From Bradyrhizobium sp. CCGB12 (GTDB lineage Bacteria; Pseudomonadota; Alphaproteobacteria; Rhizobiales; Xanthobacteraceae), in the NCBI RefSeq assembly GCF_024199845.1, contig NZ_JANADO010000001.1, positions 8,420,001 to 8,484,000 on the forward strand: DNA of 64,000 nucleotides, given 5' to 3'. The translations under genes were made by a program, and so were the position numbers. Each line of letters begins with the position of its first letter. The first letter of the stretch is position 1. The notes below the pieces were generated by a model. The model ran no database searches. It was not told the origin of the DNA and was given only the letters and a program-made list of their open reading frames with translations. Positions 1 through 64,000 of this stretch are shown here, piece after piece.

Positions 1-1
1 C

Positions 2-283
<282 letters not shown>

Positions 284-304
284 GCAAGCAGCAACGAACT
301 GCGA

Positions 305-332
305 AAGGGCCCGCCTCCGGCGGGCCTTCTTA
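305..332 (+). terminator. Rho-independent terminator of the aminotransferase gene
   Basis: An 8-bp GC-only stem (GGCCCGCC at 308-315 pairing with GGCGGGCC at 319-326) closes a 3-base loop and is followed by TTCTT. It lies just after the aminotransferase stop codon. Confidence 0.8.
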
Positions 333-452
333 TTGTTTGCACGCTTATCCCCGCGCGCGATCTGGCACCGCCACGGCTCTTGTGGCATAGACCATCACGC
401 ATCACGAGTAGGGCGCTCTCTGCTCGCCTCACATCATCGCCGGAGATATTTC

Positions 453-932
453 ATGCGCCGTTCGTTCATCCTTGCCGGGCTCGCCGCGGCCAGCCTCGTT
501 GTATCCGTCGTTGCCGCCGGCGCGCAGCAGCGGATGGCGCGGGTCGGCGTGCTCGAGTGCCGCGGCGGTGCCAGTGTCGGCTTCATCGTGGGATCGGTGA
601 CCCATCTCGGCTGCGTGCTGCGCGCCGACGGTCTGCCCGATGATCGCTATGTCGCGACGATCCGTAAAGTCGGCCTCGACATCGGCATCACCCAGGAGAC
701 GGCTTTGGCCTGGGGTGTGTTCGCCCCGGTCGACCGCCTCGGCCCCGGTGATCTCTCCGGCAATTACGCGGGTGCGCAGGGCAGCGCGTCGGTCGGCGTC
801 GGTCTTGGCGGCAACGTGCTGGTCGGCGGCTCCAACAATTCGATCGCGCTCCAGCCGCTCAGCGTGCAGGGCCAGGTTGGTCTCAACGTCGCCGCGGGCC
901 TCGAAAGCCTGGAACTCCGTCCGGGCCGTTAG
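453..932 (+). CDS. DUF992-family exported protein
   Basis: This 159-residue protein has a clear signal peptide (MRRS, then a hydrophobic stretch to about residue 22, with likely cleavage near AGA-QQ). A glycine-rich mature part follows, with two cysteines (C36 and C54) that could form a disulfide. The pattern VGVLEC...GS...LGCV and the glycine-rich C-terminus match DUF992 proteins, small periplasmic or surface proteins common in Rhizobiales with no known function. The ATG at 453 is chosen because it begins the signal peptide; an upstream in-frame extension would place it inside non-signal sequence. It stands alone, with a terminator upstream and a convergent gene downstream. Confidence 0.85.
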   Translation: MRRSFILAGLAAASLVVSVVAAGAQQRMARVGVLECRGGASVGFIVGSVTHLGCVLRADGLPDDRYVATIRKVGLDIGITQETALAWGVFAPVDRLGPGDLSGNYAGAQGSASVGVGLGGNVLVGGSNNSIALQPLSVQGQVGLNVAAGLESLELRPGR

Positions 933-973
933 CCGCCAGAGCGTCGTTCCAAATCCTTCGGCGCGGATTGGTG

Positions 974-2113
974 CTAGAATGTGTCGCGATAGGCTTCGAG
1001 CCTGCCGGCGTGCTTCAGCGTCTCCTGCAGGTCGCGTGCATCGAGATTCGGAAACAGCGCATGGAATCTTTCGTCGGCGAGCATCGAAAGCAGCATCCTG
1101 ATGTAGGCCGGTTCGCTCGGATGGTAGGGGTCGGCAAATTCATCCAGTCGGCCCCCGAAACTCTCCAGGTCGCTGAAATCGAAATAAAGCACGCCCTGCT
1201 TTCGGATCCATTCGTTCGTTGCTTCCGACCGGAATTGCCGCCAGGCCCCGTAGTGCGGCGATCGCTCCATAGCCTCGCGCACCTTCGGAGTGTACGGCAT
1301 CGTGACGCCGACCAGCGCGATGCCCTTCTGCCTCGCCAGCTCGGTGAAGCGTTCGAAGTCCCGGAGAATCGAGCCATCGAGGTGCTCGGCGGGAACGAGC
1401 GGCCATTGCTTTCCGGCTTCGATCGCAGACACGCTGCTCGTGCCGTCGTCGAAGGTGAGGGATCCGTAATTGTAGGATCCGTCCAAGCGAAATCCGACGC
1501 CGGTTCTGATCGCCGACAGGCCCAGTGCTGGGGCAGCATTGTGAGAGGGCCAGGGAAAGCTGCGCGTCTTCACGAGGTCGTCGAGGACGCCCTGGATGAT
1601 GCGGATCTGCTCAGGTGAAGCCCAGCCGCCCACCTCGGCGCGAGATTGCGCTAGATAGGCTGTCTCGAATGCCGGCACGAAGGTGAAATAGTCGAACGAG
1701 AAGAGGATGACGCGCGGGCTGAAGTCGCCGAATTCCTCCAGCATGCGGCGGAAGTCCCGGACAACGAAAACTGCGTTTGCAGCGTTGTAGAATCGCGCCG
1801 GACGAAACATGGCGCTTCGCCACTGATTTCCCCGCGATGATCCCATCGCTATCGCTTCCGGTTTCCTCCGGAGGACGGCTTCGAGCTTCAGTCGATACGA
1901 ATGATCCGAAAGCTTGGCCAGGAATGTGAATGGCGTTCCCCGGGTTTGCAGCCATGCGATGGCACTGACGGGCAGCAGTTCGCCGCTCAGATACGAGATT
2001 GCAGCTCCGGGAATTGCGATCGCGGCCAGCGGCAGCAGGAACAAGGCCAGCCGCAAGACGAACCGTCTGGCGGGGGTTGGCTTAGAATTTGAAATAGATG
2101 AACTGCTGGACAT
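974..2113 (-). CDS. SGNH-hydrolase-like membrane-anchored protein, partner of the MBOAT acyltransferase
   Basis: The 379-residue protein has an N-terminal membrane anchor (about residues 18-42) and a periplasm-facing domain. AMGSSRGNQW (S92/S93, nucleophile region) and DPYHPSEP (D328, H331) fit the Ser and Asp-His blocks of DltD/AlgX/AlgJ-type SGNH proteins. Such proteins commonly sit beside an MBOAT and help move acyl groups onto extracytoplasmic glycans. The gene overlaps the upstream MBOAT gene by 32 bases, so the two are probably translationally coupled. It is the last gene of the minus-strand FkbH/ACP/MBOAT operon. The substrate is unknown; catalytic assignment rests on motifs only. Confidence 0.75.
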   Translation of the reverse strand: MSSSSSISNSKPTPARRFVLRLALFLLPLAAIAIPGAAISYLSGELLPVSAIAWLQTRGTPFTFLAKLSDHSYRLKLEAVLRRKPEAIAMGSSRGNQWRSAMFRPARFYNAANAVFVVRDFRRMLEEFGDFSPRVILFSFDYFTFVPAFETAYLAQSRAEVGGWASPEQIRIIQGVLDDLVKTRSFPWPSHNAAPALGLSAIRTGVGFRLDGSYNYGSLTFDDGTSSVSAIEAGKQWPLVPAEHLDGSILRDFERFTELARQKGIALVGVTMPYTPKVREAMERSPHYGAWRQFRSEATNEWIRKQGVLYFDFSDLESFGGRLDEFADPYHPSEPAYIRMLLSMLADERFHALFPNLDARDLQETLKHAGRLEAYRDTF

Positions 2114-3509
2114 TCGAAGATGCCTGTAGGACGTGCTCGATCATTGCGATGAGGATGCACACAACGCCGGCGTAATAGCCCGACCAACGGAGCCAGACCG
2201 GGAACGGCTTGGCGTCCTTGACCCATGTGACCAGGAGGTCGTACGCGATGGCCGCCGCAATGACGATCACGGGCTTGCTCAGCGCGACCGTTCGGACGCC
2301 CTCGGCTCCGGTGATGAGTGCCTTGTAGATCCAGAGCGCTTCTCGCAGGCCGCTGGCGCGAAACAGGATGAACGTCAGGGTGACGATCAGGAAGGTCGTC
2401 GTGGCACGCAGCACCAGCAACACCGGGCGCGGAACGTGGGATCGCCAAAACCGATCACGCCGGGCGAAGGTGAGTGTCGAAAAAGCGACGAGGGCGCCAT
2501 GGATCAAGCCGAAAACCGCGAAGTTGAATCCGGCGCCGTGCCAGATGCCGACGAGCACGAACGTAAAGACCAACGCCCCCGCAAGACCGTACTTGCCCCA
2601 GCGTCGCGCCTGGAACTGCAGCGGCATGAAGACATAGTCGCGAAACCAGGAGGACAGGCTGATGTGCCAGCGTCGCCAGTAGTCCGGCAGATTCTGGCTG
2701 AGCCAGGGCTGCATGAAGTTGATCGTAAGTTCGATGCCCAGCAGGCGCGCGCTGCCGATCGCGATCAATGAGTAGCCGGCAAAATCCGCGTAGACCTGAA
2801 ACGAAAAATAGATCGTGGCCAGCGCCAGGTCGACGGCCCCATGGTTGCGGGGCGCCGAGTAGACGGCATCGACGTAAGGGGCCAGCGTGTCGGCGACGAC
2901 GATCTTGAGGAACAGGCCGGTGAGGATGGCGCGCAGGCCGGTCACGGCGCGTTCGTAGTTGAACACGCCGACATTTCCGAGCTGCGGCAGCAAATGCCGG
3001 GCGCGCTCGATCGGACCGGCGGTCAGGTGCGGGAAGAAAAACATCACTGCGCCGAACCGGATCGCGTTCGTTTCGGCCGGCAGGCTTCCGACAAAGACGT
3101 CGATGACGTATCCGGCTGCGAGAAACGAATAGAACGAGATGCCGATCGGCAGGATGATGTTGGCCATCGTCGACCACCGGCCCGCCAGATCGCCGTCCGG
3201 CGGCAGCAGATGATAGGCGGTTGCCGCGTACTTGAAGCACAGCAGCGGCAGCAGGGTGATCGTCAGAAGCGCAGCAAACAGCATGCTCCGCGCCCGGCCG
3301 TCGGGCACGCGGGACAAGACCATTCCGGACAGATAGGCCAGCGCGGCGACGGCGACCAGCACGTACCATGTAGCCGGATTGAGGCTGACATAAAAGACCA
3401 GGCTGATGAAGGCTATCGCGAGCAGGCGTGGAGCGCCCTGCGGAATTGCGTGCACGATCAGCGTCACAACTCCGAGAACCAGCAGGTAACGCAGATCGCT
3501 GAAGGCCAT
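2082..3509 (-). CDS. MBOAT-family membrane-bound O-acyltransferase (AlgI-like)
   Basis: The protein has 475 residues and many hydrophobic segments, the usual length for AlgI/DltB-type MBOATs. Hallmarks are WHISLSSWFRDY (residues 281-292) and GIWHGAGF with the predicted catalytic His324. A PIGISFYSF segment near residue 121 and AGPIERA near residue 164 are also typical of AlgI-like members. These enzymes sit in the inner membrane and transfer an acyl group from a cytoplasmic carrier towards an extracytoplasmic acceptor. Here the carrier may be the ACP encoded 3 bases upstream, which is inference. The downstream SGNH gene overlaps it. Acetyl transfer to an exopolysaccharide is the conservative alternative. 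Confidence 0.88.
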   Translation of the reverse strand: MAFSDLRYLLVLGVVTLIVHAIPQGAPRLLAIAFISLVFYVSLNPATWYVLVAVAALAYLSGMVLSRVPDGRARSMLFAALLTITLLPLLCFKYAATAYHLLPPDGDLAGRWSTMANIILPIGISFYSFLAAGYVIDVFVGSLPAETNAIRFGAVMFFFPHLTAGPIERARHLLPQLGNVGVFNYERAVTGLRAILTGLFLKIVVADTLAPYVDAVYSAPRNHGAVDLALATIYFSFQVYADFAGYSLIAIGSARLLGIELTINFMQPWLSQNLPDYWRRWHISLSSWFRDYVFMPLQFQARRWGKYGLAGALVFTFVLVGIWHGAGFNFAVFGLIHGALVAFSTLTFARRDRFWRSHVPRPVLLVLRATTTFLIVTLTFILFRASGLREALWIYKALITGAEGVRTVALSKPVIVIAAAIAYDLLVTWVKDAKPFPVWLRWSGYYAGVVCILIAMIEHVLQASSNVQQFIYFKF

Positions 3510-3512
3510 TGG

Positions 3513-3752
3513 CTACGCCGGGAGCTTCCCGCGCAAGCAGTCCATCATCTCGCCGACGTTCTGGAAGCCCATCACCTCGCGGGTGCTGAACTTTACCTTG
3601 AAGGTTTCCTCGAGCGTCATGATCAGGGTGATGTGATTCAGCGAATCCCAGTTCGCGACGTCCTTGGCCTGCATTTCCCGATTGATGTTCAAGGCAGGAT
3701 TGTCGAACACCTCGCGGAAGACGTTCTGTACGCGTGTTTCAAAATCGCTCAT
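3513..3752 (-). CDS. Stand-alone acyl carrier protein
   Basis: This is a 79-residue acidic four-helix carrier protein. The phosphopantetheine attachment serine is S37 in the motif WDSLNHI, followed by the LIMTLEETFKVKF helix typical of ACPs. It is not the fatty-acid AcpP, whose motif would be DSLD/E with neighbouring fab genes. The ATG overlaps the stop codon of the upstream FkbH-like gene by one base (TAATG), and the MBOAT gene starts 3 bases downstream. This tight packing suggests that FkbH loads this carrier and that the acyl group then goes to the MBOAT. Loading of glycerate-derived units by FkbH proteins is known from polyketide pathways; its use here is inferred. Confidence 0.9.
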   Translation of the reverse strand: MSDFETRVQNVFREVFDNPALNINREMQAKDVANWDSLNHITLIMTLEETFKVKFSTREVMGFQNVGEMMDCLRGKLPA

Positions 3753-5539
3753 TATGATCGCGGCTCTGGTTCGTGAATGATGATTGGGATGGACTGCTGC
3801 TGGTAGTGGGCGAGATCCAGCGAATAGAGGCGCGTTGCCCCTTCTTCGCCGGCAGCGGCGAAGCCCTGCTGCGAATAGAGATTTTCAACGATGCCGTTCT
3901 TGGTGGTCGGGATGTAGCGCCCGACCAGCCTGCGGCAGCCAAGCTGCCGGGCTTTTTCGGCCATGAGCTGAACCGTCAGGTCCTCGACACGGCGTCCGAG
4001 CACGCGACAGCTCATGATCCAGGTGTCGACCACGGCATCGCTGCCCGACTTCCTCAGGATCACCGTCGCGATGATGCCATTGTCGCCGAGCCGGTCGGCC
4101 AGCCGAATGCAGAGAGCCGCGACGTTGCGGTCAGCGGCAAGCTGGCGCAGATCGGCTTCGCTGTGCCGGATGGTCGTGAGGTTGAATTGGTTGCTCCGCT
4201 GGACGAGCTGGAGGACACGCGGCAGCGCGTAGCTGTCGAACGGCAGGATGTGCGCCTCCATCCCGAGTTCGGCGATGAAGTCATCCAGCCCGTGAAACTT
4301 CTCTCTGATCGTCTGACGCTCATCGTCCGCCTGATAATAGGCGAGCCGGGCCAGATCCTCGGCCGTCGCCGACCGGCCTTCGAACAAATTCCAGCGGGCG
4401 AGGTCGCTGATGAAGTCGGCGGGGTCGGTCGACAGCTCCGGCACCTGCATCGCAGGAAACGCCGTTCGGATGAGAGACCGCTCGAAAGCGGTATCGTCGA
4501 GGAAGACGAAGCTGTCGAGACCGAGGTTCAATTTTTCCCGGATCGCTAGGATATTGCTGGCCTTGTCGCCGAAATTGGCTACGACGGCCGCGAAATCATC
4601 CCAACGCAGGATCATGTCGGGATGATTTTTCAAAACGTCCGTTACGTTCGCCTGGTCGTTCTTGCTGCACACCGCGAGAAGGACGCCTCGAGATTTCAGT
4701 TCGAGCAGCGCAATCTGGAAGCGCTGGAAAGCAAGCCCAAGTTCGGTCTGCCCGACCTCGATCCGGTCTGCGCCGTCCTCGGCCAGAATGCCTCCCCACA
4801 TCGTATTGTCGAGATCGACGATTACGCATTTGATGCCGGCGCCGCGTTCCACCAGGATGGTATCGCTGACGTTTTTGACCAGCGAAGGAACGAAGGACGG
4901 GGACAATGCCTGCTTCGCTTGGCACCAGAGCCGCTCGTCGAGCCAATGTCGCTTGCCGTGGTAGGCGGCCTGGAATTCGGTGTCGACGATCTTCACGCCG
5001 TGCTCGGAAGCGGCGTCGAGAAGGCTCTGGTTGATCCGCGCCACGGTCGATGTCAAGGTCTCGCGCTCGCCCGCGGTGCGGTTGCCGAACGGGCGATTGA
5101 GCGGCACCACGAAATTGTGCTGAACCAGGATAGCGTTGCTGCGCGACCGTACCTGCTTCCACAGTTCGATGATCTCGCTGCTGACGCTATCGGCGAAGGC
5201 GGCTTTCCCGGCACTTCGCGCGAAGCGGTGGTAGAGCGCCTGGGTTGCCGTGAAAAGAATGACCACTTCCGGATCGAAGCGATAGAGTTCGCTCGTTGGA
5301 TTCAATATCTCCTGCCGTATCGTATCGAACTCGGCCTCGTAGACCTCCGGCCACCATCCCCTCAACTTCAAGGTGGCGGCGAGGGCCTGCCCGTAATGCT
5401 GGGTAGCAGCATCGCCGAGCAGTGCGATACGCAAGCTCGGTTGCCCTTCCTTTCGTTCGACGCGCCGGCCAAGCGAGATCAACCGGTGGAACGGCAGGTC
5501 GACCAGTTCCCATGCCTGCGGCAAGTTCAGCGAGTCCAT
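3752..5539 (-). CDS. FkbH-like HAD-IIIC family protein
   Basis: The 595-residue protein has three parts: an N-terminal SGNH-like domain (about residues 35-220, beginning IALLGDAATQHY), a HAD-IIIC domain with VDLDNTMWGG (nucleophile D242 and D244), and a C-terminal GNAT-like domain carrying RSNQFNLTT. This architecture is that of FkbH-like enzymes, which dephosphorylate 1,3-bisphosphoglycerate and load the glyceryl unit on a carrier protein. The ACP gene follows with a one-base overlap. In polyketide clusters the product feeds methoxymalonyl-ACP, but no polyketide synthase is present here, so the fate of the unit is open. The start codon at 5539 is an ATG; no better upstream alternative is visible. 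Confidence 0.88.
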   Translation of the reverse strand: MDSLNLPQAWELVDLPFHRLISLGRRVERKEGQPSLRIALLGDAATQHYGQALAATLKLRGWWPEVYEAEFDTIRQEILNPTSELYRFDPEVVILFTATQALYHRFARSAGKAAFADSVSSEIIELWKQVRSRSNAILVQHNFVVPLNRPFGNRTAGERETLTSTVARINQSLLDAASEHGVKIVDTEFQAAYHGKRHWLDERLWCQAKQALSPSFVPSLVKNVSDTILVERGAGIKCVIVDLDNTMWGGILAEDGADRIEVGQTELGLAFQRFQIALLELKSRGVLLAVCSKNDQANVTDVLKNHPDMILRWDDFAAVVANFGDKASNILAIREKLNLGLDSFVFLDDTAFERSLIRTAFPAMQVPELSTDPADFISDLARWNLFEGRSATAEDLARLAYYQADDERQTIREKFHGLDDFIAELGMEAHILPFDSYALPRVLQLVQRSNQFNLTTIRHSEADLRQLAADRNVAALCIRLADRLGDNGIIATVILRKSGSDAVVDTWIMSCRVLGRRVEDLTVQLMAEKARQLGCRRLVGRYIPTTKNGIVENLYSQQGFAAAGEEGATRLYSLDLAHYQQQSIPIIIHEPEPRS

Positions 5540-5594
5540 GCGCCGGGGTTCCGATTAGAGCGAGACAATCACTGGCAACGTGCAATCGGTGTCG

Positions 5595-6014
5595 TCATTG
5601 CAGCGACTCCGCATCCAGAATGCGATGCCAGGTCTTGCCCGATGCCAGAACAGTCCCCTTGTCGTCGGTGATCGCGATATCCAGGACGATCGTCGCGACG
5701 GCTTCGCTGATCTGCCTGACCGTTGCGGCCAACGTGACGTCACAGGGCGCGTAGCATGGCCTGCGAAAGGCGATATCCGCCCGCTCGAGGACTGATCGCG
5801 CGCCCGGGAACTCCGTTCCGACGAGGCGTGACACCAAGGCCATGAGGTACGCCCCGTGCACGACCACGCCCTCGAAGCCCGCGGCTTTCGCGAACTCTGC
5901 GTCAACATGCAAAGGAGAGGTGTCGCCCGACAGCGCGACATATCGGGCCAGGTCATCCCGCGTGATCGGAACTCCCAGATGATGGGTCTGGCCGACGTGA
6001 AATGCCGTCAACAT
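5595..6014 (-). CDS. MaoC-like (R)-specific hydratase, hot-dog fold
   Basis: This 139-residue single hot-dog domain has the MaoC hydratase signature: YVALSGDTSPLHVDAEFAKA supplies the catalytic Asp and His, followed by VVHGAYLMALVSRL. Such enzymes hydrate or dehydrate enoyl-thioesters on CoA or ACP. Its position 55 bases upstream of the FkbH-like gene on the same strand suggests action on an ACP-bound intermediate. The ATG at 6014 is preferred over a possible TTG at 6041, because it starts directly before the conserved domain and gives the usual length. The region up to 6298 is the divergent promoter region towards the methyltransferase; no clear operator was seen there. Confidence 0.82.
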   Translation of the reverse strand: MLTAFHVGQTHHLGVPITRDDLARYVALSGDTSPLHVDAEFAKAAGFEGVVVHGAYLMALVSRLVGTEFPGARSVLERADIAFRRPCYAPCDVTLAATVRQISEAVATIVLDIAITDDKGTVLASGKTWHRILDAESLQ

Positions 6015-6298
6015 TCGTGGCTCGTCCGGTGTATGCCGCAATGATAGCGACCGACTACTGATTGCTGATTATTTCCGGACTGTCGCCCGATATTGCCGAC
6101 TATTGCCATGAAGCAGGTATGGCAGTCAAAGCCCAACTAGAGCGTTAGGGCCCCGGGACCACAGCTTGGCGGGTTGAAGCCGGCATGAGGCCGCGCCAGC
6201 GGTGTTCTGCGGCGATTTGCTTGTGTTTCCGTTCAGCTTGTTTGCGGCGGGATTTCGGTGATACTTTTGCAGTTCACGGGAAAGACGAGGTCAATCTA

Positions 6299-7210
6299 TT
6301 GAATACTCTGCAAAAATGGGCCGCCATCTGCGACGAGATGCAGGAAAGCTATCCGGTCCTTGCGACCCCGTTTCTTGCAGCCGAAAAGCGGTTCGGGCCT
6401 CGTTGGGTCGAGGAAGCGGTGCCGGCTATCGAGGGAATGTACGGCGACATCGGCAATCCCCTGTCGGATCGTCTGAAAGACGCCTTGGGTTGCTACGCCG
6501 AGTTCGCGAACGATTCCATGCGCCACCAGGTCATGTTCGAGCGAAGCGGAAAATATCGCGCGTCCAATTATGAGGAGGTGCGTACGGCGCTGTACGATAA
6601 TGCCGACCACATGACTCAGAACTATCTGCCGGGCCTGTGGTTCTCGCATTACGTTTGGCCGCAGCACTACTTCACGCTGATCGGATTCACGAATTGCGTG
6701 TTGCCGCGGATCGAGGATGAGGGCGTATTCTTCGAAGTCGGTGTTGGTTGCGGCATGTACTCCAAGGTGACCCTGGACAACAAGCCGGGCATGCGGGGTA
6801 TCGGCTTCGACATCAGCCAGCACTCGCTCGACTACACAGGCCGGGTGATGACGTCGTTCGGCTACGAATCCAGGTACAAGCTGGAAAATCGCGACATCCG
6901 CCACGGCTACCACGTCAAGGCGGATTTCCTGATCTGCCAGGAAGTCCTCGAACATCTGGAAAATCCGGCCGAGTTCTGCCGTTGGCTGTTCGACATGATC
7001 CGCCCGGGAGGACAGGCCTTCATCACCGCCGCGCTTAACGCGGGTCATTCCGACCACATCTTCCTCATTCGCCATCCGATCGAGGTCGAAAAGATGCTCA
7101 CCGATGCCGGTTTCCAGATCACGCGCATTCAGGAAGAAACCGCGCCGGGTTCCAAGCCGCGCAATCTCACGCCCAGCCTCGCCGGCTTCCTCTGCGTAAA
7201 GCCGCTCTGA
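6299..7210 (+). CDS. Class I SAM-dependent methyltransferase (cluster member)
   Basis: The C-terminal half carries a Rossmann-type methyltransferase domain with motif I VFFEVGVGCGMYSKV and later ICQEVLEHLENP and RPGGQAFITAALN. The N-terminal about 120 residues are helical and not recognised. I favour a TTG start at 6299 (303 residues) because AAAGACGAGG lies just upstream and the extension back to the ATG at 6185 is Cys/Arg-rich and non-globular in appearance. The ATG at 6341 is a further option. It is divergent from the FkbH operon and 2 bases before the SDR gene, so it probably modifies the same product. Methyl acceptor is unknown. Confidence 0.75.
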   Translation: MNTLQKWAAICDEMQESYPVLATPFLAAEKRFGPRWVEEAVPAIEGMYGDIGNPLSDRLKDALGCYAEFANDSMRHQVMFERSGKYRASNYEEVRTALYDNADHMTQNYLPGLWFSHYVWPQHYFTLIGFTNCVLPRIEDEGVFFEVGVGCGMYSKVTLDNKPGMRGIGFDISQHSLDYTGRVMTSFGYESRYKLENRDIRHGYHVKADFLICQEVLEHLENPAEFCRWLFDMIRPGGQAFITAALNAGHSDHIFLIRHPIEVEKMLTDAGFQITRIQEETAPGSKPRNLTPSLAGFLCVKPL

Positions 7211-7212
7211 CG

Positions 7213-7827
7213 ATGACCAAGCTCGTCATCATCACGGGCACGAGCCGGGGACTGGGCAGGGCGCTCAAGCGGGAATTCGAGCGGGTCGGGTGGCGCGTGG
7301 CCGAATTGAACCGGCCCGCGTTCGATCTATCCGCGATCGACGTCGAAAAGCTCGATATCACGTTCACGTCGCTGCGCTCGGAACATCTTGATCGCGCGGT
7401 GTTCATCAACAACGCTGCGACGCAGCTCATAGCTGCCGCGGCATCGTTTGCGGCGACCGAGATTTCGCGTGAAATCACCGTCAACGTAACGTCCCCGATC
7501 ATCGCGATCGCGTCGTTCCTGCGCCATTTCCCCGAAGGCGAAATCGCCAACGTGACGTCCGGAGCCGCGACCAAGGGAATACCGCATTGGTCGCTGTACT
7601 GCGCGGCGAAGGCCGCGCTCGAGGGCTATATCCGCGCCATCGAAGCGGAAGGACGGCGTGTGTTCAATCTCAACCCGGGCGTGATCGATACCGACATGCA
7701 GGCCGCTATCCGCCGCGCCGAATTCCCCGGCGTGCAAGACTTCATCGCCTTGAAGCAGGACGGGAAGTTGAGATCGTCGGATTCGGTAGCGAAAAATCTG
7801 GTGTGGATGATAGACCGCGCCGAATGA
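7213..7827 (+). CDS. Short-chain dehydrogenase/reductase
   Basis: The 204-residue protein shows the classical SDR pattern: nucleotide-binding TGTSRGLGRAL near residue 9, NNAA in the middle, an SGA segment and the catalytic YCAAKAA, then NPGVIDTDM. It lies 2 bases after the methyltransferase stop, so the two form an operon. At 204 residues it is short for the family, lacking part of the region between the cofactor-binding and active-site halves. In context it probably reduces or oxidises a keto or hydroxyl group of the acyl or sugar unit handled by the divergent FkbH/ACP genes. Substrate and NAD/NADP preference are not determined. Confidence 0.82.
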   Translation: MTKLVIITGTSRGLGRALKREFERVGWRVAELNRPAFDLSAIDVEKLDITFTSLRSEHLDRAVFINNAATQLIAAAASFAATEISREITVNVTSPIIAIASFLRHFPEGEIANVTSGAATKGIPHWSLYCAAKAALEGYIRAIEAEGRRVFNLNPGVIDTDMQAAIRRAEFPGVQDFIALKQDGKLRSSDSVAKNLVWMIDRAE

Positions 7828-8013
7828 AGCGCTGGAGCGCGCCGGTCTTCGGGGTGAACGGCTCTCTTCCTGACCGAAGCCATGCGAGAGTTTCGACGCG
7901 CATCACATTGCAGCGCAGCGACGTTTTCCATCTTGCCAAATCGTCTGGACGGGCGGAGCATCCATGGTCGCCGACCCAATCATGGGCCGAGCTCCACAAG
8001 AAGGAGGCGGCGA

Positions 8014-10062
8014 ATGGGACAAGACGTCAGAAGTCCCCGAGGTCCACGGTGCATCGCGCTGGTGGGCCCTTTCCAAAGCGGTAAAACCACTCTTCTCGAA
8101 GCAATCCTGGCGCGAACGGGTGCAATCCCCCGCGCCGGCAGCGTCGATGCCGGAACTTCCGTCGGCGACGCCACACCAGAGGCCCGTCATCACAAGATGA
8201 CCGTTGGCCTGACTGCCGCCACCACGAGTTTCATGGGCGACAGCTACACCTTCCTCGACTGTCCCGGTTCCGTCGAATTTGCCCACGACATGCGCGCCGT
8301 GCTGCCCGCGGTCGATGCCGCGGTCGTGGTGTGCGAGGCCGACGAGAAGAAACTGCCGCAGCTGCAGATCATCCTGCGTGAGCTGGAAGAGTTGAAGATC
8401 CCGCGTTTCCTGTTCCTCAACAAGATCGACCGCGCCAGCCAGCGCATCCGCGAAACGCTCGCGACGCTGCAGCCCGCCTCGCGCGTGCCGTTGGTGCTGC
8501 GCCAGATCCCGATCTGGAAGGACGAGCTGATCGAGGGTTTCGTCGATCTCGCGCTCGAGCGCGCCTTCATCTATCGCGAGCACAAGGCCTCCGAGGTGAT
8601 CGCGCTCGAGGGCGGCAACCTCGATCGTGAGAAGGAGGCCCGCTTCTCGATGCTGGAGAAACTCGCCGATCACGACGACGCGCTGATGGAGCAACTCCTG
8701 GAAGACATCCAGCCGCCGCGCGATGCCGTGTTCGACGATCTCGCCCGCGAACTGCGCGAAGGGCTGATCTGTCCCGTGCTGCTGGGCGCCGCGGCGCGCG
8801 AAAACGGCGTGCTGCGCCTGATGAAGGCGCTGCGCCACGAGACGCCGGGTGTGGCGGAGACCGCAAAGCGTCTCGGCCTTCCCGAGACCAAGGATGCGCT
8901 CGGCTACGTCTTCAAGACGCTGCATTCACAGCACGGCGGAAAACTGTCGCTGACGCGGCTGCTCTGCGGCCATCTCGACGACGGTGCGACGCTGCAATCC
9001 GCTGCCGGCGGTGCCGGGCGCATCTCCGGCATCCTCGCCGTCAACGGCGCCTACGACACCAAGCGGGCCTCAGCCGAAGCCGGCGACACCGTGGCGCTCG
9101 CCAAGGTCGACCCGATCAGGACCGGCGACACGGTCTCGAACGGCAAGACCCCGCCGGCTGCATTGGAGGTCGCCGAGCCGACGCCGCCGGTGCTCGCGAT
9201 TTCGATCGCGGCCACCGATCGCAAGGATGACGTCAAGCTCGGCCAGGCGTTGACGCGGCTGCACGAGGAGGATCCTTCGCTCGTCATCGTGATGAACGCC
9301 CAGACCCACGACACCGTGCTGTGGGGCCAGGGCGAGATGCACCTCCGCGTCGCCGGCGAGCGGCTGCGCGACCGTTTCGGCGTCAAGATCGCCTCGCATC
9401 CACCTGCGATCGGCTACCAGGAGACCATCCGCAAGCCGATTGTCCAGCGCGGCCGCCACAAGAAGCAGTCCGGCGGCCACGGCCAGTTCGGCGACGTCGT
9501 GCTCGACATCAGGCCGTTGCCGCGCGGCGAGGGATTCAAGTTCGCCGAGAAGGTCGTCGGCGGCGCCGTGCCGCGCAACTACATCGGCGCGGTGGAAGAG
9601 GGCGTCGTCGACGGATTGACGCGCGGTCCGCTCGGCTTCCCCGTCACTGATGTGCAGGTGACGTTGACCGACGGCTCCTATCACAGCGTCGATAGCTCCG
9701 ATCTCGCCTTCCGCACGGCGGCGCGGATCGGGCTCAACGAGGGCCTGCCGCAATGCCAGTCGGTGCTGCTGGAGCCGATCCACGTGGTCGAGATCGTCTG
9801 TCCCACGGAGGCCACCGCCAAGATCAACGCGATCCTGTCGGCGCGGCGTGGCCAGATCCTCGGCTTCGACACCCGCGACGGTTGGAGCGGCTGGGACTGC
9901 GTCCGTGCCATGATGCCGGAAGCCGAGATCGGCGAACTCATCGTCGAGCTGCGCTCGGCAACCGCCGGCGCCGGCAGCTTCACCCGTCAGTTCGACCACA
10001 TGGCCGAAGTCACCGGCCGCGCCGCCGACCAGATCATCGCCGCGAATCAGCACGCGGCGTGA
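8014..10062 (+). CDS. Elongation factor G-like translational GTPase paralogue
   Basis: This 682-residue protein has all EF-G domains (G domain, then II to V), but the G domain is altered. The P-loop reads GPFQSGKT (18-25) instead of HIDAGKT, and the DxPGH motif is DCPGS (82-86), so the His that activates water in translational GTPases is Ser86. NKID is at 136-139. The start at 8014 is supported by AAGGAGG at 8001-8007. Such EF-G-like proteins form a separate subfamily in alphaproteobacteria; the true fusA normally sits with rpsL/rpsG and tufA, absent here. The role is unknown; it may act in ribosome remodelling rather than translocation. Confidence 0.85.
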   Translation: MGQDVRSPRGPRCIALVGPFQSGKTTLLEAILARTGAIPRAGSVDAGTSVGDATPEARHHKMTVGLTAATTSFMGDSYTFLDCPGSVEFAHDMRAVLPAVDAAVVVCEADEKKLPQLQIILRELEELKIPRFLFLNKIDRASQRIRETLATLQPASRVPLVLRQIPIWKDELIEGFVDLALERAFIYREHKASEVIALEGGNLDREKEARFSMLEKLADHDDALMEQLLEDIQPPRDAVFDDLARELREGLICPVLLGAAARENGVLRLMKALRHETPGVAETAKRLGLPETKDALGYVFKTLHSQHGGKLSLTRLLCGHLDDGATLQSAAGGAGRISGILAVNGAYDTKRASAEAGDTVALAKVDPIRTGDTVSNGKTPPAALEVAEPTPPVLAISIAATDRKDDVKLGQALTRLHEEDPSLVIVMNAQTHDTVLWGQGEMHLRVAGERLRDRFGVKIASHPPAIGYQETIRKPIVQRGRHKKQSGGHGQFGDVVLDIRPLPRGEGFKFAEKVVGGAVPRNYIGAVEEGVVDGLTRGPLGFPVTDVQVTLTDGSYHSVDSSDLAFRTAARIGLNEGLPQCQSVLLEPIHVVEIVCPTEATAKINAILSARRGQILGFDTRDGWSGWDCVRAMMPEAEIGELIVELRSATAGAGSFTRQFDHMAEVTGRAADQIIAANQHAA

Positions 10063-10097
10063 TTGGCTTCGCGCGGTAAGGCGGTGCAACTCTCTAG

Positions 10098-10123
10098 CTC
10101 TCCCCCGCGCAAGCGGGGAGAGG
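10098..10123. repeat. Short GC-rich palindrome (CTCTCCCC/GGGGAGAG type)
   Basis: CTCTCCCCC-GCGCAA-GCGGGGAGAG forms a strong stem-loop after the EF-G-like gene. It has no T-run and resembles one arm of the longer repeats near 30.4 kb and 40.7 kb, so it is listed as a repeat. It may also act as a transcript 3'-end stabiliser. Confidence 0.5.
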
Positions 10124-10220
10124 TTAGCGGGCGTCTCGACGCGATGGCCTCGCCTGCGTGATCGTTGGCAATCCGGATTAAGACGGCTAGTTTGCTCCCT
10201 GTAATGGGGCGCATATTTCC

Positions 10221-10865
10221 ATGCTGAGATCCCGCCGTAACCTGGCGCTGGCCTGCGCATTGAGCGCGCTTGCCGGTTATGTCGACGGTGCGGGCTTCTT
10301 GCATCTCGGTGGGCTCTTCGTCTCTTTCATGAGCGGTAATTCAACACGGCTCGGCGTCAGCTTGGCTGAGGGGCACTGGACCGGCGCGTCGGAAGCGGTC
10401 GGGCTGATCCTGCTGTTCGTCGTCGGCGCCGGTATCGGAGGCCTCATCGTTCATGGGAAGGGCCGCTATCGGCAATGCTGGGTGCTACTGGCGGAAGCCA
10501 CGCTGCTGGCAGCGGCGGGCCTCGCCTATCTCTTCGGCGTGCCGTGGCTCGCGGTGATCGCGATGGTGCTGGCGATGGGCCTGGAGAACGCGGTTTTCCA
10601 GGTGGATGGCGGCCCCGGCATTGGGCTCACCTACATGACCGGTGCGCTGGTCAAGGTCGGCCAGCTCGCTGCAGCGGCGCTGACAGGCGGGCCGCGCTGG
10701 GCCTGGCTGCCAAACCTCCTGCTCTGGGCGTCGCTCGTCACCGGGGCCGCGGCCGGCGCCTTCGCTTATTCGGAGATCAGCCTCGCCGCGGTGTGGTTTG
10801 CCGCCGCGGCGGCCCTGTTGCTCGCCGCCATTGCGGTCATCTCGGTCCGGCGTACGCATCCTTGA
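10221..10865 (+). CDS. YoaK/DUF1275-family membrane protein
   Basis: The 214-residue integral membrane protein begins with an AGYVDGAGFLHLGGLFVSFM segment and the GNSTRLG motif. Both are characteristic of the YoaK (DUF1275) family, which has about six transmembrane helices. The ENAVFQV and GLTYMTGALVKVGQ segments in the middle are also typical. Its function is unknown; some members are discussed as transporters. It lies alone, 61 bases before aroE on the same strand, so read-through into aroE is possible. Confidence 0.85.
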   Translation: MLRSRRNLALACALSALAGYVDGAGFLHLGGLFVSFMSGNSTRLGVSLAEGHWTGASEAVGLILLFVVGAGIGGLIVHGKGRYRQCWVLLAEATLLAAAGLAYLFGVPWLAVIAMVLAMGLENAVFQVDGGPGIGLTYMTGALVKVGQLAAAALTGGPRWAWLPNLLLWASLVTGAAAGAFAYSEISLAAVWFAAAAALLLAAIAVISVRRTHP

Positions 10866-10926
10866 CAGGACGGCGGCAAGGCGAAATGAGATCGCTTGCA
10901 ATCATGATCAAGGGACCCTGCAAGAG

Positions 10927-11766
10927 ATGACCGCGCCCAAGACGCCCGCAGCCTGTTTGATCGGATGGCCGGCCGCGCATTCGCGCTCGCCGCTGATCCA
11001 TCGCTATTGGTTGCGCACGCTCGGGATCGCGGGCGGGTATGTCATCGAGGCGGTTCCGCCCGATGATCTCAGAGACTTCGTGTTTCGGCTGTCGCTGCGC
11101 GGCTTCGTCGGCGCCAACGTCACCATCCCGCACAAGGAGGGCGTGCTGGCGCTATCGAAGCCCGATGCGCGTGCAACGGCCGTCGGCGCCGCCAACACGC
11201 TGTGGTTCGAGGATGGCGAGCTGCGCTCGACCAACACCGACGTCGAGGGCTTCATCGGCAATCTCGATGCCAGCGCGCCCGGCTGGGACGCGGCCGAGGA
11301 GGCACTTGTGCTCGGGGCCGGCGGCTCCTCGCGCGCGGTCGTGTTCGGCCTGCGCGAGCGGGGCATTGAGCGCATCCATCTCGCCAATCGCACCATGGCG
11401 CGGGCGGACACACTCGCAAGACAGTTCGGGCCGAACGTGCAGCCCGTGACATGGGACAGCATCAACGATGTCCTGCCGCGCGCAAGGCTTCTCGTGAACA
11501 CGACCTCGCTCGGCATGCATGGCCAGCCTTCGCTCGACGTTGATGTGGCGCGCCTGCCGCAGACGGCCGTTGTCGCCGATCTCGTCTATGTCCCGCTGGT
11601 GACGCCGCTGCTTGCGGCGGCACAAGCGCGTGGCCTGAAGACCGCCGACGGGCTCGGCATGCTGCTGCACCAGGCCGTGCGCGGCTTCGAGCTGTGGTTC
11701 GGTCGGCGGCCCGAGGTCACCGCCGATTTGCGCGCGCTGGTCGAGGCCGATCTCACAAAGACTTGA
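10927..11766 (+). CDS. aroE: Shikimate dehydrogenase
   Basis: This 279-residue protein catalyses NADPH-dependent reduction of 3-dehydroshikimate in aromatic amino acid biosynthesis. The shikimate site is visible as SRSPLIH near residue 19, NVTIPHK with catalytic Lys70, and NTDVEG with the partner Asp near residue 106. The nucleotide-binding loop is VLGAGGSSRAV, followed by NRT, typical of NADP enzymes. The C-terminal DGLGMLLHQA segment is also diagnostic. The ATG at 10927 is used since it gives the standard N-terminus; an upstream in-frame extension would overlap the yoaK-like gene. In other alphaproteobacteria aroE lies near coaE and dnaQ, which are not in this window. Confidence 0.9.
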   Translation: MTAPKTPAACLIGWPAAHSRSPLIHRYWLRTLGIAGGYVIEAVPPDDLRDFVFRLSLRGFVGANVTIPHKEGVLALSKPDARATAVGAANTLWFEDGELRSTNTDVEGFIGNLDASAPGWDAAEEALVLGAGGSSRAVVFGLRERGIERIHLANRTMARADTLARQFGPNVQPVTWDSINDVLPRARLLVNTTSLGMHGQPSLDVDVARLPQTAVVADLVYVPLVTPLLAAAQARGLKTADGLGMLLHQAVRGFELWFGRRPEVTADLRALVEADLTKT

Positions 11767-11831
11767 GAGGATCGCGGCGAATAGCACACCATCTCCGGAG
11801 TTCTACCCCGTGGGGACAATCGGAGACCGAA

Positions 11832-12458
11832 ATGACTATTCAACGCGCTACTTTCACACGTCCACTTCTCGCCGTCGCGATGGTGGCCCTCTCGACTTAC
11901 TGCGCCTTCGCGCAAAGGGCGCCGGTGCCGACGCGCGTGCGCGGCACGATCGAGAGCGTCAACGGCGACACCATGCAGGTCAAGTCGCGCAGCGGCGAAG
12001 ATTTCAAGCTTCACCTCGCCGCTGACGTGAATGTCTCGGGCATTACCAAGATTTCACTCGCCGACATCAAGCCGGGCTCGTTCATCGGCGCGACCACCGT
12101 GCCGGGGCCGGATGGCGGCCAGAACGCGGTTGAGGTCCACGTGTTTCCGGAGAGCATGCGCGGCACCGGCGAGGGCTCGCGGCCCTGGGACCTCAAGCCC
12201 AACTCCAGCATGACCAATGCGACCGTCGCCGAGAGCGTGGTCGGCAATGACGGGCACACGCTGCTGGTCAAGTACAAGGACGGCGAGAAGAAGGTGTTCG
12301 TCGCCGACAACACCCCGGTGGTGACCTTCGTGCCCGGCGACAAGTCCGAGTTGAAGGCGGGCGCCAAGGTCATCGCCTTCATGAAGCAATTGCCGGACGG
12401 CTCGTTCGAGACCAACCGTGTCAGCGTCGGCCGCGACGGCCTGACGCCGCCGATGTGA
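11832..12458 (+). CDS. Exported protein of unknown function, possible OB-fold-like repeats
   Basis: The 208-residue protein starts with a signal peptide (MTIQRATFTRPLLAVAMVAL, likely cleavage after AFA). The mature part has two similar beta-rich modules. The first begins VRGTIESVNGDTMQVKSRSG and the second ATVAESVVGNDGHTLLVKYK. Such 'metal-dependent/DUF5666-like' beta-barrel modules occur in periplasmic proteins of unknown role. It is separated from aroE by 65 bases. No catalytic residues are recognisable, so no activity is proposed. Confidence 0.75.
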   Translation: MTIQRATFTRPLLAVAMVALSTYCAFAQRAPVPTRVRGTIESVNGDTMQVKSRSGEDFKLHLAADVNVSGITKISLADIKPGSFIGATTVPGPDGGQNAVEVHVFPESMRGTGEGSRPWDLKPNSSMTNATVAESVVGNDGHTLLVKYKDGEKKVFVADNTPVVTFVPGDKSELKAGAKVIAFMKQLPDGSFETNRVSVGRDGLTPPM

Positions 12459-12500
12459 GGGGCGTAGCTATAGCGCGCAATCGTCGCCACAAACCCCGCT

Positions 12501-12653
12501 GTCGTCCCGGAAAGCGTAAGCGCCGATCCGGGACCCATAACCACGGGGTGAAGTTTGGCGAAGGCTGATAACTCCGAGTCCCCGTAACCACTCCCGTCTG
12601 TGGCTATGGATCCCGGATCGGCGCGCGCTTAGAGCGCGCTTGTCCGGGACGAC
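12501..12653. repeat. Long inverted intergenic repeat, GTCGTCC...GGACGAC family
   Basis: The element begins GTCGTCCCGG and ends TCCGGGACGAC, with inner arms GATCCGGGACCCATAAC and GGCTATGGATCCCGGATC that also pair. A second member with the same layout, including the GGACCCATTAC inner arm, occurs at 61690-61831. It fills most of the gap between two convergent genes. Confidence 0.75.
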
Positions 12654-12712
12654 GGCGGAGTTTATTGGCATCGGCTCTCGATCACGTCGCGAGACGGCAC
12701 TGCCGCTGCGCC

Positions 12713-13849
12713 TCACACCGCAATGATATGATCGTCGATCTCGTCGATCCCATTGACGCCGCACAGGCCCATGGTGGTGAGCAGCTCCTTCTGGATGATG
12801 TCGATCGCCTTGGCGACGCCGGCCTGGCCGCCGGCGCCGAGGCCATAGGCGTAGGCGCGGCCGATCATGCAGGATTTTGCGCCGAGCGCGAGCGCGCGCA
12901 TCACGTCCTGGCCGGAGCGGATGCCGCCGTCGAACATGATCTCCATCTTCTCGCCGACCGCGTCCGCAATCTCCGGCAGCACCTCGATCGAGGATGGCGC
13001 ACCGTCGAGCTGACGGCCGCCATGGTTGGAGACGACGAGGGCCTGCGCGCCGGTCTTGGCGGCTTCCTCCGCGTCCTCGACGTCCAAAATGCCCTTGATG
13101 ATGAGCTTGCCGGGCCAGATGCTGCGGACCCACTCGACGTCCTTCCAGCTCAGCGACGTGTCGAACTGCGACGCCGTCCATTCGGCGAGGCGGTTGAGAT
13201 CCTCGGTGTTCTTCACGTGTCCCGCGATGTTGCCGAAGGTGCGGCGCTTGCCTTGCAGCACGCCGGAGACCCAGGCGGGCTTGCTGGCGAAATCCAGCAG
13301 TTTCGACAGCGACCATTCCGGCGGCACCGTCATGCCGTTCTTGATGTCGGCATGGCGCTGGCCGATCACCTGCAGGTCGACGGTCAGCACCAGCGCGCTG
13401 CACTTGGCTGCCATCGCCCGCTGGATCAATTCCTTGATGAAGCCGCGGTCCTTCATGACGTAGAGCTGGAACCAGAACGGCTTCTCGACATTGGCGGCGA
13501 TGTCCTCGATCGAGCAGATCGACATCGTCGATTGCGTGAACGGGATGCCGGCGGCCTGCGCGGCGCGGCAGGCGTAAATCTCGCCGTCGCCATGCTGCAT
13601 GCCTAAAAGACCGACGGGCGCCAGGATCAGCGGCATGGTCGAGGGCTCGCCGAGGATCGTGGTCGAGGTGTCGCGCTTGGAGACGTCGACCAGGATGCGC
13701 TGGCGGAACTTGATCGCCTGCATGTCCTCGCGGTTGGCGCGCAACGTCTCCTCGGCATAGGAGCCGCGGTCGCAATAGTCGAAGAACGCCTTCGGCACGC
13801 GGCGCTTATGCAGCGCGCGAAGATCGTCGATACAGGTGATGTGCTTCAT
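12713..13849 (-). CDS. lldD: FMN-dependent L-lactate dehydrogenase / alpha-hydroxy-acid oxidase
   Basis: The 378-residue protein belongs to the FMN-dependent alpha-hydroxy-acid dehydrogenase family. It has APVGLLGMQHGDGE and QLYVMKDR early, the LIIKGIL lysine strand, the active-site VVSNHGGRQLDG (catalytic His and substrate Arg), and the FMN-phosphate loop FDGGIRSGQDV. Length and the DYCDRGSYAEETLR start are close to quinone-linked LldD, which oxidises L-lactate to pyruvate at the inner membrane. The ATG at 13849 replaces a longer start at 13909, as the 20 extra residues do not fit the family. A related glycolate- or mandelate-type substrate is possible. Confidence 0.85.
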   Translation of the reverse strand: MKHITCIDDLRALHKRRVPKAFFDYCDRGSYAEETLRANREDMQAIKFRQRILVDVSKRDTSTTILGEPSTMPLILAPVGLLGMQHGDGEIYACRAAQAAGIPFTQSTMSICSIEDIAANVEKPFWFQLYVMKDRGFIKELIQRAMAAKCSALVLTVDLQVIGQRHADIKNGMTVPPEWSLSKLLDFASKPAWVSGVLQGKRRTFGNIAGHVKNTEDLNRLAEWTASQFDTSLSWKDVEWVRSIWPGKLIIKGILDVEDAEEAAKTGAQALVVSNHGGRQLDGAPSSIEVLPEIADAVGEKMEIMFDGGIRSGQDVMRALALGAKSCMIGRAYAYGLGAGGQAGVAKAIDIIQKELLTTMGLCGVNGIDEIDDHIIAV

Positions 13850-13943
13850 GAACGTTTTCCCCGGCCCGTCTTGTATCAAGAGTCTTGCATCGGAAGATCG
13901 AGGGGTCATCTAGCATGGTTGGATGCACAGCCAAATCGTTTGA

Positions 13944-14123
<180 letters not shown>

Positions 14124-14353
14124 GGCCGAGTTCCCTGGGGTTCCGCTCTGTTCCGCTATTCCCCGAGGAAATATAGTGTTAACAATACGTTATCGGAGCG
14201 GCGGTACGCTTGGTTCCGTAACGATTTATCATATTTTTTGAAGCCAAGTTTGCCGCGATAGCTTTATAAGACCTCAGCACATCAGGGATGCGGGGCCCGT
14301 TCGGGCAGCCCGTGGTTGCAGAGGGGATCCCTGGTTGTTGCGTGGGGGACGAT

Positions 14354-15697
14354 ATGAGCCGCAAATATTTCGGGACGGACGGGATCCGGGGCCGCGCCAA
14401 TGGTCTGATCACGCCGGAGCTCGCGCTCAAGGTCGGCCAGGCCGCAGGCCTTGCGTTTCAGCGCGGTGACCACCGCCACCGGGTCGTGATCGGCAAGGAC
14501 ACCCGCCTGTCCGGCTACATGATCGAATACGCGATGGTCGCGGGCTTCACCTCGGTCGGCATGGACGTGCTGCTGGTCGGCCCGATGCCGACGCCGGCGG
14601 TCGCGATGCTGACCAAGTCGATGCGCGCCGATCTCGGCGTGATGATCTCGGCCTCGCACAATCTGTTCGAGGACAACGGCATCAAGCTGTTCGGACCGCA
14701 GGGCTTCAAGCTCTCCGACGACGTCGAGAGGCAGATCGAGCAGTTGCTCGACGAATCCCTCGACAAGCGGCTGGCGCAGAGCGCGAGCCTCGGCCGCGCC
14801 CGCCGCATCGACGGCGTGCATGACCGCTACATCGAATTCGCCAAGCGCACGCTGCCGCGCGATCTGTCGCTGGACGGCCTGCGCGTCGTGGTCGATTGCG
14901 CCAATGGCGCCGCCTACAAGGTGGTGCCGGAGGCGTTGTGGGAGCTGGGTGCCGACGTCGTGCCGATCGGCGTCGAGCCCGACGGCTTCAACATCAACAA
15001 GGAATGCGGCTCCACCTCGCCGGAAGCGCTCTCGAAGAAGGTGCGCGAGATGCGCGCCGACATCGGCATCGCGCTCGACGGCGACGCCGATCGCGTCATC
15101 CTGGTCGACGAGCGCGGCCACATCGTCGACGGCGACCAGCTGCTCGCGGTGATCGCGCAGAGCTGGAAGGAAGACGGCCGGCTGTCACGGCCGGGCATCG
15201 TCGCGACCGTGATGTCCAATCTCGGCCTCGAGCGCTTCCTGAAAGGGCAGGGGCTCGATCTCGTCCGCACGCCGGTCGGCGACCGCTATGTTCTCGAGCA
15301 GATGCTGAACGGCGGCTACAATCTCGGCGGCGAGCAGTCCGGCCACATCATCCTGTCCGACTATGCCACCACCGGCGACGGCTTCGTTGCGGCGTTGCAG
15401 GTGCTGGCGGTGGTGCAGAAGCTGCGCCGGCCGGTCTCGGAGGTTTGCCATCGCTTCGATCCGCTGCCGCAGATCCTCAAGAACGTCCGCCACAAGGGCG
15501 GCAAGCCGCTCGACAATTCCGACGTCAAATCGGCGATCTCCGACGGCGAGAAGCGCCTCAACGGCCACGGCCGTCTGCTGATCCGCTCCTCCGGCACCGA
15601 GCCGGTGATCCGCGTCATGGGCGAGGGCGAGGACCGCATCCTGGTCGAGGACGTTGTCGACACCATCGTCTCGGCGCTCGGCCAGGCGGCGGCGTAA
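14354..15697 (+). CDS. glmM: Phosphoglucosamine mutase
   Basis: This 447-residue enzyme interconverts glucosamine 6-phosphate and 1-phosphate for UDP-GlcNAc, and so feeds peptidoglycan and LPS. The start [10 protein letters not shown] is diagnostic. The phosphoserine is S101 in MISASHN, the metal-binding loop is DGDADR (about 242-247), the sugar loop is GGEQSGH, and the phosphate-binding [12 protein letters not shown] is near the C-terminus. The ATG at 14354 fits the family N-terminus. The 230-base upstream region contains an AT-rich stretch near 14170-14270 that probably holds the promoter. In many alphaproteobacteria glmM follows ftsH/folP; here its left neighbour is the small gene at 13956. 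Confidence 0.95.
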
Positions 15698-15743
15698 GGT
15701 CAGGCGCGAGCGGGGTGGGGTGATCTCACCCCACGGACAGTAT

Positions 15744-15835
15744 CGTAGGGTGGGCAAAGCGAAGCGTGCCCACGCGTCTGTTGCCGTATCGGACAGGTGG
15801 TGGGCACGGCGCGTTGCGCCTTTGCCCAACCTACG
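15744..15835. repeat. Inverted intergenic repeat, CGTAGGGTGGGCAAAG family
   Basis: The left arm starts CGTAGGGTGGGCAAAGCG and ends GTGCCCAC; the right arm starts GTGGGCAC and ends TTTGCCCAACCTACG. The arms pair over about 30 bases with small bulges. It occupies the space between glmM and the MFS gene; the rest of 15698-16038 shows no gene. Confidence 0.75.
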
Positions 15836-16038
15836 ATTCCTGTTTCTTGGCGATTTCCTAAACCCTCATGATGAGGAGCCCGCCGAAAGTGGGCGTTTCG
15901 AACCATGCAGGCCCTGCTGCTTCACATCGCAACCGCGATACGACGCGCATCCCAGCCATAAGCGATTGGCGGTGGTTCCGTCGCCGCCTGCATCGTATTG
16001 AGCTTGTCGCGGCAATCTGCCGCGCCTGGATCGCTCCG

Positions 16039-17283
16039 TTGAATAAGCCCGTCGTCGTCTCCGAGGAAACACTGACCGAGCCCGTCGTCGTCAGCGACGT
16101 GGCGCCTGCCAAGGCAGCGGGGCCGGCCTATGTCGTGCTCGCGGGGATCAGCTTCTCGCACTTCCTCAACGACACCATGCAGTCGCTGATCGCCTCGGTG
16201 TATCCGATCCTGAAGGACACCTATGCGCTGGACTTCGCGCAGATCGGCATGATCACGCTGGCGTTCCAGTTCACGGCCTCGCTGCTCCAGCCGGTGGTCG
16301 GCCACTACACCGACAAGAAGGCGCAGCCCTATTCGCTGTCGATCGGCATGGCCTCGACCTTCTTCGGCCTGTTGCTGCTGAGCGCCGCACACCAATATCT
16401 CGTCATTCTCGTCGCCGCCGCGCTGGTCGGTCTCGGCTCGGCGGTGTTTCATCCCGAATCCGCGCGGATCGCGCGGCTCGCCTCCGGCGGCCGCTACGGC
16501 TTTGCGCAATCGGTATTCCAGCTCGGCGGCAGCTTCGGCACCTCGATGGGCCCCGTGCTCGCCGCGCTGATCGTCGTGCCGTTCGGGCAGGGCAGCATCG
16601 CCTGGTTCTCCTCGATCGCCTTTCTCGCGATCCTCATCCTCTGGCGCATCGGCCGCTGGTATGCGCCGCAGATCACGGCGAAGAAGGCAGCCGCGGTTCA
16701 TGCCCAGCCGGGCGGGCCGAGTTCGCGCCGCGTCGCGCTTGCGCTGCTCGTGCTGGTCGCGCTGCTGTTCTCAAAACAGCTCTACGTCTCGAGCCTGTCG
16801 AGCTACTACATCTTCTATCTGATCGACCGTTTCGGCGTGTCGACGCAGGCTGCGCAAATCTATCTCTTCGTCTTCCTTGCCGCGAACGCCGTCGGCGCAT
16901 TTCTCGGTGGTCCCCTGGGCGATCGCTTCGGCCGCAAGATCGTGATCTGGATCTCGATCCTCGGGGCGCTGCCGTTCACGCTGGCGCTGCCCTATGCCGG
17001 ACTCTACGCAAGCGCAGTGCTGTCAGTCATCATCGGCCTGATCATCTCCTCGACCACGTCGTCGATCATCGTGTTCGCGCAGGAGCTGGTGCCGCATCGC
17101 TTCGGCATGATCTCCGGCGTGTTCTTCGGCGTCGCCTTCGGCATCGGCGGCCTGGGAGCCGCGGTGCTCGGCAAGCTCGCCGACCACACCTCGATCGAGT
17201 TCGTCTACCAGGTCTGCGCTTATCTGCCGGCGATCGGGCTGCTTGCCGTGTTCCTGCCGAAATTGCCGCGGCACGTGCGTTAA
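16039..17283 (+). CDS. MFS transporter, fosmidomycin-resistance (Fsr)-like
   Basis: The protein has about 12 hydrophobic segments. It starts ISFSHFLNDTMQSLIASVYP, and has GHYTDKKAQPYSL in the loop after TM2, FHPESARIAR, and GPLGDRFGRK in the second half. These features mark the Fsr/fosmidomycin-resistance branch of MFS exporters. There is no ATG close to the domain. A TTG at 16039 (414 residues) is preferred, whereas the ATG at 15868 would add 57 residues of Arg-rich sequence. The start is uncertain. The physiological substrate is unknown, and drug export should not be assumed from family membership. Confidence 0.8.
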   Translation: MNKPVVVSEETLTEPVVVSDVAPAKAAGPAYVVLAGISFSHFLNDTMQSLIASVYPILKDTYALDFAQIGMITLAFQFTASLLQPVVGHYTDKKAQPYSLSIGMASTFFGLLLLSAAHQYLVILVAAALVGLGSAVFHPESARIARLASGGRYGFAQSVFQLGGSFGTSMGPVLAALIVVPFGQGSIAWFSSIAFLAILILWRIGRWYAPQITAKKAAAVHAQPGGPSSRRVALALLVLVALLFSKQLYVSSLSSYYIFYLIDRFGVSTQAAQIYLFVFLAANAVGAFLGGPLGDRFGRKIVIWISILGALPFTLALPYAGLYASAVLSVIIGLIISSTTSSIIVFAQELVPHRFGMISGVFFGVAFGIGGLGAAVLGKLADHTSIEFVYQVCAYLPAIGLLAVFLPKLPRHVR

Positions 17284-17422
17284 CGCATTCTCTCTCGCCA
17301 CGTCGCGGTTTTACACATCGTTAGGAATTGCGGCGACGCCGTTGCATTTGGCGCGGCATTCCTGCAACGCTCGCGCGGCGCTCGCGTGTGCGGTCAGAAA
17401 AAATCAACCTTAAAAATTAGGG

Positions 17423-17437
17423 TTAAGCGGCGCTTAA
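17423..17437 (+). promoter_or_regulatory. Candidate CtrA-binding site upstream of an outer-membrane protein gene
   Basis: TTAA-N7-TTAA (TTAA at 17423 and at 17434) exactly matches the full-site consensus of the alphaproteobacterial cell-cycle regulator CtrA. It lies 86 bases before the start of the porin-like gene at 17523. Another TTAA at 17410 precedes it. Motif match only. Confidence 0.45.
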
Positions 17438-17522
17438 GCATTTGATGCCATCGTCCCGGTCGTGAGTTTCCAGAACGTGAGGCGTCTGCATTTTGCCTCA
17501 CCGGCCATAAGGACGAAGCCAA

Positions 17523-18341
17523 ATGCGTAGCGTTAAGTCTCTCCTTGCCGCGGGTGCGGCAACCCTGATCTCGTCGATGGCGTTCGCCGCCGACATGCCG
17601 ATCGCGGCGCCGCCCCCCATGTACGCGCCGCCGGCTCCGCCCGCCGATTTCGGCGGCTGGTATCTGCGCGGCGACATCGGCTTCAGCAATCAGAAGGTGA
17701 AGCAGCTTAACCCGAGCTTCGTCGACCCCGGCATCAGCATCGCCTCCACACAAGGTCTCGGCTTCGACACGGCCGGCATCTTCGGTCTCGGCGCCGGCTA
17801 CAAGTTCAACAACTGGTTCCGCGCGGACGTGACCGGTGAGTATCGCGGCAACGCCAATCTGCACGGGCTCCAGATCATCAATTTCAACGGCGTTCCCGCC
17901 TTTACCGACGAGTATCATGGCAGCAAGTCGGAATGGCTGGTGCTTGCCAACGCCTATGTCGATCTCGGCACCTGGTGGTGCGTCACGCCGTTCATCGGTG
18001 CGGGCATCGGTGCTTCGCGCAACACCATCTCGAACTTCCAGGACATCAACACGCCGAACGGCGGTGTCGCTTATGCGCCGACCGCCTCGCAATGGAACTT
18101 CGCTTGGGCCGCGCATGCCGGTCTCGCCTACAAGGTCAATCCGAGCCTCACGCTCGAACTGGCGTATCGCTACGTCGATCTCGGCGACGGCGTCACCGGT
18201 ACTCTCAGCGACTTCACCGGCCTCAACCGCGGCCGCACCATGCAGTTCAAGGACATCACCTCGCACGACCTGAAGTTCGGCGTGCGCTGGGATCTCAGCA
18301 GCCCGCCGGTCTACGCGCCGCCGCTCGTCACCAAGGGCTGA
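17523..18341 (+). CDS. Outer-membrane beta-barrel protein, Omp31/porin family
   Basis: The 272-residue protein has a signal peptide (MRSVKSLLAAGAATLISSMA, likely cleavage after AFA). A proline-rich linker (APPPMYAPPAPPADFGGWYL) leads into an eight-strand barrel of the OmpA-like/Omp31 type. The C-terminal strand HDLKFGVRWDL is followed by a short PP-rich tail. Alternating aromatic and small residues and the GLGAGYKFNNWFRADVTGEY strand support the fold. Such proteins are major surface proteins in Bradyrhizobium. It is followed by a strong terminator and by a second member of the family, and a CtrA-like site lies upstream. Confidence 0.88.
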   Translation: MRSVKSLLAAGAATLISSMAFAADMPIAAPPPMYAPPAPPADFGGWYLRGDIGFSNQKVKQLNPSFVDPGISIASTQGLGFDTAGIFGLGAGYKFNNWFRADVTGEYRGNANLHGLQIINFNGVPAFTDEYHGSKSEWLVLANAYVDLGTWWCVTPFIGAGIGASRNTISNFQDINTPNGGVAYAPTASQWNFAWAAHAGLAYKVNPSLTLELAYRYVDLGDGVTGTLSDFTGLNRGRTMQFKDITSHDLKFGVRWDLSSPPVYAPPLVTKG

Positions 18342-18370
18342 TCGACAGTTCGATCGCTTAGGACTTCTTA

Positions 18371-18399
18371 ACGGCGCGGGATCATCCCGCGCCGTTTTG
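18371..18399 (+). terminator. Rho-independent terminator
   Basis: An 11-bp stem (ACGGCGCGGGA / TCCCGCGCCGT) with a 3-base loop is followed by TTTTG. It ends the first outer-membrane protein gene, so the second has its own promoter. Confidence 0.85.
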
Positions 18400-18508
18400 C
18401 TTTGCGTATTTTTCATGGCGAGTGGCGACGAAGGCGCCTGACGCAATCATTGGTTAAGGTTAACGGGCCATGATCATCGCAACAGTTCGAGTCCGATGGA
18501 GCGTTACG

Positions 18509-19336
18509 ATGCGTAGGCTGATGGTGGCGGCAGCGATGTTGGGGACGGTGTCTGCCGCGCACGCGGCTGACATGCCGGATCTGCCGATCCTGCGCGGCAG
18601 CTTCACCGACGGTCTGACGAGATCCGCCGTCAACTGGCAAGGTTCGTATTTCGGAGCGCAGGCCGGCTATGGCTCGTCCGACGAGAACTTCAATGGCTCG
18701 ACCAGCAACATGATGGCGGCACTGCTGGCCGATACGTTGATCGAGAGCTCGATGGGTGTATCCCAGTGGAATCTCGGACTGGGCAAGGCCTCGCAGCGCA
18801 CCACCGGTTACGGCGCCTTCGTCGGCTACAATGCGCAGTGGGACGACGTCGTGCTGGGCATCGAAGTGAGCTGGCTGCATGGCAAGTTCGGGGGGATGTC
18901 GTCGGCTAGCGAAAGGCGCGTCAGCGCTACTGCACTGGCCGACGGTAATTTCCATGACGTCACGGCGACGTCCACATCTTCAATCAGCATCAGCGACATC
19001 GGAACGTTCCGCGGCCGCGCCGCCTACGCATGGGGATGTTTCCTGCCTTACATGTTTGCGGGTCTCGCGCTCGGCAATGCGGACATTGTGCGCACTGCCT
19101 ACGTGCAGGATCGCGTGAGCGCGACCCAGTTGGGAGTCTACACGCCGCTGGCTCCGTTGAGTTCGACGGAGGCCCAGCACAATCACCTGATCTACGGCTA
19201 TACCGCTGGTCTCGGTGTTGATGTCAATCTGGTCGGCGGCTTGTTCATGCGTGCGGAGTACGAATATATCCGCTTCGCCTCCCAGGTCGATACCAGCATC
19301 AACACCGTCCGCGCCGGTCTCGGCTACAAGTTCTGA
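18509..19336 (+). CDS. Outer-membrane beta-barrel protein, porin family
   Basis: This 275-residue protein has a signal peptide (MRRLMVAAAMLGTVSAAHA) and an eight-strand barrel similar in plan to its upstream neighbour. It includes NWQGSYFGAQAGYGSSDENF as first strand, YGAFVGYNAQWDDVVLGIEV in the middle, and the terminal strand NTVRAGLGYKF ending in Phe, the usual outer-membrane insertion signal. The ATG at 18509 has GGAG 8 bases upstream; an upstream in-frame ATG at 18470 would disrupt the signal peptide. It is a paralogue rather than a recent duplicate, as only the barrel pattern is shared. Function is likely structural or porin-like. Confidence 0.85.
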   Translation: MRRLMVAAAMLGTVSAAHAADMPDLPILRGSFTDGLTRSAVNWQGSYFGAQAGYGSSDENFNGSTSNMMAALLADTLIESSMGVSQWNLGLGKASQRTTGYGAFVGYNAQWDDVVLGIEVSWLHGKFGGMSSASERRVSATALADGNFHDVTATSTSSISISDIGTFRGRAAYAWGCFLPYMFAGLALGNADIVRTAYVQDRVSATQLGVYTPLAPLSSTEAQHNHLIYGYTAGLGVDVNLVGGLFMRAEYEYIRFASQVDTSINTVRAGLGYKF

Positions 19337-19403
19337 CGCGCACGCCGCGGTTGACAGCTCCGCGCCGTCCTGATGCTCTGTCGCCAGACGCAGGGTGGCA
19401 GCG

Positions 19404-19994
19404 ATGAAGATCTACGGCGATAGCAATTCCGGCAATTGTCTCAAGGTGAAGTGGGTCTGCGACAAGCTCGCATTGCCCTACCAATGGATTGAGATCGACA
19501 CCCGCAAGGGCGAGACACGCACGCCGCAATTCCTGGCGATGAACGGTGCCGGCCAGGTGCCGACCGTCGCATTCGACGACGGCCGCACGCTGGCGCAGTC
19601 CAATGCCATCATCCGCTATCTCGCCCGCGACAGCGCGCTCGTTCCGCGCGACGCCTTCACTGCGGCCAAGATGGACGAATGGCTGTTCTGGGAGCAGTAC
19701 AGCCACGAGCCCTATATCGCGGTGTGCCGCTTCCTCCTGGTCTATCTAGGCAAGGACGCATCCGAGCTCGATTCCGAGAAGGTCAAGCGTGGCTATGCGG
19801 CGCTCGACCGGATGGAGCAGCATCTTTCGGCCACCCGCTTCTTCACCGGTGAAGCGGTTTCGCTCGCGGATGTCTCGCTGCTCGCCTACACCCGCGTTGC
19901 GCACGAAGGCGGCTTCGATCTCGGTCGCTTTGCGGCCGTTCGCCGATGGATCGGCGAGGCCGAAGCCTTTCTCGGCCTTCCGCCGGCGCGTTGA
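19404..19994 (+). CDS. Glutathione S-transferase family protein
   Basis: The 196-residue protein has a thioredoxin-like N-terminal domain (MKIYGDSNSGNCLKVKW) with the cis-proline and glutathione-binding block AGQVPTVAFDDGRTLAQSNA. A helical C-terminal domain follows, with the conserved FFTGEAVSLADVSLLAYTRV. SNSGN takes the place of the usual catalytic Ser/Cys turn. Substrate is unknown. The start at 19404 is chosen over GTG 19395 because it begins the first strand. The next gene starts 16 bases after its stop, suggesting co-transcription. Confidence 0.87.
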   Translation: MKIYGDSNSGNCLKVKWVCDKLALPYQWIEIDTRKGETRTPQFLAMNGAGQVPTVAFDDGRTLAQSNAIIRYLARDSALVPRDAFTAAKMDEWLFWEQYSHEPYIAVCRFLLVYLGKDASELDSEKVKRGYAALDRMEQHLSATRFFTGEAVSLADVSLLAYTRVAHEGGFDLGRFAAVRRWIGEAEAFLGLPPAR

Positions 19995-20010
19995 GCCTGG
20001 AGTTCCCCAC

Positions 20011-20475
20011 ATGACTGCGAAGTCCGTCTCCATCCGCCGCGCGCGCCGCGACGACGTCGCGGCGATCGTCGCGATGCTGGCCGACGATCATCTGGGTCGC
20101 GCCCGCGAGCGCGTGGAGGATCCGCTGCCTGCGACTTACTACGAGGCGTTCGAGCGCATCATGCGAGATTCGAATCTTCAGCTCGTGGTCGCCGAGAGCG
20201 AGGGCAGGGTGGTCGGCTGCCTGCAACTCGCGATCCTGCCGGGGCTGAGTTCGCAAGGCGGCTCGCGCGGCCTGCTCGAAGACGTCCGCGTTGCCACCGA
20301 TTGTCGCAGCCGGGGCATCGGCGAGCAGCTGGTGCAATGGGCGATCGCGGAAGCCAGGGCGCGCGGCTGCAATCTGGTCGAATTGCTGACGCATCAGACG
20401 CGCGTCGATGCGCAGCGCTTCTACACGCGGCTTGGATTTGCAGCGAGCCACGTCGGCATGACTGTTCGCTTTTGA
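20011..20475 (+). CDS. GNAT-family N-acetyltransferase
   Basis: The 154-residue protein has the complete GNAT fold: an N-terminal SIRRARRDDVAAIVAML helix region and the LEDVRVATDCRSRGIGEQLV acetyl-CoA loop (a variant of Q/RxxGxG/A). The RFYTRLGFAASHVGM motif follows near the C-terminus. The acceptor may be a small amine or a protein; nothing in the sequence decides this. It starts 16 bases after the GST gene and is likely in the same operon. Confidence 0.87.
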   Translation: MTAKSVSIRRARRDDVAAIVAMLADDHLGRARERVEDPLPATYYEAFERIMRDSNLQLVVAESEGRVVGCLQLAILPGLSSQGGSRGLLEDVRVATDCRSRGIGEQLVQWAIAEARARGCNLVELLTHQTRVDAQRFYTRLGFAASHVGMTVRF

Positions 20476-20632
20476 GGCAGCTCGTCGCGGCCTTTGCGCA
20501 AGCTGCGAAATCGGATCGCATGTTCGTTCGCATTAAGGGCTGATAAACTACCCGTCCGTCGTTCACGTTTCTCCGGGAACGAACGGTGCTACGGGACGTC
20601 AGACACCGGGCTCGGTCGGTTCGGGGATTTCG

Positions 20633-20839
20633 ATGACAAGCTATTCACTGATCAAGGTCGGCAACGACTATGTCGTGCAGGCCGACGACAAATGCATTTT
20701 GAAAGTCGGCAGCCGCCGTCGCGCCGCGCAACTGATCAGCGAGGCGACGGATTTGCTGAATGCCCTGGCTGCGGCGGAATCTCCCGAGAAACCCGTGGAA
20801 GCGCCATCACTCGCGCGTGAGGCCCCGGAACTTCCTTGA
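20633..20839 (+). CDS. Small conserved hypothetical protein (68 aa)
   Basis: This ORF encodes a soluble 68-residue protein with a beta-rich start (SYSLIKVGNDYVVQADDKCI), a helix (RRRAAQLISEATDLLNALAA) and a Pro/Glu-rich tail. I do not recognise the family. Codon use is typical of the genome, and an upstream near-match to an EcfG-type promoter (GGAAC-N16-CGTC at 20576-20600) raises the possibility of stress control. No membrane segment or signal peptide is visible. Confidence 0.6.
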   Translation: MTSYSLIKVGNDYVVQADDKCILKVGSRRRAAQLISEATDLLNALAAAESPEKPVEAPSLAREAPELP

Positions 20840-20918
20840 CTGCCCTTCCCGATTCCCGTATCAGCCGCGGCGGGACACCTCCCCCCAACGGGAGGCTTAC
20901 TATCTGGAAGGGTAGATC

Positions 20919-22091
20919 ATGACTGTAGCGAAGCCCGCTTCGCGGCCGAACGTGCCGCATTTCTCCTCCGGCCCCTGCGCCAAGCGCCCCGGCTGGAACG
21001 CCCAAAATCTCAAGGACGCAGCCCTCGGCCGTTCGCATCGCGCGAAGGTCGGCAAGACCAAGCTCAAGCTCGCGATCGATCTGACGCGCGAAGTGCTCGA
21101 GGTCCCCGCCGATTACCGCATCGGCATCGTGCCGGCCTCCGATACCGGGGCGGTCGAGATGGCGCTGTGGTCGCTGCTCGGTGCGCGGCCCGTCACCACG
21201 CTCGCCTGGGAATCCTTCGGCGAGGGCTGGGTCAGCGACATCGTCAAGGAATTGAAGCTCAAGGACGTCACCAAGCTGAACGCGGCCTACGGTGAGATTC
21301 CCGATCTTTCCAAGGTGGACCCCAAGAGCGACGTCGTCTTCACCTGGAACGGCACCACGTCAGGCGTGCGCGTGCCGAACGCGGACTGGATCAGCGCGAG
21401 CCGCGAAGGCCTGACCATTTGCGACGCGACGTCCGCTGCGTTTGCGCAAGCTCTCGACTGGGCCAAGCTCGATGTCGTCACGTTCTCCTGGCAGAAGGCG
21501 CTCGGCGGCGAAGCCGCGCACGGCATGCTGATCCTGTCGCCGCGTGCGGTGGAGCGGCTCGAGACCTACAAGCCGGCCTGGCCGCTGCCGAAGATCTTCC
21601 GCATGACCAAGGGCGGCAAGATCAACGAAGGCATCTTCGTCGGCGAGACCATCAACACGCCCTCGATGCTCTGCGTCGAGGACTATCTCGACGCGCTGAA
21701 CTGGGCCAAGTCGATCGGCGGCCTCAAGGCGCTGGTCGCGCGGGCCGACGCCAACACCAAGGTGCTCGCCGACTGGAAGGCGAAGACGCCGTGGATCGAC
21801 TTCCTGGCCAAGGACGCCGCGATCCGCTCCAACACCTCGGTGTGCCTGAAGTTCACCGATCCCGCGATCACCTCGCTCTCCGAGGACGCGCAGGCCGACT
21901 TCTCCAAGAAGCTGGTTGCGCTGGTCGAGAAGGAAGGCGCCGGCTACGACTTCGCCTATTACCGCGACGCGCCGGCCGGCCTGCGCATCTGGTGCGGCGC
22001 CACCGTCGAGGCCAAGGACGTCGAGCTGCTGACGCAGTGGATCGACTGGGCCTTCGCCGAGATCAAGGCGCAGCTCGCCAAGGCGGCCTAA
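20919..22091 (+). CDS. serC: Phosphoserine aminotransferase
   Basis: The 390-residue PLP enzyme converts 3-phosphohydroxypyruvate and glutamate to phosphoserine, the second step of serine synthesis. The N-terminus [16 protein letters not shown] is typical. The PLP lysine is K193 in [16 protein letters not shown], and CDATSAAF supplies the cofactor-binding Asp. It belongs to the long alphaproteobacterial SerC class. It is followed at 228 bases by serA; the space is filled by palindromic repeats, so the two genes may be co-transcribed or separately expressed. Confidence 0.94.
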
Positions 22092-22098
22092 TGTTCTG

Positions 22099-22302
22099 AC
22101 CCTCCCCTGGAGGGGGAGGGTCGACGCACCGGCGAGCATGATCCGGAAAAGTGGTCTCCGGTTTTCCGACGAGATCATGCTCAAACAAGACGGTGCGGCG
22201 GGGTGGGGTGATCTCTCCACACGGCGCACCGGCGATTTTCTTGTTTGCAGCTTCACCCCACCCCCGGCGCTTCGCGCCGACCCTCCCCCTCCAGGGGAGG
22301 GT
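22099..22302. repeat. Composite palindromic repeat, CCCTCCCCTGGAGGGGGAGGG family
   Basis: Both ends carry the same arm in opposite orientation (CCTCCCCTGGAGGGGGAGGG at the left, CCCTCCCCCTCCAGGGGAGG at the right), with inner GGGGTGGGGTGATCTCTCC and CACCCCACCCC arms. Related copies are at 29427-29584 and 57109-57245. A different repeat is nested inside (22134-22182). Confidence 0.8.
22134..22182. repeat. Rhizobiales GAGCATGATC palindrome nested in another repeat
   Basis: GAGCATGATCCGGAAAA at the left and TTTTCCGACGAGATCATGCTC at the right pair around a GTGGTCTCCGG loop region. This sequence type is a very abundant intergenic palindrome of Rhizobiales genomes (established knowledge). Confidence 0.75.
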
Positions 22303-22319
22303 GTGAAGGACACATCCCC

Positions 22320-23909
22320 ATGACCAAACCCAAAGTTCTCATTTCCGACGCGCTCTCACCCGCTGCCGTGCAGATCTTCAGGGATCGCGGCATCGAGGTC
22401 GACTTCCAGCCCAACCTCGGCAAGGAAAAGGACAAGCTCGCCGAGATCATCGGCAATTACGACGGCCTTGCGATCCGCTCCGCCACCAAGGCGACCGCCA
22501 AGATCATCGACAAGGCCACCAACCTCAAGGTGATCGGCCGCGCCGGCATCGGCGTCGACAATGTCGAGATACCCGCCGCCACGGCGAAGGGCATCATCGT
22601 GATGAACACGCCGTTCGGCAATTCGATCACGACCGCCGAGCACGCCGTCACGCTGATGCTGGCGCTGGCCCGCGAGATCCCGCAGGCCGACGCCTCGACC
22701 CAGGCCGGCAAGTGGGAGAAGAACCGCTTCATGGGCGTCGAGATCACCGGCAAGGTGCTCGGGGTGGTCGGCTGCGGCAATATCGGCTCGATCGTCGCCG
22801 ACCGCGGCCTCGGCCTGCGCATGAAGGTGATCGCGTTCGATCCGTTCCTGTCGCCGGAGCGCGCCAAGGACATCGGCGTCGAGAAGGTCGATCTCGATGA
22901 TCTACTCAAGCGCGCCGACTTCATCACCTTGCATACCCCGCTCACCGAGAAGACGAAGAACATCATCGACGCGGCCGCGATCGCCAAGATGAAGAAGGGC
23001 GTGCGCCTGATCAACTGCGCGCGCGGCGGCCTCGTCGACGAGCAGGCGGTGGTCGATGCGTTGAATTCCAAGCACATCGCCGGCGCAGCCTTCGACGTGT
23101 TCGTCGAGGAGCCCGCGAATGCGAACGTGCTGTTTGGCCATCCCAACGTAATCTGCACGCCGCATCTCGGCGCCTCCACTACCGAGGCGCAGGAGAACGT
23201 CGCGCTGCAGGTTGCCGAACAGATGTCGGACTATCTGTTGTCCGGCGCGATCTCCAACGCCATCAACTTCCCCTCGATCACCGCCGAAGAGGCGCCGAAG
23301 CTGAAACCCTTCATCGCGCTTGCCGAGAAGCTCGGTTCCTTCGCCGGCCAACTCACCGAGACCGGCATCTCGAAGGTCACGATCACCTATGAGGGTCATG
23401 TCGCGGAGATGAAGATCAAGGCGCTGACCTCCGCCGTGCTGTCCGGCCTGCTGCGGCCGATGCTGGGCGAGGTCAACGTGGTGTCGGCGCCCGTCGTCGC
23501 CAAGGAACGCGGCATGGTGGTCGACGAGGTGACCCGCGCCGCGCAGAGCGATTATGAAAGCCTGATCACAGTGACGGTCGCGACGGAACGCCAGGAGCGT
23601 TCGGTCTCCGGCACCGTGTATCATGACGGCAAGCCGCGCCTGGTCGACATCAAGGGCATCCGCGTCGACGCCGAGTTCGGCAAGTCGATGATCTACGTCA
23701 CCAACGAGGACAAGCCGGGCTTCATCGGCAAGTTCGCAAGCCTCTTGGGCGACGCCAAGATCAACATCGCGACCTTCCATCTCGGCCGCGTCGAGCAGGG
23801 CGGCGATGCGATCGCGCTCATCGAGGTCGACGGCGCGGTGCCGGCCGACGTGCTCGCCAAGGTGCAGGCGCTGCCGCAGGTCAAGCAGGTCAAGGCGCTG
23901 ACGTTCTGA
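22320..23909 (+). CDS. serA: D-3-phosphoglycerate dehydrogenase, long form with ACT domain
   Basis: The 529-residue enzyme catalyses the first step of serine synthesis from 3-phosphoglycerate. It has an N-terminal catalytic/NAD domain with GVVGCGNIGSIVADR and INCARGGLVDE, and the catalytic His in TPHLGASTTEAQENV. An intervening domain spans about 320-450, and a C-terminal ACT domain begins near SMIYVTNEDKPGFIGKFASL. This is the long SerA type. The ACT domain suggests allosteric control, although serine sensitivity varies in this class. A strong terminator and a repeat follow. Confidence 0.95.
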   Translation: MTKPKVLISDALSPAAVQIFRDRGIEVDFQPNLGKEKDKLAEIIGNYDGLAIRSATKATAKIIDKATNLKVIGRAGIGVDNVEIPAATAKGIIVMNTPFGNSITTAEHAVTLMLALAREIPQADASTQAGKWEKNRFMGVEITGKVLGVVGCGNIGSIVADRGLGLRMKVIAFDPFLSPERAKDIGVEKVDLDDLLKRADFITLHTPLTEKTKNIIDAAAIAKMKKGVRLINCARGGLVDEQAVVDALNSKHIAGAAFDVFVEEPANANVLFGHPNVICTPHLGASTTEAQENVALQVAEQMSDYLLSGAISNAINFPSITAEEAPKLKPFIALAEKLGSFAGQLTETGISKVTITYEGHVAEMKIKALTSAVLSGLLRPMLGEVNVVSAPVVAKERGMVVDEVTRAAQSDYESLITVTVATERQERSVSGTVYHDGKPRLVDIKGIRVDAEFGKSMIYVTNEDKPGFIGKFASLLGDAKINIATFHLGRVEQGGDAIALIEVDGAVPADVLAKVQALPQVKQVKALTF

Positions 23910-23930
23910 TCGCACTCTCACCACTTGCAT

Positions 23931-24013
23931 CATGGCCGGGCTTGACCCGGCCATCCACACCTTGCCTTGCGCGCAGAAAGACGTGGATGCCCGGGACGAG
24001 CCCGGGCATGACG
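23931..24013. repeat. Inverted intergenic repeat, CATGGCCGGGCTTG family
   Basis: ATGGCCGGGCTTGACCCGGCCATCCAC at the left and GTGGATGCCCGGGACGAGCCCGGGCATGAC at the right form two hairpins that also pair with each other. A second copy is at 58468-58557. Confidence 0.75.
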
Positions 24014-24057
24014 TGTGGATAGCGTGATGCCCGCATAGATATTCCGACCCGCGGAAC

Positions 24058-24092
24058 AACGTCGCCTTCGACACCGGAGGCGGCGTTTTTAT
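24058..24092 (+). terminator. Rho-independent terminator downstream of serA
   Basis: AACGTCGCCT pairs with AGGCGGCGTT around a 10-base loop and is followed by TTTTATTTT. It lies 150 bases after serA, beyond the repeat. Confidence 0.65.
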
Positions 24093-24186
24093 TTTCCCCG
24101 CGCCTGACCAACTTTGTGTACCAATGGCGCCAAGAACGCCTCGTAACCACGCTCCGTTCAAAATCGTTCGAAAAGGGAGAAAACAC

Positions 24187-25359
24187 ATGCGTGAAGCCGT
24201 CATCGTTTCCTATGCACGCACGGGCCTTGCGAAGTCCGGCCGCGGCGGGTTCAACATCACGCCGCCGATGTCGCTCGCGGCGCACGCCATCCAGCACGCG
24301 GTGGACCGCGCCGGTGTCGACAAGGACTATGTCGAGGACTGCTATCTCGGCAATTGCGCCCATGGCGCGCCGAACATCGGCCGCCAGGCCGCGCTGCTCG
24401 CGGGTCTGCCGAAGACCACCGCCGGCGTCTCGGTGAACCGGTTCTGCTCCTCGGGGCTCCAGACCATCGCGATGGCCGCCAACTCGATCCGCTCCGACGG
24501 CGCGGACTGCATCGTCGCCGGCGGCGTCGAGAGCATCTCGATGCCCGGCGGCGGCTCGCCGAAGGAATCGATCGATCCTGAATTGCTCAAGGTCGCCCCT
24601 GACATCTTCATGGCGATGATCGACACCGCCGACATCGTCGCCGAGCGCTACAAGCTCAGCCGCGAATACCAGGACGAGTTCTCGCTGGAATCGCAGCGCC
24701 GCATGGCCGCGGCCCAGCAGGCGAACAAGTTCAAGGACGAGATCGTCCCGATGAAGACCAAGATGAAGGTGATCGACAAGCAGACCAAGGCCGAGAGCAT
24801 CGTCGACTACGTCGTCGACCGCGACGAGTGCAACCGGCCCGAGACCACGATGGAAGGTCTCGCCAAGCTCGAGCCGGTGAAGGGCCCCGGCAAGTTCGTC
24901 ACCGCCGGCAATGCCAGCCAGCTCTCGGACGGCGCCGCGGCCGTGGTGCTGATGGAGGCCAAGGACGCCGAGAAGCGCGGCCTCAAGCCGCTCGGCCGCT
25001 TCGTCGCCTGGGCCACCGCCGGCTGCGAGCCCGACGAGATGGGCATCGGCCCGGTGTTCGCGATTCCGAAGCTGCTCAAGCGCACCGGCCTCAAGATCGA
25101 CGACATCGATCTGTGGGAGCTCAACGAGGCCTTCGCCAGCCAGTGCCTGTATTGCCGCGACGAGCTGGGCATCGATCCCGCCAAGTACAATGTCAATGGC
25201 GGCTCGATCGCGATCGGTCATCCCTTCGGCATGACCGGCGCACGTCTCACCGGCCATCTCCTGCAGGAAGGCGCGCGCCGCAAGGCGAAGTGGGGCGTGG
25301 TGACCATGTGCATCGGCGGCGGCCAGGGCGGCGCCGGGCTGTTCGAAATCTATAGCTGA
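24187..25359 (+). CDS. Thiolase family protein (acetyl-CoA C-acyltransferase)
   Basis: The 390-residue protein is a complete thiolase with the acylated cysteine C87 in SVNRFCSSGLQT, the His in GSIAIGHPFGMTGARL, and the second Cys in TMCIGGGQGGAG. It could act in beta-oxidation (cleaving 3-ketoacyl-CoA) or in acetoacetyl-CoA formation; FadA-type is favoured from the NEAFASQ and long insert pattern. The ATG at 24187 has AAAAGGGAG upstream; a longer start at 24124 is less likely. It is a single-gene unit with its own terminator. Confidence 0.92.
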   Translation: MREAVIVSYARTGLAKSGRGGFNITPPMSLAAHAIQHAVDRAGVDKDYVEDCYLGNCAHGAPNIGRQAALLAGLPKTTAGVSVNRFCSSGLQTIAMAANSIRSDGADCIVAGGVESISMPGGGSPKESIDPELLKVAPDIFMAMIDTADIVAERYKLSREYQDEFSLESQRRMAAAQQANKFKDEIVPMKTKMKVIDKQTKAESIVDYVVDRDECNRPETTMEGLAKLEPVKGPGKFVTAGNASQLSDGAAAVVLMEAKDAEKRGLKPLGRFVAWATAGCEPDEMGIGPVFAIPKLLKRTGLKIDDIDLWELNEAFASQCLYCRDELGIDPAKYNVNGGSIAIGHPFGMTGARLTGHLLQEGARRKAKWGVVTMCIGGGQGGAGLFEIYS

Positions 25360-25380
25360 GTTAAGCTGCAGGAATGCGAA

Positions 25381-25409
25381 AGGGCACGGCGCGAGCCGTG
25401 CCCTTTTTG
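25381..25409 (+). terminator. Rho-independent terminator of the thiolase gene
   Basis: A perfect 10-bp stem AGGGCACGGC/GCCGTGCCCT with loop GCGA is followed by TTTTTG. Confidence 0.9.
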
Positions 25410-25466
25410 TTTGGGCGTTGAGCTATACGAAACGGACGAGACTGCCGCGGCGGTCGTCTGCGCAAG

Positions 25467-25721
25467 CTAATGGTCGGGCTTCTCGCGCGTGATGACGCCG
25501 GTCTTGGGGTCGGCATGGAATTCCATCTTCTGTCCGTTCTTGATGCCTTCGCCCTCCCACCGGCCGTCGTCGGCTTCGAGCTTGGTCACCTGGGTGTAGC
25601 CGGACTCCATAGCCTTGGCCTTCACTTGCTCCATCGGCATCCAATCCGGTCCGGGTTGATCTGCTCTCGCTGCCGAGCCGAGGGCGAGGAAACCGGCGAC
25701 CATGAGTATGGCAAGCTTCAT
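25467..25721 (-). CDS. Small exported PepSY-like protein (84 aa)
   Basis: The protein has a signal peptide (MKLAILMVAGFLALGSAARA). A single PepSY-like domain follows, MPMEQVKAKAMESGYTQVTK, then WEGEGIKNGQKMEFHADPK with the typical terminal strand GVITREK. PepSY domains are small periplasmic modules that often inhibit peptidases or sense ligands. The ATG at 25721 has GGAGACTCTC just upstream. An EcfG-type promoter 26-50 bases upstream suggests general-stress control. It is isolated and convergent with the thiolase. Confidence 0.85.
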   Translation of the reverse strand: MKLAILMVAGFLALGSAARADQPGPDWMPMEQVKAKAMESGYTQVTKLEADDGRWEGEGIKNGQKMEFHADPKTGVITREKPDH

Positions 25722-25746
25722 GAGAGTCTCCTTTGTAAGAGGCTTC

Positions 25747-25771
25747 AACGGCAACGCCGACAGTGTGTTCC
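25747..25771 (-). promoter_or_regulatory. EcfG-type (general stress sigma factor) promoter of the PepSY gene
   Basis: On the minus strand GGAAC (25771-25767) is followed by exactly 16 bases and CGTT (25750-25747), the consensus of sigma-EcfG promoters in alphaproteobacteria. The start codon lies about 25 bases downstream. Confidence 0.6.
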
Positions 25772-25812
25772 TCCCACGCTGGCCAATTTAGGGCATTCGG
25801 CGTTCCGTCCCC

Positions 25813-28800
25813 TCACGCCCTCGCCAGCGCCGGCGCGAACACCACCTCGATCAGCGTGCCGGAATGTCCCGCGCTCTTGATGTTGAACCGGGCACGGTTG
25901 GCTTCGACCAGCGCCTTGGTCAGCGACAGGTTCAGCGCCGCGCTGTCCGCGGCGTCGCCCGGCGGCGGGGTGCGGAACGGCTCCATCGCGGCGGCGACCT
26001 CGCGCTCGCTGAGGCCGTGGCCGGTGTCGCGGATGCGAAGGGCGATCTCGCCGCGATCGGTCAGCGCGGTCGAGACGATGACCTGGCCGCCGGCGCTGGC
26101 GAGCCGGATCGAGTTCGAGATCAGGTTCATGGTGATCTGCCGCATCGCGCGCGCGTCCACTGTCACCTGCGGCAGCGCATGCGCGAGCGAGGTGCGGATG
26201 ATGATGCGCTCGCGGTTGGCCTGCGGCTGCATCACCACGACGCAGGCCTCGACCAGGTCGTTGAGATTGAGGTTGGCGAAGTTGAGGTCGAGCTTGCCGG
26301 TCTCGATCCGCGACAGCTCCAGCAAATTGTCGATGATCGCGATGACGCGCTCGCCGGAGGCGCGGATGTCCTTCATGTATTCGCCGTAGCGCTCGTTGCC
26401 GAGCGTGCCGAACCGTTCGGAGATCATCACCTCGGCAAAGCCGATGATGGCGTTGAGGGGGGTGCGGATCTCGTGGCTGATCCGCGCCAGCATGTCGGCC
26501 TTGGCGCTCGCCGCGCCGTCGGCGAGACGGCGGGCTTGCGTCAATTCGCTCTCGCCCTTCTTGCTCTGGGAGAGATCGCGGAACACGGCGAAGAAATTCG
26601 GCCCGTCCGGCCGCGTCCGGCCCATGATCATCGCGAGCGGAATGACGCCGCCCTTCTTCTCGCGGCCAAGCACCTCGCGGCCGTGATCGAGCAGGCTCGC
26701 AATGTCCTGGCTCTTCACGCTGTCGAGATAGTCGGCGACGATCTGCTGGCTCTCGGGCGCGAACAGCGTCACCAGGTTCTGCTCGAGCAGCGCCGCGCCG
26801 TCATAGCCGAACAGCGCCTCGGCGCTGCGGTTGCAGGCGTGGATGTTGCCTTCGGCATCGAACATCACGATGCCCTCGGCCGTGGTGTCCAGGATCGCGG
26901 CGAGATCCTCGGCTTCGGCATCGCCGGCCGCGGGCTCGAGGTCGGGGGCATAGGGGAAGGACTCTGCGACAACAGGCTCGACGAGGACAGGCTCGGCGAT
27001 GCCAGGCGCAGCCTGCGGCAGCGCGCAGATCAGCGCATGCGCGCCATCGCCGTCCCAGTCGATCGTGTGCAGATGCGCTTCGGTGGTCGCAAGCGGCTGC
27101 TCGCCGTTGGCGACCGTCGCGCTGATCGTCACCGGCGTGCCGCCTTGCGACGTGCTGCTGGCCGTGGACACGCCGGGCTCGACATAGAGTGCGTCCAGCC
27201 CGCCGGCATCCTCCAGCGCGCCAAGGTTTGCATAGCCCATGCGCGCGAGGAAGGCGGGATTGGCGTAGAGCAGGCGATCGAGGCGATAGATCAAAATGCC
27301 CGTCGGCAACAGGTCGAGCAGCGCGCGGTCGCGCGCGGGCGCGCCGCGTGCGGGCGGGGCGGGCTCGATCAGCCATTCGGCTGCGGCTTGCGCCGCCGCA
27401 GGCTCCGGCGCCGATGGTTCGGGCGAAATCTCCGCGGCCGGCGGTTCGGATGTATCAGCCGCGACCAGTTCGCGCTCGCGTTCGAGGCGTTCGGACAATT
27501 GCCGGGCGAGCTCGTTGAACGCGCTGTTCTCGACCGGCGTCAGCGTCGGCGCTCTCTGGTCACCTTGTGAGCGGGGATCGCCGCCGGGCGGACGGAACGG
27601 CACGACATTGGGAGGCGTTTCCACTGGCGTTTCCGGATCGGTTGGGTGTGAATTCGCGTCGGTTGCGGGTTCGGGCAGTTCGGCGACAGGCTCAGATACA
27701 GGCTCAGGTGATGGCTCAGGCTCGGGCGGCGTGATCGGCGGAGGCGGCGTCGCTGCTTCTGCCTCCGGCTCATCCTTGGCCTCCGGATCGGGGTGCGGTT
27801 CGATGACATCGGCGGACAGGCCATGCTGCGCTGGTGGTTCGACCCGCTGCTCGAATCGCCTGAGCGCTTCGAGCCGGTTGAGGCCGTCGAGATCACGGCA
27901 GACGCCAAAGCCCTTGAAGCCGGCGAAGTTGCGCTCGCGGTCATAGACGGGAAGACCGGCAAGCTCGACCGGCAAATGCTCGCCGCCATCGGCCGGCCAG
28001 TTCACAGTGATGCCCGCCCAGGTGTCGTGGCTTTCGAGCGCCTGCGCGATGCGGCTTTCAGGATCGAGCGAGAATATTGCGGCGATCTCGCGCCAGGGGC
28101 GGCCGAAGCCGGCGGCGGTGCGCGCGCCCATCAGCTGGATGAATTCGTCGGAGAGAAGCACAAAGCGGCCCTCGGCATCCATCTGCCAGAGGAAGCGCAG
28201 CGGATGCTGACGCGGTGCGGGCGGCTCTCGGCCCAACAGCGGGGCGACCATGCCTGACGTGATCGGCGCGGCCTGCGGCGACACAATGGCTTGCGAATAG
28301 TTTTCAACCGGAGTTTTGGCTGCGGTCTCGACGGTCTGCTCGGACACCGGTTCTCGCTCTACGGCCGCTTCGCTCACGGCCGGCTCAGGCGCGGGCGTCG
28401 TCGTCTCGTCAGCCTCGTTTGCGTCGACCGGTTCTGCGAAGGCATCGAACAAGGCGATCCCGGCTGGCGGCGGTTCGCCCGGCATCCTGGTCTCGTGCTG
28501 CGCGTCCTCGACCGGCGCCTCGGCCGCGGCGTCCGATCTGCTCGCGGGCGTGGGCGCGATCAGCGCGATGAGGCCGATATCGGCGCCGGTGCCGACCCGT
28601 TGCAGCACCATCTGGCCGATGCCGATCGGCGTCGTGGCGCGGCCGCGGCTCAGCGCTTCGCTGCGGGCTTGGTCGAGCCCGGCTTCACCGAGATCGCGAA
28701 AGCCGAGCAGGGAGCGGGCGGCCTCGCTGGCGCCGACGAACAGGCCGTCGGGCGCGAACGCCGCCATCGGCACCTCGGCGCCGGCAACGAGACGATGCAG

Positions 28801-29196
28801 CCGCTCGATCAGCGGCATGGGGCGCAGCGTCGGGTCCATTGCAGTGACGAGCAGACCATGGCTGCCATCGGCAAAGTCGAGCCGCGCGCAGGCGCAGGTC
28901 ATCAGTGTGCCGAGCCGGGCGCCGAAGCCGCGCAGCCGCTCCAGCCGCACAGTGCCGTTCGCCGGCAGGCTGCGGGCGAGCCTGATAACCTGGCGGCGAT
29001 GGCTGTCCGCGGGGCCGAACGTCTTCTCCGCGAGGGCTGTGGCATGGGCCGCGCCGAACAGTTTTGCGCCGACCGGATTGGCCCAGAGCACGCGCGTGCC
29101 GTCGATCGACCACAGCCAGGCGGGCAACGGAGAGGTCGCGTGCACAGCCAGCCGGGGGTCGTCCAGGCCTCGCAACTGGAAATCCGAACTCTTCAT
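25813..29196 (-). CDS. PAS-domain sensor histidine kinase, PdhS/PleC/DivJ-like
   Basis: The protein has 1127 residues. An N-terminal PAS-like region (about 20-180) is followed by a long acidic Pro/Glu-rich linker, a second PAS-like region (near GREPPAPRQHPLRFLWQMDA), another acidic low-complexity linker, further PAS domains and a C-terminal kinase core. The phosphoacceptor is His908 in ARISHEIRTPLNAIIGF, followed by EVMISERFGTLGNERYGEY, characteristic of the PdhS/PleC/DivJ group that controls DivK and cell cycle. The N box is NLISNSIRLA and G1 is RDTGHGLS. The expected GTGLGL G2 box is replaced by DSAALNLS, so kinase activity may be altered. No transmembrane segment is obvious; it is probably cytoplasmic. 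Confidence 0.85.
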   Translation of the reverse strand: MKSSDFQLRGLDDPRLAVHATSPLPAWLWSIDGTRVLWANPVGAKLFGAAHATALAEKTFGPADSHRRQVIRLARSLPANGTVRLERLRGFGARLGTLMTCACARLDFADGSHGLLVTAMDPTLRPMPLIERLHRLVAGAEVPMAAFAPDGLFVGASEAARSLLGFRDLGEAGLDQARSEALSRGRATTPIGIGQMVLQRVGTGADIGLIALIAPTPASRSDAAAEAPVEDAQHETRMPGEPPPAGIALFDAFAEPVDANEADETTTPAPEPAVSEAAVEREPVSEQTVETAAKTPVENYSQAIVSPQAAPITSGMVAPLLGREPPAPRQHPLRFLWQMDAEGRFVLLSDEFIQLMGARTAAGFGRPWREIAAIFSLDPESRIAQALESHDTWAGITVNWPADGGEHLPVELAGLPVYDRERNFAGFKGFGVCRDLDGLNRLEALRRFEQRVEPPAQHGLSADVIEPHPDPEAKDEPEAEAATPPPPITPPEPEPSPEPVSEPVAELPEPATDANSHPTDPETPVETPPNVVPFRPPGGDPRSQGDQRAPTLTPVENSAFNELARQLSERLERERELVAADTSEPPAAEISPEPSAPEPAAAQAAAEWLIEPAPPARGAPARDRALLDLLPTGILIYRLDRLLYANPAFLARMGYANLGALEDAGGLDALYVEPGVSTASSTSQGGTPVTISATVANGEQPLATTEAHLHTIDWDGDGAHALICALPQAAPGIAEPVLVEPVVAESFPYAPDLEPAAGDAEAEDLAAILDTTAEGIVMFDAEGNIHACNRSAEALFGYDGAALLEQNLVTLFAPESQQIVADYLDSVKSQDIASLLDHGREVLGREKKGGVIPLAMIMGRTRPDGPNFFAVFRDLSQSKKGESELTQARRLADGAASAKADMLARISHEIRTPLNAIIGFAEVMISERFGTLGNERYGEYMKDIRASGERVIAIIDNLLELSRIETGKLDLNFANLNLNDLVEACVVVMQPQANRERIIIRTSLAHALPQVTVDARAMRQITMNLISNSIRLASAGGQVIVSTALTDRGEIALRIRDTGHGLSEREVAAAMEPFRTPPPGDAADSAALNLSLTKALVEANRARFNIKSAGHSGTLIEVVFAPALARA

Positions 29197-29426
29197 CCGA
29201 CCGGCTTAAGTCTCGCTTGCGGCATCGCGTGGGGCGCTGCCGGGAATGGCAGCCTTAAGAAAGGGTTAGTATCGCGCGCAGGCGCGGGCAGGTCCACGGC
29301 CACAGTCTCCCATAGCCGTCCCAAAGCCGCGATAACCTTAATGTGGCCGAACCCGCAAGCCGCCCCGGTGCTGCATCCGCAGGATTCGAAGGGCGAGGCG
29401 CCGTTACGTAAGGCACCAGAGGCGCC

Positions 29427-29584
29427 ACCCTCCCCTGGAGGGGGAGGGTCGATCGCGCACAGCGCGAGCGGGGTGGGGTGATCTCTCCACTCGGGCACCG
29501 CTTCTGTGGACAGGCTGTCACCCCACCTCGGTTCGCATTCCGCTTCGCTGCATCCAAACCGATCCTCCCCCTCCAGGGGAGGAT
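29427..29584. repeat. Palindromic repeat, CCCTCCCCTGGAGGGGGAGGG family
   Basis: The left arm CCCTCCCCTGGAGGGGGAGG and right arm CCTCCCCCTCCAGGGGAGG are inverted, with inner GGGGTGGGGTGATCTCTCC and TCACCCCACCTCGG. It lies in the 682-base gap between the histidine kinase and phasin genes. The remainder (29197-29426 and 29585-29878) shows no ORF and should contain the promoters of both genes. Confidence 0.8.
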
Positions 29585-29878
29585 GGGCAACTCGCTCCGC
29601 CATCTCCAAATTCGCGGCACCCGACTACCTCAACCACCGGTTCCCCCGCCGAGGAACCTCATCCTCACCGAGATTAAATTTTTGCGACGCGCGTCGGATC
29701 GCATTGCGATGCACAATGTTGACATCTTAGGCGACCACAATGCTGGGCGCTGGGCGAGCCATCTCGTTTTGTTTCGCGTTTCCAGTCTTCGTGCCCGCTG
29801 AATTAGAAAGGCCCAGACCGGGGGCCGGCGGGCGCGCCAGAAGGCTCACTCCATTTTTCATTATCGTGAGGGATACCC

Positions 29879-30313
29879 ATGACAGGTGCGACTGATCCGT
29901 TTTCTGCCTCGATCATCCCGTTCGAGGTTCCCGAGCAGATGCGTGCGTTCGCCGAGAAGGGCGTGTCGCAGGCCCGCGAGAACTACGCCAAGTTCAAGGA
30001 CGCCGCCGAAAGCCACAACGGCACCGTCGAGGCCGTGTTCGCCTCCGCCAGCAAGGGCGCGAGCGAGTACACCGCCAAGCTGATGGAGTTCATGAAGGCC
30101 AACACCAGCGCCCATCTGGACTTCGCCCAGGAGCTGCTCGGCGCCAAGTCGCCGACGGAAGCGATGGAGCTGTGGACCGGCCATTCCCGCAAGCAGCTTG
30201 AGACCTTCCAGTCCCAGGCCAAGGAGCTGGCCGAGCTCGGCCAGCGCGTCGCCGCCGAGACCGCCGAGCCGATCAAGGCCAACGCCGCCAAGTTCTACAA
30301 GCCCGCCGCCTGA
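29879..30313 (+). CDS. Phasin family protein
   Basis: The 144-residue amphipathic helical protein starts IIPFEVPEQMRAFAEKGVSQ and continues with ARENYAKFKDAAE, EYTAKLMEFMKANTSAHLDF and QSQAKELAELGQRVAAETAE. These are hallmarks of rhizobial phasins (Phasin_2 type). Phasins coat polyhydroxybutyrate granules and affect granule size and polymer turnover. The promoter region is long and AT-rich near 29670-29740. A perfect terminator follows. The Pro-Ala C-terminus is usual in this family. Confidence 0.9.
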   Translation: MTGATDPFSASIIPFEVPEQMRAFAEKGVSQARENYAKFKDAAESHNGTVEAVFASASKGASEYTAKLMEFMKANTSAHLDFAQELLGAKSPTEAMELWTGHSRKQLETFQSQAKELAELGQRVAAETAEPIKANAAKFYKPAA

Positions 30314-30340
30314 GCGGATTGGGCTTGATTTGAGTTGTCG

Positions 30341-30368
30341 AACCCGGGCCTCGCGGCCCGGGTTTTTC
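30341..30368 (+). terminator. Rho-independent terminator of the phasin gene
   Basis: AACCCGGGCC-TCGC-GGCCCGGGTT forms a 10-bp stem with a 4-base loop and is followed by TTTCG. Confidence 0.88.
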
Positions 30369-30373
30369 GTCGC

Positions 30374-30487
30374 CTCTCCCGCCTGCGGGAGAGGCCGGCG
30401 CCCGGGCGATGCGAAGCATCGTCGGGCGACGGGTGAGGGCTCTCTCCGCGTGGGGAGTGTCGCCGAAGGCGGGAAGAGGGCACCCTC
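30374..30487. repeat. Inverted intergenic repeat, CTCTCCCGC...GCGGGAGAG family
   Basis: CCTCTCCCGCCTGCGGGAGAGG opens the element, followed by a GATGCGAAGCATC hairpin and the GGGTGAGGGC...CACCCTC arms. A related element is at 40651-40793. The rest of 30314-30651 has no ORF and holds the tRNA promoter. Confidence 0.65.
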
Positions 30488-30651
30488 ATGGCCGCCATCA
30501 AGCCCGATTTCATCGCACTGAGTGCGATTTACCCCGGTTTTTCCTCCGTTTGCGGCCTTGCCAAAAACGCCCGTTGCACCTAGTTTCCGCCCCGTCCAGC
30601 CCCCTTAGGTCGCCGGCCTTTTCAGGCCCGCCCGGAGCGGCTCGCCAGGAT

Positions 30652-30728
30652 GCAGTTGTAGCTCAGTTGGTTAGAGCGCCTGTCTGTGGAACAGGAGGTC
30701 GGTGGTTCGAGCCCACCCAACTGTACCA
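30652..30728 (+). tRNA. tRNA-His (anticodon GTG)
   Basis: The 77-base cloverleaf has acceptor 5' GCAGTTG pairing with CAACTGT, D-arm GCTC...GAGC, and anticodon stem CCTGT/ACAGG with loop CTGTGGA (anticodon GTG at 30686-30688). The T-arm is GGTGG-TTCGAGC-CCACC, and CCA is encoded. The base after the acceptor is A73 and the base before G1 is T, so the molecule lacks the near-universal G-1:C73 pair. This is the known state in many alphaproteobacteria, which have a correspondingly changed HisRS. An AT-richer island begins directly 3' of the gene. Confidence 0.95.
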
Positions 30729-31069
30729 GCTCACTAAATTTCCCTGCAATTCCGGCATCATATTGATAGACCAGACGTTTTGCGCCCTTAGGAATACAAA
30801 AGGCGCTGCATTGCGGATGACCTCATGGAGATTTACCTCCTGATCTGAGCTTGAAGTGGAGAAATGCTGAAACGGCCCTCCTTCGAGAGTACGAGCAAGC
30901 CAAGGAGGCTTACGCAAGGGATTGCCGGCGGGCTACTCAGTCCATCCGAGCGGTCGATCAGCGTTATCGAGAGCGGAGCAGTGATGGTGTGCGCGCCTAC
31001 TTAGAGCTAGCGCTATGCAATTTCGCCTTCGCCTCAGTCTTCTCAACAAGAACGCAGTGCGGCTCTTGA

Positions 31070-31365
31070 GATTGAGGAGGAATATCGCGGCGTAGCTTGT
31101 CTTCGTGATGGGGTCGTTCTGGACCTGCACATCCTTGGTGTCGAGGTCGGTGGCGCGGGTCGCGACGTTCTTGCGGAACGACACGATGTTGAAGAAACGT
31201 TTTTCGCGATCGAGGCTGCCGGTGCCGCTCAGGAAGCGGTCGTTGTGGTACAACTCGATGGTCGTAGCGTTTTCGTACCGCGAAAAAATCGTAAACTCTC
31301 GGTAGTGGTGACTGGTCGGAGCGTAGCTGTCCCGCTGCTTGGTTACGAAGTATATAGACTCCATT
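31070..31365 (-). pseudogene. Degraded ORF, possible phage structural-gene remnant
   Basis: On the minus strand a stretch of plausible coding sequence (FTIFSRYENATTIELYHNDR, then EKRFFNIVSFRKNVATRATD, LDTKDVQVQ) sits inside a longer open frame. The C-terminal part of that frame turns into Arg-rich non-coding-like sequence. The segment recalls the N-terminal region of portal-type phage proteins, but I cannot confirm that. It lies 350 bases after tRNA-His, a common phage integration target. The region 30729-31069 shows no convincing gene. Confidence 0.35.
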
Positions 31366-31427
31366 TCCAAGCAATATATATTACCAACATTATACAACCT
31401 TACAAATATAACATTGGGGATTTTGAA

Positions 31428-32567
31428 ATGAAGCACTTGCTCGTTTTATTGGCGATTGCTGTCTCTACAAATGCCCTGGCTCAATCGAACTCAAAGACAA
31501 AGACGGAAGATCCTAATGCTGCGTTTAACGCAAAATGGAATGAGCCCAAAACGATAGAACAAAAGAAATCTGACGGCTCAATTATTAGTCCAGGCGATCG
31601 TATTGTTGTCAGTCAAGCGGGCGACTCAGTCAAATTCGATGTGACAATCTCAAACATACGGGGCTGTACCGCGTCATCGGTTGAGATTGAAATTGCTGAA
31701 AATCATAATTCATTTAAGGGAGTGCCCACCATCACTTCACCTCTGGTCCAATTGTGTTGGGGCACTGGTGGTGCGCCATGTACGGACCATACTCAGACGA
31801 TTACCTATCCAATTCGTCCCGACACTCTCTACAATTGGCAAGCTCGAATAAGATCAAGCAAGCATTGGGTGCATATCACGCCTCCGAATTTCTCCTGCGG
31901 AAGCTATATCGAAGACTTCTATAGTAGCTGGAAACCATATCCGGCCGATCCATACGTCCAATATGCTTTTGGTACCTTTCCGATGTGGTCTCAGCAGCAA
32001 AACTTTCAGACCGTCATGGGCGAAACCGGCACCGTTTGTGGCGAGGAAACACAAGATCAAGATGGAAGTTGGTATGCGTTTCCGCCTGACAAGAAGTACG
32101 CGACTTACAGGACAACTGAAAAACCACACTGCACCAACCTGATCAGGTTGGGGTGGTCTGCAAAGATTGAAAATAAGTATGGCTCCAAAGACGAGATCTT
32201 TGTCGCCGTCATCAAACCGACTCAGCCGTGTCAAGGACGTATTTTTACTCGGGAAGATACTCCTCTAGGAAATGAGTTTACGATTGCCAACTTTTCTCTG
32301 AAAGCGAACCAAGACAATGTGATTCTGCAAAAGCTCAATGGAACGACTGACATATTGACGAGGACCGACTTTGTTACATTCATACAAAGGAGAATGGGAT
32401 CATATGGCGGCTTCATACCGCTCGTCTTCGAATGCAAAGCAACGTCTGATTTTGAGGTCGGTTTTGACACCGTGACATTCCTCCACAGAGCGCAGCCTCA
32501 ACCGGGACAGAACTTCATTGACCCAAAGGCTGTTGAGCAATTCATGGAAGCGGCAGCAAAGCAATGA
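31428..32567 (+). CDS. Secreted protein of unknown family
   Basis: The 379-residue protein has a signal peptide (MKHLLVLLAIAVSTNALA) and a Cys-containing, beta-rich mature part. The segment TITYPIRPDTLYNWQARIRS looks like one strand pair of an Ig/fibronectin-like domain. Cysteines such as those in QLCWGTGGAPCTDH, SCGSYIEDF and TVCGEE suggest disulfides. I do not recognise the family. The gene is clearly AT-richer than its surroundings, uses codons such as AAT, ATT and AAA freely, and lies in the island next to tRNA-His, all pointing to horizontal transfer. The ATG at 31428 starts the signal peptide; earlier in-frame starts are unlikely. Confidence 0.7.
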   Translation: MKHLLVLLAIAVSTNALAQSNSKTKTEDPNAAFNAKWNEPKTIEQKKSDGSIISPGDRIVVSQAGDSVKFDVTISNIRGCTASSVEIEIAENHNSFKGVPTITSPLVQLCWGTGGAPCTDHTQTITYPIRPDTLYNWQARIRSSKHWVHITPPNFSCGSYIEDFYSSWKPYPADPYVQYAFGTFPMWSQQQNFQTVMGETGTVCGEETQDQDGSWYAFPPDKKYATYRTTEKPHCTNLIRLGWSAKIENKYGSKDEIFVAVIKPTQPCQGRIFTREDTPLGNEFTIANFSLKANQDNVILQKLNGTTDILTRTDFVTFIQRRMGSYGGFIPLVFECKATSDFEVGFDTVTFLHRAQPQPGQNFIDPKAVEQFMEAAAKQ

Positions 32568-32677
32568 GGACTGTCGTGCCCCATCCTGCTTCAACTTCCT
32601 CCTCTTTAATTCAGACCCGCTGCACGGCGGGAAGTTCGTGGTTCCAGCCAAGCGCTATGCCCACACCGTTGACGTAG

Positions 32678-33031
32678 CTACTGCGGGCGAGTTTTGCAGC
32701 ACAGTTCTGAACGAGGGTGCCAGGCATCCTCGTGACGACAAGCCAATTTGGGCGTACGCGCACGAATAGGCCGCGAACAAGCCCACTTGCCCTGATCGAC
32801 GGACCAAATCTTTTGGTGCTGCTTGGCAAGCATGGCTACGATTTCAGAATAGCACTCGTCACACACAGGGACTTGGAGATTTCTTGCCCCATCATTGTCG
32901 GTCGCGTCCTCATACCAGCGCGTACCAGGTGCGGCGTCACATCTCGCGCACTGTTGATCCTTTACGGTTATTTCGCGGATAGTGCTCCGGCCCAGATCGA
33001 CGCAATGTAGTTGTCTCTCCGCCGGGAGCAT
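32678..33031 (-). CDS. Hypothetical small protein with two CxxC pairs
   Basis: The 117-residue ORF contains CARC and, 23 residues later, CDEC, within QQCARCDAAPG and VPVCDECYSEIV, an arrangement that could bind zinc as a ribbon. The C-terminal third is basic and less convincing as protein. No good ribosome-binding site precedes the ATG. It lies in the island between the secreted protein and the Mrr-like nuclease. A regulatory or nucleic-acid-binding role would fit but is not shown. Confidence 0.38.
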   Translation of the reverse strand: MLPAERQLHCVDLGRSTIREITVKDQQCARCDAAPGTRWYEDATDNDGARNLQVPVCDECYSEIVAMLAKQHQKIWSVDQGKWACSRPIRARTPKLACRHEDAWHPRSELCCKTRPQ

Positions 33032-33112
33032 TGAGTGCTTGAAAAGCGCGATGCCTGAAGACCTGCAGCGACGGGGGTTTCATCGCGCGCCAAGGGTTGC
33101 TACCCGTGCGTC

Positions 33113-34072
33113 TTATTCTGTCGGGTTATAGCCGATGAGTATTTCGATACCGATCGCAGATTGCGGGATTTGAGAAGAGGCGAGCTTCACCCAATTCAAT
33201 TTGACCGGTTGGATGAAATCCATGTCAAGGCTGTAAAGGAAGGAATTCGGCGGCACCACAATGTTCTTCAAGTTGGGTATGAGCGCCACTTGGTCGGATG
33301 ATTGAACGATTTCCAAAATCTCATCGGCGTGTTTTTGGACTCGTGCAGAACCGCTCTCCTCGATCTGAGGATCCATATACTGGAGGATTGTGGTGAGTGA
33401 CACGGTTTGCCTGAGCCTTCGCGCTCGCGCACTCAGCTTCATCCGATTTGGCTTTTTCCCATTAACAAGAATGGCAGCGACACCTTCGAGTGCGAAAGCT
33501 CTTGCCTCATGGTCGAGTTCCGGGGTGTTGTCGAAGCGCGTCATGGCTGGTTCAAATAGGGTGCGCCATTCAATCGAGCCGCCATCCTCCCGAGTGATGG
33601 TGGCCTCCTCTGGAGGAGCCTCGCATAGCATCTCAATCGATAGTCTGCAGTCGACGAACTCGTAAAAGACTAGCCACGCCTTTGCAGGATCGACCCAAAG
33701 ACGAAGTTCGTCATCGGTCAATGCCTTCAACGTTCGTAGGTGAATGTTGAAGGCGGCAGCCTTTTTCATGGCGCCACTCGTGAAACCAGATGACGAAACC
33801 GCAATCATGACGTCAATGCGGAGGCTGACTTTGCGACCAATTAGCTCCTCAATCCATTTTACGTCTTGAGGGCTGTTGTGTATGCGACACTCTACGTGAA
33901 CCTTCTCACCATCTCGATCGATGCTGATGTCGATCTGCCGCGGCTGCTCCGGATTGTCGGGGTCAGGTATCTTGTTGTTCCAAACGACTCTTGAGGGGGC
34001 ACGCTCGAGCAACTGATGGATGCGTTCGACTTGCCTCTCAAAGGTGGTGGATAATTTCTCAATCATGGTCAT
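33113..34072 (-). CDS. Mrr_cat-like restriction endonuclease-fold protein
   Basis: The 319-residue protein has an N-terminal PD-(D/E)xK-type domain: RQIDISIDRDG then VHVECRIH gives the D...ExK pattern, with Cys-Arg in place of xK. It continues WIEELIGRKVSL, DVMIAVSSSGFTSGAMKKA and IHLRTL, a pattern shared by Mrr_cat-type restriction proteins. The C-terminal about 180 residues are unrecognised. No methyltransferase or specificity gene is nearby, so it may be a solitary type IV-like nuclease or a defence remnant. The start is uncertain: ATG 34072 is used; GTG 34114 and ATG 34066 are alternatives. It is the last gene of the AT-richer island. Confidence 0.65.
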   Translation of the reverse strand: MTMIEKLSTTFERQVERIHQLLERAPSRVVWNNKIPDPDNPEQPRQIDISIDRDGEKVHVECRIHNSPQDVKWIEELIGRKVSLRIDVMIAVSSSGFTSGAMKKAAAFNIHLRTLKALTDDELRLWVDPAKAWLVFYEFVDCRLSIEMLCEAPPEEATITREDGGSIEWRTLFEPAMTRFDNTPELDHEARAFALEGVAAILVNGKKPNRMKLSARARRLRQTVSLTTILQYMDPQIEESGSARVQKHADEILEIVQSSDQVALIPNLKNIVVPPNSFLYSLDMDFIQPVKLNWVKLASSQIPQSAIGIEILIGYNPTE

Positions 34073-34194
34073 GCCGGCCAAAAATGCCCGCGGCCAAGAG
34101 CGTTGGGCTGACACATCGTGTTACTGTTACCGTGATGAAAATGCCAGTCTATTAGTAAGGGACCGAGTGGTGAGTCAATATTCGCAGCACTACT

Positions 34195-34505
34195 TCACCC
34201 CCGCCACCACCACCGGCAATCGCTGCCAGCAGAGTCCCCAGCGCCATCGCGCCCGACACCGGTTCACCAGCCGCTGATACTGAACCGCGAAGATGTACGC
34301 GTTGGCGTCGGTTGGCATCGCCGAGAGCAGCACGGCGACGCCGGCCGCGAGCGGCGGCAGGTCGAGCAGTTTTGCCAGGCCGCCGGCATCGCCATGAGCT
34401 TGAATACTCACATCACGAGGATGTGCTGAGCTTCTCGCCCCTGATCTCGTATCGGAACAGGTTGATGCTGAGCGCGATCGGCGCCGGCGGCGATTCCGCC
34501 TACGC
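34195..34505 (-). pseudogene. Degraded 3' end of an AEC transporter gene (copy A)
   Basis: The minus strand encodes LLDLPPLAAGVAVLLSAMPT, then DANAYIFAVQYQRLVN. This is nearly the C-terminal region of the intact AEC protein at 37112-38056 (LLNLPPLAAGVAVLLAAMPT, GANAYIFAVQYQRLVN). The flanking sequence still aligns with the intact gene but contains several small deletions that break the frame. No N-terminal part is present. It has the same orientation as the intact gene. Confidence 0.75.
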
Positions 34506-34733
34506 CAAGGATACGATGGGCGTAACGGAGGCTGCCGAGATGACGGGTCGCACATCAGTAAGGCAGTCGATCTTACTCTTCGAATTGCGTCTTCGGAGTT
34601 TTATGGCGAAGGCAATGACGAGTGTAAAATGCTTCACAGCAGCCGGCTTGCTGCGATCTTAAGATCGTTCTGCACTTCCATGTTCTTGCGCGGCCCGTCC
34701 GTACAAGGTGTCGCTCTCTAGACAACGAGGAGC

Positions 34734-35987
34734 ATGAAGATGAAGACGTTCCTTGCAACGAAATCTCCATTCCTGATCATCGCCGCTCTCGCAGTTTGCG
34801 TCGGCACCGCGCGTGCCGATGTCATCATGGATTGGAACGCGAAAGCAGATGCGATTGCCGCTGATAAGAAGGTCCTGCCTGGGCCACAGGCCCGGACGAT
34901 GTCGATGCTGCACGTCGCCATGTTCGAGGCCGTCAACGCGATCGACAGGCGCTACGCGCCATACAGACTGGATCTCGTAGCAGACCGCTCCACGTCCAAG
35001 GAAGCTGCGGCGTCGACTGCGGCTTACAACATTCTTCTGACGATCTATCCGGACCAGAAATCTGCTCTCGATACCGCATTGCTTGCATCGCTATCCGGTA
35101 TCCCGGATACGGACGGAAAGGCGAATGGAATCGAGCTTGGAAAGATTGCCGCTTCCGGCGTAATCGCGTTGCGCAGGGATGACGGCAGTAACGCGCAGGA
35201 GACTTATCGGCCCTATACAGCCCCGGGTGTCTATGTGCCGACCGTGGTGCCGATCGCCACGACGGCTGGAGCAACGTCCCCCTGGGTCATGACGTCGGTC
35301 TCACAATTCCGTCCGGCGCCGCCACCGGCACTTGATTCCGGGACCTGGACAAAAGACGTCAACGAAATTCGGGAGGTTGGCGCTCGCAACAGCACCACCC
35401 GAACGGCAGAGCAGACGGATATCGGGCGATTCTGGTTTGTGGTCGGGCCTCCCAGCTTCAATCCAATCGTCCGGCAAGCCGCTTCGGCCAAGCATATGGA
35501 CGTCGTCGACTGCGCTCGTCTCTTCGCCCTTGCCGAGATCGCTGCGAACGACGCAATCGTCGCCGTCTTTGATGCGAAGTATCATTACAACTTCTGGCGG
35601 CCAATGACGGCCATTCGCAACGCGGACATCGCGCACAATTCGATGACGCCACGCGAGGCGTCCTGGTTACCGCTGGGTGAAACGCCGATGCATCCTGAAT
35701 ACCCCTGCGCCCACTGCATCGTATCGGCTTCGGTTTCCACGGTTCTCCGGTCCATCGCCGGTGACGAAATGGAGTTGTCGATGACCAGCCCCACTGCGCC
35801 AGGGGTGACCCGCAAATGGACCAAGCTCCAGGATTATAGCGATGAGGTTGCAAATGCGCGCATCTATGCCGGCTTCCATTATCGTTTCTCGACGGAGGTC
35901 GGAAAGGACATGGGCAGGAAGATCGGCGATTTGACTGTCAGGACACAGCTTCGCGGGCTGGAAGCGCGAGCTGATCCGAAGCAGTAG
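34734..35987 (+). CDS. PAP2 / vanadium-dependent haloperoxidase-type secreted protein
   Basis: The 417-residue protein has a signal peptide (MKMKTFLATKSPFLIIAALAV, cleavage near ARA-D) and an all-helical acid phosphatase/haloperoxidase fold. The vanadate/phosphate-binding blocks are visible: KYHYNFWRPMTAIR, then HPEYPCAHCIVSASVSTVL (usually HPEYPSGH, here Pro-Cys-Ala-His), then RIYAGFHYRFSTEVG. The first serine-glycine of the second block is replaced by Cys-Ala, so activity may differ. GAGGAG precedes the ATG at 34734. It sits between two degraded AEC 3' ends, suggesting acquisition with an inserted segment. Whether it is a phosphatase or a peroxidase cannot be told from sequence. Confidence 0.82.
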   Translation: MKMKTFLATKSPFLIIAALAVCVGTARADVIMDWNAKADAIAADKKVLPGPQARTMSMLHVAMFEAVNAIDRRYAPYRLDLVADRSTSKEAAASTAAYNILLTIYPDQKSALDTALLASLSGIPDTDGKANGIELGKIAASGVIALRRDDGSNAQETYRPYTAPGVYVPTVVPIATTAGATSPWVMTSVSQFRPAPPPALDSGTWTKDVNEIREVGARNSTTRTAEQTDIGRFWFVVGPPSFNPIVRQAASAKHMDVVDCARLFALAEIAANDAIVAVFDAKYHYNFWRPMTAIRNADIAHNSMTPREASWLPLGETPMHPEYPCAHCIVSASVSTVLRSIAGDEMELSMTSPTAPGVTRKWTKLQDYSDEVANARIYAGFHYRFSTEVGKDMGRKIGDLTVRTQLRGLEARADPKQ

Positions 35988-36016
35988 GAGTGTCTCGTCT
36001 TAAACGTCTGAACATG

Positions 36017-36051
36017 GCGGGCAGGGCCGCCGGTGCTCTGCCCGCTTTCTT
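36017..36051 (+). terminator. Rho-independent terminator
   Basis: GCGGGCAG at 36017 pairs with CTGCCCGC at 36038-36045 around a 13-base loop, followed by TTTCTT. It ends the haloperoxidase-type gene. Confidence 0.7.
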
Positions 36052-36110
36052 ATTGCGGCTTGTTGCCCGCTCTGAAGCAGACATCTTCCATTCATGAGAG
36101 CACGCCTATT

Positions 36111-36252
36111 TCAACCCCGCCACCATCACCACCGGCAACGTCACCGCCGCCAGCAGCGTCCCCAGCGCGACCTGAGTCCGGGTTCACCAGCCGCCGATAC
36201 TGGACCGCAAAAATGTACGCGTTGGCTCCCGTCGGCATCGCCGCGAGGATTG
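36111..36252 (-). pseudogene. Degraded 3' end of an AEC transporter gene (copy B)
   Basis: The minus strand retains ILAAMPTGANAYIFAVQYRR and LVNPDSG, the same C-terminal segment as the intact AEC gene. A deletion then breaks the frame near 36170. Similarity stops abruptly at about 36252. The remaining part of 35988-36411 is unannotated; it has no ORF of note. Confidence 0.72.
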
Positions 36253-36411
36253 ATTCCGGTGACAGTGCGCCAAACTCTCGACCCGGGAGTGCGGCATCCG
36301 CAACGCTCAAAGCCAATTTTGTCCGCTGTCACCGTAGCTCCTCGGGTCGCAATGCGCTATCGGTAGCGAGCCAAAGACGTTCATGGACAAGCAAGCCAGG
36401 CGGAAAAGATC

Positions 36412-37086
36412 GTGAGTTTCTTCGAGCGTCTCAAGACAGAAGCATCCGCTGAGTGGCGGGCCTACACCGAGCATCCCTTCACGAACGGATTGGCGGACGG
36501 CTCGCTACCCGAAGCGGCGTTTCGTCACTACCTCGTTCAGGACTATCTGTTCCTCATCGAGTTTGCCCGCGCCTACGCGCTCGGGGTCTACAAGTCGCCC
36601 AGACTTGCCGACATGCGTGAAGCAGCGGCCGGCCTTTCGGCCATCCTCGATGTCGAGATGAACCTGCATGTGAGGCTCTGTGCCGATTGGGGTCTATCCC
36701 CGGCCGACCTTGAACAGGCCCCTCCCGCGGCCGAGATGCTGGCCTATACACGCTACGTGCTCGACGCGGGAATGCGCGGCGATCTGCTGGCACTCAAGGT
36801 GGCGCTTGCCCCTTGCGTGATCGGGTACGCGGAGATTGCAACGCGGCTCGCCTCGCGCCCCGAAGCGGACGCCGCGACGAACGCCTACCGCGTCTGGATC
36901 GCCGAATACGCCGGCGTGCCGTACCAGGAGGTCGCTGCCAAGGCGCGGGCGCACATGGAGCATCTCGCCGATCTCTACGCCACGCCGGTCCGCGAGGCAG
37001 AGCTGATTGCAATCTTCAAGGAAGCCACCCGGCTCGAGGCAGACTTCTGGGAGATGGCCTGGCGCGCCGGCCAGCGTGTTGAATAG
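36412..37086 (+). CDS. tenA: TenA family protein (thiaminase II / aminopyrimidine aminohydrolase)
   Basis: The 224-residue all-helical protein has the family hallmarks: HYLVQDYLFLIEFARAYALG early, the active-site cysteine in APCVIGYAEIA, and the terminal glutamate in RLEADFWEMAW. TenA enzymes hydrolyse aminopyrimidines to salvage thiamin breakdown products. The start is GTG at 36412, with a purine-rich stretch upstream. It is not near thi biosynthesis genes. It lies between AEC fragment B and the intact AEC gene. In some genomes tenA is next to transporters for thiamin precursors, but the AEC gene is on the other strand, so the link is weak. Confidence 0.88.
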   Translation: MSFFERLKTEASAEWRAYTEHPFTNGLADGSLPEAAFRHYLVQDYLFLIEFARAYALGVYKSPRLADMREAAAGLSAILDVEMNLHVRLCADWGLSPADLEQAPPAAEMLAYTRYVLDAGMRGDLLALKVALAPCVIGYAEIATRLASRPEADAATNAYRVWIAEYAGVPYQEVAAKARAHMEHLADLYATPVREAELIAIFKEATRLEADFWEMAWRAGQRVE

Positions 37087-37111
37087 CGGTTTCGGAAATC
37101 GTCAGGCGGCC

Positions 37112-38056
37112 CTACCTCCCTCCCGCCACCATCACCACCACGACCGGCAACGTCACCGCCGCCAGCAACGTCCCCAGCGCCACCGCGCCCGACACCGGGT
37201 TTACCAGTCGCTGATACTGCACGGCAAAAATATACGCGTTCGCGCCGGTCGGCATCGCCGCGAGCAGCACGGCGACGCCGGCTGCGAGCGGCGGCAGGTT
37301 CAAGAGCTTGGCGAGCAGGAACGCGGCCGCCGGCATCACCATCAGCTTGAGTGCACACATCATCAAGATGCTCAGCTTCTCGCCCTTCACCTCGAACCGG
37401 AACAGGTTGATACCGAGCGCGATCAGCGCCGCCGGCGATCCCGCCTGCGCCAATAGCTCGATCGTCCTGTCGACGACGGGATGCAGGCCTAATCCGCCAA
37501 GGCGCCAGACGAGGCCAAAACCGATCGCGAGCATGATCGGGTTGCGGGCGAGATCGGTGATGACAGGCCAGATGATCGACAGCGGCGACGTCGTCTGCTT
37601 GCGGCTGACAAACTCCATCTGCAGGGTGCCGCAGAGCCAGAGCAGCGGCGTGTTCACCGACAGGATCAGCGCCATTGGACCGGCGGCCTCATTGCCGAGC
37701 GCCGAGAGCGTCAGGGGAATGCCGAGCATCACGATGTTGCCGTAGACCGAACCGATCGCGAACACGACACCGTCCTCGCTGTCCTCGCGCTTTTTGCGCA
37801 GCAGGGCCGAGAGGATAAGCGCCGCGATCCAGGTGATCGCGAGCGCGCCGTAATAGGCGCCCCACATCCGCCAGGGGCTGACATCGGAAAATTCCGACAC
37901 GACGATGGTGCGGAACAGAAGCGCAGGGATGGCGATGCTGAAGGCGAATTCGCTGATGCCCTTGTGCGCGCCCTCCGAGACGAAGCGAAACAGCACCGCG
38001 GCATAGCCCGCCGCGATCAGCGCAAACACCGGCGCGACGATCAACAGAGTGGCCAT
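37112..38056 (-). CDS. AEC-family (auxin efflux carrier-like) transporter
   Basis: The 314-residue protein has about ten hydrophobic segments in two halves, beginning MATLLIVAPVFALIAAGYAA and ending with the LPPLAAGVAVLLAAMPTGAN and AYIFAVQYQRLVN blocks characteristic of bacterial AEC permeases. Related proteins export or import carboxylates such as malonate or malate; the substrate here is unknown. The ATG at 38056 has GAGGGG five bases upstream. Its stop is 25 bases beyond the convergent tenA stop. Two degraded copies of its 3' end occur at 36111 and 34195. Confidence 0.86.
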   Translation of the reverse strand: MATLLIVAPVFALIAAGYAAVLFRFVSEGAHKGISEFAFSIAIPALLFRTIVVSEFSDVSPWRMWGAYYGALAITWIAALILSALLRKKREDSEDGVVFAIGSVYGNIVMLGIPLTLSALGNEAAGPMALILSVNTPLLWLCGTLQMEFVSRKQTTSPLSIIWPVITDLARNPIMLAIGFGLVWRLGGLGLHPVVDRTIELLAQAGSPAALIALGINLFRFEVKGEKLSILMMCALKLMVMPAAAFLLAKLLNLPPLAAGVAVLLAAMPTGANAYIFAVQYQRLVNPVSGAVALGTLLAAVTLPVVVVMVAGGR

Positions 38057-38286
38057 GCGCCCCTCAACCTCACGGGGATCGGCCGACCACCGCACGCATC
38101 CTCGATCATGCCATCATGCCACTGTTTTGCCCGACGGGTCAAATGGATTTCGTAAAATCCGCAAAAACCCAATCCGCGCCTCGACTTGGCTACTGTGCAT
38201 GGGGTTGTTTTCGCATTTTTTTGTTGGGCAGTGGTGAGAGCGGCTGGCGGGAGGCGATCTTGCGCAGCCATGCCGTACCCACAACT

Positions 38287-38384
38287 GTCATCCCCTGCGC
38301 AGGCGGGGACCCAGTACGCCGCGGCTTCTCGGGAAGCCTCAGGCGCCTCTGGAATACTGGATCCCCGCCTGCGCGGGGATGACA
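38287..38384. repeat. Inverted intergenic repeat, GTCATCCCC...GGGGATGAC family
   Basis: GTCATCCCCTGCGCAGGCGGGGACCCAGTA and TACTGGATCCCCGCCTGCGCGGGGATGAC are near-perfect inverted arms. It lies in the 478-base gap 38057-38534, which otherwise has no gene apart from the upstream region of the next ORF. Confidence 0.8.
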
Positions 38385-38534
38385 GCCGTGGACTGGAAAA
38401 GCTTCGTGCCGATCCAGCGTCGGCCCCGTCCTGTTGCCGAGACCGCACAGGTCCCGGCTTTCGCATCGCCCCGCGGTTGCCAACCAACGCCCGTTCACCC
38501 ACTATTCCAGCCGACTCGACATGTGGGGGGATCA

Positions 38535-38924
38535 ATGCCGGCGCTTCGCTCGAAAAAATCCTTTGCAAGACCCTTTGCAAGACCCGTTGCAAGACTCTTG
38601 GCCGCTGCGACCCTCGGGATTGCCCTGGCCGTCCTGGCGCTGCCGCGCACAAGCTTCGCCTACACCCAGGAAGAGCAGCAGGCCTGCTCGCCCGACGCGA
38701 TGCGGCTTTGCGGCGAGTTCGTTCCGAACGTCGATGCCATCACCGCCTGCATGATCCGGAAGAAGGCGCAGCTTTCGCCGCAGTGCCGGGTGTTCTTCCG
38801 GCCGGGACCCGAGCCGGGCGAGGTTCGTGCCAGCAAGCCGACCCGCATCACGCCTCATACCGCCAGGAAGAGCAGCAAGCCGGCGCCGAAGGTGGCCAAG
38901 AAGAAGAAATCCGAGCAGGGCTGA
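38535..38924 (+). CDS. Exported Cys-containing protein with Lys-rich tail
   Basis: The 129-residue protein has a long signal peptide whose n-region contains the repeated tripeptide FARPFARPVAR, encoded by near-identical 12-base units. The mature part is QACSPDAMRLCGEFVPN with later TACMIRKKAQLSPQCRVFF, a four-cysteine helical arrangement like a Cys-rich GLG1-type repeat unit. The C-terminus is strongly basic (APKVAKKKKSEQG). Proteins of this plan are common and uncharacterised in Bradyrhizobium. The ATG at 38535 follows GGGGGGATCA. Nothing else is seen in the 415 bases downstream, except a palindrome near 39285. Confidence 0.72.
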   Translation: MPALRSKKSFARPFARPVARLLAAATLGIALAVLALPRTSFAYTQEEQQACSPDAMRLCGEFVPNVDAITACMIRKKAQLSPQCRVFFRPGPEPGEVRASKPTRITPHTARKSSKPAPKVAKKKKSEQG

Positions 38925-39284
38925 GCACGCCAGCTACGTTCCTTCCAGGAAACCCGGGCATCCGCACATCCTCCATGCGGAATGCCCGCGGAATGAAGCA
39001 CCGGCCCTACGACATCATCCGGACTCGTTTTGTTCGCGCTAACCCGCGCAGGCTTGCGGTCATTACGGACGCGCGCGATGGAAAAGAGTCGCAAAAGGGT
39101 TTGCGCGGCAAGGTTGCATTCCCGTTTGTCCCGAACGGCCTGCTCAAAAAGCGCACGATTGCTCGCGCCAGCGGTGTTTCATTGCAGCTCGTATCCGGCG
39201 CCGCACGGATAAGTGTGACTCAAAAGCCAACACGTCTTGTTATTTCGTGGCGGCAACGCAACTCCCGATAAATTTTTCTTTCAC

Positions 39285-39302
39285 GAATCAGCGCTCTGAT
39301 TC
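39285..39302. promoter_or_regulatory. Palindrome with two GANTC sites upstream of the ParA-like gene
   Basis: GAATCAG-CGCT-CTGATTC is a perfect 7-bp inverted repeat ending 38 bases before the start codon. Each arm contains a GANTC site, the CcrM methylation target of alphaproteobacteria. It may be an operator. Confidence 0.4.
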
Positions 39303-39339
39303 ATTTTCGTGCCTTGGGGTCAATCTGGAGGCCGAAGGT

Positions 39340-40017
39340 ATGAACGTTATTGTTTTTGCATCGCGTAAAGGCGGCTCGGGGAAGAGTACCCTGGCTGCAC
39401 ATCTCGCCGCGCAGATCAAGGCGAGCAAGCAGGTCATGCTGGTGGACGCGGATCCGCAAGGTTCGCTCACGCTGTGGCACAAGCTGCGTGGCACCAACGA
39501 GCCGCCGATCAAGGCGGCTGTGAACTCCGTCAGCGGCATCGTCTCCGCGGCCAAGCGCGACGGTTATGAATGGGTGTTGATCGACACGCCGCCGAACCTG
39601 TCGGCCGTCGTCGACGACGCGATCAAGAACGCGACGATGGTGATCATTCCGGCGCGTCCGGGCGTGTTCGACGTCAACGCGGTGCAGGAAACCATCCAGA
39701 TGTGCCGCGCCGCGCGCAAGCCCTACGCGGTCGTGCTCAACGGTGCGCCGGCGCGCCGCGACGAGTCCGAAAGCCCGATCGTCACCATCGCCCGCGAAGC
39801 CCTGGCGAAATTCCGTGCGCCGGTGTGGGGTGGCCAGATCACCAACCGTTCCGATCTGCTGATGGCGCTCAGCCACGGCGAAGGCGCGCGCGAGTATCAG
39901 GCCGAGAGCCGTGCGGCTCAGGAAATCGCAAGGCTGTGGGCGGCGATCGAGCGTTCGGTGAAGGCCATTCGCGGCACGGCGTCGGCATCCGGCGCAATGC
40001 ACAAGCAGGCGGCATAA
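39340..40017 (+). CDS. ParA/MinD-family ATPase (orphan)
   Basis: The 225-residue P-loop ATPase begins VIVFASRKGGSGKSTLAAHL, the deviant Walker A box with the signature lysine. It continues VMLVDADPQGSLTLW and WVLIDTPPNLSAV (Walker B region). There is no N-terminal DNA-binding domain and no parB gene next to it, so it belongs to the orphan ParA group that positions various cargos (chemotaxis arrays, cellulose synthase, plasmids). A palindrome lies upstream and a strong terminator downstream. The chromosomal parAB would be near gidA/trmE, not seen here. Confidence 0.87.
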   Translation: MNVIVFASRKGGSGKSTLAAHLAAQIKASKQVMLVDADPQGSLTLWHKLRGTNEPPIKAAVNSVSGIVSAAKRDGYEWVLIDTPPNLSAVVDDAIKNATMVIIPARPGVFDVNAVQETIQMCRAARKPYAVVLNGAPARRDESESPIVTIAREALAKFRAPVWGGQITNRSDLLMALSHGEGAREYQAESRAAQEIARLWAAIERSVKAIRGTASASGAMHKQAA

Positions 40018-40043
40018 TTTCTTTATTCATTTTCGGGGTACGA

Positions 40044-40070
40044 AAAACGCGCGGACCAGCCGCGCGTTTT
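40044..40070 (+). terminator. Rho-independent terminator of the ParA-like gene
   Basis: AAAACGCGCGG pairs with CCGCGCGTTTT around ACCAG, giving an 11-bp stem ending in a T-run. Confidence 0.85.
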
Positions 40071-40096
40071 GCGTTTTTCGGGTCTGCTGCAGGAGG

Positions 40097-40243
40097 CTAC
40101 GCCACCATCAGCATGTAGAACACGATGACCGGCGACAGGGTGAGGATCACCGACCAGATGCCGACAGCCCAGAGAATGTCCTCGGTGGTAAAGCCCTGCT
40201 GTTCGGCGTCGTAATGCGACGCCATTTCATGATGACTATTCAC
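40097..40243 (-). CDS. Very small single-span membrane protein (48 aa)
   Basis: The 48-residue ORF has a polar N-terminus (NSHHEMASHYDAEQQGF), then TTEDILWAVGIW and one hydrophobic helix (SVILTLSPVIVFYMLMVA). It starts with GTG at 40243, with GGGGGCG just upstream; ATG 40225 is an alternative. A similar-plan gene lies 130 bases upstream on the same strand. The family is not recognised. Both could be subunits or regulators of a membrane complex, but no partner is visible. Confidence 0.55.
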   Translation of the reverse strand: MNSHHEMASHYDAEQQGFTTEDILWAVGIWSVILTLSPVIVFYMLMVA

Positions 40244-40376
40244 AAACGCCCCCGCGATTTCTTCGCTTGTGGGCGTGAACGATACGCGGGATGATTTAAG
40301 ATTACGGGTCGCCGCAGGCCGCGCATTTGAACACAGGTGCTACCACGGGTTAACCATCCCGATGCGCCGCCTCGTG

Positions 40377-40532
40377 TCAGCCGACGAGCCAGACGCGATA
40401 CAGCAGCACCGGCATCAGGCCGAGCATCACCGCCCAGAACCCGAACGACGACACCACCAGAATGCCTTGCAAGAGATCGGCCGGCGCGAATTGGCTCGCG
40501 GCCGTAGGCCGGGTGCGATGTCCCATGATCAT
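40377..40532 (-). CDS. Very small single-span membrane protein (51 aa)
   Basis: The 51-residue ORF has a strong ribosome-binding site (GAGGGGGA directly before the ATG at 40532). Its polar start is MIMGHRTRPTAASQFAPAD, and one hydrophobic helix follows (LLQGILVVSSFGFWAVMLGL, then MPVLLYRVWLVG). It resembles the neighbouring 48-residue protein in plan: polar start, (E/A)D(I/L)L, one membrane helix with a central Pro, short tail. Function unknown. Confidence 0.6.
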   Translation of the reverse strand: MIMGHRTRPTAASQFAPADLLQGILVVSSFGFWAVMLGLMPVLLYRVWLVG

Positions 40533-40650
40533 TCCCCCTCTGAAATATCCTGGCGAAACGATAGGCGCGATTGCGTAAACGAGCCGTGGATGCGCCATGC
40601 GGCGCCTGCGAAGGCGATTGGGGCGCGGTTAACCATGGACACGGTTCTTA

Positions 40651-40793
40651 CCCTCTCCCTTGCGGGAGAGGGTGGCTCGCTGCGGAGCGGCGAGACGGGT
40701 CAGGGGTCTCCATCATCACGAATGCTTTTGCGTTCGGAAAGAACCCCTCATCCGGTGCTTCGCGCCACCTTCTCCCACAACAAGGGGAGAAGG
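40651..40793. repeat. Inverted intergenic repeat, CCCTCTCCC...GGGAGAGGG family
   Basis: The left part CCCTCTCCCTTGCGGGAGAGGG is followed by GCTGCGGAGCGGCGAGACGG; the right part is CCTCATCCGGTGCTTCGCGC, then TTCTCCCACAACAAGGGGAGAAGG. It fills the gap between the small membrane protein gene and the dapA-like gene. Confidence 0.65.
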
Positions 40794-40821
40794 TGCAGCG
40801 TGCGTGAAGGGAGCGAAGCGG

Positions 40822-41730
40822 CTAGGCCGCGACCTTCATCCGCCGCTCGATCTCGCGATCGATCGTGGCGGCGAGTTCGCTGCTCACCTCCACTATCGGC
40901 AGGCGCACTTCGGGACTGTCGATGAGGCCGCTGCGCCACAGCCAGTATTTTGCCGGTGCGGGACTGGGTTCAGCGAACAACAGCCGCGTCAGCTCGGCGA
41001 CCTCCTGCCAGCGCGCCAGCGCCGCGTCGTGGTTGCCGCGCTTCAACTCGGCATGGACGGCCGCAAACGTCGTGGTCTCGACATGAGCTGACAGCACGAT
41101 GCCGCCGTCGGCGCCGTCACAGAGCGCCTCGAAGTAATTCGCGTCCTCGCCGGTCAGCACGCGAAAATCCCGGGGACGGTCGCGCAGCAGCGCGATCGAC
41201 TGCTCGCGGCTCGCGCCGCAATCCTTCAGGCCGACGATGTTGCCGTGCTCGGCGAGCCGCAGCAGCGTCTGGTTGGTGATGTTCACCGAGGTGCGATAGG
41301 GGATGTTGTAGAGCGCGAGCGGCCAGGCGGCGTGGTCGGCCAGCGCCTCGAAATGCGCCGAGAGGCCGCGCTGCGAGGGCCGCACGTAATAGGGGCTCGC
41401 GATCAGATAACCGCCGATCGGCCAGTCCGCGGTCTCATCGAGGCGATCCTTCATCCGCAAAGTGTCCGCGCCCGAGAGCCCGAGACAAACCGGTAGCGTG
41501 CGGCGCCCCGCCGCCATCTCGTCGCGGACGATGGCGACGAGGCGTTCGAGCTCGGCGTCGCGCAGCGTCATGCCTTCACCCGACGTCGCCCCCAGGATGA
41601 AGCCGTCGACGGCCTGCGCGGAATAGTGCCGCGTCAGCCGCCGCAGTGACGTCTCATCGAGACGGCCGTCGCGAAACGGCGTCACCAGCGGCAGCCACAG
41701 GCCGTGCAATTGGTCTCGTAGTCCAGTCAT
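40822..41730 (-). CDS. Dihydrodipicolinate synthase/N-acetylneuraminate lyase family protein
   Basis: This 302-residue class I aldolase has the DapA/NAL fold. It starts GLWLPLVTPFRDGRLDE, with ATSGEGMTL (the TSGE motif), catalytic Tyr in LYNIPYRTSVN, and the Schiff-base Lys in IVGLKDCGA. True DapA in this group is usually shorter and lies with smpB/rnc, so this is probably a paralogue acting on another pyruvate-derived 2-oxo acid. The start at 41730 is an ATG. A hairpin with a T-run on the same strand about 50 bases upstream could attenuate transcription. Confidence 0.85.
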   Translation of the reverse strand: MTGLRDQLHGLWLPLVTPFRDGRLDETSLRRLTRHYSAQAVDGFILGATSGEGMTLRDAELERLVAIVRDEMAAGRRTLPVCLGLSGADTLRMKDRLDETADWPIGGYLIASPYYVRPSQRGLSAHFEALADHAAWPLALYNIPYRTSVNITNQTLLRLAEHGNIVGLKDCGASREQSIALLRDRPRDFRVLTGEDANYFEALCDGADGGIVLSAHVETTTFAAVHAELKRGNHDAALARWQEVAELTRLLFAEPSPAPAKYWLWRSGLIDSPEVRLPIVEVSSELAATIDREIERRMKVAA

Positions 41731-41776
41731 GTTTCCATCTCCTTCTCGGGAAAAAGCACCTGAGACGGAGGGCGCA

Positions 41777-41807
41777 TGAAAAAACCCCGTCCAGGCGGCG
41801 GGGTTTT
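41777..41807 (-). terminator. Terminator-like hairpin in the leader of the dapA-like gene
   Basis: On the minus strand AAAACCCCG-CCGCCTGGA-CGGGGTTTT forms a 9-bp stem and continues into TT. It lies between the upstream region and the dapA-like start codon, so it could end an upstream transcript or act as an attenuator. Confidence 0.6.
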
Positions 41808-41856
41808 CGGGATTTGCTGCGATGACGAAGCTGGTTTAGCGCGCGCAAAAATCCGA

Positions 41857-41880
41857 GGTCCCCGGATGGGGGCCTTTTTT
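41857..41880 (+). terminator. Terminator-like hairpin, plus orientation
   Basis: GGTCCCC-GGAT-GGGGGCC is followed by TTTTTT on the plus strand. No plus-strand gene precedes it, so it may end a non-coding or antisense transcript. Confidence 0.5.
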
Positions 41881-41975
41881 CGAGATGACTGCGCACGACT
41901 TCGTGATCATGGTCAAATGATGCGGGGTATGCCCAAGACTGTCAATACACGCGGAAGGCGAAGGCAAATTTTGAC

Positions 41976-42005
41976 GAAAAAAAGCCGGACCCGAAGGCCC
42001 GGCTT
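41976..42005 (-). terminator. Rho-independent terminator, minus orientation
   Basis: On the minus strand AAGCCGGGCC-TTCG-GGTCCGGCTT is followed by TTTTT. It is 170 bases after the LysR stop codon, a distance that leaves room for a small RNA. Confidence 0.75.
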
Positions 42006-42177
42006 AGGTATTGGCCACGTGAGGCCGACACAATCACCTTCCAAGAGGGATTACTGAACTCCCGCGCCACTGGAGGAGGGGGACAAATGCGCAACGCGAA
42101 GGCTCAGCGTGCAAGCAGTATGAGCTTGACGAGCGCCCTGCAGCAACAGCCGAGGCCGCATGTCAGTCATGCGGAAA

Positions 42178-43071
42178 TCAGGACGGCCAGCGCTGCGCCT
42201 TGCTCACCACGAAATCGCGGAACACCTGCACGCGCGCGACCGTCTTCAACTCCTCGGGATAGACGAAGTAGGTGTCGAGCTGGATCGAGTCGGACTCGCC
42301 GAACAGCTGCACCAGCTTGCTCTGTTCCTCGACGAGATAATCGGGGAGCGCGGCGATGCCGAGGCCCTGCTGGCAGGCGCGCACGAGGCCGAGGATGTTG
42401 TTGACCTTGAAATAGGCTTCGCGCGGACCGGAGCCGTTGCGCCCGGCTTCGATCAGCCAGTTGCGGTTCTGAAGATGCGGCGCGAAGTTGCCGTCCGAGA
42501 GCGTGATGATGCGGTGGGAGTCGAGCTCCTCCAGCGTGCGCGGCGTGCCGAAGCGCTTGATGTATTCCGGCGAGCAATAGGCATGGAATCCCATCGCGAA
42601 CAATTTACGCTGGATCAGATCCGGCTGCGTCGGCTTGCGGGTGCGGATCGCGACATCGGCCTCGCGCATCGAAAGATCCAGCTCCTCGTCGGTGACGATC
42701 AGCGAGATCCGGATCTCGGGATAGAGCGCCGTGAACTCGCCGAGCCGCGGGATCAGCCAGTTGATGCCGACGCCGGGCGTGGTGGTGATCTTGAGGTCGC
42801 CGCTCGGCCGCTCGCGGCTGTCGGTGAGCTTGGCGCGCGCCGCCTGCAGCTGCATGAACACGTCATGCGCGGTGCGGAACAAGAGGTCGCCCTGCTCGGT
42901 CAGGATCAGGCCGCGGGCATGGCGGTGGAACAGCGAGACCGAGAGTTCCTGCTCCAGCGCCGAGACCTGGCGCGACACCGCCGATTGCGACAGGCCGAGC
43001 TGCTCGCCCGCATGCGTGAAGCTGCCCGCTTCCGCCGCTGCGTGAAACACCTTCAGCTTGTCCCAGTCCAT
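42178..43071 (-). CDS. LysR-family transcriptional regulator
   Basis: The 297-residue protein starts MDWDKLKVFHAAAEAGSFTH, the standard LysR winged-helix (SQSAVSRQVSALEQELSVSL). A typical substrate-binding domain follows (PSGDLKITTTPGVGINWLIP). The start at 43071 gives the normal N-terminus; ATG 43101, five bases after the trxB stop, adds ten residues and would be translationally coupled. It follows trxB on the same strand, an arrangement conserved with lrp upstream in several alphaproteobacteria (knowledge). The effector is unknown. Confidence 0.88.
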   Translation of the reverse strand: MDWDKLKVFHAAAEAGSFTHAGEQLGLSQSAVSRQVSALEQELSVSLFHRHARGLILTEQGDLLFRTAHDVFMQLQAARAKLTDSRERPSGDLKITTTPGVGINWLIPRLGEFTALYPEIRISLIVTDEELDLSMREADVAIRTRKPTQPDLIQRKLFAMGFHAYCSPEYIKRFGTPRTLEELDSHRIITLSDGNFAPHLQNRNWLIEAGRNGSGPREAYFKVNNILGLVRACQQGLGIAALPDYLVEEQSKLVQLFGESDSIQLDTYFVYPEELKTVARVQVFRDFVVSKAQRWPS

Positions 43072-43105
43072 ATCCGTAAATCCGTCGCGTGTTCGAGGCA
43101 TGATT

Positions 43106-44071
43106 CTATTCCGCTGCCGCGCGCTCGCTGGCGCGAAGGGCCAAGAAACGTTCGGCTTCGAGTGCGGCCATGCAGCCGAGGCCTGCGGCCGTCACGGCCT
43201 GGCGATAGGTCTCGTCGGCGACGTCGCCGGCGGCAAACAGGCCGGGCACCGAGGTGGCGGTCGAATTCGGGGCGACCTCGACATAGCCCGACGGTTTGAG
43301 CTTGACCTGGTCCTTGACGAGCTCCGTCGCCGGCGCGTGGCCGATGGCGATGAAGACGCCGTCGGTCTTCACGTCCGTCAGCGCGCCCGTCCTGACGTTC
43401 TTCAGGCGCACATGGGTGACCTTGTTCGGGTTCTCGGTGCCGCAGATCTCGTCGACAGCGGAGTCCCAGACCACCTTGATCTTCGGATGCTTGAACAGGC
43501 GCTCCTGCAGGATGCGCTCGGCGCGGAAGTGATCGCGACGATGCACGATGGTGACCTGCGAGGCATGGTTGGTGAGGTACAGCGCTTCCTCGACCGCGGT
43601 ATTGCCGCCGCCGACCACAACGACGTCCTTGTTGCGGTAGAAGAAGCCGTCGCAGGTGGCACAGGCCGACACGCCGCCGCCCTGGAATTTCGCTTCGGAC
43701 GGCAGCCCGAGCCAGCGCGCTTGCGCGCCCGTGGCGAGGATCACGGTGTCGGCGAGATAGACGTCGCCGCTGTCGCAGGTGAGGCGGAACGGCCGCTGCG
43801 CCGTCTCCAGCTTGGTGACCAGGTCGGAGACGATCTTGGTGCCGACATGGACCGCCTGCTTCTCCATCTGCTCCATCAGCCAGGGGCCTTGGATTACGTC
43901 GGCAAAGCCCGGATAGTTCTCGACGTCGGTGGTGATGGTGAGCTGGCCGCCCGCCTGGATGCCCTGGATCAGGATCGGCTCGAGCATCGCGCGTGCGGCG
44001 TAGATCGCCGCCGTGTAGCCGGCGGGGCCGGAGCCGATGATAACGACCTTTGCATGAACAGGAGCGGACAT
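43106..44071 (-). CDS. trxB: Thioredoxin reductase
   Basis: The 321-residue NADPH-dependent flavoenzyme has the FAD-binding GSGPAGYTAAIYAAR near residue 13, GIQAGGQLTITTDVENYPGF, and the redox-active CATC (Cys137 and Cys140). The NADPH-binding GGGNTAVEEALYL and C-terminal LFAAGDVADETYRQAVTAAG complete the family pattern. It reduces thioredoxin in the cytoplasm. It is divergent from the Lrp-type regulator at 44338; two palindromes lie between them. Confidence 0.95.
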   Translation of the reverse strand: MSAPVHAKVVIIGSGPAGYTAAIYAARAMLEPILIQGIQAGGQLTITTDVENYPGFADVIQGPWLMEQMEKQAVHVGTKIVSDLVTKLETAQRPFRLTCDSGDVYLADTVILATGAQARWLGLPSEAKFQGGGVSACATCDGFFYRNKDVVVVGGGNTAVEEALYLTNHASQVTIVHRRDHFRAERILQERLFKHPKIKVVWDSAVDEICGTENPNKVTHVRLKNVRTGALTDVKTDGVFIAIGHAPATELVKDQVKLKPSGYVEVAPNSTATSVPGLFAAGDVADETYRQAVTAAGLGCMAALEAERFLALRASERAAAE

Positions 44072-44180
44072 TTCGATGGACGCCTTTCACGGGGGATTTG
44101 CAGCGCGGGCGCGGAACGTGCCGGGAGGCCTCGCGGAGGCGCTGAAATATCAGAGCTAATCTAAGCCTTCTGGTGAGCTA

Positions 44181-44193
44181 TGCAAGAATTGCA
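44181..44193. promoter_or_regulatory. Palindrome TGCAA-N3-TTGCA in the trxB-lrp intergenic region
   Basis: A perfect 5-bp inverted repeat with a 3-base spacer lies 110 bases upstream of trxB. Symmetry and position suggest an operator for the adjacent Lrp-type regulator; not proven. Confidence 0.4.
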
Positions 44194-44245
44194 TTCCCTG
44201 TCGGCGGATTTTTCCAACAAGGAACAAAAGTCGATTGCGGTGCAC

Positions 44246-44262
44246 GCGCAATAAAATTGCGC
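44246..44262. promoter_or_regulatory. Palindrome GCGCAAT-N3-ATTGCGC in the trxB-lrp intergenic region
   Basis: A perfect 7-bp inverted repeat with an AAA spacer lies 67 bases (centre to centre) from the TGCAA palindrome. It is likely to overlap the lrp promoter. Confidence 0.45.
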
Positions 44263-44337
44263 TAGGTGCGCGAACTCGGTATGAGGATTGCGAACAAACC
44301 ACCCAATACCGCCGTAAAGGCCAGGAGTTCCAATCAC

Positions 44338-44817
44338 GTGTCGCGGAACCTAGACGAGATCGACCTGAAAATTCTCACCGAGATTCAGGCCGACGGTCGA
44401 ATCACGAATGTCGAACTGGCCAAACGCGTCGGCATCTCGCCGCCCCCCTGCCTGCGCCGGGTCCGGGCGCTGGAGGAGGAGGGCTACATCCACGGCTATC
44501 GCGGCCTCCTGGACGCCCGCAAGCTCGGCTTCGACGTCACCGTGTTCGCGGCCGTGCACCTGTCCAGCCAGGCCGAGGCGGATCTGCGCGCCTTCGAGGA
44601 CTTCGTCCGCGCCGAACCCCTGGTGCGGGAATGCTGGATGCTGTCGGGCGAAGTCGATTTCATCCTCAAATGCGTCGCGCCCGACATGGCGACCTTCCAG
44701 GAATTCGTCACCCACCTGACCGCCGCGCCTCATGTCCGCAACGTGCGCACGTCGCTGGTGCTGCACAATTCGAAATACGAGGCGGCCGTGCCGCTGGATG
44801 TGAAGGGACGGAGGTAG
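44338..44817 (+). CDS. Lrp/AsnC-family transcriptional regulator
   Basis: The 159-residue protein has the typical short HTH (DEIDLKILTEIQADGRITNV, then ELAKRVGISPPPCLRRVRAL) and a C-terminal RAM/AsnC effector domain ending in the LVLHNSKYEAAVPL strand. The start is GTG at 44338, preceded by AGGAG at a 10-base spacing; ATG 44281 would add 19 non-conserved residues. It is divergent from trxB. Amino-acid binding is expected for the family, but the ligand cannot be told. Confidence 0.88.
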   Translation: MSRNLDEIDLKILTEIQADGRITNVELAKRVGISPPPCLRRVRALEEEGYIHGYRGLLDARKLGFDVTVFAAVHLSSQAEADLRAFEDFVRAEPLVRECWMLSGEVDFILKCVAPDMATFQEFVTHLTAAPHVRNVRTSLVLHNSKYEAAVPLDVKGRR

Positions 44818-44841
44818 GTTCGCCAAGCGGCCTATCAGCCC

Positions 44842-44986
44842 CGTCATCCTGAGGTGCGAGGCATCGGGCGCAAAGCGCTCGATGGGGAGCCTCGAAGGAT
44901 GAGCGGCCGAGATGCAGCAACGCGCGGCGACAGTTGGGCCGTCGCTCTTCGAGGCTCGCCGAAGAGGCGAGCACCTCAGGGTGACG
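44842..44986. repeat. Inverted intergenic repeat, CGTCATCCTGAGGTGC family
   Basis: CGTCATCCTGAGGTGCGAGGC and GAGGCGAGCACCTCAGGGTGACG are inverted; inner arms GAGCCTCGAAGGATG and TCTTCGAGGCTC pair too. It fills the lrp-greA gap. Confidence 0.75.
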
Positions 44987-45064
44987 GTGAGGGAGTTCGG
45001 GCGCGCTGCTCCCACGTCGTCATCGTGAAAGCGCGGGCTCCACTCACGCAAGCAACACGCCGAA

Positions 45065-45097
45065 ACAAAAAGGCCGCGCTCAGCGCGGCCTTTTCGA
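45065..45097 (-). terminator. Rho-independent terminator of greA (bidirectional)
   Basis: AAAAAGGCCGCGCT-CA-GCGCGGCCTTTT forms a long stem with T-runs in both orientations, 29 bases after the greA stop. Confidence 0.88.
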
Positions 45098-45125
45098 AAC
45101 GTCATCACACGCAGGCGGCAAATCC

Positions 45126-45599
45126 TTACCGCCACTCCACCTTGGTGATCTCATACGCCTTGGCGCCGCCGGGTGCGTTGACCTCGACGGTTGAACCCTT
45201 CTTCTTGCCGATCAGCGCGCGCGCGAGCGGCGAGGTGATGGAGATGCGGCCCTTCTTGGCGTCGGCCTCGACCTCGCCGACGATCTGCCACACCGTCTTT
45301 TTCTCGGTGTCCTCGTCGACCAGCGTCACGGTGGCGCCGAACTTGATGGTGTCGCCGGAGAGTTTCGAGATATCGATGATGTCGGCGCGCGCGAGCTTGT
45401 CCTCAAGCTCGGCGATACGGCCCTCATTGTGGGACTGCTCTTCCTTCGCGGCATGATACTCCGCGTTCTCCGACAGGTCTCCGTGCGAGCGCGCCTCCGC
45501 GATATGCTCGATGATGCGCGGGCGATCCTCCGACTGGCGCTTCTTCAATTCTTCCCCGAGCGCGACAAAGCCGGCCTGGGTCATCGGAACCTTTTCCAT
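45126..45599 (-). CDS. greA: Transcription elongation factor GreA
   Basis: The 157-residue protein has an N-terminal coiled coil ([20 protein letters not shown]) with the tip motif [15 protein letters not shown] that carries the acidic residues entering the RNA polymerase secondary channel. A C-terminal FKBP-like domain ends with [20 protein letters not shown]. It rescues backtracked polymerase by stimulating transcript cleavage. The ATG at 45599 gives the conserved length. It lies 213 bases downstream of carB on the same strand, a common alphaproteobacterial order. Confidence 0.95.
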
Positions 45600-45812
45600 C
45601 GTCTCTCTCGTCCTTCGATCGTGCGCCCGAAACGCGGATGGGCGCCGCAACCTTGATTCGTCAGTCTTTCCGGAGCCCCACGCAGGAAGCTGCCGGACGT
45701 TGACAGATATGGGCTTAGCGCCGGAACAGAACACCCACATGGCCGGACAGTTCCTCCGGCCATTGTGGCTTCATTGCCAATCACTTAGCGGAAGCTTCGC
45801 CGCCGCTAGCGA

Positions 45813-48800
45813 TCAGGTTTCCGAAAAGTAGCTCTGCAGGGTACGAACCTCAAGGTCCCCGCCCAAATAGGCGCGGATGCCCTGCGCGGCCGCCACGGCC
45901 CCGGAAAGAGTGGTGTAATACGGCACTTTATGCAAGAGGGCCGCGCGCCGCAGCGAACGGCTGTCGGCGAGCGCCTGCGGGCCTTCGGTGGTGTTGAAGA
46001 CGAGCTGGACGTCGCCATTGGTGATGGCGTCGACGATGTGCGGCCGCCCCTCCAGCACCTTGTTCACCTTCTCGGTCGGGATGCCCTGGTCGGTCAGGAA
46101 GCGTGCCGTGCCCGAGGTCGCCAGCACCTTGAAGCCGAGCGAATGCAATTCGCGAACGGCCTCGGCGATGCGCGTCTTGTCGCTCTCGCGCACCGAGACG
46201 AACACCGTGCCCTTGCGCGGCACGCGCGTGCCGCCGCCGAGTTGGCTCTTGGCGAAAGCCACCGCGAACGAGCCATCGATGCCCATGACCTCGCCGGTCG
46301 AGCGCATCTCGGGGCCAAGCACGGTGTCGACGCCGGGGAAGCGCGCGAACGGGAATACCGATTCCTTGACGCCGACGTGCTTGAGCTGTGCCTTCTTCAA
46401 TTTGAAGTCGGCGAGCTTCTCGCCGGCCATGATGCGCGCGGCGATCTTTGCGACCGGCGTGCCGACCACCTTGGCGACGAAGGGCACCGTGCGCGAGGCG
46501 CGCGGATTGACCTCGAGCACGTAGATCTCGCCGTCCTTGATGGCGTATTGCACGTTCATCAGGCCGACGACGTCGAGGCCGAGCGCGAGTTCGCGGGTCT
46601 GCCGCTCCAGCTCCTCGATCATCGCAGCGTCGAGCGAGTGCGGCGGGAGCGAGCAGGCGCTGTCGCCGGAATGGATGCCGGCTTCCTCGATGTGCTCCAT
46701 GATACCGACGATGAAGGTGTCCTTGCCGTCGCAGAGGCAGTCGACGTCGATCTCGGTCGCGTCGGACAGATAGCGATCGAACAGCAGCGGGTTCTTGCCG
46801 AGCACGGTGTTGATCTGCCCGGTCTTGTCGTTCGGATAGCGCGCCTTGACGTCGGCGGGCACCAGCTCCGGCAGGGTGCCGAGCAGATAGTCGTTGAGCT
46901 GGTTCTCCTCGCGGATGATCTGCATCGCACGGCCGCCGAGCACGTAGGACGGGCGCACCACCAACGGCAGGCCGAGATCGGCGGAGACGAGCCTTGCCTG
47001 CTCGACCGAATAGGCGATGCCGTTCTTCGGCTGCTTGAGGCGCAGCTTGTCGAGCACGCGCTTGAAGCGGTCGCGGTCCTCGGCAAGGTCGATGGCGTCG
47101 GGCGAGGTGCCGAGGATCGGCACCTCGGCGGCTTCCAGCGCGCGCGCCAGCTTCAGCGGGGTCTGGCCGCCGAACTGGACGATCACGCCGTGCAGCGTGC
47201 CCCTGCTGCGCTCCTTGTCGATGATCTCCAGCACGTCCTCGGCGGTGAGCGGCTCGAAATAGAGCCGGTCGGCGGTGTCGTAGTCGGTCGACACCGTTTC
47301 CGGGTTGCAATTGACCATGATGGATTCGTAGCCGGCGTCGTGCAGCGCGAAGCAGGCGTGACAGCAGCAATAGTCGAACTCGATCCCCTGGCCGATGCGG
47401 TTCGGCCCGCCGCCGAGGATGATGACCTTCTTCTTGTCGGATGGCGTGCTCTCGTCCGCTGGCGCGCCCGCAAACAGCGCCTCATAGGTCGAGTACATGT
47501 AGGCGGTGGGGGAGGCGAATTCGGCCGCGCAGGTGTCGATGCGCTTGTAGACGGGGCGGACGCCGAGCGCGTGGCGCTTCGCCGTCACCTCGGCCTCGGT
47601 CGTATGCGCGAGCACGGCAAGCCGCGCGTCCGAGAACCCCATGGCCTTGAGCGTGCGCATGCCGAAGGCATTGCCCGGCAGGCCGTTCTTCCTGACCTTC
47701 TCCTCCATGTCGACGATGCCGCGCATCTCGCCGAGGAACCAGGGGTCGATCTTGCAGGAGTTGAAGATGTCCTCGTTCGACCAGCCGAGCCGCATGGCCT
47801 GCGCGACCTGGAGCAGACGGTTGGGTGTCGGCGTGCCCAGCGCGGCGCGGATCGCATTCTTGTCGTCGTCGCGGCCGAGACCTTCGATCTCGATCTCGTC
47901 GAGGCCGGTCAACCCGGTCTCGAGCCCGCGCAACGCCTTCTGAAGACTTTCCTGGAAGGTGCGGCCGATCGCCATGACTTCGCCGACCGACTTCATCGAC
48001 GTGGTCAGCGTGGTCGAGGCGCCCGGGAATTTCTCGAAGGCGAAACGCGGCACCTTGGTGACGACGTAATCGATGGTCGGCTCGAACGAGGCCGGCGTGG
48101 CGCCGCCGGTGATGTCGTTGGCGATCTCGTCGAGCGTGTAGCCGACCGCGAGCTTGGCGGCGACCTTGGCGATCGGAAAGCCGGTGGCCTTCGACGCCAG
48201 CGCGGAGGAGCGCGACACGCGCGGGTTCATCTCGATCACGACCATGCGGCCGTCCTCGGGATTGACGCCGAATTGTACGTTCGAGCCGCCGGTCTCGACA
48301 CCGATTTCGCGCAGCACCGCCAGCGAGGCGTCGCGCATGATCTGGTATTCCTTGTCGGTCAGCGTCAGTGCCGGCGCCACCGTGATGGAATCGCCGGTGT
48401 GCACGCCCATCGGATCGAGGTTCTCGATCGAGCAGACGATGATGCAATTGTCCTTCTTGTCGCGCACCACCTCCATCTCGTACTCTTTCCAGCCGAGCAC
48501 GGATTCCTCGATCAGCACTTCGTTGGTCGGAGACGCGTCCAGGCCCCGCTCGATGATGTCGAGGAACTCTTCCTTGTTGTAGGCGATGCCGCCGCCGGTG
48601 CCGCCCATCGTGAAGGAGGGGCGGATGATCGCGGGCAGGCCGATCTCGGACAGCGCCATCATGGCCTGGCCGAATGCGTATTCCTGATAGCGCTTGCGGC
48701 GCTCGCTCTCGCCCAGCGTCCACTGCCGGTCGAGCTCTTCGAGAGCCGCGCCCGACAGCTTCGCACGTTCGGCCTGATGTTTGTCGCGGAACGATTTCTT

Positions 48801-49277
48801 CAGCTCGGAGGCGTTGGCGAGCCGCGACTTCGGCGTCTCGAGCCCGATCTTGGTCATGGCCTCGCGGAAGAGCTGGCGGTCTTCCGCCTTGTCGATCGCA
48901 TCCGCGGTGGCGCCGATCATCTCGACGTCGAATTTCTCCAGCGTGCCCTGCCGGCGCAGCGACAGCGCGCAGTTCAGCGCGGTCTGTCCGCCCATGGTCG
49001 GCAGCAGCGCGAAGCCGCCGGGAATGACGTGACGTTCCTTCTCGATGATCTTGGCGACGATCTCGGGCGTAATCGGCTCGATATAGGTCGCATCGGCCAA
49101 TTCCGGGTCGGTCATGATGGTGGCCGGGTTGGAATTGACGAGGACGATGCGATAGCCCTCTTCCTTCAGCGTCTTCACCGCCTGTGTGCCCGAATAGTCG
49201 AATTCGCAGGCCTGGCCGATCACGATGGGACCCGCGCCGATGATCAGGATGGTGGTGATGTCTGTACGTTTGGGCAT
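45813..49277 (-). CDS. carB: Carbamoyl-phosphate synthase large subunit
   Basis: The 1154-residue protein makes carbamoyl phosphate for arginine and pyrimidines. It has two homologous ATP-grasp halves. The first begins [20 protein letters not shown] and has QTALNCAL and [14 protein letters not shown]. The second begins [20 protein letters not shown] and carries QTPLKLAR and [10 protein letters not shown]. The C-terminal allosteric (MGS-like) domain is [19 protein letters not shown] to the end. The ATG at 49277 is the family start. carA is on the same strand but about 6 kb upstream, so the two subunits are separately transcribed. Confidence 0.97.
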
Positions 49278-49306
49278 CAACTCTCGCCGGACTGGAATTT
49301 GGGCAC

Positions 49307-49336
49307 AAAAAAAGGGCGCGCTTGCCGCGCGTCCCC
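49307..49336 (-). terminator. Rho-independent terminator upstream of carB
   Basis: On the minus strand GGGACGCGC-GGCAA-GCGCGCCC is followed by TTTTTTT, ending the MFS transcript and insulating carB. Confidence 0.78.
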
Positions 49337-49420
49337 TTGAGCCGAGAGCGCGGGGTCTCCCTCGCGCGCGGGTGGGTCTTAGACCAGTTTTCGGGGCGGC
49401 GAAACCCCGAAAAACGCCCA

Positions 49421-50590
49421 TCAACCGGCAATTTTGACGGGTTTTGGTCGGGTCTGCCAACCCCGGGCAAGATGCACCAGAAGGGAGGCCGCAACGCTCG
49501 TTCCGCCGATCCAGCCGAGGTCGGTCGGCGAGAGGGTGGCCAGCACCGCGCCGCCCAGCGCCCCGCCGATGGCGAAGCCGAGATACATCGCGGAGGCGTT
49601 GAGCGAGAGCGCGATCATCGAGGCCTGCGGCTCGTTTCGGATGATGCTGGCGATCTGGGCCGGATAGAACGCCCAGCCCGAGATGCCCCAGAGGGAGATC
49701 GCGCCCAGCACCGCATAATGCGCCTGCCCGGGCAAAAGCTTCAGGACCAGCGAATGCAGGATCAGCGCACTCGCCATGCCGGCGAGCCCGAGGGCGGCGG
49801 TCGCAAGCGCGCCGAGCCGGTCGGCCAGGACGCCGCCGAGCATGTTGCCGATCGCGGCAGCGCCGCCGAACACCAGCAATGCCAGGCTGATCTGCGCAGC
49901 ATCGAAGCCGAGGCCGCGCAGTGGGATCGCGAAATAGGTGAATACGGTGAAGCCGCCGAGGGCCCATAAGATCGTGATCACAAGCGCGATCAAGACGTTG
50001 CTGTGACGCGCCACCGCCAGCCGCGCGCTGAGCGAGGCCGTGTTGCGCGGCAGGCCGCGTGGCAGGCCGAGCAGCAGGCCGGCGAGCGCAACCATGCTGA
50101 TCAGGGCGACCATCGCGAAGGTCGCGCGCCAGCCCAAGAGGCTGCCGACGAGATTGCCCAGGGGGACCCCGATGACGGTCGCGACGGTGAGGCCCGAGGT
50201 GACCAGGGCCACCGCGCGGCCGCGCCGTTCGGGCGAGGCGACCGCCACGGACACCGCGAGCGCCGTCGGCATGCACAGCCCCGAGCCCAGCGCCATCAGC
50301 ATGCGGGAGGCCAGCAGCAGGCCGTAGTTGGATGCAACCACCGCGGCGAGGTTGCCGGCGATGAAGGTCGACAGCGCCAAAGCCAGCACGGTGCGGCGGT
50401 CGATGTTGTTCAGGGTCACCGCCAGGATCGGCGAGCCTACGGCATAGGTGAGTGCGTAGGCAGTGACCAATTGGCCGGCGGCCGAGACCGAAATCGAGAG
50501 ATCGCTGGCGATCGACGGCAAAAGTCCTGCAATGACAAAGCCTTCCGTGCCGATCGCGAAGGCCGCCAGGGCCAGCCAGAACACGCTCAT
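49421..50590 (-). CDS. MFS transporter, DHA1-like drug/sugar efflux family
   Basis: The 389-residue protein has twelve hydrophobic segments, starting [20 protein letters not shown]. It has [20 protein letters not shown] and [20 protein letters not shown], the AraJ/YdhP-type pattern of DHA1 exporters. The ATG at 50590 has AGGATGG upstream; a start at 50635 would overlap the operator. It is divergent from an ArsR-type repressor with two operator copies between them, so it is probably induced by the repressor's ligand. The exported compound is unknown. Confidence 0.87.
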
Positions 50591-50607
50591 TGAAACGCCA
50601 TCCTTTG

Positions 50608-50625
50608 GTTCAACATTTATTGAAC
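50608..50625. promoter_or_regulatory. Operator 1: GTTCAA-N6-TTGAAC
   Basis: A perfect 6-bp inverted repeat with a 6-base AT-rich spacer lies 18 bases upstream of the MFS start codon. An additional TTGAAC half-site follows at 50628-50633. Confidence 0.65.
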
Positions 50626-50655
50626 TATTGAACATAAAGGCCGAGGAGTCAATTG

Positions 50656-50673
50656 GTTCAACAACTATTGAAC
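50656..50673. promoter_or_regulatory. Operator 2: GTTCAA-N6-TTGAAC
   Basis: This is the second copy of the same palindrome, 48 bases from the first (centre to centre), immediately before the ArsR-type regulator gene. The spacing and identical arms support cooperative repression of both divergent genes. Confidence 0.65.
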
Positions 50674-50705
50674 ATTATGACGGCTGGGGTATGATTCGGG
50701 GGATC

Positions 50706-51077
50706 ATGAGCCGCACACCGCTTCACCCGACCCGCGAGCAGATCGAGCTGCCGATGGTCCTGGATTGCCTGAGCGATCCGATTCGTCTGGCGATCGTCTA
50801 TCAGCTCGCGCAGCAAGAACGTGTCAGCAGCGAGCTTTGCTGCGGCGATTTCAGTGATCTCGGCGGCAAGTCCAACCTCGCTTATCACTTTGCCAAACTG
50901 CGCGAATGCGGGCTGATGCAGACCCGCATCGCGGGAACCAACCGGTTCATGAGGCTGCGCCGCGAGGATCTGGACGCGCGGTTCCCGGGCCTACTCGATG
51001 CCGTCATCAGCTCCGCAGCCAGGGATGCCGGCCGGCTTCAGCTATTGCCTGAGTGCGAAGTGGTGAATGTGGATTGA
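50706..51077 (+). CDS. ArsR-like helix-turn-helix regulator
   Basis: The 123-residue winged-helix protein starts with the region LDCLSDPIRLAIVYQLAQQE and contains KSNLAYHFAKLRECGLMQTR as recognition helix and wing, like ArsR-family repressors. CCGD within SSELCCGDFSD occupies the place of metal-binding ELCVCD, but the pattern is altered, so metal sensing is not assured. The ATG at 50706 is used; 50691 is an alternative. It is divergent from the MFS gene, with two operators between them. Confidence 0.85.
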   Translation: MSRTPLHPTREQIELPMVLDCLSDPIRLAIVYQLAQQERVSSELCCGDFSDLGGKSNLAYHFAKLRECGLMQTRIAGTNRFMRLRREDLDARFPGLLDAVISSAARDAGRLQLLPECEVVNVD

Positions 51078-51177
51078 AGGGTGAGGAGCGCGCCCGACTT
51101 CGCCCTTCGGGCTTCGCCGCGGCAGCCTTCGCTACGAAAGGGCTTGCCGAGCCGAAGCTGGCGAAGCCAGCGAAGGC

Positions 51178-51253
51178 TGGAGACCCGGCCTGGATTTGAA
51201 CCAGGATGTAGAGCGTTGCACCGCCCTCGCGTAGACGCTTCCGCCACCGGGCC
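51178..51253 (-). tRNA. tRNA-like sequence with atypical D-arm and anticodon arm (possible pseudo-tRNA)
   Basis: The minus strand forms a 76-base cloverleaf-like sequence. The acceptor 5' GGCCCGG pairs with CCGGGTC, followed by T73 and encoded CCA. The T-arm CCTGG-TTCAAAT-CCAGG is perfect. The D-loop lacks the usual GG pair. The anticodon arm AGGGC...GCTCT pairs only with an 8-base loop (GGTGCAAC), in which T-GCA could be read as a Cys-type GCA anticodon. So it is either a decayed tRNA gene or an unusual tRNA. Confidence 0.55.
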
Positions 51254-51307
51254 GTCGCGATCATGCCTGATCGGGATACCGCAAGCCACCTCGGTGAATT
51301 GTTATGC

Positions 51308-52009
51308 TTAACGAACCAGAGGCGGCCGCGCGACGAAGGTCATCCGCCAGCGATTGTGGCCGATATTGGTGTGCGCGCGCTGGACTGCGAACCCGGCCGC
51401 GGTCAGCTTGGCGGTGATCTCGTCCTCGCTGTAGCGCTGGAGGCCGATGCGCGAGCGCAGCTGGCGATAATCCGAGAGCGCGGTGCTGATCAGCCCGACC
51501 AGCGCGTCTTTCAGGAAGCCGTGCCGCAGGCCGAAGCTGAGCAGCGCCATCACGTCCCTGAACATGCCGACATTGGGCTGGAGGATGTCGCCGAGCACCA
51601 GCTTGCCGGAGGGTTTCAGGATCCGGCGGATGTTGCGGAGGGCGCCATCCAGCTCCTCCGAGGTCATGTATTGCGCGACCGAGTTCATCACGACGAGATC
51701 GATCGACTGGTCCTGCATCTTGCGGACGTCGTCGAGCGAGCGGACGCGGATCTTGGTGTCCGGCGCGAACCGCGCGATCAGTCGGCCGCGCACCCCGGGC
51801 GCCGGCTCAGCCAGGATCAGCTTGCCGCAGGCGGATGCCACCTGGCTCGCCGACAGCGCCTCGCCGCAGGCATAGTCCAGCACCACTGCCTCAGGTGAGG
51901 GGATATAGCCGATGATGTCCCGCGCAATGATCTGGAAGTGCAAGTCGCGATGCAGCTTGCTGACATAGATCGTATGCGTGGAGTCGTAATAATCGATCCA
52001 ATCGTCCAT
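51308..52009 (-). CDS. Class I SAM-dependent methyltransferase
   Basis: The 233-residue protein has motif I VVLDYACGEALSAS, post-I LAEPAP, and LVVMNSVAQYMTSEELDGAL with RILKPSGKLVLGDIL, typical of UbiE/COQ5-like small-molecule methyltransferases. The N-terminus MDDWIDYYDSTHTIYVSKLH includes a short helical lid. The ATG at 52009 is favoured over an upstream start at 52096, which would overlap the dps promoter. It is divergent from dps. Substrate unknown. Confidence 0.8.
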   Translation of the reverse strand: MDDWIDYYDSTHTIYVSKLHRDLHFQIIARDIIGYIPSPEAVVLDYACGEALSASQVASACGKLILAEPAPGVRGRLIARFAPDTKIRVRSLDDVRKMQDQSIDLVVMNSVAQYMTSEELDGALRNIRRILKPSGKLVLGDILQPNVGMFRDVMALLSFGLRHGFLKDALVGLISTALSDYRQLRSRIGLQRYSEDEITAKLTAAGFAVQRAHTNIGHNRWRMTFVARPPLVR

Positions 52010-52046
52010 GGTATTCCGAAGATCCCGGCCAAACGGTTCCTGTTCA

Positions 52047-52072
52047 GGAACCGGCGCTGCCCGCCTTGCGTT
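52047..52072 (+). promoter_or_regulatory. EcfG-type promoter of dps
   Basis: GGAAC at 52047 is followed by exactly 17 bases and CGTT at 52069-52072, matching the sigma-EcfG consensus. The -35 element is half of a perfect 8-bp palindrome (GGTTCCTG-TT-CAGGAACC, 52035-52052). The start codon is 57 bases downstream. Confidence 0.65.
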
Positions 52073-52128
52073 AGGGGTGCGACGGCGCGCCGTCAATGTC
52101 TGTCCGCGTCCTAACAGGAAGGTCTCCC

Positions 52129-52653
52129 GTGAGCAAAACCAACAACAAGGTCTCGCCCGATCTCGACACCCCCACCGATCTGTCGTCCGATGGGGTCAAG
52201 AAGGTCTCGGAGGCGCTCAACGTGCTTCTGGCCGACGCGTTCGCGCTTTATCTGAAGACCAAGAATTTCCACTGGCACATCAGCGGCCGGCATTTCCGTG
52301 ACTACCATCTGCTGCTCGACGAGCAGTCCGACCAGATCTTCGCCACCACCGACCAGCTCGCCGAGCGTGTCCGCAAGATCGGTGGCACCACGCTGAAGTC
52401 GATCGGCCAGGTCGCAAAACTCCAGACCATCAAGGACAACAACGAGGATTACGTCCCGCCGCGCGAGATGCTCCGCGAATTGATGCAGGACAACAAGCAT
52501 GTCGCGGCTGCGATGCGCAAGGCACACGAGGTGTGCGACGAGGCCGGCGACGTCGCCAGCGCCAGCATCCTCGAGAACTTCATCGACGAGACCGAGCGCC
52601 GCACCTGGTTCCTGTTCGAAGCCACCCGCCAGGAAGGCGGCAACGAGGCGTAA
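52129..52653 (+). CDS. dps: Dps family ferritin-like DNA-protecting protein
   Basis: The 174-residue protein has the Dps four-helix bundle. It includes FALYLKTKNFHWHISGRHF with ferroxidase His residues and DYHLLLDEQSDQIFATTDQL with the Asp/Glu ligands. A dodecamer that oxidises Fe(II) with peroxide and protects DNA is expected. The GTG start at 52129 is preceded by AGGAAGG; an ATG at 52096 would lie within the leader. The EcfG-type promoter upstream fits its role in general stress. The N-terminal tail is polar with Lys residues. Confidence 0.93.
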   Translation: MSKTNNKVSPDLDTPTDLSSDGVKKVSEALNVLLADAFALYLKTKNFHWHISGRHFRDYHLLLDEQSDQIFATTDQLAERVRKIGGTTLKSIGQVAKLQTIKDNNEDYVPPREMLRELMQDNKHVAAAMRKAHEVCDEAGDVASASILENFIDETERRTWFLFEATRQEGGNEA

Positions 52654-52684
52654 CGTCGCCGCCCGTGTCAGGCTGGCTGTCAGG

Positions 52685-52990
52685 TCATCGCGATTTGGAA
52701 TACCGCTGTAGCCAGGCGAGCAGCTTGGCGAATTCCGGCGACATGGCGGTATCGGCACCCGACAGGACGGTTTCGTGCCCGTTGTCCTCGATCGAGATCG
52801 AGTACGACATCAGGTCGCGCGAACGCTCGGGCTTCGGCGGCGGGGGGCCTGCCGATGTGGCCGCTGCAGCGAGTTCGCCGAGCTCTTTCGCCTGAGTCGG
52901 GTCGAGCGCGCCGCAATCGACGACGAGCGGCGGGCGCTGGAGAAAAACTCCGGCGCCCTGACCGCCGTGTTGAGCCAAGCTGATCTTCAT
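52685..52990 (-). CDS. Emfourin-like protease inhibitor (protealysin inhibitor)
   Basis: The 101-residue protein starts MKISLAQHGGQGAGVFLQRP, then PPLVVDCGALDPTQAKEL. It ends SYSISIEDNGHETVLSGADT, AMSPEFAKLLAWLQ. These features, and the location directly downstream of a protealysin-like M4 peptidase gene, match emfourin, the proteinaceous inhibitor of such peptidases. It probably keeps the enzyme inactive in the cell. ATG 52990 is used; GTG 52996 is an alternative. The inhibitor and the peptidase are on the same strand, 130 bases apart. Confidence 0.78.
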   Translation of the reverse strand: MKISLAQHGGQGAGVFLQRPPLVVDCGALDPTQAKELGELAAAATSAGPPPPKPERSRDLMSYSISIEDNGHETVLSGADTAMSPEFAKLLAWLQRYSKSR

Positions 52991-53120
52991 AGCCACCTAT
53001 GACCTTACCGCGGTCCCCAAGTCAGGGGTATCCGCGCCGCATGCCCAGGCGCGATGAGATCGGGATCGTCGTCATCGCGCCGAGGCAATCGCTCGCGCAT
53101 ATGATCCTCCGGATCATGCC

Positions 53121-54344
53121 CTAGTGTCGCCGCCCCTGCTGCATACCCTCCAACGTGCGCGACAGCGCTGTGAGCTGACTGGAGAGTTCGGCAATCTTCT
53201 GCGTTACGTCCGCGTCGTCGTGGCCGTTCGTGGTGGCCGGCGCGCGCCTGATGCGACTGCTGGTTCCGGCCAGCGACCGTACGCCGCTGATCTGGAGGCC
53301 AACATCCTTCCATGCAGCAGCAACGGCCTGCTGCTCGGCGCTCTGCCCGCCATAGAGCTGTCCTGCCTTGAGATAGGTGGTGTCGGCGAATTCCTGAAAC
53401 TCGGTGCTCTGGTTAGAGGCCTGGAGCGCGGCGTACCAGATGTGTCCAGGCGCCTCCCACGCATGGCCTCCGATGCCGATCGCGGTCAGGTAGAATGCCT
53501 TGTTGGGAATCCCGGAATTAATGTGCACGCCGCCGTTGTCGCCCGCATCCGTGTCGGGCAGGTTGACGTATTTCCTCATATGGTCCGGCTGCGGATCCTT
53601 GCCGAGCGTCGAATTATTGAAGGCCTTGCCCGGTTCCTTCATCGATCGCAAGGCATCCGCTCCGATGTCGGGCGTGAACACTTCGGCCCCGATCAGCCAA
53701 TCTGCCTGGTTGGCTGCCTGCTTTAGCGTCCATTGTTTGACGAGCGAGCCGAAGACGTCGGACATCGACTCGTTCAGCGCGCCCGACTGGTTGTGGTAGA
53801 TCAGTCCCGCGGTCGTTTCGGTGACGCCATGCGTGAGCTCATGGGCGATCACGTCGATCGACTTGGTGAAGTCGGTGAAGAGAACGCCGTCCCCGTCGCC
53901 AAAGACCATCTGGTTGCCGTCCCAGAACGCGTTGTTGAAGGCGTCGCCATAGTGCACGAAGGCGTTGAGCCGCATCCCTCTTCCGTCAATGGAATCGCGA
54001 TCGAGAACCTGCTCATAGAATTCGCGAGTGTCGCCCAGGCCTACGAATGCGCGATTGACGGTGTCGTTCCTCGATTTTGCGCCGTCCTCGGTGCGAGCGA
54101 TTGTCGCCGAGCTGAGGTCGGTGGTGTTGCCGCAGTCCGATATCGTTCGCCGGCCATGCGACGACGGAGCGGCCGCAGCGGCTACGAGCCCGCGGATGGC
54201 ACGCTCGCCTCTCAGCCGCGATGTCGACAGCAATGTGCGCAGGGCCGCATCGCGAATTCGGCCGTCACTGTTGTCGAGCAGCTTCTTGAGAATGTGGGGT
54301 GGGGTGATGCAGTTGATGCACTGGCAACGGCTTGAGAACATCAT
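53121..54344 (-). CDS. M4 family metallopeptidase, protealysin-like
   Basis: The 407-residue peptidase lacks a classical signal peptide. Its N-terminal CQCINCITPPHILKKLLDN carries the PPxxL motif of the short protealysin propeptide. The catalytic domain has HELTH (168-172), zinc ligand E192 in GALNESMSDVFG, and the His of GGVHINSGIPNKAFYL. The C-terminus has a Pro/Arg-rich linker and a coiled coil (TQKIAELSSQLTALSRTLEG) not usual for the family. The ATG at 54344 has GGAG at 6 bases; a TTG at 54356 is less likely. The emfourin-like gene lies downstream. Protealysin relatives are implicated in host-cell interaction. Confidence 0.88.
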   Translation of the reverse strand: MMFSSRCQCINCITPPHILKKLLDNSDGRIRDAALRTLLSTSRLRGERAIRGLVAAAAAPSSHGRRTISDCGNTTDLSSATIARTEDGAKSRNDTVNRAFVGLGDTREFYEQVLDRDSIDGRGMRLNAFVHYGDAFNNAFWDGNQMVFGDGDGVLFTDFTKSIDVIAHELTHGVTETTAGLIYHNQSGALNESMSDVFGSLVKQWTLKQAANQADWLIGAEVFTPDIGADALRSMKEPGKAFNNSTLGKDPQPDHMRKYVNLPDTDAGDNGGVHINSGIPNKAFYLTAIGIGGHAWEAPGHIWYAALQASNQSTEFQEFADTTYLKAGQLYGGQSAEQQAVAAAWKDVGLQISGVRSLAGTSSRIRRAPATTNGHDDADVTQKIAELSSQLTALSRTLEGMQQGRRH

Positions 54345-54485
54345 GATCGACTCCAATGGTGCACGGGAAACAGCAAAACAAAATCAGGAAATACAACTTC
54401 CGCGATCTTCTACCCGAGGTTTTCGGAGTCAAGCCGCCCCGTCACGATCCCGCGAAAGTGATCTTGCGCAGAGCGAATGGAAACG

Positions 54486-55013
54486 TCAGCTCCGTTCCCA
54501 CAATCTCACCAGCGCTCCGTTCCTGCCCATGACTGGATCGGACTCTGGCACCTTCACGGCCGGAATTGTCTTCAGCGCCTTTGCGTGATTCTCCGCGGTT
54601 GCCCGCGTGATCTCCATCTTGCTGCCCGGCGGATAGGCGCCGATCACGCAGAAATCGTCACTTGCATTGATGCATTGATGGCCGGTGCCAGCGGGGAGGA
54701 TTGCGACATCGCCGGCCTTGATCTGGAGCTCCTGACCATGATCGCCGCCGAAGCGCACCCGCGCATCGCCGCGTGCGACGCCGAGCACCTCGTGCACGGT
54801 CGCATGATAGTGCAGATAGTCGTAGACGCCGTTGCGCCACGTGCCGCCCCAGCCGTTCGCTTCGAACAGGTCTTCGATGGTCTCTTCGGGTCGCTTGGGA
54901 TCGAGCGTCACCGCGCCCTGGTAGACCAGGAACGGAAGGATGTTGTTCGGCACGAGCCCGTCATCCTCGAACACGATGGCGAGCGGCTCGGCATTGTCGC
55001 GGACGACGGACAT
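54486..55013 (-). CDS. Cupin-domain protein
   Basis: The 175-residue protein carries a single cupin barrel with YLHYHATVHEVLGVARGDAR (His-x-His-x3-5-Glu motif region) and LQIKAGDVAILPAGTGHQCI as second motif. The N-terminal part WGGTWRNGVYDY is typical of the YjlB-like family. A metal ion is likely bound; the activity is unknown. It is on the same strand as the M4 gene and 141 bases upstream of it, so co-transcription is possible. Confidence 0.82.
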   Translation of the reverse strand: MSVVRDNAEPLAIVFEDDGLVPNNILPFLVYQGAVTLDPKRPEETIEDLFEANGWGGTWRNGVYDYLHYHATVHEVLGVARGDARVRFGGDHGQELQIKAGDVAILPAGTGHQCINASDDFCVIGAYPPGSKMEITRATAENHAKALKTIPAVKVPESDPVMGRNGALVRLWERS

Positions 55014-55224
55014 GGCAGGCTCCTGCTACACGAAGGTGCGGAGACAACATTGAAGCGGGAGGAGGCGTTCCTGAACCGGTCTCGTGTCCCGGACGCGATT
55101 CAGCGCGAAGCGATGCGTCGCTGAGCCGGGACCCAGAAACCAGCATGGGCCCCGGTTCAGCAGCGCATCACGCCGCAAAGAGCGGCGCGCTTCACTGCGC
55201 CCGGGGCACGAGCCGTAGCGCGCC

Positions 55225-56415
55225 TTACGCGCTCTTCTTCTGCCGCATCAGATCGGCAAAGCGCTGGAACAGGTAGTGCGAGTCACGCGGGCCGGGCGAG
55301 GCCTCGGGGTGGTACTGCACCGAGAACACCGGCTTGCCGTCGAGCTGGATGCCGCAATTGGAGCCGTCGAACAGCGAGATGTGGGTCTGCGTCGCGCCCT
55401 TCGGCAGCGTCGCCTCGTCGACGGCAAAGCCGTGGTTCATCGAGGTGATCTCGACCTTGCCGGTGGTCTCGTCCTTGACGGGATGATTGGCGCCGTGATG
55501 GCCCTGATGCATCTTCTTCGTCTTGGCGCCGACGGCGAGGCCGAGCATCTGGTGACCGAGACAAATGCCGAAGGTCGGCGTGCCCGACTTGATCACGTCC
55601 CGGATCACGGGCACGGCATATTTGCCGGTCGCGGCCGGATCGCCCGGACCGTTGGACAGGAACACGCCGTCCGGCTTCATCGCCAGGATGTCCTCGGATG
55701 ACGTCGTCGCCGGCACCACCGTCACCTTGCAGCCGACGCCGGCGAGCAGGCGCAGGATGTTGCGCTTGATGCCGTAGTCGATGGCGACGACGTTGAACTC
55801 CGGCTTGTCCTGCCGGCCAAAGCCCTTGTCCCACAGCCAGGGCGTCTCGTCCCAGGTGAAGCGCTGGCCACTTGTGACCATCGGCACGAGGTCCATGCCC
55901 TCGAGGCCCGGCCATTCGCGTGCCTCTTCCTTGAGGCCATGCAGGTCGAATTCGCCGCTCTTGGAATGCGCGATCACGGCATTGGGCATGCCCTTGGAGC
56001 GGATCAGCGCGGTCAGCGCGCGGGTGTCGATACCAGAGAGGCCGATGATGCCGCGCGCCCTCAGCCATTGGTCGAGATGCTTGGTGGCGCGGTAGTTCGA
56101 GGGATCGGTGATCGCGGTGCGCAGGATCACGCCGCGCGCGCCGGGCGTCGCGGCCATGTTCACCGTCTCGATGTCTTCCTCATTGGTGCCGACATTGCCG
56201 ATATGCGGGAAGGTGAAGGTGATGAGCTGGCCGGCATAGGAGGGATCGGTCAGGATCTCCTCATAGCCGGTCATCGCGGTGTTGAAGCAGACCTCGCCGA
56301 CGGCGTGGCCTTCGGCGCCGAGACCGAAACCTTCGAGCACCGTGCCATCGGCAAGCACGAGGAGCGCGGTCGGTTTGTGGTCCGGCCAAGCGGGATCGTT
56401 GTCATGTTGTGTCAT
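55225..56415 (-). CDS. carA: Carbamoyl-phosphate synthase small subunit
   Basis: The 396-residue glutaminase subunit supplies ammonia to CarB. The N-terminal domain begins TALLVLADGTVLEGFGLGAE with EVCFNTAMTGYEEILTDPSY. The C-terminal class I amidotransferase domain has the nucleophile in FGICLGHQMLGLAVG and the His-Glu pair in QYHPEASPGPRD. The ATG at 56415 gives the family length. carB is 6 kb downstream on the same strand, unlike the adjacent carAB arrangement of many bacteria. The region to 56642 holds divergent promoters for carA and the YqeY gene. Confidence 0.96.
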   Translation of the reverse strand: MTQHDNDPAWPDHKPTALLVLADGTVLEGFGLGAEGHAVGEVCFNTAMTGYEEILTDPSYAGQLITFTFPHIGNVGTNEEDIETVNMAATPGARGVILRTAITDPSNYRATKHLDQWLRARGIIGLSGIDTRALTALIRSKGMPNAVIAHSKSGEFDLHGLKEEAREWPGLEGMDLVPMVTSGQRFTWDETPWLWDKGFGRQDKPEFNVVAIDYGIKRNILRLLAGVGCKVTVVPATTSSEDILAMKPDGVFLSNGPGDPAATGKYAVPVIRDVIKSGTPTFGICLGHQMLGLAVGAKTKKMHQGHHGANHPVKDETTGKVEITSMNHGFAVDEATLPKGATQTHISLFDGSNCGIQLDGKPVFSVQYHPEASPGPRDSHYLFQRFADLMRQKKSA

Positions 56416-56642
56416 GAGCGCGTTTCATAAGCCCCCCACGCGCGCCCGTCAAAGCGGGAAGGGGCCGATTCACATGCGTTTTTGCATATTTGACGGGCGG
56501 CTTCAGGCCCTCGGGCCGGAACTGGCAATTTTGAGCCATTTCGACCCCCGGGAGGGAAACAATGAACCCGTGGCCGCTCCGGTATGGCCTCTTGCCCGCG
56601 AACGGCTTAGATCAGGCCCTGACAGATCGAGAGGACCCCGAC

Positions 56643-57098
56643 ATGCTGCGCGACGACATCAACAATGCGGTCAAGGAGGCCATGAAGGCCAAGGACGAGC
56701 GCAAGCTGTCCACGCTGCGCATGGTCAACTCGACTATCAAGAACGCGGATATCGACGCCCGCGGCAACGGCAAGCCGCCGCTGTCGGATGCCGACCTGCT
56801 CGCCGTACTGCAGAAGATGATCAAGCAGCGCCAGGAGGCGGTCGAGCTCTACGACAAGGGCGGCCGGGCCGAGCTCGCCGCCCAGGAGCGCGAGGAGATC
56901 GCGGTGATCTCGGCCTATTTGCCGAAGCAGATGGCGGACGACGAGGTGAAGAAGGCGATCGCGGACGCGATCACTGAAACGGGCGCTGCCGGCATGAAGG
57001 ACATGGGCAAGGTGATCTCGGCGCTGCGGGCGAAATACGCGGGACAGATGGATTTCGGCAAGGCGTCCGGCCTCGTGAAGGCCGCGCTGTCGGGCTAA
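56643..57098 (+). CDS. GatB/YqeY domain-containing protein
   Basis: The 151-residue helical protein starts LRDDINNAVKEAMKAKDERK and has LSTLRMVNSTIKNADIDAR, AVISAYLPKQMADDEV and GKVISALRAKYAGQMDFGKA. These are the YqeY family hallmarks, related to the tRNA-binding tail of GatB and to GluRS appendages. A role in tRNA-dependent amidation is suspected but not established. The ATG at 56643 is chosen; the upstream ORF extension is not conserved in type. It lies next to carA in divergent orientation, as in many alphaproteobacteria. Confidence 0.9.
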   Translation: MLRDDINNAVKEAMKAKDERKLSTLRMVNSTIKNADIDARGNGKPPLSDADLLAVLQKMIKQRQEAVELYDKGGRAELAAQEREEIAVISAYLPKQMADDEVKKAIADAITETGAAGMKDMGKVISALRAKYAGQMDFGKASGLVKAALSG

Positions 57099-57108
57099 CT
57101 CTTTGTTA

Positions 57109-57245
57109 CCCTCCCCTGGAGGGGAGGGTCGATCGCGCGGTGATCTCTCCACTCGGGCACCGTTTCGGCTGAGACACCGTCACCCCACCTCGGTTCGCAT
57201 ACCGCTTCGCGCTATGCGAACCGATCCTCCCCCTCCAGGGGAGGA
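57109..57245. repeat. Palindromic repeat, CCCTCCCCTGGAGGGG family
   Basis: The third copy of the element seen at 22099 and 29427: CCCTCCCCTGGAGGGGAGGG on the left and CCTCCCCCTCCAGGGGAGG on the right, with inner TCACCCCACCTCGG. The GCGAGCGGGGTGG segment is deleted here. Confidence 0.78.
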
Positions 57246-57312
57246 TCGGCACCTATGATGCCGCATCAGTTCGGTCTACTCTTGCCCGATAGAAACAATC
57301 GGGAGGCAACCG

Positions 57313-58453
57313 ATGACCGGCGCGATCAAGCCGTTCCGCATCTCCGTCAGCGACGACATCCTGTCCGACCTCAAATCGCGTCTCGCCCGCACGCGCTGGC
57401 CGGAGGCGGAGCTGGTGGAGGAACTGGAGCCAGGGCGCGCCGCTGAAATGGATCCAGGAGATCTGCGCCTATTGGGCGAACGATTACGACTGGCGGACGC
57501 GCGAGGCGAAGCTCAACCGCTTCGAGCAGTTCACCACCGAGATCGACGGCCTCGACATCCACTTCGTCCATGTGCGCTCGAAGGAGCCGTCGGCGCTGCC
57601 GCTGATCATTACCCATGGCTGGCCGGGCTCGATCGTCGAATTCCAGAAGGTGATCGCGCCGCTGGTCGATCCCGCCGCGCATGGCGGCAAGTCCGCGGAT
57701 GCCTTTCACGTGATTTGCCCGTCGCTTCCAGGTTTCGGCTTCTCCGCCAAGCCAAAGACCACCGGCTGGGGCGTTGACCGCATCGCCGCGACCTGGGCGA
57801 GGCTGATGGACCGGCTGGGCTATGCGCGCTACGGCGCGCAGGGCGGCGATTGGGGCTCGGCGGTGACGACCTCACTCGGTGCGCAGGATGCCGAGCACTG
57901 CGCCGGCATCCACATCACGCTGTCCTTCAATTCGCCGCCGCGCATCGAGGGTGAGCCGACGGCAGAGGAGAAGCGCGCGCTCGCCGGCCTCAAGCATTAT
58001 GTCGATCTCGATTCCGGCTATTCCAAGCAGCAGTCGACGCGGCCGCAGACGCTCGGTTATGGCCTGACGGATTCGCCGAGCGGGCAGGCGGCCTGGATTC
58101 TGGAGAAATTCTGGGCCTGGACCGATTGCAATGGCCATCCCGAGAACATCCTCACCAGGGACGAGCTGCTCGACAACGTCATGCTGTACTGGGCGACGGA
58201 GACGGCCACCTCCTCCGCGCGGCTCTATTGGGAAAGTTTCGGCAAGCGGCGGACGACGCCGGTCGTGAAGGTGCCGACGGGCGTCGCAGCATTCCCCAAG
58301 GAGATCATCACGCCGGTGCGGAGCTGGATGGAGCCGAACTTCCCCAACATCACGCATTGGAGCGAGATGGAGAAGGGCGGCCATTTCGCCGCCTTCGAGC
58401 AGCCGGAGCTGTTCGTGCGCGATGTGCGCAAATTCTTTGCGACGGTACGATAG
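57313..58453 (+). pseudogene. Epoxide hydrolase, interrupted by a single-base frameshift
   Basis: The gene encodes an alpha/beta-hydrolase of the microsomal-type epoxide hydrolase family (about 380 residues). Frame 1 gives MTGAIKPFRISVSDDILSDL and RWPEAELVEE. Frame 3 then continues WSQGAPLKWIQEICAYWAND and on through ITHGWPGSIVEF, GGDWGSAVTT (nucleophile Asp), WATETATSSARLYWE and GGHFAAFEQPE (His). One extra A in GAGGAACTGG near 57421-57424 accounts for the shift. It is a recent mutation or a sequencing error; a truncated protein starting at 57572 would lack the N-terminal cap. Confidence 0.85.
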
Positions 58454-58467
58454 CCGCGCACTCAGCC

Positions 58468-58557
58468 GTCATGTCCGGGCTTGTCCCGGGCATCCACGAG
58501 CTTAGACTAGGCCGAAGAAGCAAGACGTGGATGGCCGGAACACGTCCGGCCATGACG
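58468..58557. repeat. Inverted intergenic repeat, CATGNCCGGGCTTG family
   Basis: GTCATGTCCGGGCTTGTCCCGGGCATCCAC at the left and GTGGATGGCCGGAACACGTCCGGCCATGAC at the right. It is the second member of the family at 23931. Confidence 0.75.
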
Positions 58558-58580
58558 CCGAGACCGTGGAACGCCGAACC

Positions 58581-60191
58581 ATGCTGACCGAAGCTAAGTC
58601 CTATGACGAGCTCATCCGCAACTTCCGCTGGGACATCCCCGGGCGCTTCAACATGGCGGAAGCGTGTTGCGATCGCCATGCCGACGGCACGGGCCGCCTC
58701 GCGCTGGTCTATGTCGACGAGAACGGCGCGACCACGCGCACCTCCTTTGACGAGGTTGCCGACATGTCGCGCCGCTTCGCCAATGTGCTGAAGGCGGATG
58801 GCCTCGTGCGTGGCGACCGTGTCGCGGTGTTCCTGTCGCAGTCGCTGGAGCTGCCGATCGCACATATGGCGGCGTTCCGCTCCGGGCTGATCTCGATCCC
58901 GCTGTTCGCGCTGTTCGGCGAGGACGCGCTGGAATTCCGACTGTCGAATTCGCAAGCGAAGGCGATCATCACTGACGAGGCGGGCTGGGAGAAGCTCACC
59001 AAGATCCGCGAACGGCTGCCTTATTTGCAGGACATCTACATCACGAGCGGCGCCGTCCATGCCGGCGCAAAGCCGTTCTGGCCGGCGATCGAAACCGCGT
59101 CCGAGGATTTCGCGACCGTCGATACCTCCGCCGACGATCCCGCGCTGATCATCTACACCTCGGGCACCACAGGCAATCCCAAGGGCGCGCTGCATGCGCA
59201 CCGCGTCGTGCTCGGACACTTGCCGAACGTGGAGATGTGCCACAACTTCCTGCCGCGTCCCGGCGATCTCATGTGGACGCCGGCGGACTGGGCCTGGATC
59301 GGCGGCCTCGTCAACGGCCTGCTGGCGTTCTGGTATCATGGCATTCCCCTGGTCGGCCATCGCGCGCGCAAATTCGAGCCGCAGGCGGCGATGCAGATGA
59401 TGGCCGACCTTGGCGTTCGCAACGTCTTCCTGCCGCCGACCGCGCTCAAGCTGATGCGCCAGGCCGGCGTGAAGCATTCTGGCGTCAAGCTGCGCAGCAT
59501 TTTCACGGGCGGTGAATCGCTCGGCGGTGAATTGCTCGGCTGGGTGCGCGAGACCTTCGGCATCGACGCCCACGAAGTGTTCGGCCAGACCGAGTGCAAC
59601 CTCGTGATCGGCAGCAACTCCAACCTGTTTCCGATCCGTCCCGGCGCGATGGGCAAGGCGACGCCGGGCTTCGACGTCCGCATTGTCAACGACAAGGGCG
59701 AAGAGCAGAAGCGCGGGCAGCGCGGCATCATCGGCGTGCGCCAGCCATGTCCCGTCACCATGCTCGAATATTGGCGCAATCCGGAGGCGACCGCGAAGAA
59801 ATATGCCGGCGAATTCCTGCTGACCGGCGATCTCGGCGTGCAGGATGAGGACGGCTATTTCTGGTACGTCAGCCGCGAGGACGATGTCATCACCACCGCC
59901 GGCTATCGCGTCGGCCCGTCCGAGATCGAGCACACGCTGATGAAGCATCCGTCGGTGGCGATGGCGGCGGTGGTCGGCATTCCCGATCCGATCCGCACCG
60001 AATCGATCAAGGCCTGGATCGTGCTGCGACCCGGCTTCACCGGCAGTGACGCGCTCGCGCGCGAAATCCAGGAGTTCGTCAAGGTGCAGCTCGCCGCCCA
60101 CGAATATCCACGTTTCGTCGCGTTCGCGGAGACGCTGCCGATGACCGCCACCGGCAAGGTGCTGCGGCGCGAGCTGCGGGCGAAGGGTTAG
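58581..60191 (+). CDS. AMP-dependent acyl-CoA synthetase
   Basis: The 536-residue ANL-superfamily enzyme has the P-loop IYTSGTTGNPKGALHAHRV, the adenine motif FGQTECN, TGDLGVQDEDGYFWYVSRED (A7/A8), and the C-terminal catalytic lysine in PMTATGKVLRREL. Substrate is an organic acid, activated via acyl-AMP; the sequence resembles the acetyl/medium-chain acyl-CoA synthetase group, e.g. MACS-like proteins. The ATG at 58581 is chosen as it begins a helix typical of the family. A MarR regulator follows in 9 bases. Confidence 0.9.
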   Translation: MLTEAKSYDELIRNFRWDIPGRFNMAEACCDRHADGTGRLALVYVDENGATTRTSFDEVADMSRRFANVLKADGLVRGDRVAVFLSQSLELPIAHMAAFRSGLISIPLFALFGEDALEFRLSNSQAKAIITDEAGWEKLTKIRERLPYLQDIYITSGAVHAGAKPFWPAIETASEDFATVDTSADDPALIIYTSGTTGNPKGALHAHRVVLGHLPNVEMCHNFLPRPGDLMWTPADWAWIGGLVNGLLAFWYHGIPLVGHRARKFEPQAAMQMMADLGVRNVFLPPTALKLMRQAGVKHSGVKLRSIFTGGESLGGELLGWVRETFGIDAHEVFGQTECNLVIGSNSNLFPIRPGAMGKATPGFDVRIVNDKGEEQKRGQRGIIGVRQPCPVTMLEYWRNPEATAKKYAGEFLLTGDLGVQDEDGYFWYVSREDDVITTAGYRVGPSEIEHTLMKHPSVAMAAVVGIPDPIRTESIKAWIVLRPGFTGSDALAREIQEFVKVQLAAHEYPRFVAFAETLPMTATGKVLRRELRAKG

Positions 60192-60200
60192 CTTCCGGCA

Positions 60201-60668
60201 ATGGCAAAGACGCCTCAAGCCGCGGGGCTTCACCGCGCCTCATTGACGAAGCTGCACGATCTCGATGCGGCGCTGGAGCTGATGTACTACGGCTGGCGCG
60301 GCATGACGCTGGAGGCCGACGCTTATCTTGCAAGCCAAGGCCTGTCGCGTCCGCACCATCGCATCCTCTACGTGGTGGCGCGCCGGCCCGACATCGCAAT
60401 CGGCGCGCTGATCGAGATCCTCGGTATTTCCAAGCAGGCCCTCAACCGGCCGCTCAACCTGCTGCTGGAACGCAAGCTCCTGACGTCGAAGCGCTCGCCC
60501 GAGCAGCATCGATCTAAGCTGCTGCGCCTGACGGCCGCGGGACAGCGCATCGAACAGCGGGCATCGGACCACGAACGCAAGGTACTGCGCGAGGCGTTCG
60601 ATCGGGTCGGGACATCCGGTGCGGCGGCATGGATGGGCGTCATGGAAGCCATCGCCGACAACAACTGA
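60201..60668 (+). CDS. MarR-family transcriptional regulator
   Basis: The 155-residue winged-helix protein has the MarR core: HHRILYVVARRPDIAIGALI, LGISKQALNRPLNLLLERKL, then SKRSPEQHRSKLLRLTAAGQ (the wing with DxR-like signature altered to EQHR). It probably regulates the acyl-CoA synthetase or the downstream operon. It starts 9 bases after the synthetase gene, so the two are co-transcribed. A palindrome GTCAA-N5-TTGAC is 12 bases after its stop, a candidate binding site. Confidence 0.87.
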   Translation: MAKTPQAAGLHRASLTKLHDLDAALELMYYGWRGMTLEADAYLASQGLSRPHHRILYVVARRPDIAIGALIEILGISKQALNRPLNLLLERKLLTSKRSPEQHRSKLLRLTAAGQRIEQRASDHERKVLREAFDRVGTSGAAAWMGVMEAIADNN

Positions 60669-60680
60669 CCCAATCCTAAA

Positions 60681-60695
60681 GTCAATATAGTTGAC
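60681..60695 (+). promoter_or_regulatory. Palindrome GTCAA-N5-TTGAC, overlapping a -35-like TTGACA
   Basis: The right arm forms TTGACA at 60691-60696, a sigma-70-like -35 element for the operon starting at 60752. A repressor bound here would block the promoter. The MarR protein encoded just upstream is the candidate. Confidence 0.45.
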
Positions 60696-60751
60696 ATGAG
60701 GCGCGAGCTTTGCCACTTTCCCGGCCATAAGCCAGGGGGAGAGCTCGCGTC

Positions 60752-61120
60752 ATGAACGGACAGGCAATGAATCGCGCAGCCGCCGAACGCTTCGTCGCGG
60801 CATGGTGCGCGAACTGGTGCATGGTCGATATCGACGCGGTCGTTGCGCATTTTGCCGACCATGCACAGATGCGCAGTCCTCTGGCGCTGACACTGACCGG
60901 TTCTCCCGTCGTCACGGGCGCCGAGAACATCTGTGCCTATTGGCGGCAAGCCTATGGCCACATCGAAAGCGCCGATCTGAAGATCCTGAGCTGGAGCTGG
61001 GACGAGGCGATCGCGCGACTGACGGTCTGGTGGCAGCTGGGCGACACGCGGGCCAGCGAATTCATGGACTTCGACGATGCGGGCCGCGTGGTGCGCAGCG
61101 AAGCCTTTTACGGAAAATAG
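60752..61120 (+). CDS. SnoaL/NTF2-like domain protein
   Basis: The 122-residue protein is a single cone-shaped NTF2-like domain: AERFVAAWCANWCMVDIDAV, VVAHFADHAQMRSPLALTLT, VVTGAENICAYWRQAYGHIE and a terminal strand FDDAGRVVRSEAFYG. These are typical of SnoaL-like ketosteroid-isomerase relatives. Activity is unknown; some members are small-molecule isomerases or hydrolases. It starts an operon with the membrane protein gene 2 bases downstream. Confidence 0.8.
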   Translation: MNGQAMNRAAAERFVAAWCANWCMVDIDAVVAHFADHAQMRSPLALTLTGSPVVTGAENICAYWRQAYGHIESADLKILSWSWDEAIARLTVWWQLGDTRASEFMDFDDAGRVVRSEAFYGK

Positions 61121-61122
61121 CC

Positions 61123-61566
61123 ATGCGCCTTTCGGATTTCGTCCTGCTTCTCAACACGCTCTGGTTCGTGGGCGCCTTCATTCAGTTCAGCGTTGCTCAG
61201 GGTAACACGCTGAAGATCTTGCTGCCGCGGGAAGAGCGCAGCAATCCGATCGCGCCGACGCTTGCGGCCAGCGTGGCGTTCCTGGGCGGGATGAATCTGC
61301 CGATCGGGCTGTTGTCGTTCTATCTTCTCGCCGCTCGTCCGTCGTTCTTCCAGCCGGTCGAGGCCCAGCTCGCGCTGTTCCTGTTCTTTGCCGGCTGCCA
61401 CTTCAGCCAGTTCGCCTATAACCTTCCGGTGCTGATGCGCGGCGGACGCGTCGGGGTAGCTTACTGGCCCGTGCTGAAGGGCCCGATGCTCAGGATCTTC
61501 GTCATCGACGCGGCTCTGTTCGTGGCCAATCTCGGAGTGGCGCTTCTGCTCGCCTGGCGTGCCTGA
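61123..61566 (+). CDS. Integral membrane protein of unknown function (147 aa)
   Basis: The 147-residue protein has four hydrophobic segments, starting RLSDFVLLLNTLWFVGAFIQ and with AASVAFLGGMNLPIGLLSFY, ALFLFFAGCHFSQFAYNLPV and FVIDAALFVANLGVALLLAW. It has no motif I recognise. The start is 2 bases after the SnoaL-like gene, so they form an operon and are likely to work in one process. Confidence 0.78.
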   Translation: MRLSDFVLLLNTLWFVGAFIQFSVAQGNTLKILLPREERSNPIAPTLAASVAFLGGMNLPIGLLSFYLLAARPSFFQPVEAQLALFLFFAGCHFSQFAYNLPVLMRGGRVGVAYWPVLKGPMLRIFVIDAALFVANLGVALLLAWRA

Positions 61567-61689
61567 TACGCGTGGCGCTGCAAGCGAAGCCGTAGCGTTA
61601 TTTGTCGACCGCCCAACGCTTGCCGCTGTGATCGTGATGCTGCTGGTGCTCGGTCATGCGACCTGGCATCGCTATCGGCGGCTTTCGTA

Positions 61690-61831
61690 GTCGTCCTGGC
61701 GAAAGCCAGGACCCATTACCCCCAGGGAGGAGTTTGGGGCGAACTGGTCATGACCAGCCTCCGCCAAATCGGCTTCGGTGGTAATGGGTCCTGGATCTGC
61801 GCTCCGCTTCGCGGCGCTTGTCCAGGACGAC
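61690..61831. repeat. Long inverted intergenic repeat, GTCGTCC...GGACGAC family
   Basis: GTCGTCCTGGCGAAAGCCAGGACCCATTAC at the left pairs with GTAATGGGTCCTGGATC and TGTCCAGGACGAC at the right. It is the second copy of the family at 12501. The preceding 61567-61689 has no supported gene. Confidence 0.75.
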
Positions 61832-61846
61832 GGCTGAGGTGCTGTC

Positions 61847-62358
61847 CTACGGCGTCTTGATCCCCATCGCCTTCAGCGCATCGAGCATCCGCTGCGGCGG
61901 GCCCAGCTTGACGACGAGCGGCTGGCCGGTCTCGAGCAGGCTTTTGAGGCTGGACAGGATCGCCGGCCAGCCGGAGCGCCCGCCTGCGAGGATGTCGTCA
62001 CTCAGCGGGCGGTCATGGCCTTCGCTCATGGTGAGCGAACGGCATCGCCGACCTGTTCGATCTCGTAGGTGACGAGCGTCGGGCCGAGCTTCTCGACCAG
62101 CTCGGGCCAGTTCACGTTGAACGTGACCGCGAGCTTTCGCGGCGGGTCGTAGGCGAGAACCTCGCCGCTGATGTGCAGCGCGCCGTCGGGCGTGCGCACG
62201 ATGAAGGCGCCGCCGAGCCGCGGGTCGACCTCGACGGCATTGCCGAAGAAATATTGCCGGCTGAACTCCGCCGAGGTCAGCGCCTGCCAGACCTTCTCCG
62301 GCGTGGACGCAATATAGATGGTGTAGGCGGTCAGCGGCTTGAATTGCTCGAGGTTCAT
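61847..62358 (-). pseudogene. SRPBCC/AHSA1-family protein, frameshifted
   Basis: The first part (from ATG 62358) reads MNLEQFKPLTAYTIYIASTP, EKVWQALTSAEFSRQYFFGN and continues to YEIEQVGDAVR, then meets a premature stop. The natural continuation LTMSEGHDRPLSDDILAGGR, SGWPAILSSLKSLLETGQPL is found in another frame. A single C is missing near 62035 (CGC-TC for CGC-CTC). The repaired protein would have 170 residues and align with its upstream neighbour. The ATG overlaps the stop of that neighbour (ATGA). Confidence 0.82.
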
Positions 62359-62825
62359 TTTGTGTCGAATCCCTTGTTGAGGGCTGCGCGCGGAATGGCG
62401 AGCACCTTGCCTCTTTCCAGCAGGCTCTTGAGGCCGGACAAGATCGCCGGCCAGCCGTTGGAAACGGCGCCGAGATATTTGCCGCCTTCCACGAACCCAT
62501 CATGCAGCACGGTCAAACGCACGAGCGACCCGAACGGTTCGATGGTGAAGACGACGCGTGAGATCGGCTCACTGCGCAGTTCCTCGAATTTGTGGTGCTT
62601 GAAGCTGTACGAGAGGCGCCGCGGCGGATCGGCCTCGAGGATTTCGCCGGAGTCGGTGGTCTCACCGTCGAGCAGAAGCGCGAAAGGCGAGCCGACTTTC
62701 CAGTCGGACCGGACTTCGGCGCCGAACCAATATTGCTTCGTGAACTCGCTCGACGTCAGCGCCTCCCACAGCTTCTCGGCTGTGGTCTCGATATAGGTCA
62801 CGTAGACGAACTCCGGCTTACTCAT
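62355..62825 (-). CDS. SRPBCC/AHSA1-family protein
   Basis: The 156-residue START/Bet v1-like protein has KPEFVYVTYIETTAEKLWEA, LTSSEFTKQYWFGAEVRSDW and the closing GWPAILSGLKSLLERGKVL. Such AHSA1-type proteins (Aha1 C-terminal-like) frequently sit with an ArsR-type regulator as here; ligand and role are unknown. It overlaps the regulator gene by 8 bases and the following paralogue by 4, so the three are translated from one mRNA. Confidence 0.87.
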   Translation of the reverse strand: MSKPEFVYVTYIETTAEKLWEALTSSEFTKQYWFGAEVRSDWKVGSPFALLLDGETTDSGEILEADPPRRLSYSFKHHKFEELRSEPISRVVFTIEPFGSLVRLTVLHDGFVEGGKYLGAVSNGWPAILSGLKSLLERGKVLAIPRAALNKGFDTK

Positions 62826-63132
62826 CGCGCTTCTCCAACTGGCGTTTCAACTCGCTGAGCGCGGTGAGCTTGCCGCGCTCGAATTTCCTGATCCATCGTT
62901 CGCCGATCTGATGGATCGGCACGGGGTTGAGATAGTGCAGCTTCTCGCGGCCATGCCTGATGGTGGTGACCAGGTTGGCCTCCTCCAGAATCGCAAGGTG
63001 CTTGGTCACGGCCTGACGCGTCATCGCAAGGCCGTCGCAGAGATCGTTCAGCGTCTGGCCGTTCCTGGCGTGAAGCCTGTCCAGCAGCGACCGTCGTGAC
63101 GCATCGGCGAGCGCTTTGAAGACCTCATCCAT
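62818..63132 (-). CDS. ArsR-family transcriptional regulator
   Basis: The 104-residue winged-helix protein has DEVFKALADASRRSLLDRLH, TLNDLCDGLAMTRQAVTKHL, and TTIRHGREKLHYLNPVPIHQ. It lacks the metal-binding ELCVC box, so it likely responds to an organic ligand or another signal. It is the first gene of a three-gene operon with two SRPBCC genes. The ATG at 63132 gives the usual N-terminus. A perfect palindrome 14 bases upstream is its probable operator. Confidence 0.9.
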   Translation of the reverse strand: MDEVFKALADASRRSLLDRLHARNGQTLNDLCDGLAMTRQAVTKHLAILEEANLVTTIRHGREKLHYLNPVPIHQIGERWIRKFERGKLTALSELKRQLEKRDE

Positions 63133-63146
63133 GGCTGCGATAATAG

Positions 63147-63162
63147 GCAACCAAATGGTTGC
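63147..63162. promoter_or_regulatory. Operator candidate GCAACCA-AA-TGGTTGC
   Basis: A perfect 7-bp inverted repeat with a 2-base centre lies between the ArsR-type gene and the divergent LVIVD-repeat gene. Such GCAACCA palindromes are typical of ArsR/SRPBCC operons. Confidence 0.65.
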
Positions 63163-63248
63163 ATGTCAAGATGGTGTCTTTGGCGCGCGCAATCGGCCGT
63201 GTTAGCCTTCGGGCTCAGCCAACGCAGATTGGTTCCGGGAGGACTTCA

Positions 63249-64000
63249 TGTTCCGTTGCGTCTTGACTGCTGCCTGCCTCGTCTTTTTTGCCGGCAGCAC
63301 GGCCGTTCACGCCCAAAAACAGCAAGTGATCGGCGCGCCGCCGGAAGCTTCCAACATGAAGCTGGTCGGCATGAACGACCTTCAGGCGCGCAGCGCCTAT
63401 CAGCCGACCATCCATCATCAGGGCGATCGCTGGATCGCCTATATCGGCCATCACGGCGGCACCGACGACGTGCCCAACCCCGTCAACCCGATGACGGGCA
63501 AGGCCGAGCCGAACGGCACCTCCATCGTCGACGTCACCGACCCCGCGCGGCCGAAATATCTGCGGCACCTGCCGGGGCAGGAAGGCAAGTACGAATCCGG
63601 CGGCGCGCAGATGGTACGCATCTGCGACGGCAAGTCGTTGCCGAAGGGCGATCCGAATGCGGTCTACATGCTGCGCACTTTCGGGAGCGAGGCACATGAG
63701 ATCTGGAATGTCGCCGACCCCGCCAATCCCGTGCTCGTCACGCGCATCGGCGGGTTGAAGGACACGCACAAGAGCTGGTGGGAATGCAACACCGGCATTG
63801 CCTTTCTCGTCTCCGGCGCGCCGGACTGGCGCACGCGGCGCATGACGCAGATCTACGATCTCTCCGATCCCGCGCGTCCGCAGAAAATCCGCGACTTCGG
63901 CCTGCCGGGTCAGGAGCCGGGCGCGACCGGCGCGGTGCCGACCGAGCTGCACGGGCCGATCTCGACCGGGCCCGACGGCAATCGCGTCTTCTTCGGCTAT
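63249..64000 (+). CDS. Exported LVIVD-repeat beta-propeller-like protein (3' end outside window)
   Basis: The ORF runs off the right edge; 250 codons are visible. It begins with a signal peptide (MFRCVLTAACLVFFAGSTAV, likely cleavage after VHA). The mature part has GTSIVDVTDPARPKYLRHLP, IWNVADPANPVLVTRIGGLK and IYDLSDPARPQKIRDFGLPG, the repeating (V/I)(V/W/Y)D(V)xDPxxP pattern of LVIVD repeats that form a propeller. GGAGGA precedes the ATG by 5 bases. It is likely periplasmic or on the surface. Function unknown. Confidence 0.85.

What the first reader, a model, noticed from the sequence alone, without database searches (positions are those of the whole stretch)
974..7827. FkbH-ACP-MBOAT-SGNH-MaoC plus methyltransferase-SDR cluster: possible novel glycan acylation pathway
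Seen: a tightly packed minus-strand operon (FkbH-like HAD, ACP with a one-base overlap, MBOAT 3 bases on, SGNH protein overlapping by 32 bases), a MaoC hydratase just upstream, and a divergent methyltransferase-SDR pair. Known: FkbH proteins load a glyceryl unit from 1,3-bisphosphoglycerate on a carrier protein for polyketides; MBOAT-SGNH pairs acylate extracytoplasmic polymers. No polyketide synthase is present. Inference: a glyceryl-, lactyl- or related methylated acyl-ACP may be made and handed by the MBOAT to a surface glycan.
Basis: partly seen in the sequence, partly recalled or inferred. Interest (0 to 1): 0.72.

Follow-up and report, generated by a model that had tools for sequence, protein, structure and literature searches.

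The report
Carrier-protein-fed envelope O-acylation cassette
A soil bacterium carries a self-contained seven-gene cassette that most likely makes a small acyl group from a sugar-breakdown intermediate, loads it on a carrier protein and passes it across the membrane to decorate a cell-surface sugar polymer; similar gene sets occur in distant bacteria, but the chemistry is untested.

Summary
The seven genes form one block between a DUF992 and an EF-G-like gene that are neighbours, without the block, in 29 of 29 other Bradyrhizobium loci examined; two other strains carry the block at the same site. The MBOAT ends in FIYFKF, the acyl-shuttle tail of MBOAT-SGNH acyltransferases. FkbH-ACP-MBOAT sets recur in distant phyla (MBOAT near 23 of 60 FkbH loci), often with glycan genes. 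Best reading: a Dlt-like relay in which FkbH charges the ACP with glycerate, MT/MaoC (perhaps SDR) tailor it, and MBOAT plus SGNH put it on a periplasmic glycan. Published work says non-Dlt MBOAT-SGNH systems lack a carrier protein, so this is a new variant. FkbH- or ACP-linked MBOATs also lack a PLGG[NS]R loop (33 of 35), but its absence alone does not predict linkage. Weak points: the SGNH assignment, the acyl and the acceptor. No experiment or structure prediction was available.

The parts
974..2113 (-). SGNH-type extracytoplasmic acyltransferase, probable (379 aa); one N-terminal TM-like segment (15-44); G91-S-S93-R94 and Asp328-x-x-His331
   Evidence: 17 of 18 fetched neighbourhoods of its relatives hold an MBOAT within 6 kb
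2082..3509 (-). MBOAT acyltransferase (475 aa): His282, His324, C-terminal tail FIYFKF with Tyr472; no PLGG[NS]R loop
   Evidence: (E 1.6e-29 to DltB)
2082..2113 (-). 32-base overlap: codons of the MBOAT tail contain the SGNH start
   Evidence: -32 also in L027, L028 and Pedobacter L050, -35 in L036, but the spacing varies widely elsewhere
3513..3752 (-). acyl carrier protein (79 aa), WDS with Ser37
   Evidence: W35 and S37 in 56 of 56 aligned rows, window included
3752..5539 (-). FkbH-type HAD-IIIC protein (595 aa), DLDNT motif; predicted to load glyceryl from 1,3-bisphosphoglycerate on the ACP
   Evidence: the only FkbH match in the genome
5595..6041 (-). MaoC-type dehydratase/hydratase, 55 bases before FkbH; Asp40 and His45 kept, Ser in place of the usual Asn of D-x-N-P-x-H (Ala in the two strain copies)
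   Evidence: MaoC-MT fusion P0197
6299..7210 (+). SAM-dependent methyltransferase (303 aa, TTG start)
   Evidence: neighbourhoods
7213..7827 (+). short-chain dehydrogenase/reductase (204 aa), Y129xxxK133
   Evidence: (best structure hit an unnamed SDR, then sepiapterin reductases)

Best explanation
A self-contained, patchily distributed envelope O-acylation cassette that works like the Dlt D-alanylation relay but carries a glycerate-derived acyl. Steps: (1) FkbH takes glycerate from 1,3-bisphosphoglycerate and loads it on the phosphopantetheine of the dedicated ACP. (2) On the ACP the C3 acyl is tailored by the methyltransferase (most likely O-methylation) and by MaoC with, less surely, the SDR (beta-elimination and keto reduction, which would give a lactyl-type unit); my split is about 0.35 O-methylglyceryl, 0.3 O-methyl-lactyl, 0.15 lactyl, 0.2 other. 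(3) The MBOAT accepts the acyl from the ACP, not from CoA, and moves it to Tyr472 in its periplasmic C-terminal tail. (4) The membrane-anchored SGNH-type protein takes it on Ser93 and esterifies a periplasmic glycan made by genes elsewhere in the genome. Shown: gene set, motifs, block at one site, recurrent linkage. Inferred: every reaction, the donor, the acyl and the acceptor.
For: Six of seven proteins exceed curated cut-offs. One block: flanking genes adjacent and no cassette gene in 29 of 29 other loci (the 29 best non-own of 115 places); full cassette at the same site in L027 and L028; GC 0.605 against 0.655 and 0.648 beside it, though the rest of the window is 0.63. FkbH neighbours within 6 kb, 60 loci with some near-copies: ACP 47, MBOAT 23; of the 23, 14 have glycan-synthesis genes within 10 kb; own-genome MBOAT density is 4 in 9.4 Mb, so by my arithmetic about 0.6% of loci would have one by chance. 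Tail F-x-Y-x-x-F in 31 of 34 FkbH-linked MBOATs; its role is described in PMC12148441 (passages). PLGG[NS]R-type loop absent in 33 of 35 FkbH- or ACP-linked and present in 19 of 19 unlinked MBOATs; it lies about where DltB has the helix that binds DltC. L207, another alphaproteobacterial family, carries MBOAT-SGNH-MT-MaoC-ACP-FkbH plus SDRs; MaoC-MT fusion P0197. Carrier-bound glycerate that is O-methylated is proposed for suomilide, and oocydin has a DH-MT-FkbH-ACP module.
Against: No biochemistry. SGNH assignment is weak: PF13472 in 15 of 44 members, profile E 1.8e-6 over 87 C-terminal columns to a set with one Pfam-DltD member, no SGNH structure by profile, no match to the DHHW pair; S93, D328 and H331 are invariant in the 44 close rows, but in 29 more distant partners only G91, P273 and H331 reach 80%. 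My count of SGNH near FkbH (19 of 60) is partly circular, since several seeds were picked because they lie beside an MBOAT; of 11 such partners scanned, Pfam finds an SGNH-type domain above cut-off in 3, below it in 1, nothing in 7. Relatives of the window SGNH mostly lack FkbH nearby (1 of 18). Loop absence is not specific: 5 of 29 unlinked MBOATs of a blind sample lack it. No glycan gene was found beside the window's cassette. 37 of 60 FkbH loci show no MBOAT, so FkbH-ACP serves other pathways too. The OocJ DH and MT domains are thought inactive.
Confidence: 0.68

Rival explanations
1. FkbH-ACP-MaoC-MT-SDR makes a building block for a secreted small molecule or lipid, and the MBOAT acylates that molecule or a glycolipid, not a polymer.
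For: FkbH is best known from polyketide and peptide pathways; suomilide clusters hold FkbH and an MBOAT proposed to acylate the hexose of the peptide.
Against: No PKS/NRPS domain in the 20 window ORFs scanned; the shuttle tail and a partner protein are features of extracytoplasmic polymer acylation; 14 of 23 MBOAT-positive FkbH loci have glycan genes.
Confidence: 0.14
2. Two neighbouring but separate functions: an ordinary CoA-dependent MBOAT-SGNH acetyltransferase beside a FkbH-ACP pathway with its own unknown end use.
For: Relatives of the SGNH mostly sit with MBOATs and without FkbH (17 of 18 with MBOAT, 1 of 18 with FkbH); MBOAT-SGNH pairs other than Dlt use acyl-CoA as far as described.
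Against: Overlapping operon and one block; FkbH-ACP-MBOAT in one gene run in Clostridia, Bacteroidota and Alphaproteobacteria; linked MBOATs lack the loop of most unlinked ones, and in the two Aquimarina loci the FkbH-adjacent MBOAT lacks it while the far one has it.
Confidence: 0.13
3. A variant of the best explanation: the acyl is plain glyceryl or another unit (for example 2-hydroxybutyryl by C-methylation), with MaoC as hydratase or scaffold.
For: MaoC has Ser or Ala for the usual Asn in the window, its strain copies, L079, L207 and the fusion P0197, although L037 and L209, also with an MT, keep Asn; four Clostridia loci on contigs of 10-19 kb have FkbH-ACP-MBOAT and partner with no tailoring gene seen (L029, L030, L032, L035).
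Against: MT and MaoC are kept with FkbH in several lineages and fused once.
Confidence: 0.25

Closest known systems
Dlt teichoic-acid D-alanylation (DltA-DltC-DltB-DltX-DltD)
   Same: Carrier protein, MBOAT and SGNH-type partner in one operon; the only solved-structure matches of the MBOAT are DltB proteins (2 distinct sequences).
   Different: FkbH replaces the adenylating ligase DltA; the shuttle Tyr is on the MBOAT itself, not on a DltX; MBOAT scores 193 bits against the DltB equivalog cut-off of 375.
MBOAT-SGNH O-acetylation pairs with fused shuttle tail (PatA-PatB; alginate and cellulose systems)
   Same: C-terminal tail, two conserved His, adjacent anchored partner.
   Different: Those lack a carrier protein and evidently use acyl-CoA (PMC12148441, passages); here an ACP and its loading enzyme are in the operon and the PLGG loop is missing.
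FkbH glyceryl-ACP modules of tetronate, methoxymalonyl and suomilide pathways; DH-MT-FkbH-ACP module of oocydin
   Same: FkbH plus carrier, with MT (and DH) tailoring (PMC7489565, PMC10143770, PMC13122637, PMC4552970; passages).
   Different: No PKS/NRPS found; the acceptor machinery is an MBOAT-SGNH pair.
Di-O-methylglyceryl pseudaminic acid on C. jejuni flagellin (PMC3068675)
   Same: A methylated glyceric acid decorates a surface glycan (passages).
   Different: The passages tie it to Cj1295; that the same locus holds ACP, MT and HAD-IIIC genes is recalled and was not found there (acyl carrier, Cj1300, Cj1302: 0 occurrences). That no MBOAT-SGNH pair takes part is also recalled.

Membership tests
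FkbH glyceryl-ACP loading system | FkbH domain over curated cut-off with DxDxT motif | tested here: met
   TIGR01686 287.1 bits (cut-off 146.65); DLDNT in the translation, (motif role recalled)
FkbH glyceryl-ACP loading system | Stand-alone ACP with phosphopantetheine Ser next to it | tested here: met
   PP-binding 27.5 bits (20.8), one-base overlap; Ser37 in 56 of 56 rows
FkbH glyceryl-ACP loading system | 1,3-bisphosphoglycerate as donor | not testable with these tools
   needs enzyme assay
MBOAT-SGNH envelope acyltransferase | MBOAT with catalytic His pair | tested here: met
   PF03062 66.6 bits (27); His282 in 34 of 35 rows, His324 in 35 of 35
MBOAT-SGNH envelope acyltransferase | C-terminal acyl-shuttle hexapeptide with Tyr | tested here: met
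   FIYFKF, Tyr472
MBOAT-SGNH envelope acyltransferase | SGNH-fold partner | tested here: inconclusive
   S93, D328, H331 invariant in 44 rows but S93 and D328 under 80% in 29 distant partners; weak Pfam; profile match to a DltD-like set; none; structure prediction switched off
MBOAT-SGNH envelope acyltransferase | no carrier protein, acyl-CoA donor (non-Dlt members) | tested here: not met
   ACP in the operon; the donor itself was not assayed
Dlt D-alanylation | DltA-type adenylating ligase | tested here: not met
   none among the seven genes
Dlt D-alanylation | DltB equivalog | tested here: not met
   TIGR04091 193.1 of 375 bits
Dlt D-alanylation | separate DltX shuttle gene | tested here: not met
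   tail is on the MBOAT; gaps of -32, 3, -1 and 55 bases leave no room in the operon 974-6041
Polyketide / NRPS cluster | PKS or NRPS domains nearby | tested here: not met
   none in 20 of 62 window ORFs of 250 aa or more; upstream L071 not scanned

The most novel reading that the evidence does not exclude
FkbH-ACP-MBOAT-SGNH loci are a third, widespread class of envelope acylation machine: carrier-protein-fed MBOAT-SGNH transferases with a built-in Tyr shuttle, in Bacteroidota, Clostridia and Proteobacteria, that write glycerate-derived esters on surface polysaccharides. Interchangeable tailoring genes (MaoC, often with an SDR, or a VOC protein, never both in 76 neighbourhoods; with or without a methyltransferase) would set which ester is written, and loss of the PLGG loop would be part of re-tooling MBOATs to take acyl-ACP; on the MBOAT tree the loop state changed at least three times on supported branches.
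Probability: 0.43. Interest if true: 0.8.

Novelty: new variant of a known kind. Interest (0 to 1): 0.6.

Why it matters
MBOAT-SGNH pairs are described as using acyl-CoA except for Dlt (PMC12148441, passages). A carrier-protein-fed, glycerate-derived version in several phyla would mean that bacteria can write hydroxylated or methylated C3 esters on their surface polymers straight from glycolysis, and would give a sequence handle (FkbH and ACP beside a tailed MBOAT) to find such polymers. It also links the FkbH family, known from antibiotics, to envelope chemistry.

Tried and rejected
Polyketide reading: not favoured, no PKS/NRPS domain in the ORFs scanned. Membership in Dlt: rejected on three tested features. 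Loop absence as a stand-alone predictor of ACP use: tested on a blind sample (58 genomes; 30 of 32 MBOAT places had loci) and rejected. By the strict pattern 22 of 30 have the loop, 24 with the variants in L226 and L237; of the 6 without it only L239/L248 has FkbH and ACP near; of the other five, L241 is a 4.1-kb and L247 an 8.9-kb contig, and L244 lies by GT4 genes. The 24 with the loop were checked for ACP only in their short flanks. Net charge of the loop region does not separate the groups. Independent pairs of loop against linkage: 3 supported pairs, nearly always in the expected direction, too few for significance. Solved structures with the SGNH profile: best 13 hits are twelve TPR-like or designed proteins and one other design, E 0.0096 or worse. 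The MT profile finds many class I methyltransferases, O- and N-types alike, so it does not settle what is methylated. The SGNH protein finds 1 plasmid record (23.6% identity); the MT at E 1e-40 only the own genome among 296 of the family.

Literature (open-access library only, so no proof of absence): FkbH+MBOAT 2 papers, both suomilide/aeruginosin; FkbH, acyl carrier protein, polysaccharide, glyceryl (3 of 4) 21 listed, none by title on a polysaccharide pathway with FkbH (listing); FkbH/O-antigen/glyceric acid (2 of 3) 14 listed (listing); HAD-IIIC+MBOAT none; gellan+glyceryl+acyltransferase+gene cluster none; MBOAT+SGNH+acyl carrier protein none; FkbH+exopolysaccharide 1, on cluster reconstruction (listing). 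The lactyl start of bryostatin is recalled: one search listed 9 papers, and in the one I opened for it (PMC4552970) bryostatin appears only in a reference. PMC7591256 had none of the terms sought.

Rows dropped: of 22 FkbH places I fetched 13 wider regions (own, its near copy G056 and 7 partial or weaker matches left out). Of 44 loci the two strain copies were left out of the counts. Of 119 plasmid records 6 were opened, 5 counted (L087 has no annotation and is S. meliloti like L090). Of 18 non-own MT places 16 regions covered 17. Of the SGNH places regions were fetched (G207, G284 and one G268 place not). A1 uses 43 of 79 SGNH hits; A2 36 of the 120 listed MT hits (420 in all) plus 6 loci. 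The FkbH tree leaves out proteins under 450 aa, the MBOAT tree those under 440. Near-copies (L045/L053, L083/L084, L041/L068, L170-L176, Ruminococcus loci) were not collapsed. Gene calls rest on home-made profiles seeded from one to a dozen proteins; some are missed (ACP of L079, L091, L207, found).
Full report
WHAT IS THERE. Six proteins exceed curated Pfam or NCBIfam cut-offs; the SGNH does not (18.2 of 32.9 bits). The window lies in a 9.4-Mb genome; the nearest carriers of the cassette are Bradyrhizobium. TIGR01686 and the FkbH protein each find one FkbH in the genome; there are three further MBOATs.

ONE BLOCK. I examined the 29 best non-own loci (of 115 places in 114 of 117 genus genomes) found with the EF-G-like protein: in 29 of 29 the DUF992 and EF-G-like genes follow each other, with the aminotransferase on the other side, and no cassette gene lies between. 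In the window the seven genes lie there, and so they do in CCBAU 51765 and B. japonicum SZCCT0231. Of 265 genus genomes searched with the SGNH protein 10 match, but only the own genome and G056 have the close form (79% or more; the other places 24-31%). GC is 0.605 in the block, 0.655 and 0.648 on the two sides, 0.63 in the rest of the window. So the divergent MT-SDR pair belongs with the operon; I looked for no integrase or repeat, and mobility is not shown. Identity to the strain copies is 91-94% for FkbH, ACP, MBOAT, MaoC and MT, 83-84% for SDR and 79-80% for SGNH: the protein expected to touch the acceptor changes fastest (inference).

MECHANISM PARTS. The MBOAT matches only DltB among solved structures (E 1.6e-29), keeps both His residues and ends in FIYFKF. 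PMC12148441 (passages) shows for PatA that the Tyr of this tail is acylated and then used by the SGNH partner; [quoted passage not shown] The window cassette mixes the two: carrier protein as in Dlt, tail as in PatA. 31 of 34 FkbH-linked MBOATs found here have the tail, but so do unlinked ones (18 of 18). The 32-base overlap places the SGNH start inside the tail codons. The SGNH protein has one TM-like segment, invariant G91-x-S93-R94 and Asp328-x-x-His331 in 44 rows, and aligns by profile over its C-terminal part with four partners of other FkbH loci of which one scores as DltD (E 1.8e-6). In 29 more distant partners S93 and D328 fall under 80%, and Pfam sees an SGNH-type domain above cut-off in 3 of 11 such partners scanned. 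Its closer relatives sit by an MBOAT in 17 of 18 neighbourhoods, which is the best independent support for its role.

RECURRENCE. Over 60 FkbH neighbourhoods (42, 13, 5 plasmids) ACP lies within 6 kb in 47 and MBOAT in 23; a partner called SGNH in 19, a count that is partly circular because several seeds were chosen by their place beside an MBOAT. 14 of the 23 MBOAT-positive ones have glycan genes within 10 kb. Examples: Clostridia FkbH-ACP-MBOAT-partner (L029, L030, L032, L035), Chitinophagaceae FkbH-MT-ACP-VOC-MBOAT-partner with NDP-sugar genes (L036), Pedobacter FkbH-ACP-MaoC-SDR-MBOAT-partner-GT2-GT2 (L050), Rhodobacteraceae plasmid ACP-FkbH-MBOAT with two GT2 (L089), S. meliloti pSymB (L090). 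On the FkbH tree (71 rows) the MBOAT label needs at least 11 changes by supported branches (15 in the best tree, shuffled mean 23), so the link was made or lost repeatedly. Against a simple story, 37 of 60 FkbH loci show no MBOAT near, and only 1 of 18 neighbourhoods of SGNH relatives has FkbH.

TAILORING. Searching with the MT alone, 9 of 16 neighbourhoods hold FkbH, 11 ACP, 14 either, 6 MBOAT. P0197 fuses MaoC to the MT; P0168 runs from MT into an FkbH N-terminal domain but looks broken, so I give it little weight. L207, from another alphaproteobacterial family, has MBOAT, SGNH, MT, MaoC, ACP, FkbH and distant SDRs (18-19% identity). MaoC and a VOC protein (PF13669) never occur together (15 and 18 of 76 neighbourhoods, both in 0; by my arithmetic about 3 if independent). 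Carrier-bound glycerate that is methylated is proposed for suomilide (PMC10143770, PMC13122637, passages), and a DH-MT-FkbH-ACP module exists in oocydin, thought inactive (PMC4552970, passage). MaoC and a reductase could turn glyceryl into lactyl; this is chemistry by analogy, and the window SDR is only distantly related to those of the other loci.

DONOR SIGNATURE. FkbH- or ACP-linked MBOATs lack PLGG[NS]R in 33 of 35; the two exceptions are the second MBOATs of the Aquimarina loci, nearly 6 kb from FkbH, whose near ones lack it. 19 of 19 unlinked have it. It lies at about DltB residues 303-310, in or next to the helix that binds DltC (PMC11035591, passages; mapping by hand). The blind sample weakens this: 5 of 29 unlinked MBOATs also lack it. 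So linked MBOATs lack the loop, but its lack does not by itself mean ACP use.

VERDICT. A real, coherent cassette; most probably a carrier-protein-fed MBOAT-SGNH O-acylation system with a glycerate-derived acyl. The acyl, the acceptor and the SGNH fold are inferred.

Noticed in passing
L051, L052, L054, L055, L057, L058, L060, L067 (Ruminococcus and other Clostridia): A second recurrent FkbH-ACP arrangement followed by proteins of about 200, 176, 310, 785 and 480 aa (not all in every locus), without MBOAT except L058; function unknown.
   Followed up: no
L075, L076, L077 (Bradyrhizobium relatives): FkbH-ACP followed by a very long protein of 1044-1741 aa and, in L075 and L077, near a VOC protein; no MBOAT seen.
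   Followed up: no
76 FkbH or MT neighbourhoods: MaoC and VOC (PF13669) proteins look like alternatives in FkbH loci: 15 and 18 occurrences, never together; close FkbH relatives differ (L039 against L042, L038 against L043).
   Followed up: partly
L170-L174, L176 (Bradyrhizobium relatives): MBOAT followed by two tandem SGNH-type genes, usually with a 501-aa protein, an RmlA-like and NDP-sugar genes: a separate conserved MBOAT-SGNH locus with no ACP seen.
   Followed up: no
L197, L198, L199: The MT family directly followed by ACP and two proteins of about 289 and 333-350 aa with no FkbH within 6 kb, so another source may load this ACP.
   Followed up: no
window 974-2113 against L027, L028: SGNH is the least conserved cassette protein between strains (79-80%) while FkbH, ACP, MBOAT, MaoC and MT are 91-94%.
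   Followed up: partly
window 14288-15697: A phosphoglucomutase/phosphomannomutase gene lies about 6.5 kb beyond the cassette; no link to the cassette was tested.
   Followed up: no
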